DNA of 64,000 nucleotides from Alphaproteobacteria bacterium (GTDB lineage: Bacteria; Pseudomonadota; Alphaproteobacteria; Micropepsales; Micropepsaceae), in contig PMKE01000067.1 in assembly GCA_003158585.1 (NCBI GenBank), positions 29,574 to 93,573 on the forward strand, written 5' to 3'. Shown here piece after piece: positions 1 to 64,000 of the stretch. How positions within the stretch are numbered: position 1 is the stretch's first letter; every line of letters starts with the position of its first letter. Below the pieces are notes generated by a model that searched no databases, was not told the origin of the DNA, and was given only the letters and a program-made list of their open reading frames with translations. Made by a program: the position numbers and the translations under genes.

Positions 1-1
1 G

Positions 2-580
2 ATCGTCGGGACGGTCGCCGCTTTACGGCCGGAGAAAAACGTCATGCGCCTCGTCGAGGCGTTTCATCGCGTGCGCGCCAAGATACAATGTCGCCTCCTG
101 ATCGCAGGCGACGGTCTCGAACGCGCCGCACTGGAAGAACGCGTCGCGGCTCTCGGGTTGAAGGACGCCGTGAAGTTCGCGGGGCATGTCACAGAGACGG
201 AGCGGGTCTACGCAGCGCTGAGCGTGTTCGCGCTGTCCTCCGACACCGAGCAGATGCCGGTCACCGTGCTAGAGGCGATGGCCACCGGATTGCCGATTGC
301 CGCGACGCAAGTCGGCGACGTGGCGGAGATGGTCGCCGCCGGGAACCTTCCCTTTCTGACGCCGCCGGATGCGGGCGCCTTGGGCAGGGCGATTTTGCGG
401 CTGCTCGAAAATCCCGTTGCGGCAGCTTCCGTCGGCGCCGCCAATCGTGCCGTGGCGCGCGAGACGTACGGTCAGGATAGGATGTTTGCGGCTTATGAGG
501 GTTTATTTTGCGGAAAGCCGCTTGAAACGGGACGGGCGGGCGGCATGATGAAACGATTGAACACAGGCGGAGCACCATGA
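2..580 (+). CDS. Glycosyltransferase family 4, C-terminal part (5' truncated by window edge)
   Basis: Frame is open from base 2 (IVGTVAALRPEKNVMRLVEAF...); GT-B C-terminal motifs AGDG, TEQMPVTVLEAMATGLPIAATQVGDVAE. Confidence 0.85.
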   Translation: MVGTVAALRPEKNVMRLVEAFHRVRAKIQCRLLIAGDGLERAALEERVAALGLKDAVKFAGHVTETERVYAALSVFALSSDTEQMPVTVLEAMATGLPIAATQVGDVAEMVAAGNLPFLTPPDAGALGRAILRLLENPVAAASVGAANRAVARETYGQDRMFAAYEGLFCGKPLETGRAGGMMKRLNTGGAP

Positions 581-756
581 GCGGACTCTATTTTCTCGGC
601 TCGATCATCGCGGTCTTCGTCGTCTTCGTCTGGTTCATCCGCAACGAAAAAGTGCCGGAGGATCAGCAGACGACGGGCCTGTTGGCGATGAAGCTGCCGG
701 GCGCCGAGCCGCCGCCGAAGAAGAAACGCCGTCCCTGGAGCCGCGAGGGGCGCTAA
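577..756 (+). CDS. Small single-pass membrane protein, 59 aa
   Basis: ATGA overlap with upstream GT stop (578-580); translation MSGLYFLGSIIAVFVVFVWFIRNEKVPEDQQTTGLLAMKLPGAEPPPKKKRRPWSREGR; hydrophobic N-terminus, basic tail; below the ORF-track length cutoff. Confidence 0.6.
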   Translation: MSGLYFLGSIIAVFVVFVWFIRNEKVPEDQQTTGLLAMKLPGAEPPPKKKRRPWSREGR

Positions 757-1712
757 TCGACCGTTCCCTGTCCCGACAGCGGTTTGATCGCGTGACCTTT
801 GAACGTATTGCCGCTGAGGCGTGCGGGCGTTTTCGTCCCATTTCTCACGAACGTCGTTGCCGGGCCGTCATTGGTGAAGCTGTTGCCGGTGACGATGATC
901 CCCTCGGAAGGCCGCTTGGCGTTTTCTTCGCCGATGCTGACCGCAACCATGGGGTTCTCCGTGTTCGGTCCCTTTTCCAGGATGTTGCGGGTCATCACCA
1001 GCGTGCCCCCGTCCGGGATATCCACGAGATAGCTGGAAGTGCCTTCGGGGCCGTCTTCGATCGTGTTGCCTACCAGTTCGGTGCGCCAGGCGCGCGACTT
1101 GATGTGATGGCCGATCCTGGTATTGAAGAAGTGCGATCCCTCGATGCGCAAGAGGCCCAGATGGCCGGCATAGATGCCGTGGGCGCAGCCTTCGTTCGGT
1201 ACGCAGGCCCCGTTGCCCTCGAAGCTGCTGTTGCGAACGACGAGGCTTGCATTGCGATCGTTCCCGGTCAGGATGCCGTCCTGGTCGTTGCGGAAGGTGC
1301 TGTTCTCGACGACGAGCCGCGCGCCGTTGGCACGGATGCCGGAGCCGTTGCCCCCCTCAATTACCGCATCGGCGAAAACGATGTTGCGGATCGTGGCATT
1401 CTCCGCGTCGATGATGAAGATGCCCTTGTCCTCGCAGATCTTGCCGGCGAGAACCGGGCCCGCGCCGATGCCTTCGATGGTGAGACCGTTCGTTGCCCAC
1501 GCGGCGCAATCTGCGTAATGGCTTGGCGCGATGCGAATCGTGTCGCCGGGTGCGGCGGCGCGGATCGCTTCGCTGGGCAGCTTGTAGACCTGATAGGGCC
1601 CGACGTTCAGCGTCGCGGCGAAGGCCGGGTAGACCGGCAACAGCAGGAACAGTACCCAACGTAACGACAGTTTCACGCGATTCTCTCCGGCTTGACGCAC
1701 CGACGAATCCAT
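753..1712 (-). CDS. Secreted right-handed parallel beta-helix repeat protein
   Basis: N-terminal signal peptide (LSLRWVLFLLLPVYPAFAA); repeated N-x-I/F-x-x-x strands (ATIRNIVFADAVIEGGNGSGIRANGARLVVENSTFRN). Confidence 0.75.
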   Translation of the reverse strand: MDSSVRQAGENRVKLSLRWVLFLLLPVYPAFAATLNVGPYQVYKLPSEAIRAAAPGDTIRIAPSHYADCAAWATNGLTIEGIGAGPVLAGKICEDKGIFIIDAENATIRNIVFADAVIEGGNGSGIRANGARLVVENSTFRNDQDGILTGNDRNASLVVRNSSFEGNGACVPNEGCAHGIYAGHLGLLRIEGSHFFNTRIGHHIKSRAWRTELVGNTIEDGPEGTSSYLVDIPDGGTLVMTRNILEKGPNTENPMVAVSIGEENAKRPSEGIIVTGNSFTNDGPATTFVRNGTKTPARLSGNTFKGHAIKPLSGQGTVD

Positions 1713-1777
1713 AGGCTACAGTGCCTGCGCAGGTAAAGGACGGCGCGCCGTTTACCGCGCGTCCGTCGGGCAATCGG

Positions 1778-2575
1778 ATGTCATATATCTTTTCGAAAAT
1801 CTTCGAGGCGGTTACGCAGCCGAGTACCGTGCTGCTGCTGCTGTCGCTCGCCGGAGCGGTGTTGACCTTGCGGCACCAAGGCTCGCGCTGGGGCCGCCGT
1901 CTTTTGATCGCCGGTGTGGGCGGACTTGCGGCCTGCGCCTTCTTGCCGGTCGGCACTTGGATGCTGCGGCCGCTGGAGGATCGCTTTCCACCGCCCGGTC
2001 CGCTGCCGGAGCAGGTGGACGGCATCATCACTCTAGGCGGCGCTATCGACATCGACAAAAGCGAAGACCGAGGCATCCCCGTGCTCAACGATGCCGCGGG
2101 ACGGATGACGGCGTTCGTCGCCCTGGCGCAGCGCTATCCCGAAGCGCGGCTCGTCTTCACCGGCGGTTACGGCTCGCTGTTTCCCGGGAAGACGAGCGAA
2201 GCACAGGTGGCGCGGACATTCTTCCGCGACCTCGGGCTCGATCCGCGGCGCTTCGTATTCGAGAGCGCCAGCCGCAACACGCGCGAGAACGCCGTCTTCA
2301 CGCGGCAGCTCGTGACGCCGAAGCGCGGCGAGCATTGGCTGCTGGTGACGACGGCGGCCGACATGCCGCGCGCCGTGGGATGCTTCCGCGCCGTAGGCTG
2401 GCAAGTGATCCCGGTTCCCGCCGGCTACCACACGATGCGGAACGCCTCCGGCTTCACGCCCGGTCTCGTCACCGGCCTGCGCGATGTGAACTGGGCCACC
2501 CATGAATGGATCGGTCTCGTTTATTACCGCCTGCGCGGCTGGACACCGTCACTGTTTCCGGAACCGGAGCGGTGA
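1778..2575 (+). CDS. YdcF/DUF218 family envelope protein
   Basis: DUF218-type core: VDGIITLGGAIDIDKS...RLVFTGGYGSLFPGKTSEA...FESASRNTRENAVFTRQL. Start taken at internal ATG 1778. Confidence 0.8.
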   Translation: MSYIFSKIFEAVTQPSTVLLLLSLAGAVLTLRHQGSRWGRRLLIAGVGGLAACAFLPVGTWMLRPLEDRFPPPGPLPEQVDGIITLGGAIDIDKSEDRGIPVLNDAAGRMTAFVALAQRYPEARLVFTGGYGSLFPGKTSEAQVARTFFRDLGLDPRRFVFESASRNTRENAVFTRQLVTPKRGEHWLLVTTAADMPRAVGCFRAVGWQVIPVPAGYHTMRNASGFTPGLVTGLRDVNWATHEWIGLVYYRLRGWTPSLFPEPER

Positions 2576-3489
2576 CGGCGCTCGCCCTTCCCGGCGGGAT
2601 CGTGCGGCCGGAATTCGCGCGCTTCACCGATTATGCCATCGAACTGGCGCAAGTGGGGCAGGGGCAATGGGGTGCCTTCCGCGCGCTCGATCTCGATCTC
2701 GACGCCGTGCTCGACATCGCACGCGGCTGGGGCCGCCAGCTCGAAGGGATCGAGAGGCCGTGGCTGTGCTGGAACGTCGACAGCGATTGGTGCCTGGTGC
2801 AGCAGAAGCTGGTGCGCGAGGCCGGCTGGACGCCGCTTGTCGGCTTCGATCCGCGCGTCGGTCCGCCGAAGAAGGTTCTGCCGGGCGCGGTGGTATTCGA
2901 TTTCAACGAACATCTCGGCCTGCCGCTGCTCTATCCGCACTTCCCGCTGGAGTTTGCTTTCCTGTTCGCCGGGAAGATCGCCTTCTGGCATTCGGACCTG
3001 CTCGTGCGGCGCGAGAAGATGCGGACTCTGGCGGCGATGTTCGACGAACTGAAAGACGGCCGCACGGCGGCGGCCTGGGTCGATCCCGGTCTGCGGCACC
3101 GCTTCTGGGAGAGGCGCAACCGCTATTGGGAGCTGGTCGGCTGCACCACGCGCGCGGCCAGCCGCGATCAGTTCGAGAAAGGCTGCGGCTGGTGGATGGC
3201 CTATTGGGCGCATCCCAACCAGAAAGAGGGCAGGACCATCCGGCGGCGTTTCTACTGGGACCACGGCGCGGGCATCTATTACTGGCACAAATACGCGGGC
3301 GGCGACGTCGCTGCGATCGACGGGCGGGAATTCGAGGAAGGCCACTTCACCAAGATCGGCAACAAGAACTATGCCGGGGTGCGCGAGCCGAACGGCTCGG
3401 ACGTGCGCCGGGACATGTCGCAGGAACTCGTGCGCCACTTCGATCTCAAGCAGGCCTGCGAGAAGCTGGAATTGACGGACTTGCTATAA
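2572..3489 (+). CDS. Uncharacterised protein, probably translationally coupled to ydcF-like gene
   Basis: In-frame GTG at 2572 overlaps the TGA of the upstream gene (GTGA); long open frame, Trp/Tyr rich; no family recognised. Confidence 0.65.
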   Translation: MTALALPGGIVRPEFARFTDYAIELAQVGQGQWGAFRALDLDLDAVLDIARGWGRQLEGIERPWLCWNVDSDWCLVQQKLVREAGWTPLVGFDPRVGPPKKVLPGAVVFDFNEHLGLPLLYPHFPLEFAFLFAGKIAFWHSDLLVRREKMRTLAAMFDELKDGRTAAAWVDPGLRHRFWERRNRYWELVGCTTRAASRDQFEKGCGWWMAYWAHPNQKEGRTIRRRFYWDHGAGIYYWHKYAGGDVAAIDGREFEEGHFTKIGNKNYAGVREPNGSDVRRDMSQELVRHFDLKQACEKLELTDLL

Positions 3490-3494
3490 AGAAT

Positions 3495-3667
3495 GTCATC
3501 CCCGGCGGACGCGGCCTCGTCAACCTGAGGTGCCCCACGCGCGTCATGCTGAGGTGCCCGGCGCGTCCTTCGAGGCTCGCTTCGCTCGCACCTCAGGATG
3601 ACGCGCCGGGCCTCGAAGCACGCGTGTGGGGGCCTCGAAGTGCAGGGCCGCGCTCGGCCGGGGGTGA
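3495..3667. repeat. Palindromic intergenic (REP/BIME-like) element
   Basis: Outer arms GTCATCCCCGGC / GCCGGGGGTGAC and inner arms GCGTCATGCTGAGGTG / CACCTCAGGATGACGC (one mismatch each). Confidence 0.7.
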
Positions 3668-3690
3668 CAATTATATTCGTGACGCCTGCC

Positions 3691-5721
3691 CTACCGTTCC
3701 TTCCAGGGAACGATCATCCATTGCGGGGCGACGCCGATGGACGGTTGCACGGGGCGATGCCGAAACTTGCTCCAGGCTTCTTCGGCGCCCGGCACTCCCG
3801 CATCGACCGCGGCCGCAAGCGCCGGCTGCATCTGCGCCGGATAGCCGCCGGGATCGTCCGAATTCCCCATCATCTCGCCCGCGCGCCTCAGCTTGAACAC
3901 CTTTGCCATCTCGGAGTCGGCGCATTCGAGCTTTCGCGGATCGTTTGCCTCCCGGTATTCCTTGGGGAAATTTGCGACATAGGCGTCGGCCCAGCTGTTC
4001 AGGAAGACGTGCTCGGACGATTTCATCATCATGTAGTACTTCGTCGCCATCACGTAGCAGTAATCCGGATTGATCATGCGCTGCACGGGGAAGGCCGCCT
4101 TCCACCTCGCGAAGGGCCGGAATTCGTCGAAGCCGAGCTGCACCGTGTATTGCGCGGCCCAGGTCAGGAAATCGTCCATCCAGGGGGCGATGGCGTTCGT
4201 GTCCTGCGGACGTGTCGCGGCGTGGAAGACGTTGGCGTTAGGGTTGTTCGTATACTGAACGTCGTACCAGTCGGCATTTGCCTTGAGTTCGCGCAGTAGC
4301 GTCGCCTTCATTGGGTCGGCGTCGGGGGTGATGAAGGCCGCCTGCGCCAGGGTGCGCAGCGACCAGCCCTGGCCGCGGATCTGGTCCCAGCCAATCAGGC
4401 CCTTGCCGAGGCCGTGATATTCGGGCGCCGTGCCCCAGGAATTCCATTGCGACCAGAATTGCAGCTCTTCGAGGTAATAGCGCTCGCCGGTCACGGCGTA
4501 AGGGATGAAGGCCAGCGAGGGCTCGTGTGCCGCCTCGGCCATGAAGCCTTTGCGGAGGTCGAACATCTTCGGCGGCTGAAGATTGCCGGGACGGCCGACG
4601 TAATTCGAGTGCGTGCTGATCTTGGGGAATTCCTCGGTGGTGGAGGGCCTGCCCGTTTTCTCGTTGCGGTAATGGGCGGGGAAGCCGCCGCCGAGATCGC
4701 CGGCCGACAGCATCATGTCGGCGAAGCGTTTGTCCATCGTCAGAAGATAGGCGACGGTCCAGCTCGGCAGCGGGCCGATGTCGGGACGGCCGCCCGTCGA
4801 CGGCATGTGGGGATCGACGATGCCGGGGCCCATCGGATCGAGGTTCGCGGAGCGGAACTTCTCCATCAGATTCGCGTACTGCCGCGACGGCGCGTCCGGG
4901 TCGTAGTTCGGGACGATGCGCGTTCTCTTGAGATAGGCAAGGTCCTGCTTAACGTAGATTTCGGCCGGGGTACCCCACCAGAACACCTTGCGCCAGCGCG
5001 TCTGCGCCTGCTGCACCATGCCGGCTTTGGCGAAGACCGATTTTCCGCCGATACGGATTTCGGCGTCGTAGGCTTCCGATTGCGGATCGGGCACCCAGGT
5101 CCAGGTGTTCTCGACATCCACTTCGATGCGCAGCGGGCGATCCTTGCCGTAACTACGGATGCCGAAGCGCACGGCTAAATGCGGATCGGGTTTGCCCGCG
5201 GCGTCGCGCAACGGCCCCGACACCCACCACTCCGTCACCAGCGGGCCGGACAGCCAGGTCTCGGTTTTTCCGCGCGCCAACAGATCGCGCGCCGAAGCCG
5301 TCAGGTGATTGCCGCCGACGGTCAGATCGACGACGGCATCGAACCCGGCGGGCAGCGCCGCCGTTGCAACGGGGGCGCCTTGCGCCGGTGTGCCGCGCAC
5401 GATCGCGACGGAGAAATCGCTGCCTGCGGAAAGGCGCGGTACGTCAAGCGTGAGAACGGCATGGCGCAGCGAACCGTCTCTGTTGTGCGCCTTGGCGTCC
5501 ACCTGCAACGGGATGGGATTGCCGCTGCGGTCCACGGCGGCGAGCGTGGTCCCTGCCGGTACGTCGCCGTTCGCGAACACCGCGCCGAAGGTGACGGGCA
5601 CATCGCGCTCGACACTGCCGGATTGGTTCTGTAGCACATAGGTCACGATCGCATCGCCTGCGGCGGCGGGCACACACACTGCGATAACGGAAAACAACAT
5701 CGACGCGATGCGAAGGTGCAT
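3691..5721 (-). CDS. Secreted RIFT-barrel (PcRGLX/YetA-like) domain protein, putative polysaccharide lyase-like
   Basis: Signal peptide MHLRIASMLFSVIAVCVPAAAGD; N-terminal VTYVLQNQSGSVERDVPVTFGAVFANGDVPAGT and KAHNRDGSLRHAVLTLDVP typical of RIFT-barrel N domains. Confidence 0.65.
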   Translation of the reverse strand: MHLRIASMLFSVIAVCVPAAAGDAIVTYVLQNQSGSVERDVPVTFGAVFANGDVPAGTTLAAVDRSGNPIPLQVDAKAHNRDGSLRHAVLTLDVPRLSAGSDFSVAIVRGTPAQGAPVATAALPAGFDAVVDLTVGGNHLTASARDLLARGKTETWLSGPLVTEWWVSGPLRDAAGKPDPHLAVRFGIRSYGKDRPLRIEVDVENTWTWVPDPQSEAYDAEIRIGGKSVFAKAGMVQQAQTRWRKVFWWGTPAEIYVKQDLAYLKRTRIVPNYDPDAPSRQYANLMEKFRSANLDPMGPGIVDPHMPSTGGRPDIGPLPSWTVAYLLTMDKRFADMMLSAGDLGGGFPAHYRNEKTGRPSTTEEFPKISTHSNYVGRPGNLQPPKMFDLRKGFMAEAAHEPSLAFIPYAVTGERYYLEELQFWSQWNSWGTAPEYHGLGKGLIGWDQIRGQGWSLRTLAQAAFITPDADPMKATLLRELKANADWYDVQYTNNPNANVFHAATRPQDTNAIAPWMDDFLTWAAQYTVQLGFDEFRPFARWKAAFPVQRMINPDYCYVMATKYYMMMKSSEHVFLNSWADAYVANFPKEYREANDPRKLECADSEMAKVFKLRRAGEMMGNSDDPGGYPAQMQPALAAAVDAGVPGAEEAWSKFRHRPVQPSIGVAPQWMIVPWKER

Positions 5722-5809
5722 GGGGATGGGTTGCTCCAGATTTTAATAACGCGATGCGGGATTAACGGCGACCAGACCGGATTGTGTTCTAGGTTTCCTA
5801 ATTACCTCA

Positions 5810-5926
5810 CTTGTCATCCCGGCCAAGCAGCGCGTAAGCGCTGCGCGTGCCGGGACCCACTCATTCACAAGCGCATGCTTATAAGTGGGTCCCGGGTCTC
5901 CGCTGCGCTTCGCCCGGGATGACAAG
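5810..5926. repeat. Nested palindromic intergenic (REP/BIME-like) element
   Basis: Outer CTTGTCATCCCGG / CCGGGATGACAAG; inner CCGGGACCCACT / AGTGGGTCCCGG; third GCAGCGC-gtaa-GCGCTGC. Confidence 0.8.
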
Positions 5927-6146
5927 TTGGGTTGATTCAATCAGAACACATCCGACTCTAACAGGACAGCGCGGACGGAAGCAGAATTTTCGAGCGTGCG
6001 CATGACGCAGCGTCCGCGTAACCATCCGGCGGTTTTGCTGCGGGACTCATTCTTCACCGCTGCGAGTTGTGCTAAAGAAGATGTCGGTGCGAGTCTTGCC
6101 GCTGGGGAATGCGCCGTCTTCACTTGGGGCCATCGCGACACTGCGG

Positions 6147-7238
6147 ATGACACATCCCGCAACATTCATCGTCGAAAAACTGCCGCCACAGGAGATGCTT
6201 GCGCCTCTGTGGCGTGAGTTCGACCGAACCGGCTCGCATTCCTTCTTCTTGAGCTGGACGTGGATGGGTACGCTGCTCGGCTTGCTGCCGTCTCCGCCGA
6301 TGCTGCTGAAGGCCATGCGGGGGGCCGAGGTCGTCGGCTTGTCGCTACTGGCCAGGCGGCAAGCGAAGATCAGGGGCGTTCTGCCGGTCAAGCAGGCTTG
6401 GCTCAACGCCACAGGCGATCCCAACTTCGATTGCGTCATGCTGGAGCACAACGGCTTTGCGACGGTGGGCAATGACGGCACCGGGCTGCTGCCTATCTTT
6501 ATCGAATGGTGTGCGCGCGGCGGTATCGACGCCGGCGAGCTGATCGTTCCAGGCGCAGAGCCCGGCGCAATGGAAGGAGCAGGGGCGGGGCTGATTGTGG
6601 TCGAACGGCGCCACGCCGCCTATCGCACGCCGCTCTCCGGCATCGGCGCGGGCGGGCTTGAGTCCGTCATCAGCCGCAACGCCCGCCAGCAGCTTCGCCG
6701 CAGTAGGCGCGACTACGAAACGCTGTCGCTGGAAGTGGCGAAGGACGAAGTGGCCGCGCTCGACATTTTCGCGCAATTGAAAGACCTGCATGTGCGCTCG
6801 TGGACGCGAAGAGGGCGCCGCCACGCCTTCACCTCTCCGTTCTTCGAGACCTTCCACTGCGCGATGATCGCAGCAGGCATGAAGGACGGCAGCGTCGACT
6901 TGCTGCGCGTGGCGGCGGGCGGGCATACGCTCGGCTGCCTCTACAATTTCCGGCGGGGCGGCGTGGTGTCGAGCTATCAGAGCGGTTTCGACGACGAGAA
7001 GCCGGGGCTGCGTCCCGGCTATCTGTGTCACGCGATGGCGATAGAGCACTACGCGGCGGCGGGCCTGACCTATTACGATTTTCTGGCTGGCACCAACCGG
7101 CTGAAGCAGTCTTTCGGCACCGAGCAGTACGAACTCGTCTGGCGGCATTACCGCAAACCGACCTTGGCTTTCCGCGCCGAAAGCATCGCGCGCAAGGCCG
7201 TCGCGCTCGTCAGGCGCAAGGCTCCAAAGGTGGGATAA
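6147..7238 (+). CDS. GNAT/FemAB-like (BioF2-type, Acetyltransf_6) acyltransferase
   Basis: Layout and motifs SRNARQQLRRSRRDYE...GCLYNFRRGGVVSSYQSGFD...YDFLAGTNRLKQSFGTEQ; ATG 6147 chosen over upstream ORF start 6069. Confidence 0.75.
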   Translation: MTHPATFIVEKLPPQEMLAPLWREFDRTGSHSFFLSWTWMGTLLGLLPSPPMLLKAMRGAEVVGLSLLARRQAKIRGVLPVKQAWLNATGDPNFDCVMLEHNGFATVGNDGTGLLPIFIEWCARGGIDAGELIVPGAEPGAMEGAGAGLIVVERRHAAYRTPLSGIGAGGLESVISRNARQQLRRSRRDYETLSLEVAKDEVAALDIFAQLKDLHVRSWTRRGRRHAFTSPFFETFHCAMIAAGMKDGSVDLLRVAAGGHTLGCLYNFRRGGVVSSYQSGFDDEKPGLRPGYLCHAMAIEHYAAAGLTYYDFLAGTNRLKQSFGTEQYELVWRHYRKPTLAFRAESIARKAVALVRRKAPKVG

Positions 7239-8143
7239 AGCAGGAAGGACTGCATACCGAATTCGCGCGCGTGACGGGGCCGCCCGTTCGCCAGGGCGAC
7301 GCGGGATAGTTCCAGCATGTCCCAGGCTCGGATGGCACGAGCGAGGCGCCGCAGATGCGGGCTCTTCACCTCGATCTCGCTGTGCAGCGTCGCAAGCGAG
7401 GCGAACAGCGCCTTCTCCTCGCGCTCGAAGGAGCGGTAAAGACTGACGTGGTGGCTGACGTCGAGATCGCCGACCACGGTCGAGCGGAACAGGATCTTCG
7501 CCGCGCGATCGACGATGCGCAACGACAGGTCGCGGTCTTCCGCCAGATTGGTCTTCTCCCAATAGAGCCCCGCGTCGAACAAGAGCTGCCGCGCGGCCAC
7601 CAGCGTGTCGGTGTGCAAGGTGCGGTGGCGCAAGAGGCCCGCCATGTTCCTCGGCGGGACGCGGAAGATGTCGAGTTCCCCGGAGACGGCATGGCGCTGC
7701 AAAGTCTTTCGCGCGGGCGCGTAGAGGTCGGGGTCCTGCACCTTGCCGTGCGCGCTGGTCTGCATGGCGGCGAAGAACAGGTCGGCGCCCTGGTTGGTCA
7801 TAGCGCGGACGGCCGTGGAAAGGTGATCGTTGCGCACCCAGCGGTCGTCGTCGTCGCAGAAGGCGACGAACTTGCCGCGCGCCAGCTTGATGCCCTTGTT
7901 GCGCATCCGCGACGGCCCGCCGGGCTGGCGGTCGTCCGGGGCCTTGAGGTGAAACTGGAAGCGCTGGTCCAGGTCGCGCTTGATATCGTCATAGGCGGCG
8001 ACCGTCTCGCCGGAGGAACCGTCGTCCACCACGATGCATTCGAGATCGCGCTGGTCCTGCTCCGCGACGCAACGCAGCAGCCGGCCCAGGCTGGCTGGTC
8101 GGTTGCGGGTGGCAATGACGACGGAAACGACCGGCTCGCTCAT
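7148..8143 (-). CDS. Glycosyltransferase family 2
   Basis: MSEPVVSVVIATRNRPASLGRLL...IVVDDGSSGET...FVAFCDDDDRW. Confidence 0.88.
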   Translation of the reverse strand: MSEPVVSVVIATRNRPASLGRLLRCVAEQDQRDLECIVVDDGSSGETVAAYDDIKRDLDQRFQFHLKAPDDRQPGGPSRMRNKGIKLARGKFVAFCDDDDRWVRNDHLSTAVRAMTNQGADLFFAAMQTSAHGKVQDPDLYAPARKTLQRHAVSGELDIFRVPPRNMAGLLRHRTLHTDTLVAARQLLFDAGLYWEKTNLAEDRDLSLRIVDRAAKILFRSTVVGDLDVSHHVSLYRSFEREEKALFASLATLHSEIEVKSPHLRRLARAIRAWDMLELSRVALANGRPRHAREFGMQSFLLYPTFGALRLTSATALRAMLSARKAKVGLR

Positions 8144-8988
8144 GGGCGCGCCAGTTCCCGAGGGATTTCCGCAGTGGCCGGCTCGCGCCGCTCATACAGT
8201 TCCTGAAAGCTGTATCCGAACGCATTGATTTCATGTTCGAAACGACGCTCGACGAATCGGACCTCCGCCTCGCACCACAGCCGCTTCAAGAGATTGCGGA
8301 GCGGCTGGGGACCGTCGCGGTATTGCCGTTTCGTCCAGCTCTGGAAATAGCGGTTGTTGAAGCCGCCCTTGAAGACGCCGGCATCCATTCCCGGTTCGAG
8401 ATGCAGGAAGTCCTCGACCTTTCTGGTCCACGGCACGGGCTCCCTGGTCACGTCGTCGTAGCGAAGCAGCAGGCTGTGGCGCAGATGGGGAAGGTCCTCG
8501 GCCAAAGTGCGCTGGCAGGCGAGCCAGTTGCGGATCAGGAGCGACAGCGGCGCCTTGAAGTACTCGTAGCTCCACTTCCTGATCGCCAGCGCGTAGGCGA
8601 CCGGGTGCCTCGAAACGAAGATGAAGCTCGAATCGGGGAACGCCGCCTGCAAGAAGCGCGAACGCAGGATATTGGCAGGCGACTTCTCGCAGAGCACCGG
8701 CTTGGAGAGGTCCCAGTACGGCTCCCAGACGGCGAACAATCGCACTGCCGCCTCAGCCGCGAGCGGCGAATGCTCCGTCATGTGGGCGTCCGGATGAAGA
8801 CCGAACCGTGCCGGCCCGCCGAGCGCGTCCTCCTTTAGGTAGAGAGACTGAAGGAACTGCCCTTCGTCCTCGCCAACGCCCGTATCGGTAAGGCGGCTGA
8901 CCCGCGGATGCGTGCCGACAAGCTGGTAGGCGGCGCTGGTTCCGCTGCGGGGCATCCCGCCGATGAAGACGAAGCGATGGTCTATCAT
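8140..8988 (-). CDS. Sulfotransferase family protein
   Basis: 5'-phosphosulfate-binding loop FIGGMPRSGTSAAYQL; 3'-phosphate motif FIFVSRHPVAYALAIRKW; ATGA overlap with downstream GT2. Confidence 0.85.
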   Translation of the reverse strand: MIDHRFVFIGGMPRSGTSAAYQLVGTHPRVSRLTDTGVGEDEGQFLQSLYLKEDALGGPARFGLHPDAHMTEHSPLAAEAAVRLFAVWEPYWDLSKPVLCEKSPANILRSRFLQAAFPDSSFIFVSRHPVAYALAIRKWSYEYFKAPLSLLIRNWLACQRTLAEDLPHLRHSLLLRYDDVTREPVPWTRKVEDFLHLEPGMDAGVFKGGFNNRYFQSWTKRQYRDGPQPLRNLLKRLWCEAEVRFVERRFEHEINAFGYSFQELYERREPATAEIPRELARP

Positions 8989-8994
8989 GTTTCT

Positions 8995-9801
8995 CTACGA
9001 CGCCCCTGTTGAAAGTCCGAACTCGCGGAAGCTGTAGCCGTAAGCGTTGATTTCCCGTTCGTAGCGCCATTCGACGTACTCGGCCTCGGCAAGGCTGAGG
9101 AGATGCTTCGCCTTGTTACGCAGCGGTTCGCGGCCGTCGCGATAGTCTCTGGCCGACCAGCTGCGGTAGTAACGGTCGTTGTGTCCGGGCCTCAGAATCG
9201 TCGAGTCCATGCCCGGCCCGACTTCCAGGAAATCCTCCAGCTTCTTTGTCCAGGCGGCAGGATCGCGCGTCAGGTCGTCATAGCGCACGACGATCGCGCG
9301 GTGCAGGAACCGCAAGTCTTCGTTCAAAGTGCGATAACAGGCCAGCCAGTTCCTGATCGTCGTCAAGACGGAGACGTGCCAGTCCCATTTCCTGATCGCC
9401 AGCGAATAGGCGAGGGGATGCCGCGACACGAAGATGAAGCTCGAAGCGGGGAACGCGGCCTGCAGGAAACGCGCACGCACGATGTTGGGCGGCGATTTCT
9501 CACACAGCACCGGCTTCGAGATGTCCCAATACGGAGCCCAGGCGCCGAACAGCCGCTCCCGTGCCGTGGCGAGCGAAGGCGATGACTCGGTCAGATGGGC
9601 GAGGGGATTGAGGCCCAAGCGGCCCGGCGCCCCCAATTCGGGTCCGGTCGGATAAACGTTCTGCAACCACTGGCCTTCGTCTTCGATGACCCGCGTGTTC
9701 GTCAGGCGGCTGATTTCCTGGTGGGAGCCGAGCAGGCGGTAGACGGCGCTGGTGCCGCTGCGCGGCATGCCTCCGATGAAAACATAGCGATGATCGTCCA
9801 T
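8995..9801 (-). CDS. Sulfotransferase family protein (paralog of 8140-8988)
   Basis: MDDHRYVFIGGMPRSGTSAVYRLLGSHQEIS...SSFIFVSRHPLAYSLAIRKW; start set at ATG 9801 because the longer ORF overlaps the upstream GT2. Confidence 0.85.
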   Translation of the reverse strand: MDDHRYVFIGGMPRSGTSAVYRLLGSHQEISRLTNTRVIEDEGQWLQNVYPTGPELGAPGRLGLNPLAHLTESSPSLATARERLFGAWAPYWDISKPVLCEKSPPNIVRARFLQAAFPASSFIFVSRHPLAYSLAIRKWDWHVSVLTTIRNWLACYRTLNEDLRFLHRAIVVRYDDLTRDPAAWTKKLEDFLEVGPGMDSTILRPGHNDRYYRSWSARDYRDGREPLRNKAKHLLSLAEAEYVEWRYEREINAYGYSFREFGLSTGAS

Positions 9802-9821
9802 GCCCGGTCCCGCTTGCTCTC

Positions 9822-10826
9822 TCACGGCGCTTCGGTGCGGTTTGGCGCGACGGCAGTATTCGTCAAACCCCCGACCGTACTCCTGGCCAGCAATCCGAAC
9901 GCCGCCGCCGTCGGACGCAACAGGATGGATTGCAGCGCGAGTTCCCTCGCCCGGCCGTTTTGTCCCGCGTCGAGCGCGCCTTGCGCCAGTTCGACCAGCA
10001 TCCAGGCGCGATAACCGCGCGCCACGCGGCGCAACGCACCGTCCTGGATGACCGTCTCCGCATGCAGCATCGCCAGGATGATGAACTGCCGGATTTCGTC
10101 TTCCGTGTAGGAGCGGCAGAGGCCCGTTTGGATCGTGCGGTCGTAATCGGCCACGACGGTCGAGCGGTAGAGCACCTTCTCGGCGCGGTCGAGCAGCCGC
10201 AGACCCAAATCGCGGTCCTCGGCCATCATCAGTTTTTCCCAGTAGAGGCCGCACGCCTCAAGCAGATGCCGCGAGGCGACGGTGCTGTCGCAATGCAGAA
10301 ACATGTATTTCATACTGACGGCGCGGTCCTGGCGCGACACCTCGAACACATCCGTTTCGCCGCGCACAGGGTTGCGTGTGAGAGGCGCGCGCGCGGTGCC
10401 GTAGAAATCAGGTCCGATCACGCTGCCGTTCCGGCTCGTCTGAAGGTTCGCGAAATAAAGATCGCCGCCGTGCGCCTTCAGCGTACGGAGGGCGACGCTC
10501 AAATGGTCGTTGCGCACCCAGCGGTCGTCGTCGTCGCAGAAGGCGATGAACTCCCCGCGGGCCGCCTTGATGCCGCGGTTGCGCGCGCGCGACGGGCCTC
10601 CCGGCTGACGCTCGTCAGGCGGCCTCGGAAGTAGCCGGAAGCGCTCGTCGAGTTCCCGCCAGATTTCGTCGTAAGCTGCGACGGTTTCGGCGGACGAACC
10701 GTCATCCACCACGATGCATTCGAAGTCGTGCAGATACTGCTCCTTCACGCAGCGAAGCAAGCGGGCGAGGCAAGCGGCCCTGTCGCGCGTGGCGATCACA
10801 ACGGATAGCGCGGGCTCTCTAATCAT
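9822..10826 (-). CDS. Glycosyltransferase family 2 (paralog of 7148-8143)
   Basis: MIREPALSVVIATRDRAACLARLLRCVKEQ...IVVDDGSSAETV...FIAFCDDDDRWVRNDHLS, closely matching the other GT2. Confidence 0.87.
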   Translation of the reverse strand: MIREPALSVVIATRDRAACLARLLRCVKEQYLHDFECIVVDDGSSAETVAAYDEIWRELDERFRLLPRPPDERQPGGPSRARNRGIKAARGEFIAFCDDDDRWVRNDHLSVALRTLKAHGGDLYFANLQTSRNGSVIGPDFYGTARAPLTRNPVRGETDVFEVSRQDRAVSMKYMFLHCDSTVASRHLLEACGLYWEKLMMAEDRDLGLRLLDRAEKVLYRSTVVADYDRTIQTGLCRSYTEDEIRQFIILAMLHAETVIQDGALRRVARGYRAWMLVELAQGALDAGQNGRARELALQSILLRPTAAAFGLLARSTVGGLTNTAVAPNRTEAP

Positions 10827-11146
10827 CCTGCTCAATGTCGCTGAATCGTGCCGAAGCATCACTATGACGGATGTGTGTTACAAGTATCTGCCGTTCCTGA
10901 AAACATGGAAAATACCGAGTGTGCGCGCCAAGCCGCGCCTTCCGTCGGAGCACGCAGGAAGTTTCCCGTGCGTCACACGATATGCGTTGGAGCATTCATG
11001 CAACATTGAAATCTCTTCTGTTGCGTATACGGAAAAATACTTCAGATTGGTATTGAGCACGTCTTCCGAACACAGGTACTTCCCATCACGGTGCAGGAGT
11101 GCTTCGCGTACGTCACGTCAACTAATTCAGTGTCGGCAGAGGCGAA

Positions 11147-12082
11147 ATGAATCAACCGATTTCGATCTGCGTCGTGATCCCGGCGCGCAATGCTGCCGAC
11201 ACGCTGGCGAGAGCGATCGATTCCGTTCTGGCACAAACGCGCTCCGCATCGGAGATCGTGGTGGTGGACGACGCCGGCACCGACGACACGGCCGCGGTGG
11301 CGCGCGCCTATCGCGCACAAGGCGTAATGCTTGTCACGTTACACGCGCGGCGCGGCGCGGCAGGCGCCAGGAACGCCGGCATCGCGGCGGCCGGCGGCAA
11401 CTGGATCGCCTTCCTGGATGCGGACGACGAATGGCTCCCCGCCAAACTCGAACAACAGGCGGAGGCGATTGGCAGGCAACCCGATGCGTCGCTCGTCTTC
11501 TGCGCCTCGGAAGAATTCCTGCCGGACGGCAAGAGCCTCGGCGATACCTTTAGCGGCGGGCAGGCGAGTACCGGCAGGGACGCCTGGAAAGCGCTGCTGA
11601 AGACCAATTTCGTGGCGACGCCCACGGTCATGGCGCCGCGCGCCTTGCTGGTCCGCCTGGGCGGTTTCGACGAGAACCTCGGCGTGGGCGAGGACCAGGA
11701 CATGTGGATCAAGCTCGCGCTCGCCGGGCATCTCGCCTATGTTCCGGAACGCTTGGTGCGCGTTCACGTGCGCCCGAAGAGTCTGTCGGCCTACAGAGCG
11801 GCAGATCAATCCCGGCACATGCTGCCGATGATCGAGCGTCATTTGCGTCAGCAGGGCAGCCGTCTCAGCAAGGCGGAGATGCGCGGCATCCTGGGCGAGC
11901 GGCTCGGTAACGCCGGCAGGATCGCATTTGCGCACGGCGATCTCAGGCATGGCGCCGCGTTCGCCCTGCGCGCGGCCATGCTCGGACACCGTCCGCTGGC
12001 GGCTTTCGCCCAGATAGCCAAGGCGCCCGTGTCGGCCTTTTTCAGACGGGCGGGAATGCCCCGCCGCCAAACGGCGCTATAG
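11147..12082 (+). CDS. Glycosyltransferase family 2
   Basis: MNQPISICVVIPARNAADTLARAIDSVLAQT...VVVDDAGTDDT...FLDADDEW. Confidence 0.9.
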   Translation: MNQPISICVVIPARNAADTLARAIDSVLAQTRSASEIVVVDDAGTDDTAAVARAYRAQGVMLVTLHARRGAAGARNAGIAAAGGNWIAFLDADDEWLPAKLEQQAEAIGRQPDASLVFCASEEFLPDGKSLGDTFSGGQASTGRDAWKALLKTNFVATPTVMAPRALLVRLGGFDENLGVGEDQDMWIKLALAGHLAYVPERLVRVHVRPKSLSAYRAADQSRHMLPMIERHLRQQGSRLSKAEMRGILGERLGNAGRIAFAHGDLRHGAAFALRAAMLGHRPLAAFAQIAKAPVSAFFRRAGMPRRQTAL

Positions 12083-12094
12083 AGGAAGCAATCC

Positions 12095-13375
12095 GTGCGC
12101 GAAATCGTTCTCATAGTGGCAATCCTGGCCGCGCTCGGCATGACGTTCCGTTATCCGTTCGTGGGCATTCTGCTGTGGACATGGTTCACGCTTCAAAACC
12201 CGCACCGGGAAGCCTTCGGCTTCCCCGATTCCGCCAATGTGGTGATCGCCGCCGTCACGCTCATGTCGCTGCTGCTCTCGAAGGATCGCAAGCTGCCGCC
12301 GAACGGTTTCATCCTGTGGACCATGATCGCGCTGCTCGCCTGGATGACGTTCAACTCGTTCTTCGCCTACGACCCGGCCTGGTCTTGGCCTTATTGGGAC
12401 AGGACCTGGAAGACTTTTGCGCTCGGTATTCTGATAGCCGCCGCGACCACCAACCGCGTGCGCCTCCACGCCCTGCTCTGGATCGCCGTCGTGTCGCTGT
12501 TCTATTTCGGCGTGAAGGGCGGGCTCTTCACCATCCTGACCGGCGGGCACAACCACGTTCTCGGGCCGCCCGGCACGATGATCACCGACAACAACCAGCT
12601 GGCCGTCGCCCTGCTGATGACGTTGCCGTTCGCCCATTACCTGCGGAGTCAGAGCACCGACAAGCGCGTGCGCCTGGCGCTGATGGCCGGCATGGTTCTG
12701 ACCGTTCTCGGCGTGATCGGAACCTATTCGCGTGGCGCGCTGGTCGGCTTGGCCGCACTGGGGCTGGTCGGCCTGCTGCGTATGAAGAACCGGTTCTTAT
12801 ATCTGGCCGTCGGCGCCGTGCTGGTCGTGTTCGTTTTCCAGTTCATGCCGGACAAGTACTTCGACCGCATGAACACGATGAACTCGGTCGACGCGGTGCA
12901 GACCGACCAGTCGTTCCACGGCCGTCTCGTCGCCTGGGAGGTTGCCTACCGCTACGCCAACGACCATTTTCCGTTCGGCGCGGGTTTCTATGGGCCGCAG
13001 CTCGCTCCGGTCTTCCATTCCTACTTCCCCCGCGAGAAGAACCATGCCGCACACAGCATCTATTTCCAGGTGCTGGGTGAGCACGGCTATATCGGGCTGG
13101 CGATCTATCTGATGCTGCTGGCAGGGGCGTTCGTGTCGTGCTCGCGGATCTTGGCGCGGACGCGCGGACAGCCGGAACGACGATGGATCTATGAAATCGG
13201 AACTGCGATTCAAGCCAGTCTCGTCGTGTTCTGCGTCTCGGGCGCGGCGCTGAGCCTTGCCTATTACGATCTTTTCGTGATCGACGTTTCGCTGCTGCTG
13301 CCGCTCTGGGAAATTGCGAAGGGTGTGTCGAAGCGGCAGGCTTGGAGACCGGTTCCCGTCGCGGTTTCCGGGTGA
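12095..13375 (+). CDS. Putative O-glycosylation ligase / O-antigen ligase-like, exosortase A-associated (TIGR03097-like)
   Basis: Polytopic membrane protein; GMTFRYPFVGILLWTWFTLQNPHREAFGF, PGTMITDNNQLAVALLMTLPF, Wzy_C-like GTYSRGALVGL. Confidence 0.88.
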   Translation: MREIVLIVAILAALGMTFRYPFVGILLWTWFTLQNPHREAFGFPDSANVVIAAVTLMSLLLSKDRKLPPNGFILWTMIALLAWMTFNSFFAYDPAWSWPYWDRTWKTFALGILIAAATTNRVRLHALLWIAVVSLFYFGVKGGLFTILTGGHNHVLGPPGTMITDNNQLAVALLMTLPFAHYLRSQSTDKRVRLALMAGMVLTVLGVIGTYSRGALVGLAALGLVGLLRMKNRFLYLAVGAVLVVFVFQFMPDKYFDRMNTMNSVDAVQTDQSFHGRLVAWEVAYRYANDHFPFGAGFYGPQLAPVFHSYFPREKNHAAHSIYFQVLGEHGYIGLAIYLMLLAGAFVSCSRILARTRGQPERRWIYEIGTAIQASLVVFCVSGAALSLAYYDLFVIDVSLLLPLWEIAKGVSKRQAWRPVPVAVSG

Positions 13376-13391
13376 GAGAGCCGCTCACGCC

Positions 13392-14399
13392 ATGACCGAT
13401 GTTGCCGTTATTTCCTTCTCCTGCGATGCGGCGCTGCGCAGCCTGTTCGATGCGAGCGGCAGCGCGGAAGGAAGCTGCGGCTGGTTCGAGGCGCTGGCGG
13501 AGACTACCCTCGCCCTGGGGGAAAGGGCGGTCCTGGCGGTCGCACGCGAAGCGGGAACGGCGATCGCCGCGTTGCCCCTCGTGCAGACGGCGGAAGGGAT
13601 GCGCGCCCTCACGGCGCCCTATGCGACGCGCTATGCGCCGGCGCTGGCGAATCTCGAAGGCGCGCGTTTGCTGGGGGCGCGGGCGCGGGAATACGCCGGC
13701 GGCGTGCTGCGGCTCGACGCCGTGGACGAGGGCGATCCCGGTATGGCGGCTTATATCGAGGGACTTGCGGCGTCTGGGTTGACGGCCGCGCGTTACGACC
13801 ACTTCGTCAACTGGTTCGAGCTGGTGACTGATTTCGACAGCTACTGGAGGGGGCGCCCGTCGCGCCTGCGCACGACCGTGCGCCGCAAGCTGTTGCAGGC
13901 CTCGAATGCGGGCGCCGAATTTCAATGCTTCCGCAACGAATTTGACGACGCCGTCGCCATCTATCGAGACATCTACGGCAGTTCCTGGAAGGCCGAGGAA
14001 CCGCATCCCGATTTCATTCCCGCCCTAGTGCGCAAGCTCGCGCCCGAGGTGCGGCTCGGCGTGATGACGCTGGCGGGCGAGGCGGTAGCGGCACAAATTT
14101 GGCTGGTGCGCGGCCGCAAGGCCACGATTTTCAAGCTGGCGCATCGCGAAAGCGCGGCGGAGCATTCTCCCGGCACTTTGCTGACGCATTGGATGGCGCA
14201 AACGCTGATCCGCGAAGACGCCCTTACGGAAATAGATTTCGGCCGCGGCGACGATACCTACAAACGCGACTGGCTCGGACATAAAAGAATGCGGATCGGT
14301 TTGATCGCGGCCGACCGGCGGACGCGGGCGGGACTTTCCGCCTTGCTGCGCGAGGTTATTCCTACGCGACTTTCGGCACGCCGCAAGCGGCGGAGCTGA
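13392..14399 (+). CDS. GNAT/FemAB-like (BioF2-type) acyltransferase
   Basis: RGRPSRLRTTVRRKLLQAS...IYGSSWKAEEPHPDFIPALVRKLA...AAQIWLVRGRKATIFKLAH...TEIDFGRGDDTYKRDWL. Confidence 0.8.
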   Translation: MTDVAVISFSCDAALRSLFDASGSAEGSCGWFEALAETTLALGERAVLAVAREAGTAIAALPLVQTAEGMRALTAPYATRYAPALANLEGARLLGARAREYAGGVLRLDAVDEGDPGMAAYIEGLAASGLTAARYDHFVNWFELVTDFDSYWRGRPSRLRTTVRRKLLQASNAGAEFQCFRNEFDDAVAIYRDIYGSSWKAEEPHPDFIPALVRKLAPEVRLGVMTLAGEAVAAQIWLVRGRKATIFKLAHRESAAEHSPGTLLTHWMAQTLIREDALTEIDFGRGDDTYKRDWLGHKRMRIGLIAADRRTRAGLSALLREVIPTRLSARRKRRS

Positions 14400-14509
14400 A
14401 TTGTAAGTTCTCCTTACGGCAGAGTTTCTATCTACGCCCCGAAGCGATTGCGAGGGCAATGCCTGCTGTGCCACTGTGAGAACGGGCGTGCGGATCGGCG
14501 AGCAAGCCA

Positions 14510-15115
14510 ATGGCACCAGAAGCTCAGGTTTCAGAAATGTGGTCTTGGCTCCAATTCGTCGTATCTACCGTTCTGCCGGTGGCGGGGCGGGAATTACTGC
14601 ATTGGCTCTACGAGTGGCAGGTCCTGGTTGCCGGAATACTCGCCATCCTGGCGGCGCGCATCTGGGGGCGTTCGGTGGTGCGTGCGGCCCGCTACGCCGC
14701 GCTGTCCGCCGGAGCCGAACCTGCGGTCGCGCAGAGGAGCGCCGCTGCGGCCGTAGTGCCTTTCGGTTCCGCCAAACCCAAGGCAAGAAAGCCGGAGATG
14801 CAGGACCATGTGTTCGCGCTGCGGGAACAAATCCGCCTGACGCTGGGCAGAATGCCATGTACGGACGATGTGCTCTCCGCCGAACGCCTCGCCCTGTGCC
14901 GCAAAATCGCAGGAATGAAGCTGGGCGAGCTTCCGAAGGGCGCGCCGAAGACGATGGTGCAGAGTTACGAGGTCTTGCGCAGCGGCCTCTCTGCGCTCGG
15001 AGCGTTACGCGAAACCGACACCTGCCGGAGAGCCTGGGAGGCGCTGGTGCGCGTCAATTCGGACGCACGCGAGCTGGAAAAACCGGAAGCCGCTCCCGCC
15101 GCACGACGGGCGTAG
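14510..15115 (+). CDS. Uncharacterised membrane-anchored protein
   Basis: One N-terminal TM (LLHWLYEWQVLVAGILAILAARIW) then a soluble charged domain; good coding frame (alternative start ATG 14537). Confidence 0.6.
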   Translation: MAPEAQVSEMWSWLQFVVSTVLPVAGRELLHWLYEWQVLVAGILAILAARIWGRSVVRAARYAALSAGAEPAVAQRSAAAAVVPFGSAKPKARKPEMQDHVFALREQIRLTLGRMPCTDDVLSAERLALCRKIAGMKLGELPKGAPKTMVQSYEVLRSGLSALGALRETDTCRRAWEALVRVNSDARELEKPEAAPAARRA

Positions 15116-15139
15116 AGCAGCTTACAGCCTTCGAGTCCT

Positions 15140-17989
15140 TTACCTCCAGCTCAGGTTGAGCGCTTCGGCTTCCCGCCTTTCGTCAAACGGCTTGTTGCCG
15201 GCGAGTACGCCGCCGAGAGTCTTCTTGGCTTCGTCTTGATGACCCGTGGCGTGGAGCACGACGGCCAGGTGGTAGCCGATTTCCGGGCTGTCGCCGTCTG
15301 TGGCGTGCGCCCGCTGCAAGGCCGTCAGCGCACCGGGCCCATCCTTCGCCAGCCATCTGACCCAGCCCAGCGTGTCGAGTACGGCCGCCGACTTCGGCGC
15401 TTGCTTTGCCGCTTGTTCGGCGTAGGTCACCGCCTGCCTCGGGTCCTTCTTCTGGAGCAGCCAGCTAAGATTGTTCAGCGCGACGACGTTTTGCGGCCGC
15501 AACTTCAGGACGGCGCGGAACTGCAGTTCCGCCGTCGCAGGATTGGCCGCCATTTGTCCTTGGGCAAATTCCAGGCGGGCGCCGATGTCGTTCGGGTGCT
15601 TGGCGATCCAGTTTGACAGCAGCGCGTCGGCTTGTTTCTGCTTCTGTGACATCCGGAGAAGCTGACTCGACATGATGACGGCGGCTTCGCTGGGATGCTG
15701 CGCCAGGCTCTGCTTGAGCACCGCCTGCGCCTGATCGTACTGCTTGAGCGCAGAATAGGTACTCGCCAGCAGCAGGTCGGATTGCGTGCCGGGATTCTGC
15801 TTGGCGCCGTCCTGCGCCGCGGCGACTGCATCGTCTCCGTTGTTGGTCGCCAGCGCATAGCGAATGAGCGCCGACCTCGCCGCGTCGAATTTCGGAGCCA
15901 ACTGGACCGAGCGCTTATAGGCTGCAAGCGCGCCGTTCGTGTCTTTCTTGGCGGCGAGCGCGGTGCCCAGCAGCAGTTGAAGCTGCGGGGAATCGGAATG
16001 CGATGTCGCCAGGCGCCGTAACGTTGCCAACGCCGGATCGACTTGGCCGGTTGCCAGCTGGATCTCCGCCTGTACGGTCTGCGCGTTCAGGTCGCCGGGC
16101 GCGAGCTTGAGGAAGGCGCCCACCGCCTCTGCCGCTTCCTTCATGCGGTTGCGGGCGACGAAGAAGCTCGTCAGCGCGAGGTTCGTCATGGAACTCTTCG
16201 GCTCGGTGGCCACCGCCCGCTTCAGCAGGGCCAGCGCGTTCTGGTCCTGCCCCATCTGCATGGAGAGTTCCGCGCCCCGGATCATCGCCATGACGTTCTT
16301 GGGGTCTGCGGCGAGCACGGCCTGGATGTCGGCGTTCGATCCCCTCACGTCCGCGCGCGCGGCGCGGGCCACGGCACGGTCGTAGAGCGCCGGGATGAAT
16401 TTCGGATCGATCGCCAGGGCACGCGTGAAAGCACCGATCGCTCCGTTGAAGTCGCTTTTCGCGACGAAAATCTGGCCCTGGAAAAGCGGCCCATACGGAC
16501 TCTTCGGCGCCTTAGCCGCGAGCTTGTCGGCGACGGACGACGCTTCGGGGAGCTGATTGCTGCGGAGCAAGGCGGTTATCAGCAGGCCCGCAGTCACCGA
16601 ATCACCCGGCTGCTTGGCATTGAGATCGCGAAGCTGCTTGAGCGCCGTTTCCATGTCGCCGCTATTCAGACTAGTGGCCGCGAGCTGCCGCTTAAGAAGA
16701 TCGCCGCCGAAACCGTTGGCGCTCGCCTTTTCGAAATACTCCGTCGCCTTTCCGAACTGCCCCGTCATCGCATAGGCCTGCCCGAGCAGAGCCATGATGC
16801 GCGGCTCCTGCGAGTCCTTCATCGGCAGCAGCGTGTCGAGCGCCCGTTGTGCGTTCTTCGTCTGAAGATATTGCGAAGCGAGGTAGATGCGCGGCTCCGG
16901 ATAGTCCGGGTATTTCGATACCGAGGCCGAGAGCAGAGTCATCGCGACGTCGTTATGACCGCTCACCAACGCCATTTGCGCGACGACAGGCCCGATCTCC
17001 GGTCGCGAATTGACGAACTCCGGTGGCAGCGCCTGGGCGATGCCCCAGGCGCCCTTGGCGTCCTTCGCCCGCTCCAGCAGCAGCGCCTTGTAGTAGAGCG
17101 CCTGCGGCAGGTCCTTCGACTGGGCGAGAGTGGCATCGACGTCGGCGCGCGCCTTGCCGTCCTGGCCGAGCTGCATGTAAACACCGGCCCGCGCCAGGAG
17201 GGACACCGGATTGCTGGGATACTGCTTCACAAGATTGTTGGCGGGGCCGAGCGCCTGATCGGCTTTGCCCGTCACCTGCAACAGGGAAATCTTGAGCAGC
17301 AACACGTTGGCGTCCCTGGGCGCCTTGGCGGAGGCCTCGTCGGTCAGGCTCAGCGCCAGCTTCGTGTCGTTCTGATCTTTGGCGAGGCGCGCGCGCGCGG
17401 TAAGACCGGGAACGTCCCGCTTGATCGCCAGCGCATTATCCAATTCGCCGACGGCGAGTTCGGGATGGCCCAATTTGACCTGTGCCGCTCCGCGCGCCCT
17501 CAACGTAGCGGCCGCAAGATCGCTGCGGTCGTTGGCGTCCGGCGCAGGGAACTGATCGATGACCTGCTGCGCCTCGCCGCGATTGATCATGGCTTCGTAC
17601 AACAACGGCAGCACCTTTGCGTCGGGCGCTCCGTTCTGGCGCGCGGCGCTGAGTTCGCGCGCGGCGGACGCCCAGTCGCCGGACTGCATATAGGCGTATC
17701 CGAGCTCTATGCGGACATCGGCGTTCTTAGGCGCCAAGTTGGCGGCATTCCTCAGATAGATCACCGCCACATTGGGGTGCCCCTGCTGCATCGCCTGGCG
17801 CGCCTGCCGCAGTAGGTTGTTCAGCCCCGAGGGGGTACTGGAGTTCTGCGCGGCAGGCTCGCCGAGGCTGGCGTAACTCGGCTCCATGCCGAGCGAAAGC
17901 CCGGTCAATGCGCCCACGGCGACCGCGAGCATCAGCCGGCGCCGGCCGCGGACCGAATTCAAGGTGTCGTACAGTGTCAAGTCAGGCAC
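15140..17989 (-). CDS. prsT: XrtA/PEP-CTERM system TPR-repeat protein PrsT (TIGR02917-like)
   Basis: 949 aa, many TPRs, signal-like N-terminus; encoded directly downstream of prsK-prsR. Confidence 0.88.
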   Translation of the reverse strand: MPDLTLYDTLNSVRGRRRLMLAVAVGALTGLSLGMEPSYASLGEPAAQNSSTPSGLNNLLRQARQAMQQGHPNVAVIYLRNAANLAPKNADVRIELGYAYMQSGDWASAARELSAARQNGAPDAKVLPLLYEAMINRGEAQQVIDQFPAPDANDRSDLAAATLRARGAAQVKLGHPELAVGELDNALAIKRDVPGLTARARLAKDQNDTKLALSLTDEASAKAPRDANVLLLKISLLQVTGKADQALGPANNLVKQYPSNPVSLLARAGVYMQLGQDGKARADVDATLAQSKDLPQALYYKALLLERAKDAKGAWGIAQALPPEFVNSRPEIGPVVAQMALVSGHNDVAMTLLSASVSKYPDYPEPRIYLASQYLQTKNAQRALDTLLPMKDSQEPRIMALLGQAYAMTGQFGKATEYFEKASANGFGGDLLKRQLAATSLNSGDMETALKQLRDLNAKQPGDSVTAGLLITALLRSNQLPEASSVADKLAAKAPKSPYGPLFQGQIFVAKSDFNGAIGAFTRALAIDPKFIPALYDRAVARAARADVRGSNADIQAVLAADPKNVMAMIRGAELSMQMGQDQNALALLKRAVATEPKSSMTNLALTSFFVARNRMKEAAEAVGAFLKLAPGDLNAQTVQAEIQLATGQVDPALATLRRLATSHSDSPQLQLLLGTALAAKKDTNGALAAYKRSVQLAPKFDAARSALIRYALATNNGDDAVAAAQDGAKQNPGTQSDLLLASTYSALKQYDQAQAVLKQSLAQHPSEAAVIMSSQLLRMSQKQKQADALLSNWIAKHPNDIGARLEFAQGQMAANPATAELQFRAVLKLRPQNVVALNNLSWLLQKKDPRQAVTYAEQAAKQAPKSAAVLDTLGWVRWLAKDGPGALTALQRAHATDGDSPEIGYHLAVVLHATGHQDEAKKTLGGVLAGNKPFDERREAEALNLSWR

Positions 17990-18003
17990 TCCTTCGGTTG
18001 GCT

Positions 18004-19379
<1,376 letters not shown>

Positions 19380-19383
<4 letters not shown>

Positions 19384-21425
19384 GTCGCCACCCGGCTTTC
19401 CGCTTCCTGACAGGCAGGAAGAAAGAGCGACACCGTGGTGCCTTCGCCCAGTGTGCTTTCCACTTCGATATCCCCTCCAAGGTCGCGCATCGTCGAACGC
19501 GCCTGATAGGCGCCGATGCCGAGCCCCTTTTTCTTCGTGGTGTGCAGCGGCCGGAACAGGTCGCGTGCGATGAAGTCCGGGCTCATGCCGGGGCCCGCAT
19601 CGCGCACCCGCACGCGCACGCGCCCGCCCGCAAGATCGACGGAGAGGCTGACGCTGCCCGGTTCGGGGCTGGCCTCCATCGCGTTGGAGACGACGTGTTC
19701 GAGCGCGCTCTCGAACGAGCCGGGTTGGGTGATTTCGGCATAGATCGCCTCGCCGTCGCGGCCGAAGACGAGACCGGAGCGCGCCTTCTTCTGCGCGAAG
19801 CGGGCGATGAGATCGCTGACGTTCACTGGCCCGCGCGAGGCGGCGGCCGGCGCCGCGGTGCCGTCGCGCAGCTTGGCGATGAGGCCCTGGAGGTTGTCGA
19901 CCGCGTGGCGGATCGTTTCCATCATGTCGGCGCGGAAGTCCGCGTCGTCGCCGAAACGTTCGGCGTTTTTCAGCAACATGCTGAGTTGCCCCGCCGTGTT
20001 CTTGAGGTCGTGCAGCGCGAAGGTGACGCGGTTGTTGAATTCAGCGAGCTGCTGCGAATCGGCAAGCGCCTGCGCCGTCTGCTCGTGGACGAGATAACCG
20101 GCAAGTTGCGTGGCGATCAGCGCCACGAGGTTGCGGTCTTCCCAGTCGAGCCGCTTCGGCGCGCGCGGCTTGTGCAGCAGGGAGAAGCCTATGAGTTCGT
20201 CGCGGAAACGGAGCGGCACCACCAGCCAAGCCTCGGGGAAACGCTTCTTCCAGGCCGGGGCGGGCGCGTCATCGCCGGAGGACAGTTCCAGGAATACCAC
20301 CTTCTCGTCGTCGAAAACCTTGAGGATTTCGTCGTTCTCCTGGATCGGCCCGAAATTCTCGCCGAATACGGAATAGGCGAGACGCGCGAACTGCCGCCAG
20401 CCGCTGCGCCGCACGAACAGCACGCCTCCCGGGCTGTCGAGCAGGTCGGACAGCGTGAGCAGCACGCGCTCGGGTCCGCCGCGGTCTTCGTAGCGCGACA
20501 GGGCCTGGATGAACTTCGTCCATTCGACGCGGTAGTCGTATTTGTAGCTGAAAAAGTTTTCGTTGATGAACGTCTTGAGCTTCGAGCGCACGGAATGGGT
20601 CGAGAGCGCGACGATCATCGCCACCAGACCGGCAAAGCCGAGAACGATCGACAGAACGACCGCGGGCGTTCCCCCGAAATGCCGGACATAGAGAGCCGCC
20701 GCCGCCGTTCCCTGGAGCAGGATGCCCGCGAAGATCAACGTCGTCGAATGGAACACCACGGTGCGTGAGGAGTGGAGCTTCAGGCGCAACGATTCGTTGC
20801 GGATGGCAGTGACGACGAAGAGCGGAAGCGTCACGAGATAGACGAGCGGATGCGCGGCGCTGAAAGTCTCGATGCTGCTGCCGCCGAGAAATTCCGGAAT
20901 GCGCAGTATCACCTGATAGGCGTAAAGCCCCGTCAGTCCGATCACCATCAGCTTGACGGACCACAAACGCGAACGGCCGATGTTGCGGAACAGGTTCTCC
21001 GCCAGGATGAGACCCATCAGCGAAACGGCGAGCTGCGCGGTGGGCAGGTTCACCCTGACGCCGAGGCCCGTGTCGATATTCGCGCCGGTGATTGCGAAGC
21101 CCAGATCGACGGCAATCAGAACGACGCCTATCAGCGCCAGTCGGAGCCACAACGGATGACGGTCGTCGTCCTGACGCGCTAGGCCGATCGTCACCGCGAA
21201 CCAGGACGCATCGCGTAAAGCGCCGGCAGCGGGCGGCAGCCAATCTTCTACCCAGCCGAGATCGTTCGCCGCGCGCGAGAGAGCCCACAGCGCGGTCATG
21301 GTCGCCGCCAGGGCGAAGAGATAATTCGGCCAGGAGTGCTTGCCGCGCGCGGGGAGGATCACGGCGAAGGCCGTGTAAGCGATAGCCGTCAGAAGGGCGG
21401 CATATAGAGAAATCCCCAGTTCCAT
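19380..21425 (-). CDS. prsK: XrtA/PEP-CTERM system histidine kinase PrsK (TIGR02916-like)
   Basis: Multi-TM N-terminus, GAF-like middle, HATPase motifs (HVVSNAMEASPE, VRDAGPGMS, KKGLGIGAYQAR); ATGA overlap with prsR. Confidence 0.94.
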
Positions 21426-21515
21426 CTAGCCCTTGGCGCGTAGAGTAGAGTTGTAATAATTATCAAGAACGGAGAGCGATCTCAATTGAACACGGGCCTG
21501 CGCAGTAAAATATTT

Positions 21516-22796
21516 TTACAGACGCAAACTTTGCGCACGCGTGGCCGCTATAGCTTCCGCAGGATCAAGCTGACACGCGCGGCGATGCGCGAGAACTCTA
21601 CGGAGCAGGGTTAGCTGACCTTGCGTCGTGTCGTGCCAATCGAATTTCTCGGCATGACGGCGTGTAGCGGCGCGCTCGGGAAGCTTGGCGAACAGGCGCC
21701 GCACGCCGTCGACGATACCTTCGGCATCGTACTTCTCCATGAGCACGCCCGCGTCGGGAGTGGTGACGACTTCGGGCGTTCCCCAGATTGCCGACGCCAC
21801 AACAGGCGTACCGCAGGCCATCGATTCGAGCAGCACGTTCGCCCAGCCCTCGCGGCTTGATGCGAGCACCAGCGCATCGAGCGCACTGTATACCGCCGCG
21901 AGATTCTGTTGCGTGAGCGTGCCAAGGAAGCGAACGCGTCCCGTTAGTCCCAGACTGCCGGCGAGGCGCTCCAGCGAGTCACGCTCCGGCCCTTCTCCGA
22001 CGATCAGCAGATCCGTATCCGGCAGGGAAGCCAGCGCGCGGATGACGTGGTGATGTCCCTTGCGCTCGATCAGCCAGCCGACGCTGCCTAGCGTGCGCTG
22101 CGTCAGGCCGAGTTCGCGCCGCACGCGGCTGCGGTCGCCCGGCTTGAACAGATCGAGATCGACACCGTTGCGCAGCACCGTCACGCCTTCGGCTGGCGTG
22201 CCGAGTTCCACCAGCTTGTCCTTCAGTGCCTGGCAGACCGTGACCAATCCGTCGGCCCGGGCAGCGGCTTCGCGGATCATCCGCCGCGGCGCGGAGAATT
22301 CCGGAATGAGATTGAGGTCGGAGCCGCGTGCCGTCACCACCACCGGTATGCCGAAATGGCGTCCGAGCCGCACCGCGGCCACACCGTCGGGATAGAAATA
22401 ATGCGCGTCGATGAGATCGTAGCGCCGTCCTTCCGCCAGCAGCTTTGCGAGGCATTGCTTGAGGCTGCGATAGAGCGTCGTCGGCGAAAGCGACATGCCC
22501 GCCTTCGGCACGACGAAATAACGCGGATGATGAACCTCCAGCCCGTCCAGTGTCGTCCGCCGCGGCACGAGGTCGAGACGGCCGGCAGGGGCGTAGCGCA
22601 GCCACGACGGCATCCACGGCACCGGCGCGATCACGTCGGCCGTCGCTTCGCCGGTGGCGAGCAGCTTGGCGAGCCGCGTCGCCACGAAACGCCCGTGCTG
22701 CGGCCGGATCGCGTTGGGGAAAAGCGTCGTGACCGTCAGCAGCGACAGCGGCCGGTCTTCCGGCGTCCAGGGACTGGGGGAGAAAAAAGCGTTCAC
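21516..22796 (-). CDS. Glycosyltransferase family 4
   Basis: TVTTLFPNAIRPQHGRFVATRLAKL...VTARGSDLN...LRNGVDLDLF...EGWANVLLESMACGTPVVAS. Confidence 0.9.
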   Translation of the reverse strand: MNAFFSPSPWTPEDRPLSLLTVTTLFPNAIRPQHGRFVATRLAKLLATGEATADVIAPVPWMPSWLRYAPAGRLDLVPRRTTLDGLEVHHPRYFVVPKAGMSLSPTTLYRSLKQCLAKLLAEGRRYDLIDAHYFYPDGVAAVRLGRHFGIPVVVTARGSDLNLIPEFSAPRRMIREAAARADGLVTVCQALKDKLVELGTPAEGVTVLRNGVDLDLFKPGDRSRVRRELGLTQRTLGSVGWLIERKGHHHVIRALASLPDTDLLIVGEGPERDSLERLAGSLGLTGRVRFLGTLTQQNLAAVYSALDALVLASSREGWANVLLESMACGTPVVASAIWGTPEVVTTPDAGVLMEKYDAEGIVDGVRRLFAKLPERAATRRHAEKFDWHDTTQGQLTLLRRVLAHRRACQLDPAEAIAATRAQSLRL

Positions 22797-24013
22797 GCCG
22801 GCGCCTCGGCCAGCACGCCGCTGCTGCGCAACGAACGGACGATCGAGACCACGCGCGCCGCATTGCCCTTCCAGGTCAGGTTGCGGGTCATGATCTTCTT
22901 GGCTGCCGCCGCGCCTAGCCTGTCGCGCAGGGCGTCGTCGCCGGCCAGCCGCTCGATGGCGGCGGCGAGCGCGTCGGTGTCGCCGGGCGGGAAGAGCAGC
23001 GCGTCGACGCCGTCCTCCAGGACCTCGAGGATGTTACAGCTGGCGGGCGCGACGATGGTGCGTCCCAGTGCCATGTACTCGAAGAGTTTGAGTGGGCTGG
23101 CGTAAGGCGTGACCTGCGGCTGAAGCGCGATGTCCATTGCAGACAAGAGATCGGGCAGCGCCTCGCGCCTCGCGACGCCGGTGAAGTGCACGCGTTCCGT
23201 CACGCCTTGCGCGCGGGCCTGCCGTTCCAGGGCTTCGCGTGCCGGGCCGTCGCCGACCACCAGCAACCTCGCGTTACGGAGCGCCGGCCGTTCGGCCAAA
23301 AGGTCGACGATGCGGTCGAGGCCGTGCCATTCCCGCACGTAACCGACGAAGCCGAGGACCAGGGAATCGTCCCATCCCAATCGCGCCTTGGCGGCGCGAC
23401 GGTCGCGCGGGCGGAAGGCATCGGTGTCCACGCCGTTCGGCGTCACGATTACCCGTTTCTCAGCCACACCTGCGCGCACCACGTAAGAAGCGAGCGCCTC
23501 GGTGACGGGAAGCACCACCGAAGCCGCGTGCCAGCATCTCCGTTCGGTCCATGCGGCGAGCGCCGGCCAGGACAGCTTGCCGTAGCGTGCCCGCTCCTCG
23601 GCGATGGGGGCGTTGACCTCTAATATATAAGGTAAGCGGAAGAGGCGGGCCGCCCACACGCCCGACAGCATGTAGAGGTTAGCCCTTTCGTACAGCGCGT
23701 CGGGCCGGTGCCGGATCGCCGCGGCGGCCAGCTTGACGAATTCGAGGAGGTTGTAGCCCAGCTCTCCCAACTCATAAGCGAATTGCGGCAGCAAGCGGCG
23801 CTCGACGGTCTCGGCCATCGCCTCGACGCGCCTCGGTTCGACCAACACGACGCGATGGCCCTGGGCGCGCAAGGCGCCGATCAGCTCGTCGATGTGCACC
23901 GACTGGCCATCGCGCGCACGCGTCCGATGGTGATAGAGAATGGTCAATCCGTTCAAAACAGGCGTTCTCGTTTGGAGATGCGTGGCCTCAGCGTCCGCCT
24001 TGCGCGAACACAA
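22793..24013 (-). CDS. Glycosyltransferase family 4, exosortase-locus associated
   Basis: ILYHHRTRARDGQSVHIDELIGALRAQGHRV...VTPNGVDTDAFRPRDRRAAK...PLKLFEYMALGRTIVAP; true start may be internal. Confidence 0.87.
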   Translation of the reverse strand: MCSRKADAEATHLQTRTPVLNGLTILYHHRTRARDGQSVHIDELIGALRAQGHRVVLVEPRRVEAMAETVERRLLPQFAYELGELGYNLLEFVKLAAAAIRHRPDALYERANLYMLSGVWAARLFRLPYILEVNAPIAEERARYGKLSWPALAAWTERRCWHAASVVLPVTEALASYVVRAGVAEKRVIVTPNGVDTDAFRPRDRRAAKARLGWDDSLVLGFVGYVREWHGLDRIVDLLAERPALRNARLLVVGDGPAREALERQARAQGVTERVHFTGVARREALPDLLSAMDIALQPQVTPYASPLKLFEYMALGRTIVAPASCNILEVLEDGVDALLFPPGDTDALAAAIERLAGDDALRDRLGAAAAKKIMTRNLTWKGNAARVVSIVRSLRSSGVLAEAPA

Positions 24014-25556
24014 GGACGCGGAACGTCTGAAGCATGATCGACAGGTCCCTGAGGACGCTGAAATGCTTCAGATAGAACAGGTCGTATTCGAGCTTGCGTT
24101 CGGCGTCCTCGACGGAGGCGCCGTAGTGATAGTTGATCTGCGCCCAGCCGGTGACGCCGGCCTTCACGCTGTGCCGCAGATGATAGAGCCTGATCTCGCC
24201 GGACAGCTTATCCACGAAGCAAGGCCGTTCTGGGCGCGGCCCGACCATCGACATCTCGCCGAGCAGCACGTTGATGAGCTGCGGCACCTCGTCGACCCGC
24301 GTCCGCCGCAGGATATTGCCGACGTGCGTGATGCGCGGATCGTTCTCGCACGCCCACTGGGCGCCGTTCTTTTCCGCGTCGACGCGCATGGTGCGGAACT
24401 TGATGATCTTAAAGGCGCGGCCGCCCTGGCTGACGCGCTCCTGGCGATAGAACACCGGGCCGAAATCCTCGAACACGATCGCCAGGACCACGACCGCCAG
24501 CGTCGGCAGCGTCAGAAGCAGCAAGGTGGCCGAGAACGCGATGTCGAGCAGGCGCTTCAGCGCGCGGTCCAGCCAGCCATAACGGAAGCCGTCCGAATAG
24601 AGCAGCCAGTGCGATTCGGTCCATTTCAGATCGACGCGTCCGGTTTCGCGCTCTATGAAGGTGTTGAAGTCGAACACCGGCACGCCGTTGGCCTTCCAGG
24701 GCAGCAGATGATCGAAGTGCAGGCCGTCCGGTTCGTCCACCGCGACCACGACCTGATCGATATGCAGCCGCGACTCCAGCTCTTCGACCGTCTGTACGGC
24801 GGCGAGCGTTTTGATGGTTTCACCCGGAATACCCGCAGGCGGCAGGCCGCCGAGATACTCTTCGGTCAGGAAATGCAGTTCCGCCAGCCTGCGGTCGGAG
24901 CGCCGAAACAGGTCGCGCAAATGATGCGCCCGGATGCCCGTGCCGATGACCAGGATGTGGCGGCGGAACCAGTGACGCCGGGCCATCGAGAGGAAAACCG
25001 GTCGGCTCATCATGCCGCCGAGCATACCTGCGCCCAGGCCGACGAGAACGATCGTCGCGGCGCGGCTGAAGCTCTGAAAGGCGAGGGAGTCGAAGAAGAA
25101 AGACAGGCCGTAGTGAATGATCAGCATACTGAGCACGGCGCTGACGCCGAGCGCGACGACAAGGCTGGTTATGGAGGTCGAGAAGTTGATGAGCGCATCG
25201 TAGCGATAGCAGCCGGTGGCATAGGCGAAGGCCATGCTGCAGGCGACCAAGCAAACGATCACGGACGCCGTTTGAAGAGGCGTCGTCAGATCGAGCCGCT
25301 GATGCACCGCGTAGACCAATCCCGCCGTAGCACCGGCCATGAAGAAGAGATCGAGCATCGCCAGCGTGGTGCGCGAGCCCGGCAGGAAGCGTTGGCGCAT
25401 CCGGGAGTTCGTCGCGGCGGCGCCGCTGCTTTGTTCGGAGTAAACAAGTCGAGGCCTCGCAAGGGTACGCGCATTCCTTCCTTGAGAACGATACGCACTC
25501 GCGTCACCTGATGCTGAATAACCGACAAACGCGTCCCTCATTTTTCCCGGCCCCAT
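23988..25556 (-). CDS. XrtA/PEP-CTERM system priming sugar transferase (TIGR03013-like, EpsB family)
   Basis: N-terminal TMs plus bacterial sugar transferase domain: RLLDIAFSATLLLLTLPTLAVVVLAI...FYRQERVSQGGRAFKIIKFRTMR...VPQLINVLLGEMSMVGPRPERP. Confidence 0.95.
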   Translation of the reverse strand: MGPGKMRDAFVGYSASGDASAYRSQGRNARTLARPRLVYSEQSSGAAATNSRMRQRFLPGSRTTLAMLDLFFMAGATAGLVYAVHQRLDLTTPLQTASVIVCLVACSMAFAYATGCYRYDALINFSTSITSLVVALGVSAVLSMLIIHYGLSFFFDSLAFQSFSRAATIVLVGLGAGMLGGMMSRPVFLSMARRHWFRRHILVIGTGIRAHHLRDLFRRSDRRLAELHFLTEEYLGGLPPAGIPGETIKTLAAVQTVEELESRLHIDQVVVAVDEPDGLHFDHLLPWKANGVPVFDFNTFIERETGRVDLKWTESHWLLYSDGFRYGWLDRALKRLLDIAFSATLLLLTLPTLAVVVLAIVFEDFGPVFYRQERVSQGGRAFKIIKFRTMRVDAEKNGAQWACENDPRITHVGNILRRTRVDEVPQLINVLLGEMSMVGPRPERPCFVDKLSGEIRLYHLRHSVKAGVTGWAQINYHYGASVEDAERKLEYDLFYLKHFSVLRDLSIMLQTFRVLVFAQGGR

Positions 25557-26097
25557 CGTTTGTTCGCCTATGCATATCGAAATCGCAGGCAGAGCAAAAG
25601 GATTTTATAATTTTATTAATGTGAAGTTACAGATACGCGATGGGGCAATGTTAATGCGCAGCAATCGCAGAAATAGATTTTACGGAGCGTGATGCTGCGT
25701 AACCAGTGCGCGCGCGCGACTTGATCGCCGTAAGATCTCGGCGTGGGGAGAGGCCACCTGCGACACGGCTACGAAACACCGTTTTAAGGAATACGTCGCT
25801 TCCATGCCGATGTGTGCGTATCCGCTTAGGAAGCTCGCGCGTTCCGGGAAGTTTACGTAAAGGCGACCCAGAGGGCGTGGAACGGAGTGCACGAACTTTG
25901 CGCTAACGGCAGCTTTAACTCTGTAACGTTCGCCCGATGTTTAATCCTGGAGACCGCCTTCCGTGACGAACACTAAGCGGCAAGGGGTGAACGGTACCCC
26001 GAAGCCACATACAAATTCTATTTATTAGAACTGTTATTGGAAAAGTTCTTAACTACCGGCTAGATTGGTTCCCGGTGATTTGACACAGGGGTTAGCG

Positions 26098-26727
26098 ATG
26101 AAGCGTTTGAACTTCTCGGGTGTAGTGCGTCCGGCACTTGTTCTTCTGAGTATTCTGAGTGCGATGCTCGTCACGGCCTGCACGAACAATCTGCCGCCGC
26201 CGCCGGTGGTTTCCGATAGCAGCACGACCTACAGGATCGGCGCCGGCGATTCGCTGGGCATCTTTGTTTGGCAAAACAAAGAGCTTTCCACCACGGTGCC
26301 GGTGCGCCCGGATGGCAGGATCTCGCTGCCTCTCATCAACGACATTACGGCGGCCGGAAAAACGCCCACAGAGTTGTCCGGGGACATCCAGGACCAGCTG
26401 AAAAAATATGTAAACAACCCGCTTGTTACTGTTATTGTAAACTCGTTCGTGGGTCCCTATTCGCAGCAGGTGCGGGTCGTAGGCGAGGCGGCAAAACCCA
26501 GGTCACTTCCTTACCGCGACCGGATGACGGTGCTTGATGCGATGATCGAAGTCGGCGGGCTTACGCAGCTGGCTTCCGGGGATCGCGCGACATTGGTGCG
26601 TACGGTAAACGGCAAGCAGGCAAGTTACGGCCTGCGGCTCGACGATCTGATCAAGGACGGCGACATGTCGGCAAATGCGACGTTGGCGCCGGGGGATGTG
26701 ATCATAATTCCGCAAGCCTACTTCTAA
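26098..26727 (+). CDS. XrtA/PEP-CTERM exopolysaccharide export lipoprotein, Wza family (TIGR03027-like)
   Basis: Lipobox-like VTACTN; YRIGAGDSLGIFVWQNKELSTTVPVRPDGRISLPLINDITAAGKTP; SLBB domain. Confidence 0.94.
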   Translation: MKRLNFSGVVRPALVLLSILSAMLVTACTNNLPPPPVVSDSSTTYRIGAGDSLGIFVWQNKELSTTVPVRPDGRISLPLINDITAAGKTPTELSGDIQDQLKKYVNNPLVTVIVNSFVGPYSQQVRVVGEAAKPRSLPYRDRMTVLDAMIEVGGLTQLASGDRATLVRTVNGKQASYGLRLDDLIKDGDMSANATLAPGDVIIIPQAYF

Positions 26728-26764
26728 GAAGGTAGGCTGTTGCAGACGAGGGGGGCGTGGTGCT

Positions 26765-28432
26765 GTGGCAGCTTACAGAGAAAAGGCCCACGTGACGGAC
26801 CAATCAGGACCGGCCGGCGTATTCCGGTCGCGCGCTAACGGCTGGCTCGCAGCCGCCGTTTTCGCGTCCATCTTGCCTGTACAGGCATTGGCGCAGGATC
26901 TACCGGAGGCGCCGGCCGCGCTACCGGACGACGCTACCGCCTCGGACGAGGATACCGGAAGCACCGCCGCGAAAAGCGTGCAGCTGCCGACCTTCGGCGG
27001 CTTCGCCGATCTGGCCGAGGGCTATACGACGAATGCCCAAGGCTCCACGCTGACGCCCTCCGGCAAAGACGACACGTTCACGCGCGGACGGCTCGGCCTG
27101 TTCCTGAACTACAAGCGGCCGCGCATCGACCTGCACGGCGCGTACACGCTCACCGGCGCGTACTACGGCAGCCAGCATCGCGCGAACCACCTTTCGAACC
27201 GGCTGAACCTCACCAGCCTGACCACCGTCGTTCCCGAGATGCTGTTCGTCTCGGCGAACGCCTTCGCCACACCGACGGAACTGACGCGCGTCGGCGCGAT
27301 TTCCGCCAATGGCGAGCCGGTCTCCAACTACAATTCGCGCGACACCTACGGCTACACGGTACGGCCGGAGCTGTTGCTGCGGTTCGACGATTTCGCCACC
27401 TCGTCGCTTTCGGTTTCCCACGGCGGCGTCTTCTTCGTCAGGCCGGCCACGGCAAATTCCGGACCGGTTCCGCCCATCTCCTCGCCGCAGAATTCCCTGT
27501 CCACGAGCGTGACGGAAATGATCAAGAGCGGCTCCGATTTCGAGCGCCTGCGTTGGTCGGTCACGGGCAGCTATGCGGAGACCACGCAATCGGTGCGTTC
27601 GCAGAAGCAGGCGCAAGGCGCGGCCGAATTGTCCTACGCCGTGACGCGTTTCATCCGGGTATTCGGCATCGGCGGCTATAGCGACTACAAATCGTCTACG
27701 AAGCTGGCGAAGAATATCAGCGGGCCGATCGCCATAGGCGGGGTGACCTACACGGAGGGCGAGAATTTCTCGGTCACTGTGGAAGCGGGCACGCAGAACA
27801 ACTTCCCGACCTATATGGGCTCCCTGCATTGGGAGGTCACGCCGCTCACATATATTCTGGCAAACGCCACCGACTCGGTCGGCACGCCGCAGGGCGGCAT
27901 CCTTTCCAGGCTTTCGAGCATGGGGTCGACGCCGGACGGCGGCTTCACCGACACCGGCACGGGCGGCGGCGTCGGCCCGGTCAACGGCTACTCGCCCATC
28001 GGCTCGGGCGGCCTGGCCCTCGACAACTCCATTTACCGCCTGCGTTCCATCCAGGGCTCGATCGTCCACACCGACGACCGCATGAGATACACTTTGATGC
28101 TGTACGGAAACGAGCGCGACCGCCTCGACGTGGCGCCGAGCCCATCGGCGCTGCCGCGGACGTCCGTGTATGGCGCGCGTGCCGCCGTCTCTCGCCAGAT
28201 CAACGCTAACATGTCGGCGATGGTGGGCGCGGGATATTCCTTCAGCAACGAGTTCAGTGGTCACGACCAGATCATGACCGCCGACGCGATGCTGACCTAT
28301 CGTCTGTCGGAATCGCTGGATGTGTATCTGTCGGACCATTACGTGCATCGCGATGCCAGGCACCTGGTCGGTGTGCCCAGTACCCCGCTGACCGAAGATC
28401 AGGTCCTTTTGGGCATCCGGGCGAAATTCTGA
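26765..28432 (+). CDS. Putative outer-membrane beta-barrel protein, PEP-CTERM system associated (TIGR03016-like)
   Basis: Signal peptide, alternating amphipathic strands, C-terminal aromatic residue (LLGIRAKF); lies between export lipoprotein and FemAB gene. GTG start. Confidence 0.8.
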   Translation: MAAYREKAHVTDQSGPAGVFRSRANGWLAAAVFASILPVQALAQDLPEAPAALPDDATASDEDTGSTAAKSVQLPTFGGFADLAEGYTTNAQGSTLTPSGKDDTFTRGRLGLFLNYKRPRIDLHGAYTLTGAYYGSQHRANHLSNRLNLTSLTTVVPEMLFVSANAFATPTELTRVGAISANGEPVSNYNSRDTYGYTVRPELLLRFDDFATSSLSVSHGGVFFVRPATANSGPVPPISSPQNSLSTSVTEMIKSGSDFERLRWSVTGSYAETTQSVRSQKQAQGAAELSYAVTRFIRVFGIGGYSDYKSSTKLAKNISGPIAIGGVTYTEGENFSVTVEAGTQNNFPTYMGSLHWEVTPLTYILANATDSVGTPQGGILSRLSSMGSTPDGGFTDTGTGGGVGPVNGYSPIGSGGLALDNSIYRLRSIQGSIVHTDDRMRYTLMLYGNERDRLDVAPSPSALPRTSVYGARAAVSRQINANMSAMVGAGYSFSNEFSGHDQIMTADAMLTYRLSESLDVYLSDHYVHRDARHLVGVPSTPLTEDQVLLGIRAKF

Positions 28433-28443
28433 GACGGAGTTGA

Positions 28444-29526
28444 ATGTCTGTATCGACGAATCCGGGGGACGCCGGGCGCGACCCCGGCAAGGGAGCGCCT
28501 GTCGCCGTGCGCCAAGCCCGCGCCTCCGACGCCGCGGCGTGGGACGCCTTCGTGCTCGCCGCGCCGGAGGGCACGTTCTTCCACCGTTTCGCCTGGAGCG
28601 GCCTTTTCCGCGATGTGTTCCGGCTTGAGCCGCATTACCTGATCGCCGAGCGTGACGGGACCGTTACCGGCGTGCTGCCGCTGGCGCATCAGAAAAGCCT
28701 GTTGTTCGGCAACGCCCTGATCTCCTCGCCGTTCTGCGTCGAAGGCGGACCGCTGGCCGCCGACCTCGAGAGCCTTGCCGCGCTGGATGACGCCGCCGCC
28801 AGTTTGGCGGACTCGCTGAAGATTCCAACTCTCGAATACCGCAGCCGCAAGGCGACGCGGCCGGGCTGGACCGTAAAGCATGACTTGTACGCCACTTTCG
28901 CGCGTCCGCTTTCCGCGAAGGACGAAGAAAACCTCCTGGCGATTCCGCGCAAGCAGCGGGCAGTCGTCCGCAAGACGCTCACGGGCGGCCTCAAGAGCGA
29001 GACGGAGGAGGGCGCCGATGCGCTGTTCCGGGTCTATTCCGAGAGCGTGCGTAATCTCGGCACGCCGGTCTTCCCCAAACGCTATTTCGCCGCCTTGCGC
29101 GAAACCTTCGGCGGCGATTGCGACGTGGTCGTCATCCGCGACGGTGACGCGGCCGTCAGCGCCGTGATGAACTTTTACCACAAGGACACGGTGTTGCCTT
29201 ACTACGGCGGAGGGACCGCGGCGGCGCGCAAGAGCGGCGCCAACGATTTCCTCTATTGGGAAGTCATGCGCCGCGCGGCACTGCGCGGCTGCCGCCGTTT
29301 CGATTTCGGGCGCAGCAAGGCGGGTACGGGCGCCTTCGCCTTCAAGAAGAACTGGGGCTTCGAGCCGCAATGGCTGGAATACGAGTTTCGTCTGACACCG
29401 GGCACGACGCTGCCGGACAAGAATCCGAACAACCCGAAATACGCCCTGATGATCTCCGTGTGGAAAAAGCTGCCGCTGCCGCTGGCTAATTTCCTCGGGC
29501 CATTCCTAATCGGCGGGCTTGGGTAG
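28444..29526 (+). CDS. FemAB family XrtA/PEP-CTERM system-associated protein (TIGR03019-like)
   Basis: VRQARASDAAAWDAFVLAAPEGTFFHRFAWSGLFRDVF...KRYFAALRETFG...PYYGGGTAAARKSGANDFLYWEVMRRAALRGCRRFDFGRSKAGTGAFAFKKNWGFEP. Confidence 0.94.
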   Translation: MSVSTNPGDAGRDPGKGAPVAVRQARASDAAAWDAFVLAAPEGTFFHRFAWSGLFRDVFRLEPHYLIAERDGTVTGVLPLAHQKSLLFGNALISSPFCVEGGPLAADLESLAALDDAAASLADSLKIPTLEYRSRKATRPGWTVKHDLYATFARPLSAKDEENLLAIPRKQRAVVRKTLTGGLKSETEEGADALFRVYSESVRNLGTPVFPKRYFAALRETFGGDCDVVVIRDGDAAVSAVMNFYHKDTVLPYYGGGTAAARKSGANDFLYWEVMRRAALRGCRRFDFGRSKAGTGAFAFKKNWGFEPQWLEYEFRLTPGTTLPDKNPNNPKYALMISVWKKLPLPLANFLGPFLIGGLG

Positions 29527-31038
29527 CAAGCCAATGCGCCCAATCTTGGCGAGGAGGCGCCCCGCCAGCGTCAGGATGTCGTGCTCCGCCGAAAGCGGGC
29601 GTCCGCTCAAATCCCACAGCACCAGCACCGTCGCGACGTAGCTCGCTGCCCCGACGGCGACATCGAGCGCCAGGCGCGGCGCTCCGCTGAACGGCAGGAC
29701 TTGGTTGAGCGCCCAGATCGCCAACGCCATCGTGCCCCCAGCCGCGAAAGGGCGCCACATCGCCGACAGGTAGTCGCGGGCCGGCACACCCGTCAGCTTG
29801 TGAACGGCGTAGATGATGGACGGCACGAACAGCGTCGTCACCACCAGCCGCGCTATCGCGATCGTCACCACGTCGCGCGTGAGATAGGCGACGGCTAAGA
29901 TCACCGCGGTGAACACCACGAAACGCGAGAACTGGATGCGCGCGCCGATATACGGCATTCCCTGGACGTCGAGCAGCGTGCCCGTGCCGCTCAACAGCGC
30001 CGCCATGCCCGCATTCAGCGCCAGCCAGCCGACCAGCGGAGTGGCATCGATCCATTTCGCTCCCAAAACGAGGCGTACCAGATCGTCCGCCACCATCATC
30101 ACGCCGACGCCGGTGGAGACGCAGACGATGGCCGACCAGCCCAGCATCCGCAGATAGAGCCTGTGCAACTGTACCGGATCGCCGCGTACCTTCGACATCA
30201 CCGGGAAGAGGGCGCTGACCATCGGGTTGATGATCTCCTGGGTCGGGCTCGCTGCGACGTCCTTGGCCACCGTATAGCGGCCCATCATGGCGGTGCCCGC
30301 AATGCCGCCGATGACGATGTTGTCCACCTGTGTCTGAAGGTAGGTCGCCACTGAACGCAGGAAGGTCCATATCGAAAAAGACCAGATCTCCTTTGTGCGC
30401 GCGAAGGAAAGGCGCGGCCGGAACGGACTCATCACATAACTGAGGCCGGTGCGCGAAATCTGTCCGGCTAGGATGCCGGCCACCAGCGCCCAGTAATTGC
30501 GGAGCACGAACGCCAGCACGACGGTCAGGCAGAACTGAAAGAGCTTGGTGCAGACGTTATAGATGAAGTAGCGGTCGAAGCGCAGGTCGCGGCTGAAATC
30601 GACCGTGCCGATGTTCTCGAGACCGCCCAGGAAGGCGCGCAGGGCGAGGCACTGCATCACGACCACGGTGCGCGGTTCGTGGAAGTACATCCTCGTCAGC
30701 GGAGCGGCGAAAAGAATTGCGACGGCGATGCCGGTACCGATCAGCACGGAGATCGTCCATGCGGAATCGTAATGCTCGCGCGTCGGCGCCTCGTGACGGA
30801 CGATAGCCATGCCCTGGCCGGTCAGGTTGAGCATCTCGAACAGGCCCACGAAGATCATCGCCAGTGCGACGATTCCGAAGTCCCGGGGGGTCAACAAACG
30901 GGCCAGAATGACGGTGCTGACAACGCCAATCAGTCGCATTGCCCAGCGTAAAGAAATCATCCATGCAGAACCGCGAAGCATTTGAACGCCCGAGCCACGT
31001 TGCTTATCGCTGGTGTGCTTCAGGGTCATACCGACCAA
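29506..31038 (-). CDS. Lipopolysaccharide/oligosaccharide flippase, MOP/Wzx family
   Basis: About 12 hydrophobic segments; RGSAWMISLRWAMRLIGVVSTVILARLLTPRDFGIVALAMIFVG. Confidence 0.92.
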   Translation of the reverse strand: MVGMTLKHTSDKQRGSGVQMLRGSAWMISLRWAMRLIGVVSTVILARLLTPRDFGIVALAMIFVGLFEMLNLTGQGMAIVRHEAPTREHYDSAWTISVLIGTGIAVAILFAAPLTRMYFHEPRTVVVMQCLALRAFLGGLENIGTVDFSRDLRFDRYFIYNVCTKLFQFCLTVVLAFVLRNYWALVAGILAGQISRTGLSYVMSPFRPRLSFARTKEIWSFSIWTFLRSVATYLQTQVDNIVIGGIAGTAMMGRYTVAKDVAASPTQEIINPMVSALFPVMSKVRGDPVQLHRLYLRMLGWSAIVCVSTGVGVMMVADDLVRLVLGAKWIDATPLVGWLALNAGMAALLSGTGTLLDVQGMPYIGARIQFSRFVVFTAVILAVAYLTRDVVTIAIARLVVTTLFVPSIIYAVHKLTGVPARDYLSAMWRPFAAGGTMALAIWALNQVLPFSGAPRLALDVAVGAASYVATVLVLWDLSGRPLSAEHDILTLAGRLLAKIGRIGLLPKPAD

Positions 31039-31415
31039 TTCTTGACAACGTTCATAGGTTTCCCCTTAAGGAAGCCCGCCGCGTGGTTACCAAACATCTT
31101 CATGGGAATCTCAATCGGCCGCTGCATAGCAAGCTGCCGCAGGGCAATGTCAAATGTGCTATCGCAGTGTGTGAAGTTATCCACGGTCGGCGAGATAAAT
31201 GCTTGAAGGTTGCTGTGGCAGGCTTGCGTAAACTCCAGAACGCCCAGTGAAAAGCTTGACCATTTTTACCGCCTCACTGAGCTTATCGGGTGTCAGTGCA
31301 TCTTGTGGCTATAATAGAATTAGTATAAGCCTAATTCGCTTCCACAGATAGAGTTTTACGTGTCGTAACGGGGCCGGTGGGGGTTGCTGTAACGGAAAGC
31401 AGACAAAGGATTGCG

Positions 31416-32966
31416 ATGCAAAACTGGAGGCTTCAATTGCTCGGGTTGCTGGGCGGCGGTTGGCAATATCGTTGGTATGGGCTTGCCGCGGCATGGATCG
31501 TTTGCCTCGCCGGATGGGCGGTCGTTGCCTTCATTCCCGACGTCTATCAATCCTCGGCCAAGGTCTACATCGACACCGACACGCTGATGCGTCCTCTCTT
31601 GAAGGGCCTCATTGTGTCGACCGATACGCAGCAGGAAATCAGCGTCATGCTGCGCACCCTGCTCACCGCGCCGAACATCGAGCGCGTCGTGCGGGTGACG
31701 AATCCGAAGGCGTCGTCGATGTCGCAATCGCAGATGCAGGACGCCGTCGCAAGCCTCACGCAGAACGTGTCGCTCAAGGCTTCCGGGACGAAGAACCTCT
31801 ACAGCATCGGTTTCTCAGACAGCAATCCGGCCTATGCGCAATCGGTGGCGCAGGCGCTGCTCTCCGTCATGGTGGATTTCAACGTAGGCGACCAGCGCCG
31901 CGAATCGGACGATGCGAGGTCCTTCCTCGATTCGCAGATCGCGAACTATGAGCGAAAGCTGCAAGCCGCCGACAAACGGAAGGCGGACTTCAAGGCCGCC
32001 CATCTCTCTGTCTTCGCGGACGACAACGACGTAGACACCGCAAAAACGGCGATCGGTCAGGCGCAAAGCCAAGTCGCCGAAGTCTCCGCGCGCCGCAACA
32101 GCCTCAGGGCGCAGCTTGCCTCTACCCCGGCGACGCTCGACGTCAACTCCCCTGCGCCGATCAACCTGGGGGGCGCCGGAACGGTCGCCGACAAAAGGCA
32201 GCAGCTCGGGCAGGCGCGCGCCAAGCTCGAGGAACTGCGGGCGCATTACACGGAAGATTATCCCGACGTCGTCATCCAGAAACATCTCGTCGATCATCTA
32301 AAGGCAGCCTTGGCCGACAAGACGGTCAGGGACGAAGACCCGAATCTCCAAAGCATCTCGAATCCGGCCTACGTCATGCTGCGCACCAAGCTGGCGGACG
32401 AGGAAGTCAACATGGCGGTGGCGCAGGAGCGCCTGGCCTCCGCGCAGAAGCGTCTCGCGGATGCGAGCACGATCGCGGCGGAATCCATCCTCATCAAGCG
32501 TCAATACGAAACGCTCGACCGCGACTATCAGGCGCTGCACAGCAACTACGAGTCGCTCGTCGAGCGCCGCGAGTCCGCCAACATTTCGCAGGCGGCGGGC
32601 GATCAACAGTCGTCGATGGTGTTCCGCGTCGTCGACCCGCCCGTCCTGCCGAACCGTCCCATCGAGCCCAATCGCATCCTGTTCAATCTGCTGGTGCTGC
32701 TGGCCGGACTGGCGGCGGGAACGGGGACGGCTGTCGCCCTTGGTCAGGTATCCGGCAGATTCCTGACGATGGAACAATTGAGCGAAGCCTTTGCGCTGCC
32801 GGTACTGGGAGCGATCACCATCGCCCGGACGGCCGCCGACATGGCGCGGGCGCGGCGCGCCACTTCCTTCTTTGCCGCCGGAACGGGGATGCTCGTGGCA
32901 GGTTACATGGTTGTCTTGTTGTTCTCCCACACTTACGTGCAAGCAATTGGCGGAGGGGCCATATGA
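31416..32966 (+). CDS. XrtA system polysaccharide chain-length determinant (TIGR03007-like, Wzz/GNVR)
   Basis: TMs at both ends, Wzz domain WAVVAFIPDVYQSSAKVYIDTDTLMRPLLKGL, coiled-coil, PPVLPNRPIEPNRILFN. Confidence 0.94.
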   Translation: MQNWRLQLLGLLGGGWQYRWYGLAAAWIVCLAGWAVVAFIPDVYQSSAKVYIDTDTLMRPLLKGLIVSTDTQQEISVMLRTLLTAPNIERVVRVTNPKASSMSQSQMQDAVASLTQNVSLKASGTKNLYSIGFSDSNPAYAQSVAQALLSVMVDFNVGDQRRESDDARSFLDSQIANYERKLQAADKRKADFKAAHLSVFADDNDVDTAKTAIGQAQSQVAEVSARRNSLRAQLASTPATLDVNSPAPINLGGAGTVADKRQQLGQARAKLEELRAHYTEDYPDVVIQKHLVDHLKAALADKTVRDEDPNLQSISNPAYVMLRTKLADEEVNMAVAQERLASAQKRLADASTIAAESILIKRQYETLDRDYQALHSNYESLVERRESANISQAAGDQQSSMVFRVVDPPVLPNRPIEPNRILFNLLVLLAGLAAGTGTAVALGQVSGRFLTMEQLSEAFALPVLGAITIARTAADMARARRATSFFAAGTGMLVAGYMVVLLFSHTYVQAIGGGAI

Positions 32967-33889
32967 GCGAACCGACGCCGCGTTTGAATCTGATTCAGCG
33001 GGCGATGCAGCAGGCGTCGCTGAAGCGTGCGCCGTCGCCGCCTGAGGACGAAATCGCCGTCCGGGAGATGCCCGAGGAGTACCGCGAACCGGCACCCAAG
33101 CGGACGAACGGCGAGGCCGCCGCGGCGCGCGCCGGTTCGCTTCATCCTGCCGCTCCGAAGGGATTGCGGCTGAACATGAACCGGCTGCGGGAGTCGCGCA
33201 TGGTCACGCCCGACAACAGGGCTTCGGTGACCTACAACGAGTTCCGCTCGATCAAGCGCAAGCTGCTGCCGATGACGCGCGATCCCGAAACCCGTGCCAC
33301 CACCAAGAACGTTGTGATGATCACCAGCGCCTTGGCGGGCGAGGGCAAGACCTACACCGCGATGAATCTCGCCATTGGGCTGGCGGCCGAACGCAATCTC
33401 GAAGTGATTCTGGTAGACGGCGACGTAGTGCGTGCCTCGCTGGGCCAGTATTTCGAGGGCGCGCCCGAGGAGGGGCTGGTCGATCTGTTGACCGGCAGGC
33501 GCCAGCACATCGACGAAGTGATGCAGAACTGCGCCGATCTGCCGAACCTGCACGTCATCTTCTCCGGCCGTCGCGACGACACTTCGCCCGAACTCCTGGC
33601 GAGCCGCCGCATGGCTGAAATCTGCGCATTGTTGTCGCGGCGGTTCCGGGAATGCGTCGTGGTGATCGACGCCCCACCGGTGCTCGCCACCGCGGAACCT
33701 TCGGCGATGGCGGCGCACGTGAACCATCTCATCATGGTCGTCGCCGCCGGGCAGGTGGCACGTCATCACGTGGAAGAAGCGCTGGCGGGCGTCGCCGCCT
33801 GCCCGAGCATCAGCCTCGTCTTCAACAAGTCTCCGGAATGGCAGCGCTCGACGCCCTATCCTTACTATTACAACTACGCCAAATCCTGA
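32963..33889 (+). CDS. XrtA-associated tyrosine autokinase (TIGR03018-like)
   Basis: NVVMITSALAGEGKTYTAMNLAIGLAAERNLEVILVDGDVVRAS; Tyr-rich C-terminus PYPYYYNYAKS. Confidence 0.94.
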   Translation: MSEPTPRLNLIQRAMQQASLKRAPSPPEDEIAVREMPEEYREPAPKRTNGEAAAARAGSLHPAAPKGLRLNMNRLRESRMVTPDNRASVTYNEFRSIKRKLLPMTRDPETRATTKNVVMITSALAGEGKTYTAMNLAIGLAAERNLEVILVDGDVVRASLGQYFEGAPEEGLVDLLTGRRQHIDEVMQNCADLPNLHVIFSGRRDDTSPELLASRRMAEICALLSRRFRECVVVIDAPPVLATAEPSAMAAHVNHLIMVVAAGQVARHHVEEALAGVAACPSISLVFNKSPEWQRSTPYPYYYNYAKS

Positions 33890-33922
33890 GAACGAGCAGA
33901 GGAACGGGGACAAGGGTCGACG

Positions 33923-34927
33923 ATGTACACCGAATTCTACGGACTCAAAGCCGAACCGTTCCTGCTGACGCCGGACCATCGCTTCTATTTCGAGAGCAAG
34001 GTCCACGAGCAGGCGATGGCGCATTTGATGTACGGCCTCTCCCGCGGCGAGGGCTTCATCGTCATCACCGGCGAAGTTGGCGCCGGCAAGACCACCATCG
34101 TGCAGCGCCTCTGCGCCACGGTAGACAGCAACTTGGTGGTTCCCGCCCATGTGGTGACCACGCTGCTGAACGGCGCCGAACTGCTGCGCATGGTCTGCGC
34201 CGCCTTCAAGATCCGCGACGTTCCCGAAAAGAAGGACGCCGTGCTGCTCTGCCTGCAGGATTACTTCGAGGCTCTGCACCGCGGGGGGCGCCGGGCGCTC
34301 TTGATTGTCGACGAGGCGCAGAACCTGTCGGCCAGCGCGCTGGAAGAGTTGCGCATGCTGTCGAACTTCCAGGTCGGATCGAGCTCTCCCTGCCAGACAT
34401 TCCTCGTCGGCCAGCCGCAGTTCCGCGACACGCTGGCCCATCCCAACCTCGAACAGCTCCGCCAGCGGGTGATCGCCTCCTATCACCTCGGACCCATGGG
34501 CAGCGAGGAAGTCGGACAATACCTGCCGCACCGCATGAAGCATGTGGGCTGGAAGGGCGATCCCAAATTCGAGCCGGCGGCGATTCACGCCATCTATATG
34601 TATACCGGCGGCGTGCCGCGCCAGATCAACACGCTGTGCAGCCGCCTCTTGCTGCTCGGCTTCCTCGACAACATGCACGTCTTTACCGCGGACGACGTGG
34701 CGCGCGTGGCGGCAGACCTGCGCGAGGAACACAGCGGCCGTCCGGCGGCGAACGGCAACGGCGGCGCGGACGAGAACTACCTGACACGCATGGATCACGG
34801 CCAGCCCAATCTCTCGACCCGCATCGAATCGCTAGAGGGCCGCGTTAATCATCAGGAGCAATCGCTGCGCCGGCTTGCCCACGGCCTGGCGGACATGATC
34901 GATCCGGCACGTTCCGCGCGCGGTTAG
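33923..34927 (+). CDS. XrtA/PEP-CTERM system-associated ATPase, ExeA-like (TIGR03015-like)
   Basis: MYTEFYGLKAEPFLLTPDHRFYFESKVHEQAMAHLMYGLSRGEGFIVITGEVGAGKTTI; LLIVDEAQNLS. Confidence 0.95.
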   Translation: MYTEFYGLKAEPFLLTPDHRFYFESKVHEQAMAHLMYGLSRGEGFIVITGEVGAGKTTIVQRLCATVDSNLVVPAHVVTTLLNGAELLRMVCAAFKIRDVPEKKDAVLLCLQDYFEALHRGGRRALLIVDEAQNLSASALEELRMLSNFQVGSSSPCQTFLVGQPQFRDTLAHPNLEQLRQRVIASYHLGPMGSEEVGQYLPHRMKHVGWKGDPKFEPAAIHAIYMYTGGVPRQINTLCSRLLLLGFLDNMHVFTADDVARVAADLREEHSGRPAANGNGGADENYLTRMDHGQPNLSTRIESLEGRVNHQEQSLRRLAHGLADMIDPARSARG

Positions 34928-34942
34928 CCGGGCAGAGGGGCA

Positions 34943-35866
34943 GTGGACACGATCCGCGAACGCGATGATCCCGCCGCCGTCATTGCCGGCTGGTGCGACC
35001 GGCCGGCGGCATCGGGGCAGAACGCCACCGCCAACGCACTCACCATCGACGTCGAGGACTATTTCCAGGTCGAGGCATTCTTCGGCGTGATCGAGCGCGC
35101 TTCGTGGGACGCTTATGTCTGCCGCATCGAGCGCAACATCGACCGCATTCTCGAACTCTGTGCGCGGGCGGGCGCCCGCGGAACCTTCTTCACCCTCGCC
35201 TGGGTTGCCGAGCGCTACCCGTCGGTAGTGAAGAAGATCGTCGATGCGGGCCACGAGCTGGCCTCGCACGGCTGCGAGCACCGCCGCGCCGACACGCAGG
35301 GCTACGCGGAATTCTCCGCCGACGTGCGCCGCGCCAAGCTGATGCTGGAAGACATTGGAGGTTGCGAGGTCAAGGGCTACCGCGCGCCGAGCTTCTCGGT
35401 GATGCGCGGCAATCTGTGGGTGATGGAGGCGCTTGCCGAGGCAGGATACCGCTACAGTTCCAGCACTTATCCGATCGCGCACGACAATTACGGCATCCCG
35501 GAAGGACCGCGCTTCGCCTTCCATCCGCTGCCCGACGATCCGTTCCTGGAAATTCCCGTGACCTCGCTGCGCCGGCTTGGACGCAACTGGCCGTGCGGCG
35601 GCGGCGGTTATTTCCGCCTGCTTCCCTACGAAATCTCAAGCTTTGCCCTGAACAGCGTCAACCGCCGCGAGGGACGACCCTGCGTCTTCTATTTCCATCC
35701 CTGGGAGATCGACCCGGATCAGCCGCGCATCGCAGACGCGCCGTTCAAGTCGAAACTCCGCCACTACACCAATCTCGACAAGATGGAAGGGCGGCTCGCG
35801 CGCCTGCTGGAAGCCTTCCGCTGGCGCCGCATGGACGAGATTTTCCTGTCCGGGGGCGCGGCATGA
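34943..35866 (+). CDS. XrtA system polysaccharide deacetylase (TIGR03006-like, NodB domain + DUF3473)
   Basis: ALTIDVEDYFQVEAFFGVIERASWD...RGTFFTLAWVAERYPSVVKKIVDAGHELASHGCEHRR...YFHPWEIDPDQPR; GTG start. Confidence 0.95.
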   Translation: MDTIRERDDPAAVIAGWCDRPAASGQNATANALTIDVEDYFQVEAFFGVIERASWDAYVCRIERNIDRILELCARAGARGTFFTLAWVAERYPSVVKKIVDAGHELASHGCEHRRADTQGYAEFSADVRRAKLMLEDIGGCEVKGYRAPSFSVMRGNLWVMEALAEAGYRYSSSTYPIAHDNYGIPEGPRFAFHPLPDDPFLEIPVTSLRRLGRNWPCGGGGYFRLLPYEISSFALNSVNRREGRPCVFYFHPWEIDPDQPRIADAPFKSKLRHYTNLDKMEGRLARLLEAFRWRRMDEIFLSGGAA

Positions 35867-37128
35867 ACATTCTGTTTCTCTGCCACCGCATTCCCTATCC
35901 GCCCGACAAGGGCGAGAAGATCCGCGCCTACAATATCCTGACGCATCTGGCGAAGAAGCATGTGGTGCATCTGGCGGCCTTCGTGGACGATCCGGCCGAT
36001 ATGGCGCACGCGGCAAAGCTCCGCGAGCTGGTGAACGGCGAATGCCTGCTCGTGCCGCTGAGCCGTACCGCAACGCTGTTGCGGATGGCGCACGCTTTCG
36101 CGACCGGCCGCCCGCTCACCACCTCCTACTTCGCCGGCAGACGCATGAGCCGCTGGATCGGCGAGTTGTTCAAGACGTACTACATCGACCGCGCCTTCCT
36201 GTTTAGCTCCGCGATGGCACCGTTGTTGTCCGGCCGCTTTCCTCCGGCGCGCGCCATCCTCGACATGGTCGACGTGGATTCCGACAAGTGGCGCCAATAC
36301 GCGGACGCAACACGCGGTCCCAAGGCATGGGTGTTCCGGAGAGAGGCGAAGACGCTCTTTGCCCTGGAGCGCAAGGCCGCGGCCGCGTTCGGCTCTACGC
36401 TGTTCGTCTCGCCCTTCGAGGCGCAGACCTTCGCAGACATGGCGCCGGAAACTCGCGCCCGCGTACACTGTGTCGCCAACGGCGTGGACCACAAGCTCTA
36501 TTCGCCGACGGATTCCCATCCCTCGCCGTTTCCGACCGGAGAGCTGCCTATCGTGATGGTCGGCACGATGGATTACCGCCCCAATTTCGAAGGTGCGATC
36601 TGGTTCGCGGAGAAGGTGCTGCCGATCGTCCGCGCGGTACTGCCCGCGGCGCGGTTCTATGCCGTCGGCGCGAAGCCCGCAGCGCAGCTAAGAAAGTCGC
36701 GCGAAGGCGTGATCGTGACGGGCAGGGTGGACGACATCCGCCCCTATGTGGCGCATGCGGCGGCGGTGGTAGCGCCGCTCAAGCTGGCGCGCGGCGTGCA
36801 GAACAAGGTGCTGGAAGGCATGGCGATGCAGAAACCGGTCGTCGCCACGGGGCCTGCCAGCCGCGGTCTCGATGTTGCCCCCGGTGTCGATCTGTTCGTT
36901 GAGGACGAGCCGCATCGCTTCGCCGAGGCGGTGATTGCCGCGGCCACGGGCCCCGACCGCGCGCGGATCGCCGCCAACGGACGGCGCCGCGTCGAACGCG
37001 ACTACGACTGGGAGCGCAATCTGGCCGAACTCGACCGCCTCTTGGAGCGCCAACCGCGCCTTGAAACATACAGCACCGCGAACGTCCGGAGCACCGGCCG
37101 TTTGCCGCTTGAGGAGAGCGCGGAATGA
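35863..37128 (+). CDS. Exosortase A-associated glycosyltransferase (TIGR03087-like, PEP-CTERM/EpsH1 Stp1)
   Basis: MNILFLCHRIPYPPDKGEKIRAYNILTHLAKKHVVHLAAFVDDP; C-terminal GT-B domain; ATGA overlap. Confidence 0.94.
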   Translation: MNILFLCHRIPYPPDKGEKIRAYNILTHLAKKHVVHLAAFVDDPADMAHAAKLRELVNGECLLVPLSRTATLLRMAHAFATGRPLTTSYFAGRRMSRWIGELFKTYYIDRAFLFSSAMAPLLSGRFPPARAILDMVDVDSDKWRQYADATRGPKAWVFRREAKTLFALERKAAAAFGSTLFVSPFEAQTFADMAPETRARVHCVANGVDHKLYSPTDSHPSPFPTGELPIVMVGTMDYRPNFEGAIWFAEKVLPIVRAVLPAARFYAVGAKPAAQLRKSREGVIVTGRVDDIRPYVAHAAAVVAPLKLARGVQNKVLEGMAMQKPVVATGPASRGLDVAPGVDLFVEDEPHRFAEAVIAAATGPDRARIAANGRRRVERDYDWERNLAELDRLLERQPRLETYSTANVRSTGRLPLEESAE

Positions 37129-38678
37129 GCACGGAAGGCAGAACAGCAGGGGCAGGTCCCCACGCTGTCGGAGGTGTGTCTGCGTGGACCTTGTACCTTT
37201 CCGTGCTCGGCGTGTTGTTGCTGGTTCTCGGCGCGCTCTATTGGGGGGACGTGAGAGACGCGGTGCGGGTATGGTGGATTTCGCCGACCTTCTCGCATTG
37301 CTTCCTGATCATCCCGGTCTCGGCCTATCTGATCTGGGGCAAGCGGCACGTGCTGGCGCAACTCACGCCCGCCGCCTTCCCGAAAGCGCTGCTGCTGGCG
37401 TTGCCCGTTATGGCGGCTTCGTTCGTGGGATCGCTGGCCTCGATAAACGAAGTCGAGCAGCTTGCCTTCGTCGCCTATGTGCAGATTCTCACCCTCGCGG
37501 TGCTGGGTCCGCAGGTCTACCGGAAGATCCTGTTTCCCAGCCTGTTTCTCTTTTTCCTCGTGCCGATGGGCGAGTACCTGATTCCGCCTTTGCAGCGCTT
37601 CACGACGTGGTTCATCGACACCGGCCTCAATCTGCTCGGAATTCTTCACTACACGGAAGGTACTCTGATCCAGCTGGCGAACGGCAGTTTCAGGGTGGTC
37701 GAGGCCTGCGCGGGCCTGCGCTTCCTGATCGCGACCATCGCCGTCGGCGTGCTGTTCGCCCATTTCACCTACCGCAAGCGGACCAAGATCGCGCTGTTTC
37801 TCGCGGCCTGCGTGATCGTTCCCATCATCAGCAACGGTTTCCGGGCGCTGGGGATCGTGCTGCTCGCCCATTTCAGCGATAACAAGATCGCCGTCGGCGC
37901 CGACCATCTGGTCTACGGCTGGGGCTTTTCGGTGGCAATCCTAGCCCTGCTGATGCTCGTCGGGTCGCGCTTCGCCGACGACATGCCGGCGGACGAACCG
38001 GCCCGGACGGACTCGGCTGCGCCGCCGCCCACTCCGCACGCCCTCACACTGACAATTCTTGCTGCGCTCGTCGCGATTTCATTGGTGCCGGCATTCCACT
38101 TCTGGCGCGCACAGACGCAAAAGGAGATCGACGTGACGGCGTTTTCCGCGCCGCCGCAAATCAAGGGCTGGTCTCTCGGCAAGGTCTCGGAAGATTGGCA
38201 CCCGCTCTATGCCGTGCCAGACGCGGGATTGAGTTTTGCGATGCGCGGCGATGCGTTCTCGCCGCCCGTCGATGTCTTCGTGAATTACTATGGGGTGAGC
38301 GGCGAGCGCCGCAATCTCATCTCCTCTACCAACAAGCTTTGGGACGAGGAGGAATGGCATCGGGTTGCCGAAGGCGAAGCCGTCGCCACGCTCGGCACCG
38401 AAAATGTCCGCTTCGAGGAACTGCAAATCGCTTCGGGCGGACTCATGCGGCTGGTCTGGTGGACCTATTCGTCGGGCGGCTCGTTCACCACCAGCGGCAT
38501 GCACGTGAAACTCGACAGGGTGAAGACGGCGCTGCTCGGCGGCCGGGGCGCGGCGCTCGTCGCGGTTTCGACGCCGATCGATGTCGATGTCGAGAGCGCG
38601 CGTGCAAGGCTGCGTCGTGCGCTGGCGGATTTGGGCGGGCTCAAAGGCCGCCTCGAACATCCGGTCATGGAACCCTAG
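37125..38678 (+). CDS. xrtA: Exosortase A (XrtA) with C-terminal EpsI domain
   Basis: Multi-TM exosortase with expected Cys/Arg/His motifs (VVEACAGLRFL, ISNGFRALGIV, GADHLVYGWGF) then EpsI-like domain (PPQIKGWSLGKVSEDWHPLY...VFVNYYGVSGERRNLISSTNKLWDEEEWH). Confidence 0.95.
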   Translation: MSTEGRTAGAGPHAVGGVSAWTLYLSVLGVLLLVLGALYWGDVRDAVRVWWISPTFSHCFLIIPVSAYLIWGKRHVLAQLTPAAFPKALLLALPVMAASFVGSLASINEVEQLAFVAYVQILTLAVLGPQVYRKILFPSLFLFFLVPMGEYLIPPLQRFTTWFIDTGLNLLGILHYTEGTLIQLANGSFRVVEACAGLRFLIATIAVGVLFAHFTYRKRTKIALFLAACVIVPIISNGFRALGIVLLAHFSDNKIAVGADHLVYGWGFSVAILALLMLVGSRFADDMPADEPARTDSAAPPPTPHALTLTILAALVAISLVPAFHFWRAQTQKEIDVTAFSAPPQIKGWSLGKVSEDWHPLYAVPDAGLSFAMRGDAFSPPVDVFVNYYGVSGERRNLISSTNKLWDEEEWHRVAEGEAVATLGTENVRFEELQIASGGLMRLVWWTYSSGGSFTTSGMHVKLDRVKTALLGGRGAALVAVSTPIDVDVESARARLRRALADLGGLKGRLEHPVMEP

Positions 38679-38693
38679 AGCGGAAATCGCAAT

Positions 38694-40622
38694 ATGTGCG
38701 GCATCAGCGGATGGTTCGATATGGACGGCTTACGGCAGCCGGACAGGCGCATGGCCAAGGCCATGAACGACGCCATCGCCCATCGCGGTCCGGACGGGGA
38801 GGGCTTCTATTTCGAGCCGGGCATCGCGCTCGGCCACCGCCGTCTCGCGATCATCGACCTTCAGACCGGCGAACAGCCGATGTTCACCGAAGGCAATCGC
38901 ATCTCGATCGTCTTCAACGGCGAGATCTTCAACTACCGCGAATTGCGGCGGGGGCTGGAACAGCGCGGCCACTCGTTCCGCACCAAGTCGGACACCGAAG
39001 TCATCCTCAGGGCCTGGGTGGAGTGGGGCGGGGAATGCGTCGATCGCCTGCACGGCCAATTCGCTTTCGCGCTGTGGGACAGGAGCGAGCAAACGCTGTT
39101 CCTGGCACGCGACCGGCTGGGCGAGAAACCGCTCTATTACGCCATGCTGCCGGATCGGACGTTCCTCTTCGGCTCGGAGCTGAAGGCGCTGATGGCGAAC
39201 CCGGCTTTGCCGCGCCGGATCGACCCTCTCGCGGTGGAGGACTTTTTCGCCTTCGGCTACATTACCGATCCGCGCACGATCTATGCGGGCGTCAAGAAGC
39301 TCGGCGCCGCCTCGACGCTGTTGCTGAAGCGCGGCAGCGCCCCGCGCTTGCGGCAGTACTGGGAGCCGAGGCCCGCCCTGCACCACGACAGCGATCTCGA
39401 CACCAGCGCGGAAGAGCTGCGCGAAAGGCTCGCAGCGGCCGTGAAATCGCAGCTCGTGGCCGATGTGCCGGTCGGCGCCTTCCTCTCGGGCGGAGTGGAT
39501 TCCAGCGCGATCGCCTCGTTGATGGCGCAGGCCGTGCCGGATGCCCTTAACTGCTTCACCATCGGCTTCGACGACCCACGCTTCGACGAGCGGCGCTACG
39601 CGCGCGCCGTTGCGGAGCGTTACGGCACAAGGCAGTTCGTTGAGGTCGTATCGCCCGACGACATGGAGGCGGTGGAAGCGCTGCCGGGCATATTCGACGA
39701 GCCGTTCGGCGACAGTTCGGCCTTGCCCACCTACCGCCTTTCCAAGCTGGCGAGACGCAACGTCACCGTGGCGCTGTCCGGCGACGGTGGTGATGAGCTT
39801 TTCGCGGGCTACAGGCGCTATCTTTTCCACGGCCGCGAGGAGGCGCTGCGTTCCGCGATCCCCGGTTTCCTGCGCAAGCCCTTGTTCGGCACGTTGGGGC
39901 GGATTTATCCGCAGCTCGATTGGGCGCCGCGCTTCCTGCGCGCCCGCCAGACCTTCCGCGAGCTGGGCGCCAACGCGGCGGAAGGCTATTTCCACAACGT
40001 CTCGGTGACGGACAACGCGGCGCGCGCGCGCCTGTTCTCGCCGGAACTGCGCCGGAGCATCGACGGCTATCGCGCGGCCGACGTGATCGCGGAACACATG
40101 GCGCGCGCCCCCACGGACGACCCCGTCGGAGCCGCGCAATATGTCGATCTCAAGACCTGGCTGGTCGGCGATATCCTAACCAAGGTCGACCGCACCGCGA
40201 TGGCGTGCAGCCTGGAAGTACGCGTGCCGATGCTCGATCCGACCTTCGTCGAGTGGACGCTCGGCCTGCCGCGGCAACTCAAGCTGAATGCGGGCGAGAG
40301 CAAGATCGTGCTGAAGCGTGCGCTCGAACCGCTGCTGCCGCGCGAAATCCTCTACCGGCGCAAGCAGGGCTTCTCCGTGCCGCTGGCCTCGTGGTTCCGC
40401 GGCTCGTTCGGAACGGGCTTCGCGCGCCGGCTCGAGGTTTCGGATCAGATGGCCGAGCATTTCGACATCGCCCGTGTGAACCGTCTGTTGCAGAGTCATC
40501 GGCAGGGCTGGGCGGACAACAGCCGCGTCCTGTGGCTGCTGTGGATGTTCGACGGGTTCCTGGATTTGCACCGCCGAAAGCCGTCGCCGCCGGCCGCCGT
40601 GATGGAACTCACGGAGGCATGA
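38694..40622 (+). CDS. XrtA/PEP-CTERM system amidotransferase, asparagine synthase-like (TIGR03108-like)
   Basis: N-terminal MCGISGWFD class II glutaminase; synthetase domain GAFLSGGVDSSAIASL. Confidence 0.94.
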   Translation: MCGISGWFDMDGLRQPDRRMAKAMNDAIAHRGPDGEGFYFEPGIALGHRRLAIIDLQTGEQPMFTEGNRISIVFNGEIFNYRELRRGLEQRGHSFRTKSDTEVILRAWVEWGGECVDRLHGQFAFALWDRSEQTLFLARDRLGEKPLYYAMLPDRTFLFGSELKALMANPALPRRIDPLAVEDFFAFGYITDPRTIYAGVKKLGAASTLLLKRGSAPRLRQYWEPRPALHHDSDLDTSAEELRERLAAAVKSQLVADVPVGAFLSGGVDSSAIASLMAQAVPDALNCFTIGFDDPRFDERRYARAVAERYGTRQFVEVVSPDDMEAVEALPGIFDEPFGDSSALPTYRLSKLARRNVTVALSGDGGDELFAGYRRYLFHGREEALRSAIPGFLRKPLFGTLGRIYPQLDWAPRFLRARQTFRELGANAAEGYFHNVSVTDNAARARLFSPELRRSIDGYRAADVIAEHMARAPTDDPVGAAQYVDLKTWLVGDILTKVDRTAMACSLEVRVPMLDPTFVEWTLGLPRQLKLNAGESKIVLKRALEPLLPREILYRRKQGFSVPLASWFRGSFGTGFARRLEVSDQMAEHFDIARVNRLLQSHRQGWADNSRVLWLLWMFDGFLDLHRRKPSPPAAVMELTEA

Positions 40623-40703
40623 CGCCCGACACAAAATGCATGATGGCAACGCGTCAGGCAGCTGCAATCACACCACAACAAGCTGCCATTGCGTCACCCA
40701 CGC

Positions 40704-40730
40704 GAAGTGTAAAAAGCGATTACAGCATTA
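40704..40730 (+). promoter_or_regulatory. Candidate PrsR enhancer site upstream of first PEP-CTERM gene (GAAGTGTAAAAAGCGATTACAGCATTA)
   Basis: 21 of 27 positions identical to 42738-42764 (minus strand); contains inverted repeat TGTAA-N7-TTACA. Confidence 0.6.
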
Positions 40731-40806
40731 CGAAGATTACCGCACGTTATCTGCAATTACGCTTCTAATCGCTTGAATATATTAGTGTAATTTATGATGA
40801 CAATGA

Positions 40807-40822
40807 TGGCATGAATTCTGCT
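40807..40822 (+). promoter_or_regulatory. Sigma-54 -24/-12 promoter TGGCATGAATTCTGCT
   Basis: Consensus TGGCACG-N4-TTGCW; invariant GG and GC with correct spacing; two mismatches. Confidence 0.75.
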
Positions 40823-40861
40823 TTTGGTTTCTTCGGCTCCAATCGGAAACAGGAGATACGG

Positions 40862-41893
40862 ATGCTGTCGAGTTCGAAAAGGATCGCCGGGCTTTTGCTC
40901 GCCGGGGTCGCAGGGCTGGCGCTCGCCACCGGCGCGGCGTCGGCAAATCCGATCGTGAGTGTCACCTACACGGCTTCCGCCCCCGTCACATCGACCGACT
41001 GGTCGACTTCCCTGTCTGTTCCCAAGTTCAATCCTGCACTGGGTACGCTGCTTTCCACACAGGTCAATTTGACGGGAAATCTCGACGGGTCTCTGAAGGT
41101 CGCGAACAGCCAGACGTTTACGAACGTCATCGGTTCGGCCTCTGCTGCGACACCCTCGACGGCCGGTTTCTCGAACACGGCCCACACCGTGCATTGCACG
41201 GCGGCGAGCACGAGCTGCTCGATCTGGAATATCACCTACACGTCTTCGCCGCCCGCCACGATCCCGACGAACACGATCAATTCGACGCTTTCTGCGACGA
41301 TTACGCTGCACGTAGGATCGAACCTCATCGTCGTTCTGCCCGCGGCAAACGTCTCCGATACGTTTGATGCAGGACCGAAGACAGATCCGGCCACATATTC
41401 GTTCACGAAACAGTATGGCGCCTCTAACGGCAGCAGCACGGTCATCACCAAGACGACGGCGCTCGCCAAGACGATATCCGGCACCGGCATCCAGTCTCCG
41501 GGTGTCGTTCCGCCGCCGTCCGGTGTGTACACATCCAATCCGTGCAACGAGGTCTATGGTCCGTGCACGGTCGGTTCACATACATACAACGTGGGCAAAT
41601 TCTATACCGGGTTGAACGCGACCGCTTCGAATTCGGCGTTGTACACGTTGCCGGGAGATCTGGCGTTATTCACAGGACTGGGTGTGCTCATTCTGCCGAT
41701 CGACGCCGCAGGCGATTCCTCACATACCGGCGGCGCGAATGTGGATTTCGAGTCGACGGCTGAAGCGGGCGCAGGGGCGATTTTTACCTACACCTATATC
41801 CAGGCACCCGAGCCGATCACACTGTCGTTGTTCGGAGCGGGTCTTCTTGGAGCGGGCGTGTTCCGCCGTCGCCGCAAGAGCAAAGCCGTCTAG
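40862..41893 (+). CDS. PEP-CTERM sorting domain protein, choice-of-anchor E-like
   Basis: Signal peptide MLSSSKRIAGLLLAGVAGLALATGAASA; Ser/Thr-rich body; C-terminal PEP-CTERM tripartite motif APEPITLSLFGAGLLGAGVFRRRRKSKAV; SD AGGAG before ATG 40862. Confidence 0.93.
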   Translation: MLSSSKRIAGLLLAGVAGLALATGAASANPIVSVTYTASAPVTSTDWSTSLSVPKFNPALGTLLSTQVNLTGNLDGSLKVANSQTFTNVIGSASAATPSTAGFSNTAHTVHCTAASTSCSIWNITYTSSPPATIPTNTINSTLSATITLHVGSNLIVVLPAANVSDTFDAGPKTDPATYSFTKQYGASNGSSTVITKTTALAKTISGTGIQSPGVVPPPSGVYTSNPCNEVYGPCTVGSHTYNVGKFYTGLNATASNSALYTLPGDLALFTGLGVLILPIDAAGDSSHTGGANVDFESTAEAGAGAIFTYTYIQAPEPITLSLFGAGLLGAGVFRRRRKSKAV

Positions 41894-41940
41894 ATCAAGG
41901 AGAGCAAAGACCGGGAGGCGACGGCATCCCGGCTTCGCAG

Positions 41941-41974
41941 ATGGCGCCCTCGCGGCGCCATTTTGCTTTTTGAC
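41941..41974 (+). terminator. Rho-independent terminator of first PEP-CTERM gene
   Basis: ATGGCGCC-ctcgc-GGCGCCAT followed by TTTGCTTTTT. Confidence 0.85.
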
Positions 41975-42046
41975 CGCGATGTCGGCGGATGCCGAACCAA
42001 CATAAAAAAGTTCTTATACCTGTCGGATCGATCTCGGCCGGGAGTT

Positions 42047-42616
42047 TTAGGCCGCTCTCTCGCGACGGCGCGCGAATCCGAAGAACGTGAGCACCAGAAG
42101 CCCGCCACCGAGAAGCATGAGCGAGCTTGTTTCGGGCACGTCGTGTCCGCCGCCGCCGCCACCGCCACCGCCGCCGCCACCGCCACCACCACCACCACCA
42201 CCACCACCGCCGCCGCCGATCCAAGGTCCTCCAGGCACATACACAAATGTGTTGCCAGGAATGTTCTCGGCGGTTTCGACAGGTGCGGTGCCGCCGGGTT
42301 GTGCGGGTGCGCCGGTATGTGCGGGTGTCTCAGTTGCGACGGCCGGCTTCGCCGGGGCGATCTTCAGCGCGCGTGACATGCTGTCGGAGAATTTTTTGCC
42401 CCCTTCTTCAAGGGCGAGCGACATGGCGTCGGAGAGTCTCTTGCCCGCTTCCTCTGCGTCTGCAGCGGCGCCCTCGGCACCGGCGAGGACTTGGTGCAAT
42501 GTTTCTGCGGAGGCACGGCTGAAGGCGGGGATCAGGACCGAGTAGCGCACAGCACCCAGCATGACGATCACTGCCGCTGTGGCCGCCAGTACGCTACGGA
42601 GCTTGATTGAACGCAC
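42047..42616 (-). CDS. PEP-CTERM sorting domain protein with 24-residue poly-Gly linker
   Basis: C-terminus (G)24-HDVPETSSLMLLGGGLLVLTFFGFARRRERAA is a canonical PEP-CTERM signal; start taken as GTG 42616 because the longer ORF start (42694) lies inside the sigma-54 promoter. Confidence 0.85.
   Translation of the reverse strand: MRSIKLRSVLAATAAVIVMLGAVRYSVLIPAFSRASAETLHQVLAGAEGAAADAEEAGKRLSDAMSLALEEGGKKFSDSMSRALKIAPAKPAVATETPAHTGAPAQPGGTAPVETAENIPGNTFVYVPGGPWIGGGGGGGGGGGGGGGGGGGGGGGGHDVPETSSLMLLGGGLLVLTFFGFARRRERAA
42146..42217 (-). repeat. Trinucleotide GGN tract (24 Gly codons, including an uninterrupted run of 8 GGT)
   Basis: Directly counted: 72 nt of gcc/acc/tcc triplets on + strand. 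Confidence 0.95.
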
Positions 42617-42677
42617 GGTCCTTATTCCGTCCCCCGCCTTTGGCCAGGATGGCGCCGGCTTCTCTCCTGTATCAGCG

Positions 42678-42693
42678 AGCAAGCTGTGTGCCA
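42678..42693 (-). promoter_or_regulatory. Sigma-54 -24/-12 promoter TGGCACACAGCTTGCT
   Basis: 15/16 match to TGGCACG-N4-TTGCW. Confidence 0.8.
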
Positions 42694-42737
42694 TGCAAAA
42701 GACGTAGCGAGATCAAAACCTTAGAAATACTCCGGGT

Positions 42738-42764
42738 TAATGTTGTAAACACCGCTTACACTTC
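42738..42764 (-). promoter_or_regulatory. Candidate PrsR enhancer site upstream of second PEP-CTERM gene (GAAGTGTAAGCGGTGTTTACAACATTA)
   Basis: 21/27 identity to 40704-40730; TGTAA-N7-TTACA inverted repeat. Confidence 0.6.
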
Positions 42765-42873
42765 TGCCGGCTACGATCCTGCCGCCGGGTTGCGGCGCAA
42801 ACGCCCGTTGGATCAAGGCCCTGCTTGGGACTATGTCTACGGGCGCCGAACTTCCTCCCGTCATAGGTGTCAT

Positions 42874-43485
42874 TTGAAAATCAAGCTCCACAAGAACGAC
42901 CTGCCGGATGGGCTGACGCTCGGCCCGATCGTCGCCATCGACAGCGAGACCCTGGGCCTTCATCCCTTCCGGGACAGGCTGTGCCTGGCGCAGCTCTCCG
43001 ACGGCGACGGCACCTGCCATGCAGTCCAGTTCGAGCCCGGCGCCTATGCCGCTCCAAACCTGAAGCGGCTGCTCGCGGACCCCGCGACGCTCAAGCTGTT
43101 CCACTTCGCACGCTTCGACATGACCATGTTCCGGCACTGGCTGGGAGCCAAGACGGCGCCGGTCTATTGCACCAAGCTCGCCTCGCGTCTCGTTCGCACC
43201 TATACGGACAAGCACGGCCTGAAGGATCTGGTGAAGGAGCTGCTGGCCGTCGATCTGTCGAAGGAGCAGCAGTGCTCCGACTGGGGCGCCCCCGATCTCT
43301 CCGAGCGCCAGCTCGCCTACGCCGCCAACGACGTTGCCTATCTGCACCGCCTCAAGGATGCGCTGGACAAGATGCTGGCGCGGGAAGGGCGCACGGCACT
43401 GGCCAAGGCTTGTTTCGATTTCCTGCCGGCCAGGGTGGAACTCGATCTGGCGGGATGGGCAGAAGTGGACATTTTCGAGCATTAA
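42874..43485 (+). CDS. Ribonuclease D family 3'-5' exonuclease
   Basis: DEDD motifs: IVAIDSETLGLHPFRDRLCLAQLSDG...LFHFARFDMTMFRHWLG...QLAYAANDVAYLHRL; TTG start preceded by AGGTG. Confidence 0.88.
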   Translation: MKIKLHKNDLPDGLTLGPIVAIDSETLGLHPFRDRLCLAQLSDGDGTCHAVQFEPGAYAAPNLKRLLADPATLKLFHFARFDMTMFRHWLGAKTAPVYCTKLASRLVRTYTDKHGLKDLVKELLAVDLSKEQQCSDWGAPDLSERQLAYAANDVAYLHRLKDALDKMLAREGRTALAKACFDFLPARVELDLAGWAEVDIFEH

Positions 43486-43668
43486 ATTTGTCTAATTTGG
43501 TCAGGTATTTACCGCGACTCAAGACTCCATCTTGCGGCTGCACAAAGTTTTGGCCAGACTTGGCATGAATTTCGCTATGGGGCCGGGCTCTCGGGGGTGT
43601 TAACCCTGTCGGTACCCTATGGCATCTGCCGGCCGACGAGGCCGGCGGTCCACAAAAAGGGTGTTCGT

Positions 43669-44679
43669 ATGCGTCCGGCGAATGTCAAAGCGTTTCCTCA
43701 GCCGTCTTCGCGGGTCAACGGCGATCTGGCCGTGGCGCGGCGCGTCTTCGAAAGCGCGGGCGAGGCCGTGAAGACGTTGTCGGCGTCGCTGGGCGCCGAG
43801 TTCACCCGCGCGGTGGAGACGCTTCTGGCCGTCAAGGGACGCGTCATCGTCAGCGGCATCGGCAAGTCGGGCCATATCGCCCGCAAAATCGCCGCGACGC
43901 TCGCCTCCACCGGCACGCCTGCGCATTTCGTGCATCCCTCCGAGGCGAGCCACGGCGATCTCGGCGAGGTGACGCGGCAGGACGCCGTGATAATTCTCTC
44001 CTGGCGCGGCGAGAGCTCCGAGCTTTCCGACCTTATCGTTCATGCCAAGCGGTTTCGTATTCCGTTGATCGGCATGGGCTGCAATCCCGAGTCGACGCTG
44101 CTCAAGGCGGCGGACGTGGCGCTGGTGCTGCCGAAGGTGCGCGAGGCCTGCCCGATGGGGATGGCACCCACCACCTCCACGACCCTGATGCTGGTGCTTG
44201 GCGACGCGCTGGCGGTGGCGCTGATGGAGCGCCGCGATTTCTCGACCAACGAATACCGCAACCTGCATCCCGGCGGCTCGCTGGGGCGGGCGATGATCCG
44301 CGTCTGCGACCTGATGCACGGTCCGGACGAGCTGCCGCTGGCGCAAGAGGGTGCCTCGCTGCGCCAGGCCCTTACCATCATGGGAAAGTACAAATTCGGC
44401 TGCATCGGCCTGACGGACAAGAAGGGCGCGCTGGTCGGCATCATCACCGACGGCGACCTGCGCCGCCATATGGACCGCGATCTGCGCCAGGCGAAGGCGG
44501 CCGACGTGATGACGCGCAATCCCAAGACCGTGCGCGCCGATCTGCTGGCGGCCGAAGCCATCGCGCTGATGAACGAGAAGAAGATCACGCAGCTCTTCGT
44601 ATTCGAAGCCAAGGGCCGCTCGCAGAAGCCGGCCGGCATCCTGCACATCCACGATTGCCTGCGCGCGGGGCTGAAATGA
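43669..44679 (+). CDS. kdsD: KpsF/GutQ family arabinose-5-phosphate isomerase (SIS + CBS domains)
   Basis: VSGIGKSGHIARKIAATLASTGTPAHFVHPSEASHGDLG; CBS pair at C-terminus; adjacent to lptC. Confidence 0.93.
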   Translation: MRPANVKAFPQPSSRVNGDLAVARRVFESAGEAVKTLSASLGAEFTRAVETLLAVKGRVIVSGIGKSGHIARKIAATLASTGTPAHFVHPSEASHGDLGEVTRQDAVIILSWRGESSELSDLIVHAKRFRIPLIGMGCNPESTLLKAADVALVLPKVREACPMGMAPTTSTTLMLVLGDALAVALMERRDFSTNEYRNLHPGGSLGRAMIRVCDLMHGPDELPLAQEGASLRQALTIMGKYKFGCIGLTDKKGALVGIITDGDLRRHMDRDLRQAKAADVMTRNPKTVRADLLAAEAIALMNEKKITQLFVFEAKGRSQKPAGILHIHDCLRAGLK

Positions 44680-45386
44680 CGCGGGAAACCGAGGTCCGCA
44701 GCGCGGTTGCCCAACCGCTCGAACCGCCGCCGGCGCCCGCCCCGCACTCGCTCAGGGACTGGACGGAGAAGCGCCGCACCACGGCGAAGGAAGCGCTGCG
44801 CTACACGCGCTTCGTGACCCTGATGAAGCGGCTGCTGCCGATCGCGGCGGTGGCGCTGTTGGCGTCGGTGATTGCCTATTCGGTCACTCCGAGGCGCCTG
44901 GAAAAGCTATCCGTCACCATGCAGCAGAGCGGCAACCTCGCCAACGACCTGACGATGACGAAGCCCCGTTTCACGGGGACAGACGGCAAGGGCAATCCTT
45001 TCACCGTCACTGCCGCGGAGGCGGTACAGGATCCCAAGAACCGCCATCGCGCCCAGTTGCGGCAGGTGGAAGCCGACATGCAATTCGACAGCCGGAACTG
45101 GCTGAACGCCACCGCCGGAAACGGCGCTTTCGACATCGACGCCGGAATCTTGAAGCTCACAGGCGGCATCTCTCTTTTCACCGACAGCGGCTACGAACTG
45201 CATACTGCGAGCGCCGACGTTTTTCTGAAGACCAACATCTTCGAGGGCGCCCAGCAGGTGACGGGTCACGGCCCGTTCGGCTCGCTCCGGGCCGACAGCT
45301 TCCATTTCGACCGCCTCAAGCGGCTGGTTAAACTCAACGGGCACGTCCACATGGTGATGTATCCCAAGAAGGCGAACAGGCGATGA
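44676..45386 (+). CDS. lptC: LPS export ABC transporter periplasmic protein LptC
   Basis: Single TM, LptC fold motifs; ATGA overlap with kdsD and with lptA. Confidence 0.88.
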   Translation: MTRETEVRSAVAQPLEPPPAPAPHSLRDWTEKRRTTAKEALRYTRFVTLMKRLLPIAAVALLASVIAYSVTPRRLEKLSVTMQQSGNLANDLTMTKPRFTGTDGKGNPFTVTAAEAVQDPKNRHRAQLRQVEADMQFDSRNWLNATAGNGAFDIDAGILKLTGGISLFTDSGYELHTASADVFLKTNIFEGAQQVTGHGPFGSLRADSFHFDRLKRLVKLNGHVHMVMYPKKANRR

Positions 45387-45898
45387 CGAGACGCTCGGCA
45401 ATATTGCTTGCAGTCGCGGCCTTCGCGCTGGCCGCCCAGGCGGCGGAGAATCCCTCGAATCCGATCTCCAAGGGCATGCTCGATCCGAATGCGCCGATCG
45501 AAGTGACGGCGGACAATTTCATCGCAGACGCGAATGCCAAGACGGGCGTCTATACCGGCAACGTCATCGTGCATCAGGGCGAGGTGCGCTTGCGCGCCAA
45601 CACGATGCGCGTCCACGTCGCCGACAACAAACCTGACATTATCTATGCGCAGGGAGCCGTCGTGATCGACGCGCCCTCCGGCGTCGCCACCGGCGACAGC
45701 GGCGTCTACAACGTGGGTCCGCGCATCATCACGTTGAAGGGCCGCGTCGTGCTGACGAAGGACAAGAACGTCATGCGCGGCCAGCAGCTCGTCGTGAATC
45801 TCATTACCGGTCTCGCCACGCTCGACGGCAAGGGAAGCACCGGCGGACGCGTCCAGGCGCTGTTCACGCCTAACGCGAATACCAGCGGAAATCACTAG
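45383..45898 (+). CDS. lptA: LPS transport periplasmic protein LptA (OstA-like)
   Basis: Signal peptide; PIEVTADNFIADANAKTGVYTGNVIVHQGEVRLRANTMRVHV. Confidence 0.9.
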   Translation: MTRRSAILLAVAAFALAAQAAENPSNPISKGMLDPNAPIEVTADNFIADANAKTGVYTGNVIVHQGEVRLRANTMRVHVADNKPDIIYAQGAVVIDAPSGVATGDSGVYNVGPRIITLKGRVVLTKDKNVMRGQQLVVNLITGLATLDGKGSTGGRVQALFTPNANTSGNH

Positions 45899-45938
45899 AT
45901 TTCACAGTTCCTTAAGCACAAACAGGCACAGTTCTCGC

Positions 45939-46730
45939 ATGGAAACGAACAAGGCAGCGACCCAGGAAACGGCCAATTCCGGCCTTCGTCCCCGCGTGGT
46001 GGAAGGCGGCAAGGGGCTGGTCGTGACGCGGATCGCCAAAAGCTACAACAAACGGCCCGTCGTGCGCTCGGTGAGCCTGTCGCTCAAGCGCGGCGAGGTG
46101 GTGGGGCTGCTGGGTCCGAACGGGGCGGGCAAGACAACCTGCTTCTACATGATTACCGGCCTTATTCCCGTCGATGCGGGCACCATCGAAGTGGACGGCT
46201 ACGACGTGACGCGCCTACCGATGTACCGCCGCGCGCGGCTCGGCATCGGCTACCTGCCGCAGGAAGCCTCGATCTTCCGCGGGCTGACGGCCGAGGAGAA
46301 CATCCGTGCCACCGCCGAACTGGTCGAACCCGAACCAGGGCTGCTGGAAGCTGCGGTGGAAGAGCTGCTGGCGGAATTCGGCGTCACCCATGTACGCAAC
46401 ACGCCGGCCATCGCGCTGTCGGGCGGCGAGCGGCGGCGCGTCGAGATCGCGCGCGCGCTGGCCACGCATCCCTCCTACATCCTGCTCGACGAGCCGCTGG
46501 CCGGTATAGATCCCATCGCGGTGAACGAAATCCGCGGACTGGTGAAGCATCTCAAGGACCGCGGCGTCGGCGTTCTCATTACCGACCACAACGTCCGCGA
46601 CGCCCTCGACATCATCGACCGCGCCTACATCCTGCACGACGGCCAGGTGCTCAGGGAAGGCACGCCGGACGACATCGTCGCCGACCGCGACGTGCGCCGC
46701 GTCTATCTCGGGGAGCGGTTCACGCTATGA
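45939..46730 (+). CDS. lptB: LPS export ABC transporter ATP-binding protein LptB
   Basis: Walker A GPNGAGKTTCFYMITGLI; LSGGERRRVEIARAL; RIAKSYNKRPVVRSVSLSLKRGEVVGLLGP. Confidence 0.97.
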   Translation: METNKAATQETANSGLRPRVVEGGKGLVVTRIAKSYNKRPVVRSVSLSLKRGEVVGLLGPNGAGKTTCFYMITGLIPVDAGTIEVDGYDVTRLPMYRRARLGIGYLPQEASIFRGLTAEENIRATAELVEPEPGLLEAAVEELLAEFGVTHVRNTPAIALSGGERRRVEIARALATHPSYILLDEPLAGIDPIAVNEIRGLVKHLKDRGVGVLITDHNVRDALDIIDRAYILHDGQVLREGTPDDIVADRDVRRVYLGERFTL

Positions 46731-46795
46731 GCGAGGTGAGAGCACGCCCGTTCGTATGCTCTCCTGCCGGCCGGGGGGGAGAGGAGGTGGCATAG

Positions 46796-48307
46796 ATGGC
46801 CGTCTCCCAACGCCTCGAACTCCGCCAGGGCCAAACCCTGGTCATGACGCCGCAGCTCCAGCAGGCGATCAAGCTGCTGCAACTGTCGAACGTCGAGCTT
46901 TCGGAATTCTGCGAGCAGGAGCTGGAGAAGAATCCGCTGCTCGAACGCGACGATTCTCAGCCCGTCGAAGCCGAGCGCGAAGCGCCGCAGCCCGAGGCCG
47001 CGGCCGAGCCGCTGGAAGACACACTGGCGCGCGACGACTTCACCAAATGCCAGGACATGGATGCTTCGAGCGACGATCTTTACGACGGCGCCGAAGCCCC
47101 GCAGACTGCCGCCCCGATCACCCCGCTCGCCGATTGGACCACGCTGCGCTCCACGCAGCGCTTCGAAGGCGACGAAGACCTCCTGGAATCCACCGTTGCC
47201 GAAGGCGGCTCGCTCAAGGACCACCTTCACGAACAGCTCTCCATCGCGGCGCTGGACCACGACAAGCGGCTGATCTGCGTGGCGCTGATCGACGCCGTGG
47301 ACGAAGCGGGCTATCTGCGCGTCGACATTGACGAACTGGCGGAGCGGCTGGGCGCGGACAAGGCGGCGGTCTGCGAAACGCTTGCCGTGCTGCAAGGCTT
47401 CGAGCCGGTCGGCGTCGGTGCGCGCGACCTGGCGGAATGCCTGGCGCTGCAGCTCAAGGACAAGGACCGCTACGACCCGGCGATGGCGACGATGATCGCC
47501 CATCTCGATCTGGTGGCCAGGCGCGACACGGCGCAGTTGGCGCAGCTCTGCGGTGTGGACGCGGCCGACATCGCCGACATGCTGACGGAAATCCGCGACC
47601 TGTCACCCAAGCCCGGCCTGGCATTCAGCTCGGAGACGGTGCAGCCCGTGGTGCCGGACGTACTGGTGCGCGTTGGCCCCGACGGCGGCTGGCACATCGA
47701 ATTGAATTCGGAGACGCTGCCGCGGCTGCTGATCAATTCGCGCTACTACGCGAAAGTCGCGGCGCACGCTCGCGACAAGGAAGCCAAGACCTATCTCACC
47801 GACTGCCTCAACAACGCCAACTGGCTGGTGAAGAGCCTCGACCAGCGCGCGCGGACGATCCTCAAGGTGGCGACCGAGATCGTGCGCCAGCAGGACGGGT
47901 TCCTCACCTACGGGGTGCGGCACCTGCGGCCGTTGAACCTGCGTACGATTGCCGATGCGATCAGCATGCATGAATCGACCGTGAGCCGCGTCACCTCCAA
48001 CAAATACGTCTCGACGCCGCGCGGCCTGTTCGAACTCAAATACTTCTTCACGGCCGCCATCCAGTCCCTGGACGGCGCCGAATCGCATTCCGCAGAGGCG
48101 GTCCGCGACCGCATCCGCGAGATGGTCGAGCGCGAAGATTCGCGCGAGGTCCTGTCCGACGACCGTATCGTCGCACTCCTGACCGCGGATGGTGTGAACA
48201 TTGCGCGGCGCACGGTAGCCAAGTACCGGGAAGCCATGCGAATCCCCTCCTCGGTTGAACGGCGCAGACTCAAAAGCGCGGAATCCGCCAATACGGCCAT
48301 TCGCTGA
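46796..48307 (+). CDS. rpoN: RNA polymerase sigma-54 factor
   Basis: N-terminal QRLELRQGQTLVMTPQLQQAIKLLQLSNVEL; C-terminal RpoN box ARRTVAKYREAMRIPSSVERRR. Confidence 0.98.
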   Translation: MAVSQRLELRQGQTLVMTPQLQQAIKLLQLSNVELSEFCEQELEKNPLLERDDSQPVEAEREAPQPEAAAEPLEDTLARDDFTKCQDMDASSDDLYDGAEAPQTAAPITPLADWTTLRSTQRFEGDEDLLESTVAEGGSLKDHLHEQLSIAALDHDKRLICVALIDAVDEAGYLRVDIDELAERLGADKAAVCETLAVLQGFEPVGVGARDLAECLALQLKDKDRYDPAMATMIAHLDLVARRDTAQLAQLCGVDAADIADMLTEIRDLSPKPGLAFSSETVQPVVPDVLVRVGPDGGWHIELNSETLPRLLINSRYYAKVAAHARDKEAKTYLTDCLNNANWLVKSLDQRARTILKVATEIVRQQDGFLTYGVRHLRPLNLRTIADAISMHESTVSRVTSNKYVSTPRGLFELKYFFTAAIQSLDGAESHSAEAVRDRIREMVEREDSREVLSDDRIVALLTADGVNIARRTVAKYREAMRIPSSVERRRLKSAESANTAIR

Positions 48308-48501
48308 TTTCAAGCGTTGACAACGAAAAAAGTGCGGACTAATGGTCCGCGCCCTCCGAAAGAGGCCCCGGCGATGCGCAGCTTTTGGGACGCAAAAGAG
48401 CCATGCAGCGGGCAATCAGAAGACGCAACGAAAGTACCGGTTAATACGTTCGGATAGGTGTGTCCGCCGAACCAGTGCATAACAGTAACCATAGGGCCGT
48501 C

Positions 48502-48981
48502 ATGCAAATCGCAGACCTGCTTAGCCCCGAAGGCGTCGTTTCGGCCCTCAAGGTCAAAGACAAGAGCAAGGCCCACCTTCTTCAGGAGCTGGCGGAACGG
48601 GCGGCGCCTCTGGCGAAGATGCCGGCAAAGCGCATCCTCGAGACCCTGGTCGAACGCGAGCGGCTCGGTACGACGGGAGTGGGACAGGGAATAGCGATTC
48701 CGCACGGCCGTCTCGGCGACATCAAGAAGATCATCGGCGTGTTCGCACGGCTGGAGACGCCGATCGAATACGAAGCGGTGGACAACCAGCCCGTCGATCT
48801 CGTGTTCATGCTGCTGGCGCCCGAAGGCGCAGGCGCCGATCACCTGAAAGCGCTGGCGCGTGTCTCGCGTCTCTTACGGAACCAGACGTCGTGCGAAAAG
48901 CTGCGCAGCGCGGCTACCGCCGAGGCGTTGTACGCCATCCTCACCGAACCGCCGGCGAATTCGAATTCGGTCGCCGCCTGA
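48502..48981 (+). CDS. ptsN: PTS IIA-like nitrogen-regulatory protein
   Basis: MQIADLLSPEGVVSALKVKDKSKAHLLQELA...TTGVGQGIAIPHGRL. Confidence 0.95.
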   Translation: MQIADLLSPEGVVSALKVKDKSKAHLLQELAERAAPLAKMPAKRILETLVERERLGTTGVGQGIAIPHGRLGDIKKIIGVFARLETPIEYEAVDNQPVDLVFMLLAPEGAGADHLKALARVSRLLRNQTSCEKLRSAATAEALYAILTEPPANSNSVAA

Positions 48982-49137
48982 AATTCTCCACGCCAAGTGC
49001 CGCCCGATCGTTCTTCGCGAACGCCTCTCCGGCTTCGTGACATGGGTATCTGTTAATTCTTGTGGCGGTGTAACGGCGTAAGTAGGCGTTGGGGGGCGTG
49101 GTACGATATTGCGAGTGACGCGCAGCCGAGATTTATG

Positions 49138-52053
49138 ACAGCCGTTCCTTTCTCGGTGCGAACATCTTCTGCCGCCGTCTCGACATTGCTACAGCCGCTT
49201 CATGCGGTGTATCAACGGGTTCGCGTGTTTGAGTCTCCGAAACCACACACAACGAGGTGGGACTTGACGCCTAGATCCAGGATCATTGCTGTCGTAATCG
49301 CCGTGGCCGCCTTCGGCCTGATCGCGCTCGGCCTGACGGCCAGTTTTCTGGTCGATTGGAGCTGGTTCGCCTCGCTCGGCTATGTCGAGGTCTTCTGGAC
49401 GACGGTGAGCGCCAAGATTGCCGTTTTCCTGGCGGTGTTTGCCGCCAGTGCAGCCGTCTTCTATGCGAACGGGGCGGTGGCGCAGAAGCTTGCGGGGGTT
49501 CGCAAGACCTTCCGGACGGTCCCGTCGCCTTGGGATAATCTGGAGGGCGTGACGCCGCCCGTGCTGATCGAGCGGCTGTACCGCAACTTCCCCTGGCGCG
49601 TCATTATCCTCGCGGCCTCGCTCGGCCTCGGCCTCTTGGTGGCTCTGGGCGAGATGGGAAGCTGGAGCGTTGTGCTCCGGTATCTCTATCAGGTTCCTTA
49701 CGGACAGACCGATCCGATGTTCGGCAAGGACATCGGGTTCTACCTCTTCTCGCTGCCGCTCTATATCGAAGTGAAGGGCTGGCTGCTTTTCACGCTCGGC
49801 CTCAGCGCATTGCTCGCAGCCGCACTCTATTGGGTGCACGGCGCCGTCGCGTTCGACAACCAGCGCCGTTACATCGCCCCCGCGGTGGTGGCGCACGCCT
49901 CGGTGCTGCTCGGGATTTATCTCGCGGTAAAGGCCTGGGGCTATTGGCTCGATCGCTACATGCTGGTGTTCGGCGACAACGACGTCGTGGTGGGCGCCAG
50001 CTTCACGGACGTCAATGTCGGCCTGCCGATGCTGTGGCTGCTGATCGCGCTCTCGATCGCCGCAGCGATTATCTGTTTCCTGAACCTCCGCAACCGCGGG
50101 ATCCGTACGCCCCTCATCGCCGTGGCGGCGGTTTTCGGTGTTGCGATCCTCGTTCTGCCCCTGGTCACGGGCCTCTACCAGCGCGTCTATGTCAAGCCAA
50201 ACGAACTCGGCTTCGAAGCGCCGTACATCGCGCGCAACATCGCCATGACGCGCAAGGCTTACAATCTCGAAAACATCGAGGTCAAACCGTTCGTCGTCGA
50301 GGAATCGCTGGACTATGCCGCGCTTCAGAACAACCAGTCGACGGTCGATAATATCAGGCTGTGGGACTGGCAACCACTGCTCGACTCCTATGCGCAGCTT
50401 CAGGAGATCAGGACCTACTACAAGTTCCACGACGCCGACATCGACCGCTACTGGCTGAACGGCCGCTATCAGCAGGTGATGACCTCGCCGCGCGAACTCG
50501 AACCGTCGCTGCTGCCGGAGAACGCGCAGACCTGGGTCAACCTGCATGTGCTGTTCACCCACGGCAACGGCGTGGTGATGTCACCCGTGACGCAGACCAC
50601 GCCCGAAGGCCTGCCGAAGCTCTACCTGCAAGACATTCCCCCGGTGGCGACCGGCGGGCCCGCCGTGACCGAGCCGCGCATCTATTTCGGCGAGAGCCCG
50701 GATTCCTACGTCATCGTCAAGGGATCGACGCCGGAGTTCGATTATCCGAAGGGCGACAAGAACGTCTATGCGGCGTACCGCGGCGCCGACGGCGTGCCGA
50801 TCGGCAGCTTCGCCAAGCGCATCCTGTTCGCCTGGTATTACGGCGATATCAACATCCTGCTCAGCCAGTACATCACCGGCGACAGCCGCATCATGTTCCG
50901 CCGCAACATCCAGCAGCGCGTGCGGGAGATCGCGCCCTTCCTGCGGCTCGATGCCGACCCCTATATCGTGGTCAGCGGCGGGCACCTCTACTGGATTCAG
51001 GACGCCTACACGACCAGCACCTGGTTCCCGTATTCCAAGGCGACCGAGGACGGGTCCGCGAACTACATCCGCAACGCCGTCAAGATCACGGTCGACGCCT
51101 ATGACGGGACGATAACCTTCTATGTCGCCGACCCTGCCGACCCCATCGTGGCGACCTACGCGAAGATTTTCCCGGGCCTGTTCCAGCCGATCAAGGCGAT
51201 GCCGGCCGATCTGCACAAACACATCCGCTATCCCGAGGACCTCTTCCAGCTCCAGGCGGAGATCTACCGTTCCTACCACATGGACGCGCCTGAGGTGTTC
51301 TACAACCGGGAAGACCTCTGGCAGTTCCCGCGCCAGCCGACCAGCGTCGACGACACCGGGCAAACCAAGATGGAGCCGTATTTCATCAACATCCGGCTTC
51401 CCGGCGAGAAGCAGACCGAGTTCGTGCTGATGCTGCCGATGGTGCCCAGCCAGCGCGAGAACATGATCGCCTGGATGGCGGCGCGCTGTGACCAGCCCGA
51501 TTACGGCAAGCTGATCGTCTACACCTTCCCCAAGGAGAAACTGGTCTACGGCCCGTTCCAGATCCAGGCGCTCATCAACCAGAACACGGACGTCTCGCAG
51601 CAGATATCGCTGTGGAACCAGATGGGATCGCGCGTCATCCGCGGCAACCTGCTGGTCGTGCCGATCGAGAATTCGCTGCTCTACATCACGCCGCTTTATC
51701 TGCGTGCCCAGTCGGGCCAGTTGCCCGAACTCAAGCGCGTCATCGCGGTATACGGCGGCAAGGTGGTGATGGAGGAGACGCTAGGAGCTGCGCTCGCCGC
51801 ACTGTTCAAAGCACCGGCCTCTGCGCCCGAAGCGTCGCAGCCGCAAAACTTTGCGGTACCGGCACCCGCCGCGCTTGGACCGCTGTCGGACGCGGCGCGC
51901 GCGGCGCTCGACCACTACCGGCGAGCCGTCGACAAGCTCAAGGCGGGGGACTGGGCCGGTTTCGGGGCGGAACTGGATGCGATGCGTCCTTTGCTCGAAC
52001 AGATGAACAAGGCGGCATCGGCACCGGGAAAGCCCCAAGACCGACAGCACTGA
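49138..52053 (+). CDS. UPF0182 family large membrane protein
   Basis: N-terminal TM cluster then VKPNELGFEAPYIARNIAMTRKAYNL, NDVVVGASFTDVNVGLP, FYNREDLWQFP; start uncertain (49060-49264). Confidence 0.9.
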   Translation, partial: TAVPFSVRTSSAAVSTLLQPLHAVYQRVRVFESPKPHTTRWDLTPRSRIIAVVIAVAAFGLIALGLTASFLVDWSWFASLGYVEVFWTTVSAKIAVFLAVFAASAAVFYANGAVAQKLAGVRKTFRTVPSPWDNLEGVTPPVLIERLYRNFPWRVIILAASLGLGLLVALGEMGSWSVVLRYLYQVPYGQTDPMFGKDIGFYLFSLPLYIEVKGWLLFTLGLSALLAAALYWVHGAVAFDNQRRYIAPAVVAHASVLLGIYLAVKAWGYWLDRYMLVFGDNDVVVGASFTDVNVGLPMLWLLIALSIAAAIICFLNLRNRGIRTPLIAVAAVFGVAILVLPLVTGLYQRVYVKPNELGFEAPYIARNIAMTRKAYNLENIEVKPFVVEESLDYAALQNNQSTVDNIRLWDWQPLLDSYAQLQEIRTYYKFHDADIDRYWLNGRYQQVMTSPRELEPSLLPENAQTWVNLHVLFTHGNGVVMSPVTQTTPEGLPKLYLQDIPPVATGGPAVTEPRIYFGESPDSYVIVKGSTPEFDYPKGDKNVYAAYRGADGVPIGSFAKRILFAWYYGDINILLSQYITGDSRIMFRRNIQQRVREIAPFLRLDADPYIVVSGGHLYWIQDAYTTSTWFPYSKATEDGSANYIRNAVKITVDAYDGTITFYVADPADPIVATYAKIFPGLFQPIKAMPADLHKHIRYPEDLFQLQAEIYRSYHMDAPEVFYNREDLWQFPRQPTSVDDTGQTKMEPYFINIRLPGEKQTEFVLMLPMVPSQRENMIAWMAARCDQPDYGKLIVYTFPKEKLVYGPFQIQALINQNTDVSQQISLWNQMGSRVIRGNLLVVPIENSLLYITPLYLRAQSGQLPELKRVIAVYGGKVVMEETLGAALAALFKAPASAPEASQPQNFAVPAPAALGPLSDAARAALDHYRRAVDKLKAGDWAGFGAELDAMRPLLEQMNKAASAPGKPQDRQH

Positions 52054-52062
52054 CCGGCAGTC

Positions 52063-52806
52063 CTACTGTCGTGGGGTGACATTCAGGCGAGCCGTGAATA
52101 CCGTCTTGCCGTCGCGCGTGCGCCTGCCCTGGAACGGACAGGGAGCCGACGGCGAGAATTCGCCGCGCTCGATCTCCACTATGTCGCCCACCAGCGTCTC
52201 GGAGAGGAAATTGACCTCGTATTCCTCGATCCGGATGCCTGCGTGCTCTTCTGGAGTCAACGAGTCCACGATCCACTGCGCATAGCGCGTGTTGTTGACG
52301 TGTCCGTTGACATCGAGGTCGCTGTTGCGCACCTGGAACGTCGCCGCCGGTTTCAGGCCGGTCTGCGGCGCGATCTTTCCGGCCTCGATGGCGAGGCAGC
52401 CTTCGGTCCGGGCATTCTTGCGGAAAGCTTCGCGATCTATTTTCGTCGGACGGCGCGTCTGCGCGTCGATAATCAGCCAGCTTGTGGAGCATTCGCCGAA
52501 CTTGCGGTCGCCAGCCACGATCTCGAACTCGCGTATCGCCATCGCACCGACCACGCCGCGCGGCCAGGTCCGGACCTCGACCACGTCGCCCCACACGGGC
52601 CAATCCGCCATGACGAGTTTCTGGCGGACCAGGACCCAGGCCGTTCCTGTCTCGACCAGCGCTTCATAACCCCAGCCAAGATGCTTGGCGTGCAGCCAGG
52701 CGATGTCCTGCAGCAGGTTGAGCAGGCCGAAAAGGCCGAGCCGCTTCTGGTCGTCCAGCACAATGGTGTTGACGTCGTATGTCCGGGTCCAGATCGTTTG
52801 CTTCAT
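52063..52806 (-). CDS. Acyl-ACP thioesterase family protein
   Basis: MKQTIWTRTYDVNTIVLDDQKRLGLFGLLNLLQDIAWLHA...VWGDVVEVRTWPRG...DLDVNGHVNNTRYAQWIVD. Confidence 0.85.
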   Translation of the reverse strand: MKQTIWTRTYDVNTIVLDDQKRLGLFGLLNLLQDIAWLHAKHLGWGYEALVETGTAWVLVRQKLVMADWPVWGDVVEVRTWPRGVVGAMAIREFEIVAGDRKFGECSTSWLIIDAQTRRPTKIDREAFRKNARTEGCLAIEAGKIAPQTGLKPAATFQVRNSDLDVNGHVNNTRYAQWIVDSLTPEEHAGIRIEEYEVNFLSETLVGDIVEIERGEFSPSAPCPFQGRRTRDGKTVFTARLNVTPRQ

Positions 52807-52889
52807 GGCGGCGTTCGGCAGGGGCGTTCGGGCAACGTCATTGGCCCAACTTCGCCGCCATGACAAGGACGCGCATCATCTCACCGCCC

Positions 52890-52929
52890 CAAAAAAACGA
52901 AAACCGGAGGCCGTGCCGGGCCTCCGGTT
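52890..52929 (-). terminator. Rho-independent terminator of the hsp20-DUF1150 unit
   Basis: Minus-strand AACCGGAGGCC..GGCCTCCGGTT stem followed by TTCGTTTTTTT. Confidence 0.8.
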
Positions 52930-52951
52930 CAAGTTTGAGGGGGCCACAATG

Positions 52952-53194
52952 CTAGTGCAGGCTTACCGGCGTCAGTTCGTTTTGCACCGCGGCGCCGTAG
53001 GCGCTCGCCCAGGCGTCGGCGAACCCGATTACGCTGCCGTCGGCGGCGTGAACCACGTAAATCTTTCCGCCGGGGGGAAGTTCGATACCGGGCGGGATCA
53101 GGCCGAGGCGATGGGCTTCCGCGCTGTCCGTCGGCTTGATGTATGCGATCCGCTGCGCATCCACGGGAAACTCGAATTTTTCGTTCTCGGTCAT
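52952..53194 (-). CDS. DUF1150 family protein
   Basis: 80 aa; IAYIKPTDSAEAHRLGLIPPGIELPPGGKIYVVHAADGSVIGFADAW; paired with hsp20. Confidence 0.88.
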   Translation of the reverse strand: MTENEKFEFPVDAQRIAYIKPTDSAEAHRLGLIPPGIELPPGGKIYVVHAADGSVIGFADAWASAYGAAVQNELTPVSLH

Positions 53195-53628
53195 GGCACG
53201 GACCTCTTCGGTTCCAGACGCCCTTCCTCGATCTCAATATGACGTACGATTGTGTTGGACTTGGGGCGTTCGAGTTCGATCGACAGCAAACCGTTTTCGA
53301 GTGACGCTCCGGTAACTTCGATGCCTTCCGCCAGCACGAAAGCCCGCTGGAACTGCCGCGCGGCGATGCCGCGATGCAGGAAATTCTTGTCACCGTTCTC
53401 ACCCTGTTTGCCGCGGATGACGAGTTGGCGGTCCTCCACCGTGACGTTCAACTCTTCGCGAGAAAAGCCGGCCACGGCGAGCGTGATGCGCAGCTTGTCT
53501 TCGTCGGACTGCTCGATGTTGTAGGGCGGATAGCCGTCGCCGGCGCTCTTGACGGTACGTTCCAGCAGCCGTTCGAGGTGCTCGAAACCCAGCAGGAAGG
53601 GACTGTTGAAATAGACGGTCCTGTTCAT
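53191..53628 (-). CDS. Small heat-shock protein, Hsp20/IbpA family
   Basis: MNRTVYFNSPFLLGFEHLERLLER...PPYNIEQSDEDKLRITLAVAGFSREELNVTVEDRQLVIRGKQ. Confidence 0.94.
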   Translation of the reverse strand: MNRTVYFNSPFLLGFEHLERLLERTVKSAGDGYPPYNIEQSDEDKLRITLAVAGFSREELNVTVEDRQLVIRGKQGENGDKNFLHRGIAARQFQRAFVLAEGIEVTGASLENGLLSIELERPKSNTIVRHIEIEEGRLEPKRSVP

Positions 53629-53820
53629 CTCAAAGCCCTCCTCAAGCGGCTTTGCCGGCATCGCCGGTTTGGTTGAGCGGCCCCACGGGAGGCACCGCTA
53701 CGCATATGATGTGGGGTGCGACGCCGTTTGTTCAAGTTCGGACTTCACCCTTCCTCAATGGGGCCTTGCAGGAATGCAGCACACCGTTGCCCGGCGCCCG
53801 GGGACGGGGCACAAGGATTT

Positions 53821-55569
53821 ATGGCCCGGCCCACGCTGATCCTGGACGATGCCGCCACGGGGCGGCTCTACGCCTACGGGCGGGTTCTTGCCGTCATCCG
53901 CGCCGATACGCCACAGGAGATTTCCCCCGCGCTGGCCGCAATGGAAGCCGCCCGCGCCGCCGGACATTTTGTTGCGGGCTATTTTTCCTACGAGTTGGGC
54001 TACGCGCTGGAGCCCCGGTTGCAGCGGCTGTTGCCGCGAACGCGGCAGGTTCCGCTGCTGTGGTTCGGAGTGTTCGATGCGCCGGAGCGGGTGGAGGAGG
54101 GTGCGCTTGCGGATTGGTGCAGCGGGCGCGTCTATGGGGGGCCGCTGGAGCACGAATGGGACGAGCGGGCCTATGGCGAGCGCTTCGACCGCGTGCATGA
54201 ACTGATCGCGGCCGGCGATTTTTATCAGGCCAATCTCACCTTCCGCTCGCGCTTTGCTTTCGCGGGCGATGCGCTGGCGCTCTATCGCAGCCTCAGGGCG
54301 CAGTCTGCGGCGCGCTATGGCGCCTATGTCGACGACGGCGCGCGGCAGATTCTCAGCTTGTCGCCGGAGCTGTTCTTCGATCTGGCCGCCGACGGAACGA
54401 TCACGGCGCGTCCGATGAAAGGCACCGCCCCGCGCGGCGCCGTCTCGGACGTGTTCGAACGCATGGCGCTGGCAGAGAGCGCCAAGAACCGCGCCGAGAA
54501 TCTGATGATCGTCGATCTGTTGCGCAACGATCTCGGACGGATCGCGGAAATCGGCAGCGTGGAGGTGCGCGATCTGTTCGCCGTGGAGACCTATCCGACG
54601 CTGCACCAGATGGTGTCCACGGTGTCGGCGCGGCTGAAGCCCGGCACGGACATCGCGGGCCTCGTGCGCGCGCTGTTCCCCTGCGGCTCCGTCACCGGCG
54701 CACCCAAGATCCACGCGATGGAGATCATTGCGGAACTGGAGGGGAGTCCGCGCGGGGTCTATTGCGGCGCCATCGGCCATTTTGCGCCGGACGGTTCGGC
54801 CCGCTTCAACGTCGCCATCCGTACTCTGACGATTGCGGGCGGTCGCGGCGAGCTTGGGATCGGCGGCGCCGTGGTGCAGGACTCCGAAGCCGCGAGCGAA
54901 TACGCCGAATGCCTGCTCAAGGCGCGCTATTACGAAGCCGCCCGTCGCCCGCTGGAATTGATCGAAACCCTGCGCTGGTCGCCGAAGGAGGGGTTCGTCC
55001 GCCTCGATCGCCATTTGGCACGGATGTGGCGTTCGGCGGAAGTGTTCGAAATGAAGTTTGATACCGTGCGCGCGAGAAAGGCATTGGATGCATCATTGCC
55101 TCCCCCTTGCGAGGAAGCCCTCCGCATCCGCCTTACCTTGAACGAGAGCGGTGAATTCGCCTGCACTGCCGTTCCGCTTGGCGAGGCTAAGGAAACATGG
55201 AGCTATGTGATCTCTCCGCATCGCGTTTCGAGCACCGATCACTTGGCACGTCATAAGACGAATTGGCGCGAGATGTACGATTCCGAACACGCCCGCCTTG
55301 CGGCCGTTTGCGACGAAGTGCTGTTCCTCAACGAGCGCGGCGAAGTTGTGGAGGGCAGCCGCACAAACGTCTTCGTGGCGCGCGACGGCAGGCTCTTGAC
55401 GCCGCCGCTCTCCTCCGGCGCGCTTGACGGCATACTCCGCCGCACGTTGATCGAGGAGGGCCGCTGCATAGAGGCGGTGTTGTCGCCGGACGATCTCGCG
55501 AACGCGAACGTTTATCTAGGCAACTCGCTGCGCGGGTTGATGAGAGCGCAGATCGCGCGTCCGGGATGA
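53821..55569 (+). CDS. pabB: Bifunctional aminodeoxychorismate synthase component I / class IV aminotransferase (PabB-PabC fusion)
   Basis: Chorismate-binding motifs (GDFYQANLTFRSRF, PMKGTAPRG, MIVDLLRNDLGRIA, PCGSVTGAPK) and C-terminal class IV aminotransferase (HKTNWREMYD, VVEGSRTNVFV). Confidence 0.92.
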   Translation: MARPTLILDDAATGRLYAYGRVLAVIRADTPQEISPALAAMEAARAAGHFVAGYFSYELGYALEPRLQRLLPRTRQVPLLWFGVFDAPERVEEGALADWCSGRVYGGPLEHEWDERAYGERFDRVHELIAAGDFYQANLTFRSRFAFAGDALALYRSLRAQSAARYGAYVDDGARQILSLSPELFFDLAADGTITARPMKGTAPRGAVSDVFERMALAESAKNRAENLMIVDLLRNDLGRIAEIGSVEVRDLFAVETYPTLHQMVSTVSARLKPGTDIAGLVRALFPCGSVTGAPKIHAMEIIAELEGSPRGVYCGAIGHFAPDGSARFNVAIRTLTIAGGRGELGIGGAVVQDSEAASEYAECLLKARYYEAARRPLELIETLRWSPKEGFVRLDRHLARMWRSAEVFEMKFDTVRARKALDASLPPPCEEALRIRLTLNESGEFACTAVPLGEAKETWSYVISPHRVSSTDHLARHKTNWREMYDSEHARLAAVCDEVLFLNERGEVVEGSRTNVFVARDGRLLTPPLSSGALDGILRRTLIEEGRCIEAVLSPDDLANANVYLGNSLRGLMRAQIARPG

Positions 55570-55578
55570 CAGTAATTG

Positions 55579-55959
55579 TTACGCCGCCGCTTTCGCCGCC
55601 AGCGCACAGAGCAGGGCCAGCGTCTCGGGCATGATCCAGCCGCCGGCTTCAACCACGCGCCCTTCGACGGCGTCCTCGGTCACCACCTGCGCCAGCGGAC
55701 GGCCTTCGACGCGCGTGCGCACGTCGTCCGCGACGAGCTTGGGATCGAAGTCGTCCAGCTCCGCCAGCACGGTTTCGCCGATCTGCGCGTCGGCGTCGCG
55801 GTCGTCGAGCAGCGCCAAAAGGTCGTCGTAAGGGCTCGGCGCGTGCCGCTTGCGCAGCAGATAGCGTCCGCCAACGGCCAGACCGCCGGCCGCAACGACG
55901 CCGCCCCCGATCAGGACGTTGCGCCGCGTGAGATACGCTTTCATCGCCTCGACTTTCAT
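55579..55959 (-). CDS. Small Tat-signal-like anchored protein, possible oxidoreductase partner subunit
   Basis: YLTRRNVLIGGGVVAAGGLAVGG twin-Arg leader/anchor; 4-nt overlap with the upstream GMC oxidoreductase gene. Confidence 0.65.
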   Translation of the reverse strand: MKVEAMKAYLTRRNVLIGGGVVAAGGLAVGGRYLLRKRHAPSPYDDLLALLDDRDADAQIGETVLAELDDFDPKLVADDVRTRVEGRPLAQVVTEDAVEGRVVEAGGWIMPETLALLCALAAKAAA

Positions 55960-57458
55960 CGCAACACCTTCTTGAGGTGATCGGCGAGGCGCAAGGCAAG
56001 CGCCAGAATATTCACGGTCGGATTTGCCGCGCCGTAGGTCGGGAACACGGAACTGCCCGCCACGTAGAGATTGGCGAGGTCGTGGACCTTGAGATTGGCG
56101 TCGACCACGCCCCTGCGCGGATCGGCGTCCATCCGCGTGGTGCCCATGTGATGGTTGCCCCAGTCGAGCGAGTTCAGCCAGTCGTCGCGGGTCACCAGGT
56201 TGAGGCGCAACAGCCCGGCGCGCGAGACCAGAAGTTGCCGTCCGAGTTCCTTGAGCGTCTGGCGGAAGCGCGCGAAGTCGGCATCGGCGATGCGCATGTG
56301 CAGTTTGAGCTTGGGCATGCCGAGCGCGTCGCGTTCGGTATCGAGCGTGAAGCGGCGGTCGGGATCGGGCGTCACCTCCATGCCGGCGCCAAGCGAGTAT
56401 GCTTGCGCGTCGCCGGCGTCCACGCCCACGGCCGCCGCGGCAGCCTCCACCGCGGCCTTGCCGAGGTCATCCAGCTCGACCTTGCTCTCGACGGTGATCG
56501 AAGAGGCCATCACCGCGTGGGAACGGCGGAAGGCTTCGCTCGGGAACAGACCCGCGCGCATGATGGCACCGTGAACGCTCTTATTGCTCTGGTAAAACGG
56601 CGACAGCTTGCCGTCGAACACCACGAGGGTCGCAGTGTCACGCGGCGTGGGATGATCGGCGAAGAAGCGCCCCACCAGATCGTGCGTATTGCCGACGCCG
56701 GCCGGGATGATGTCGTTCGAGGCGAGCATCAGGCGGGCTGCTTCCACGGCGCCGGTTGCCAGCACCACGGCCTTCGGCTTCACCTTGAACTTGCGGCCGG
56801 AGAGCGTGGCGACGTCGAGTTCGGCGATCTTGGCGCCCGCGCCGTCGAGCCCGAGCCGCGTCACGTTAGCGTGGAGATAGACGGCAAGGTTTCTGATGCG
56901 GCGCAGGTCGTCGGCATAGCGATCGCCGAAATGCGTCGGCAGCGTGCTGCTGCGCATCTTCGAGAACTGGAACCAGCGCGTGGTGACGCCGCCTTCGCCG
57001 AGCGGCAGGACTGGTCCCAGCTGCTTCGTCGCCCATTTCTGGCCGCCGTCGTAGAGCAGAGCGCCCGCCTCGCACAGCGAGTGGGCCTTCACGAAAAAGC
57101 GGTTAAGCTCCTTCTTGCCGAACGGCCACCCGGAATAGGGCATCCAGGTGCGCTCTTCGAAGTCGATCTCGTCCATCGGGCGGCACCAGCCGCCCCAATG
57201 GTTGGAGCTACCGCCGAGATAACGCAGGCGCGTGGCTTCCAGCGTCAGATAGGGCGCGCCGACCTTGGAGCCCTCGTAGAGTGCCTGGATCTTGGCATCG
57301 AAGGTCATGCCGCCGCTTTCCAGCAGCACGACGTGAAGCGGCGATGCGGCAAGCGCCAGTGCCATCGAGATCCCGACGGGGCCGCCGCCGATGATGGCCA
57401 GATCCGGCTTAATGACGGTGCCCGAGGGAACGTTCCGGGCGTCTATGAATGCACCCAA
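55956..57458 (-). CDS. GMC-family FAD-dependent oxidoreductase
   Basis: DLAIIGGGPVGISMALALAASPLHVVLLESGG; RYLGGSSNHWGGWC; C-terminal GNHHMGTTRMDADPRRGVVDANLKVHDLANLYVAGSSVFPT. Confidence 0.92.
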   Translation of the reverse strand: MGAFIDARNVPSGTVIKPDLAIIGGGPVGISMALALAASPLHVVLLESGGMTFDAKIQALYEGSKVGAPYLTLEATRLRYLGGSSNHWGGWCRPMDEIDFEERTWMPYSGWPFGKKELNRFFVKAHSLCEAGALLYDGGQKWATKQLGPVLPLGEGGVTTRWFQFSKMRSSTLPTHFGDRYADDLRRIRNLAVYLHANVTRLGLDGAGAKIAELDVATLSGRKFKVKPKAVVLATGAVEAARLMLASNDIIPAGVGNTHDLVGRFFADHPTPRDTATLVVFDGKLSPFYQSNKSVHGAIMRAGLFPSEAFRRSHAVMASSITVESKVELDDLGKAAVEAAAAAVGVDAGDAQAYSLGAGMEVTPDPDRRFTLDTERDALGMPKLKLHMRIADADFARFRQTLKELGRQLLVSRAGLLRLNLVTRDDWLNSLDWGNHHMGTTRMDADPRRGVVDANLKVHDLANLYVAGSSVFPTYGAANPTVNILALALRLADHLKKVLR

Positions 57459-57705
57459 TACGCTTGCCTTTCGATGGAATCCGACTCTCGCAAGCCTCGG
57501 TCAGATTAGCGGCCTCCGCCCCCGATGTCCTGCTACGGGAATACCGGTTCCGCCTCGATTAAACACCGTTTCCTCATGGCCTGCCGCCGCCCCGATGGCA
57601 AGATGGCAAATGGGCCGGCAGACAGCCGGAGGAGGGGCTGCGCCGGAGAATACCGGGATTTGCGGCGAAGATCGGTGCGGGTTGGCGGCGCCCCGGCGGA
57701 TTTTT

Positions 57706-58311
57706 TCAGTCCAGTCCGTAGCGGTAGTGGCCGGTGATCTCGTAGTCGAACAGCATGTCCTCCAGGACCTGACCGCCGCCCATGTTGTGCATCATCAGCG
57801 GATTGCGGCCGAAGAGCGCCCGTCTGTCCGTCACGATGCCGATGTGGGGCAGGGACCCGCCGTGTCTCAGATTCCACGTCACCACATCGCCGGGGCGGTA
57901 GTCCCTGGGATCGCGCGTGATCTTCAGCACCTTTCCGTGCCGTTTGAAGAACGCTGCCAGATTCGGCACGCGGCGGTGATCGATGTTGGCGTCGGCGTGC
58001 TTCAGTCCCCAGATCATCGGGTAGGCGCCGAAGTGCCGCTTCATGTCCTCGTGGACGAGCTTCTGCAGATCGATGCCGATACCTCGATAGGCCCTGACGA
58101 TCACGTCGGCACAGACGCCGACATTCTGCGGCACGTCGCCGAGAGGGTAGGCGATCCTGCGATAGCCACTGTCGTAGGCGACATTCGGATTGCGCAGGGC
58201 GATTGCGGTTTGGATGAATTTTGCGGCCTGTGTTCCTTCCGCCGGACTTGGAGCGGCGGTCAGCAGACCCCCCGCAACAACAACACCCATGAGACGTGCG
58301 ACGGAGGTCAT
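57706..58311 (-). CDS. DUF1287 family protein
   Basis: Signal peptide; YRRIAYPLGDVPQNVGVCADVIVRAYRGIGIDLQKLVHED...HIGIVTDRR...MHNMGGGQVLEDMLFDYEITGHYRY. Confidence 0.88.
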   Translation of the reverse strand: MTSVARLMGVVVAGGLLTAAPSPAEGTQAAKFIQTAIALRNPNVAYDSGYRRIAYPLGDVPQNVGVCADVIVRAYRGIGIDLQKLVHEDMKRHFGAYPMIWGLKHADANIDHRRVPNLAAFFKRHGKVLKITRDPRDYRPGDVVTWNLRHGGSLPHIGIVTDRRALFGRNPLMMHNMGGGQVLEDMLFDYEITGHYRYGLD

Positions 58312-58407
58312 ATGCGAACCTCTTTGCGCCGCACTCTATGATGCGAAGTTGTGTGGCTTTATTGCGCCGCGATTAAGGCTTGGAAAGCTTTTTGGGCTGT
58401 GACGCGA

Positions 58408-58643
58408 TTACCAGAAGCGCTTACTAGCGATTGCTTTACCTGAGCCTGATTTGAAATAATGTTCGAGTTTGCGCGCAATGTCTTCGCTTCTACGGCCACA
58501 TAACATCTTAGTTTTGTTGGTAGATAAGCCTTCGTTGAGGCGACATATCCAGCTTGATGTGAAGAGATACGATACTTCAGATCGTTTGTTGATCCGACAT
58601 AGATGTCGCCGTTGTTGAGTTGAAGGAAATAAACGTACCACAC
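58408..58643 (-). pseudogene. GIY-YIG nuclease domain gene, frameshifted
   Basis: N-terminal half WYVYFLQLNNGDIYVGSTNDLKYRISSHQAGYVASTKAYLPTKLRCYVAVE in one frame; conserved C-terminal half SEDIARKLEHYFKSGSGKAIASKRFW in another; shift near 58486-58494. Confidence 0.75.
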
Positions 58644-58654
58644 GGCTTCAGCCT

Positions 58655-58764
58655 CCCTACGCCAAGGCTTCGGGAGGCACCCTACAACTTTTTTTTGTTT
58701 GGGTGGCGATCCACCCCTCGCTTGCGCTTCGGGGTGGCCTGCCACCCGAAGCTTTAGCGTAGGG
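58655..58764. repeat. 110-bp inverted-repeat-bounded element abutting tRNA-Ala
   Basis: 25-nt arms CCCTACGCCAAGGCTTCGGGAGGCA (58655-58679) and complement of CCCTACGCTAAAGCTTCGGGTGGCA (58740-58764), 3 mismatches; inner CCACCCC..GGGGTGG palindrome. Confidence 0.75.
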
Positions 58765-58840
58765 TGGTGGAGCCAAGCGGGATCGAACCGCTGACCTCCT
58801 GCATGCCATGCAGGCGCTCTCCCAGCTGAGCTATGGCCCC
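58765..58840 (-). tRNA. tRNA-Ala (anticodon GGC), CCA encoded
   Basis: Minus strand GGGGCCATAGCTCAGCTGGGAGAGCGCCTGCATGGCATGCAGGAGGTCAGCGGTTCGATCCCGCTTGGCTCCACCA; complete cloverleaf. Confidence 0.98.
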
Positions 58841-58877
58841 GACCTGATTCCCGGTTTGGGCACCGGGAACGCGTAAT

Positions 58878-59357
58878 CTAACGTTCGTCTTTTTCTATAT
58901 CAGTATCGATAATGCCGCTGACGTCGTCTTCGTCTTCTTCGACTGTTTCGAGCAGGCCGTCGTCCTCCTCGTCCTCCTCGACCTCTTCGTCCTCGATCTC
59001 CTCGATGGCGGCCTCTTCGCCCTCGACCACCGACATGCCGGCAGCGGCGGGTTCGGGCTCCTCGGGAACCTCTTCCTCTTCCGCTTCGTCGTCTGCGGTT
59101 TCGACCGCCGGCTCGTCCGCGACCGGCTCGACGATGGTCTCCTCGACCTCCTCCTCGACTTCTTCCTCGGGCTCGGGGGCGGGCTGCTGCACGGCGGCGG
59201 CCGGTTCGGGCTGGCGCGGGCGCCTCTGCTTGTAGAGGGACTCGGGCTCGAAGGTGCTCGAACATTTCGGGCACTCGATCGGACGCTTGGAGAGGTCGTA
59301 AAACCGGGCGCCGCAACTCGGGCAGACGCGTTTTGTTCCAAGATCAGACTTGACCAA
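58878..59357 (-). CDS. TIGR02300/FYDLN acid-domain protein
   Basis: [37 protein letters not shown] followed by a long Glu/Asp-rich tail; likely TTG start at 59357. Confidence 0.92.
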
Positions 59358-59510
59358 TTCTTTGCATCCTGTCGGGTTCCGAAGGGGGCGTCGTTTGCCA
59401 CGGTTAGGCGGGGCTGTCAAAGGGCATGGCTTCCCAGGGAAATTCGCCCGCCGCCCTTGACGGGGCCTGCCGTTGGGCTAGGCATCGCCTGCCGTTTAGA
59501 GGGACCGTGG

Positions 59511-60857
59511 ATGCCAGCCTCCGCCCGTCCGCTGCGGGCCTGCCGCTCGCCGTCCCTGAAGGGCATGGCGACGGTTCCCGGCGACAAATCGATCTCCCAT
59601 AGGGCGTTGATTCTGGGGGGCATGGCCCTGGGAGAAACCCTGATTACCGGCCTTCTGGAAGCCGAGGACGTGCTGAACACCGCCGAGGCCGTGCGGGCCT
59701 TCGGGGCGCAGGTGGTCCGCCAGGGGCCGGGCGGCTGGAAGGTCAATGGCACGGGGGTCGGCGGCTGGCGCCGGCCGGAGGATGTGCTCGATTTCGGCAA
59801 TTCCGGCACCGGCTCGCGGCTGATGATGGGGGCGATGGCGACGACGCCTGTCACGGCCGTTTTCACGGGCGATGACTCGCTCAGGAAGCGCCCGATGGGA
59901 CGGGTGTTGGAGCCGCTCAAGTTGTTCGGTGCGGAATACGAGGCCCAGCCCGGCGGGCTGATGCCGGTGACGCTGACTGGCGCAGGGCAAGCGATCTGCG
60001 TCGATTATACCGTGCCGATGGCCTCGGCCCAGGTGAAGTCGGCCATGCTGCTGGCGGCGCTGAATGCCCCCGGCCGCTCGCACATCTCGCAAGGCGCGCT
60101 GACCCGCGACCACACCGAACGCATGCTGTCCGCCTTCGGGGCCGAGGTTTCCGTCGAGCCGCTGCCCGGCGGCGGCGAAACGATTTCCGTCATGGGCGAG
60201 GCGGAGCTGAAGGCCGTGAGCGTCGCCGTGCCGCGCGATCCTTCGTCGGCCGCATTCCCGCTGGTGGCGGCGCTGATCCTTCCCGGTTCCGAGATCGTGT
60301 TGCCCGGCGTGCTGCTCAATCCGCGCCGCACAGGTTTGTTCGAGACGCTGAAGGAGATGGGTGCGGATATTTCCATCGCCAACGAGCGCGACAGCAGCGG
60401 CGAGCGGGTCGGCGACCTCACAGTGCGCGGCTCCGTGCTGAAAGGCGTGGAAGTGCCGCCGGAACGCGTGCCTGCGATGATCGACGAATTCCCCATCCTC
60501 GCCGTCGCCGCCGCCTTCGCCGAAGGACCCACCGTGATGCGCGGCCTCGAAGAATTGCGCGTCAAGGAAAGCGACCGGCTGGCAGCGATCGTCGCCGGGC
60601 TGCGTGCGGCGGGCGTGACGGTGCAGGAACTTGAAGACGGTATGGTGGTGGAAGGGTGCGGCCCGGGCGGCGTTCCCGGCGGCGGCACGGTGACGACGCA
60701 CCTGGATCACCGCATCGCGATGGCATTCCTCGTCATGGGCCTTGCTTCGCGCAAGCCCATGACCGTCGACGACGCCTCGATGATCGCGACCAGCTTTCCG
60801 GAATTCGAGACCTTGATGGGCGGCTTGGGCGCCATCATCGAGACAACGGCAGGATGA
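59511..60857 (+). CDS. aroA: 3-phosphoshikimate 1-carboxyvinyltransferase
   Basis: [20 protein letters not shown]...[16 protein letters not shown]...[19 protein letters not shown]...[16 protein letters not shown]. Confidence 0.97.
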
Positions 60858-61432
60858 ACCAAGAGGACAGGGCGATGCGGAAAATACCCAATCTTGAACG
60901 GTATCTTGAACTCGGCCTGTTTCGCGCCCGCTGGCTGATCGCACCGTTCTACGTCGGTCTTGTGCTTGTGCTGGTGATGCTGCTCGGCAGTTTCTGCTAC
61001 GAGATCTACAGAGGGCTGTTCGTTCATTTCTCGCTTGAACCGGAATCGGTCATTCTGCTCGTGCTGAGCCTGATCGACCTCTCGCTCGCGGGCAATCTCG
61101 TCATCATCGTGGTGTTCTCAGGCTACGAGAACTTCGTCTCGAAGATCGACACCCACGGCGACGAGGACCGCCCGTCCTGGATGGGCACGCTCGATTTCTC
61201 CGGCCTGAAGATGAAGCTGATCGGCTCCATCGTGGCGATCTCGGTGATCTCGCTGCTGCGCGCCTTCATGGAGCTGGCAACGACCGGTTCCGAACTGGAC
61301 GAACGCAAGCTCGGCTGGATGATCGGCCTGCACGTCACCTTCCTGTTCTCGGGTGTGATGTTCGCGACGATGGACTGGATCGCGTCGAAGTCCGAGAACA
61401 AGATGAAGCATCACGGGCCCGTGGCGCCGTAG
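60854..61432 (+). CDS. YqhA/UPF0114 (TIGR00645-like) membrane protein
   Basis: ATGA overlap with aro[32 protein letters not shown]...[32 protein letters not shown]. Confidence 0.88.
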
Positions 61433-61435
61433 AAT

Positions 61436-61867
61436 TCAAGCTTCGTCCTCGGAGTATCCCAGCACCGGCACGCCGAGTGCGGCGGCGGCGCGGCAGAGCG
61501 CCTGGTCGAGCGTGGCCAGCGGCAATCCGGCTCGTAAAGCAAGTTCAAGATAACCCGCATCATAGACCGTAAGCTTGTGTGCGAGGGCGAGGTCGAATGC
61601 CGTGCCGAAAGCCTGCACCCCGGTTTGATCGTCGGTAGTAATGGGGCTGCTATTGTAGAACGCGATAGCACTCGTGCGATCGGCGGTCGTCAACTGTCCG
61701 CGCCGTTCGTAGATGAGCAGTACATTTGCGACTTCGATAGGCCACAGCGCCGTCGTGAGTGCCCCTTCGTCTGCCATGCGGTGCATAAGTGCATCGGTTC
61801 GTGCCGTCTGCTGTCGCGGAAGATACCATGCGAGCGCAACGGAGCTGTCGAGGACGAACGCCGGCAT
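61436..61867 (-). CDS. vapC: Type II toxin, PIN-domain VapC family
   Basis: FVLDSSVALAWYLP; ALWPIEVANVLL; LTVYDAGYLELALRAGLPLATLDQAL (conserved acidic PIN residues). Confidence 0.92.
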   Translation of the reverse strand: MPAFVLDSSVALAWYLPRQQTARTDALMHRMADEGALTTALWPIEVANVLLIYERRGQLTTADRTSAIAFYNSSPITTDDQTGVQAFGTAFDLALAHKLTVYDAGYLELALRAGLPLATLDQALCRAAAALGVPVLGYSEDEA

Positions 61868-62118
61868 CAGCGCCGCCCTTCATCCCGCATTTGCTTGATC
61901 TCTTCCCAGGTCAGGGGAGGGCCTTTGAGCTTGGCCCTTAATGCCAACAGCCCTTGAACGGCAGCTCGCGCCTTTTCGCGGTTGAAACCGGGATTGGCAG
62001 GCACCAGCTTCGCCACGGGCGTGCCGCGGCGGGTGATGACGATCTCCTCGCCCTTCGCAACCCGGTCGAGTAGGGAACCGAGGGTGTTTTTGGCTTCGAA
62101 AGCGCCGATTTCGGACAT
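61867..62118 (-). CDS. vapB: Type II antitoxin, Phd/YefM-VapB family
   Basis: IGAFEAKNTLGSLLDRVAKGEEIVITRRGTPVAKLVP; adjoins vapC. Confidence 0.92.
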   Translation of the reverse strand: MSEIGAFEAKNTLGSLLDRVAKGEEIVITRRGTPVAKLVPANPGFNREKARAAVQGLLALRAKLKGPPLTWEEIKQMRDEGRR

Positions 62119-62129
62119 GTGAGCATCCA

Positions 62130-62156
62130 GTAAGCTAGACTGTAAGCTAGCTTACA
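62130..62156 (-). promoter_or_regulatory. Candidate VapBC operator
   Basis: Perfect 16-nt palindrome TGTAAGCTAGCTTACA (62141-62156) plus extra GTAAGCTAG copy at 62130-62138, 12 nt upstream of vapB start. Confidence 0.75.
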
Positions 62157-62266
62157 ACATATCCGCTGGAAATCAAGCGGCTGCTAAATCCGCGACCGCG
62201 TGTCCGTTGGTCCGACCACGGCTAGGCGGCCAAGCTCTCAATTTGCGTGAGCAAAGGTGATGGAAC

Positions 62267-62719
62267 ATGGAAGATGGGGTAATCGCGGCGGCCCAAAAGG
62301 CTTTCTGTCTTCGCTTAAGGGACAGCAATGACGTCTCTGCCAACACAAAGAACGCCAACGCAATCGCCAAGGCGTGGCGGAAGGCCGTCCACGAGCTTGA
62401 TCCGGATCGGTATCAGATCGAAGCTCTTGTCGATCCCGAGTTGGATCAGAGAATTGACGTTATCGACTCGATGGCCATGTGCGCCTACGAGTTCAAGGTA
62501 TCCGGAAAAAATGCATGCGCCGAGTTCTACAAGGACATCGTGAAGGTGATCGTGTGGAATGAGAGGCGAAAACGCAAGATCACGGGTTTGGTCTTCATCA
62601 CCGCGGAGGACTTTGGCCGCCCGTTTCTTGAATCGCCAATGCCGAAAGCATACACCGAGTACTTGGCGCGAAGTGGTCTGTCGGTGAGAGTGGAATATGT
62701 CCGACACGAATGTGGATGA
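62267..62719 (+). CDS. Orphan hypothetical protein, possible PD-(D/E)XK-like fold
   Basis: 150 aa open frame; DQRIDVIDSMAMCAYEFKVSGKN...KVIVWNERRKRKITGLVFIT resembles D-x(n)-E-x-K nuclease core; divergent from vapBC. Confidence 0.6.
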   Translation: MEDGVIAAAQKAFCLRLRDSNDVSANTKNANAIAKAWRKAVHELDPDRYQIEALVDPELDQRIDVIDSMAMCAYEFKVSGKNACAEFYKDIVKVIVWNERRKRKITGLVFITAEDFGRPFLESPMPKAYTEYLARSGLSVRVEYVRHECG

Positions 62720-62773
62720 CCACCATGTCCAGAACTCGCACCCCGTCGTCTGTGACTCCGGAGCGCAGAGCAA

Positions 62774-63430
62774 ATGACCATCATCATCGCAGTCGACGGC
62801 ACCGCGGCTTCGGGAAAGGGGACGCTGGCGAAGAAGCTGGCGGCGCATTTCGGATTCCATCATCTGGATTCCGGTTCGCTCTATCGCTTGGTTGCGCTGG
62901 GCGTCGTGGAAGCGGGTGGCGACCCCAATAAGGAAGAAGATGCACTGGCCGCGGCGCGCACCATTATTCCCGCCCGCGCGAGCGATCCCGCCATCCGCAC
63001 CGCCGGGATGGGCAACATCGCCTCGGTCGTGTCGGCCTATCCATCCGTGCGCGCAGCGCTGCTGGAATTCCAGCGTACCTTCGCCAAGCGTCCGCCCGGC
63101 GCGGTGATCGACGGGCGCGACATCGGCACGGTGGTCTGCCCCGACGCCACTGTGAAGCTGTTCATCGACGCCCGCTCCGAAATCCGTGCTCATCGCCGCT
63201 GGCTGGAGCTTTCTGCCGCAGGGAAATCGCCCTCGGAAGTGGAGATTCTCGCCGATATCCAGGCCCGCGATGCCCGCGACCGCAGCCGCGCCGTGGCGCC
63301 GCTCGTGCCCGCGCCGGACGCTCGCTTGCTCGATACCTCCGATTTGGCTATAGACGCCGCGTTCGCGGCAGCCCTCGCGCTGGTCAAACCCGGTGTCGAG
63401 AACGCGCTTAGGACGCAGGCCAAGGGGTAA
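62774..63430 (+). CDS. cmk: Cytidylate kinase
   Basis: IIIAVDGTAASGKGTLAKKLAAHFGFHHLDSGSLYRLVAL; VIDGRDIGTVVCPDATVKLFIDA. Confidence 0.96.
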   Translation: MTIIIAVDGTAASGKGTLAKKLAAHFGFHHLDSGSLYRLVALGVVEAGGDPNKEEDALAAARTIIPARASDPAIRTAGMGNIASVVSAYPSVRAALLEFQRTFAKRPPGAVIDGRDIGTVVCPDATVKLFIDARSEIRAHRRWLELSAAGKSPSEVEILADIQARDARDRSRAVAPLVPAPDARLLDTSDLAIDAAFAAALALVKPGVENALRTQAKG

Positions 63431-63557
63431 AGGAGACCCGGCGGCGTTCCTAAGCCTCCCGAACTTATCCGCAATCGAACCGCTATGCGGGCACGCCCGC
63501 ATGGAAGTCCGCCGGAGCAATCCGGTTCGGCACACCCGTATGAAAACCAGAGGCCCC

Positions 63558-64000
63558 ATGCACCGCCGTCACGCCGTCACCAAGATCCACGACGAATCCA
63601 TCTCCAGCCCCAGCCGCGACGATTTCACGGCCATGCTCGAAGAGAGCTTCGTCACCCAGTCGCCCGCCGAAGGTTCCGTCATCAAAGGCAAGGTCGTCGC
63701 CATCGAGAACGACTTCGCCATCGTCGATGTCGGCCTGAAAACCGAGGGCCGCGTCAGCCTCAAGGAATTTGCCATGCCCGGCATGACCCCCAAGGTCGCC
63801 GTGGGCGACGAGGTGGAGGTCTATCTCGAGCGCGTCGAGAACGCGCTGGGCGAGGCGGTGCTGTCGCGCGACAAGGCGCGTCGCGAGGAAAGCTGGGTGC
63901 GCCTGGAGCGGGCGTTCAACGAGCAGACCCGCGTGCAGGGCGTGATCTTCGGCCGCGTCAAGGGCGGCTTCACCGTCGATCTCGACGGTGCGGTGGCGTT
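63558..64000 (+). CDS. rpsA: 30S ribosomal protein S1 (3' truncated by window edge)
   Basis: FTAMLEESFVTQSPAEGSVIKGKVVAIENDFAIVDVGLKTEGRVSLKEF; S1 repeat; downstream of cmk. Confidence 0.96.
   Translation, partial: MHRRHAVTKIHDESISSPSRDDFTAMLEESFVTQSPAEGSVIKGKVVAIENDFAIVDVGLKTEGRVSLKEFAMPGMTPKVAVGDEVEVYLERVENALGEAVLSRDKARREESWVRLERAFNEQTRVQGVIFGRVKGGFTVDLDGAVA

Follow-up and report, generated by a model that had tools for sequence, protein, structure and literature searches.

The question raised by this locus is whether the sequence at 40807-40822, which overlaps the naive start of a PEP-CTERM gene, is a promoter, which factors would switch it on, and where translation of the gene begins. 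The analysis covered the whole 64-kb stretch of DNA (hereafter the window), the 3.1 Mb genome of the source organism, which is represented by a draft genome, and the genomes of its relatives. Judging from the sequence features described below, this site can be assigned with high confidence to the enhancer-dependent sigma-54 promoters of the PrsR/PEP-CTERM type, with translation predicted to start at ATG 40862 (Table 1). Such promoters are of a known kind, given that RpoN/PrsR control of PEP-CTERM genes has already been described by Haft et al. (2006) and in Aquincola and Desulfovibrio.

Table 1. Promoter elements, genes and predicted trans-acting factors in the window.
Feature	Position	Strand	Details
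PrsT, TPR protein	15143-17989	-	TIGR02917, 478 bits (cut-off 312)
PrsR, PEP-CTERM-box response regulator	18007-19383	-	TIGR02915, 601 bits (cut-off 502.6)
PrsK, histidine kinase	19383-21425	-	TIGR02916, 475.5 bits (cut-off 300)
Exosortase XrtA	37125-38678	+	C-terminal EpsI domain; TIGR03109, TIGR02914
XrtA-type amidotransferase	38694 (start)		Within the window
PrsR-type activator box (Haft motif 1)	40708-40724	+	Perfect palindrome TGTAA-AAAGCGA-TTACA; 82 nt before -24
IHF-like site ATTCAAGCGATTA	40766-40778	-	8/9 consensus positions; 28 bp before focal -24; predicted binding
Sigma-54 -24/-12 promoter TGGCATGAATTCTGCT	40807-40822	+	Pattern, score rank, same position in G033 orthologue
Naive ORF start ATG	40811-40813	+	Formed by the -24 element (TGGCATG); expected to be absent from the sigma-54 transcript
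Predicted transcription start	40833-40835	+	12 nt past the C of the -12 GC, from sigma-54 geometry
Shine-Dalgarno-like AGGAG	40851-40855	+	6 nt 5' of ATG 40862
CDS, choice-of-anchor E, PEP-CTERM protein	40862-41893	+	343 aa; family matches
Terminator-like hairpin 3' of the focal gene	41939-41963	+	Weak: 2 such sites found vs 1.7 expected
Second PEP-CTERM-like gene	42047-42616	-	Proposed GTG start 42616; ends VPETSSLMLLGGGLLVLTFFGFARRRERAA
Sigma-54 promoter TGGCACACAGCTTGCT of the second gene	42678-42693	-
IHF-like site GATCAAAACCTTA of the second promoter	42711-42723	+	8/9; 17 bp before -24; opposite strand to the gene
PrsR-type box TGTAA-GCGGTGT-TTACA (TGTAAGCGGTGTTTACA) of the second gene	42744-42760	-	50 nt before -24
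RpoN	46796-48307	+	Only sigma-54 gene found in the genome

The focal site contains the GG (40808-40809) and GC (40820-40821) dinucleotides of the -24 and -12 elements separated by 10 nt and bounded by T40807 and T40822, and is close to the YTGGCACG-N4-TTGCW consensus. By a weighted consensus score, the weights of which come from general knowledge of these promoters and were not fitted, it is the second-best sigma-54 site on both strands of the window, outscored only by the promoter that precedes the second PEP-CTERM gene (42693-42678, minus strand). The alternative is that the match arose by chance and that an unrecognised housekeeping promoter drives the gene, with translation starting at ATG 40811 or 40862. 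Indeed, GG-N10-GC is a common pattern; with one mismatch allowed, TGGCAYRNNNNNTGCW occurs 7 times in the window compared with 6.7 expected, that is, at the chance level, and the 15 copies of TGGCAY-N6-TGCT in the genome do not exceed the 22 copies of the reversed-pattern control. Plain counts of sigma-54 patterns are uninformative, and only location relative to PEP-CTERM genes discriminates. By location, however, the two best-scoring sites of the window are found exactly at its two PEP-CTERM genes, the only two exact matches to TGGCAYRNNNNNTGCW in the window each lie directly 5' of such a gene, and the same holds for 7 of the 15 genomic copies of TGGCAY-N6-TGCT, where the expectation for 12 upstream regions of 200 bp each is about 0.006. 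The presence of a PrsR-type box at the known spacing, the retention of the promoter in an orthologue with diverged surroundings (see below) and the lack of any sigma-70-like site on the forward strand between 40600 and 42800 likewise argue against a chance match, which appears to be extremely improbable compared with a genuine sigma-54 promoter. Counting from the -12 GC of this promoter, the predicted +1 at 40833 leaves a 29-nt leader before ATG 40862. Base 40833 is a T, and the first purine after it is G40835; transcription may therefore start at G40835, and a start within 40833-40835 is expected. The preliminary description had proposed the exact -24/-12 spacing, a start near 40833 and a leader of about 29 nt; the spacing is borne out by the sequence, and recalculation yields the same predicted leader.

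Upstream of PEP-CTERM genes, Haft et al. (2006) described a 17-nt motif 1 that ends with TTTACA and is followed, after a spacer of 62.8 +/- 10.6 nt on average (range 32-92), by a sigma-54-like motif 2, with these motifs present before 99 of the 167 proteobacterial PEP-CTERM genes (PMC1569441). The focal box, TGTAAAAAGCGATTACA, ends with ATTACA, matches motif 1 and precedes the TGG by a distance that falls within this range. The exact palindrome TGTAA-N7-TTACA is found six times in the genome, in all six cases upstream of a PEP-CTERM gene, and the reversed control pattern is not found at all. Of the PEP-CTERM genes of this genome, 12 were scored, and 11 of them have a sigma-54 site. The search for the combined pattern (TTACA-spacer-TGGC-N7-TTGC) identified seven places in the genome, of which five are known PEP-CTERM genes, one is a PEP-CTERM gene missed by PF07589 (on C29, ending with VPEPSSLAIAGTAMLLCLFAFAGRTRRRRA) and one is of another kind. 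A search by promoter motifs alone can therefore recover a PEP-CTERM gene that Pfam missed, and the phasing and IHF-like element described below would sharpen such searches.

PrsK, PrsR, PrsT and the exosortase are all encoded in the window and all score above the curated cut-offs. Conceivably, the sigma-54 promoter could respond to a different enhancer-binding protein of the NtrC family, considering that about two dozen matches to the response-regulator model are present in the genome and that the box is attributed to PrsR by association and phylogenetic profile. Nevertheless, the palindrome is located only upstream of PEP-CTERM genes, prsKRT belong to the same locus, and binding by PrsR has been demonstrated in D. 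vulgaris (PMC3333781). Furthermore, 16 of 60 related genomes carry PEP-CTERM genes, and all 10 genomes with PrsR above the cut-off belong to these 16. A point against PrsR is that the other 6 PEP-CTERM-positive relatives have no PrsR above the cut-off, although most of their genomes are fragmented. Control by another activator is thus a very unlikely scenario, and PrsR is the best candidate. The RpoN/PrsR control claimed in the preliminary description, and its view that this regulon is readable from raw sequence, are supported by the box, the genome-wide layout, the conservation in the orthologue and the presence of PrsK/PrsR/PrsT, XrtA and RpoN in the window. The promoter, start and control proposed there all hold, but the activator box and the repetition of the arrangement at the second PEP-CTERM gene had been missed.

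The start codon is the second part of the question. The protein translated from ATG 40862 opens with a clear signal peptide, MLSSSKRIAGLLLAGVAGLALATGAASA, followed by NP, and contains a recognizable PEP-CTERM region (TIGR02595, 22.5 bits with a cut-off of 16; PF07589, 29.8 bits with a cut-off of 20.7). The closest orthologue, from genome G033, is 68% identical and begins at the homologous methionine; at the corresponding position it carries a -24/-12 site, TGGCACGAGTCGTGCT, together with a motif 1 matching at 9 of 10 positions, and this promoter is conserved despite the divergence of the surrounding DNA. No start codon is present in the frame of the orthologue upstream of the homologous methionine. 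Given these features of the orthologue, translation very probably begins at ATG 40862. Translation from ATG 40811 on a longer transcript, which would add a 17-residue N-terminal extension covering MNSAFGFFGSNRKQEIR, is compatible with the frame being open from 40811 and with an undetected upstream promoter. This possibility is very hard to reconcile, however, with the structure of the orthologue, with the Shine-Dalgarno-like AGGAG just before 40862 and the canonical signal peptide that begins there, or with the overlap between the extension and the -24/-12 element, and it is given little weight here compared with the start at 40862. The earlier choice of ATG 40862, made on the strength of AGGAG and a clean signal peptide, is thus backed by the orthologue. 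The accompanying statement that ATG 40811 "cannot be" the start holds for the sigma-54 transcript but is slightly too strong in general, since a transcript from an upstream promoter could include this codon. The situation is not confined to the focal gene: this genome has 11 PEP-CTERM genes linked to a sigma-54 site, and in 5 of them the first ATG of the frame lies 5' of the predicted transcription start, as it does in 20 of the 77 promoters from the two sets described below (12/33 and 8/44). In such cases, naive gene calling misplaces the start, which would corrupt signal-peptide prediction.

The same arrangement is repeated at the second PEP-CTERM-like gene of the window, which contains a glycine-rich stretch and shows no match to NCBIfam models or in the PF07589 search. 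Here too, the naive ATG (42694-42692) overlaps the TGG of the gene's own -24 element, and GTG 42616 is the likely start.

The generality of the layout was assessed in two sets of promoters. The discovery set consists of 43 upstream regions (12 genes of this genome and 31 of relatives), and 33 of these contain a sigma-54 site (score of at least 34), compared with 5.3 in shuffled sequences (maximum 12) and 3 on the antisense strand. The held-out set includes 60 regions fetched afterwards, with frames found by pattern in 58, of which 44 contain a sigma-54 site against 7 antisense. Across the analyses of spacing and spacer content, 65-78 related promoters were used. Where motif 1 matches well (9/10 or better), its distances to the -24 element fall into groups at 41-43, 50-53, 61-65, 72, 82-85 and 93-95, with a best period of 10.63 bp and a resultant of 0.72 that none of the 1000 random sets reached; the periodicity is seen in each of two subsets separately and persists after the removal of similar promoters (a single pair exceeds 70% identity, and the median is 0.36). 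With each distinct spacing counted only once, 10 of the 1000 random sets reach the observed value. The phasing is an exploratory result because it was looked for after the spacings had been seen, though both subsets agree. The focal 82-nt spacer is about 1-3 bp off the exact 10.6-bp series.

In this genome, two neighbouring PEP-CTERM genes on contig C6 (L010 and L011) have perfect boxes that lie unusually far from the promoter, with spacers of 159 and 125 nt. A strict motif search in 399 genomes across the phylum yielded only three further places (one 5' of a PEP-CTERM gene, one 5' of an HU-type gene and one unclear), so that the strict pattern has a limited reach.

The spacers contain a third element. 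When the IHF consensus, WATCAANNNNTTR, was scored between the activator box and -24, both promoters of the window were found to carry a match with one mismatch. The focal IHF-like site is not significant on its own, with 20% of the shuffles reaching 8/9. Across the promoter sets, the enrichment is strong: z = 5.2 for the spacers of 22 discovery promoters (0 of 400 shuffles), with flanks at about 1 and eight permuted IHF patterns reaching at most 1.9, and z = 5.3 for the spacers of 35 held-out promoters (0 of 300), with flanks at -0.8 and -0.3 and ten permuted patterns mostly between 0.2 and 2.5, one at 3.2. The position is constrained as well: of 52 strong matches on the minus strand within 60 bp, 25 are located 16-19 bp before -24 (binomial p ~3e-16, for a range picked after the peak had been seen). 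A smaller group, which includes the focal promoter, occupies the less common position at 28-30 bp. In the 61-65 spacing class, alignment with no selection for IHF sites reveals AaCcc.TTGaa at -30 to -20, which corresponds to the same half sites. The genome also encodes an IHF alpha subunit (IhfA family, TIGR00987 above the cut-off). A tripartite layout, with a PrsR box, an IHF site and a -24/-12 promoter arranged in helical-turn steps, could well be common to the PEP-CTERM promoters of this group. In most cases the IHF site would precede -24 by 16-19 bp, and several promoters whose spacers are longer would have it at 28-30 or 39 bp; that activation by PrsR needs bending by IHF is part of the same, moderately probable, model.

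These observations suggest the following mechanism for the focal promoter. The RpoN-containing RNA polymerase would occupy 40807-40822 as a closed complex, and PrsR, phosphorylated by PrsK, would bind the palindrome at 40708-40724, as expected from its family. Because the box and the promoter face roughly the same side of the helix, PrsR could touch the polymerase through a DNA loop, with IHF near 40766-40778 probably bending the spacer. ATP hydrolysis by PrsR would then open the promoter, with transcription predicted to begin near 40833 and translation from ATG 40862 to give a secreted protein that is likely processed by XrtA. With the phasing and the IHF-like element, the way in which exosortase-linked surface proteins are activated can be put to a direct test.

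Among the known systems, the region described by Haft et al. is the closest in its components, with a 17-nt motif ending in TTTACA or TTACA, a spacer in the same range, a -24/-12 element, prsK/prsR/prsT and an exosortase; the differences are that the focal -24 element creates a naive start codon and that the helical phasing and the IHF-like site seen here are not mentioned in that text (section 7; PMC1569441). The pepA gene of Aquincola tertiaricarbonis RN12 similarly combines a PEP-CTERM product, a -24/-12 promoter and a predicted upstream enhancer; its start was mapped at TGGCAC/CTGCTT and its dependence on RpoN1 was proven by experiment, whereas the focal promoter is known from sequence alone (PMC9850573). 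In Desulfovibrio vulgaris, the PrsR-type regulator DVUA0057, also an NtrC-family response regulator, was demonstrated to bind 5' of each of its five predicted PEP-CTERM targets, several of which have predicted sigma-54 promoters; the reconstructed motif of DVUA0057 is shared with DVU0110 (PMC3333781, PMC4641369). The IHF-like site between the box and the -24/-12 element, which is presumed to bend the DNA, resembles the arrangement at IHF-assisted sigma-54 promoters, such as those of the D. vulgaris orp operons (PMC3897727). No link between IHF and PEP-CTERM promoters was found in the literature searched, namely, that outside subscription journals. The same-face placement of box and promoter, with a likely bending site between them, would be an added detail of a known type of switch for which no description was found.

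Several further sequences resemble parts of this system. A second, imperfect box at 40786-40802 (plus strand; TGTAATTTATGATGACA, 9/10), 4 nt before the focal -24, might be a secondary PrsR site or a chance match. Another 9/10 match, AGTAAAATATTTTTACA at 21504-21520, is located about 80 nt 5' of prsK and could point to autoregulation, but no convincing -24/-12 site was found upstream of prsK and autoregulation is not claimed. At 43561-43576 (plus strand), TGGCATGAATTTCGCT is identical to the focal promoter in 14 of 16 positions and precedes an SIS/CBS-domain-like gene at 43597, with no PrsR box nearby. The PEP-CTERM gene missed by PF07589 (L089; G000 C29:14121-14191, minus strand) is preceded by TGGCATGACGCTTGC and a half-conserved box. 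Finally, in a distant genome (L097; G266 C49:5339-5423), the full box and sigma-54 pattern are found 5' of a gene for an HU/IHF-type DNA-binding protein-like product.
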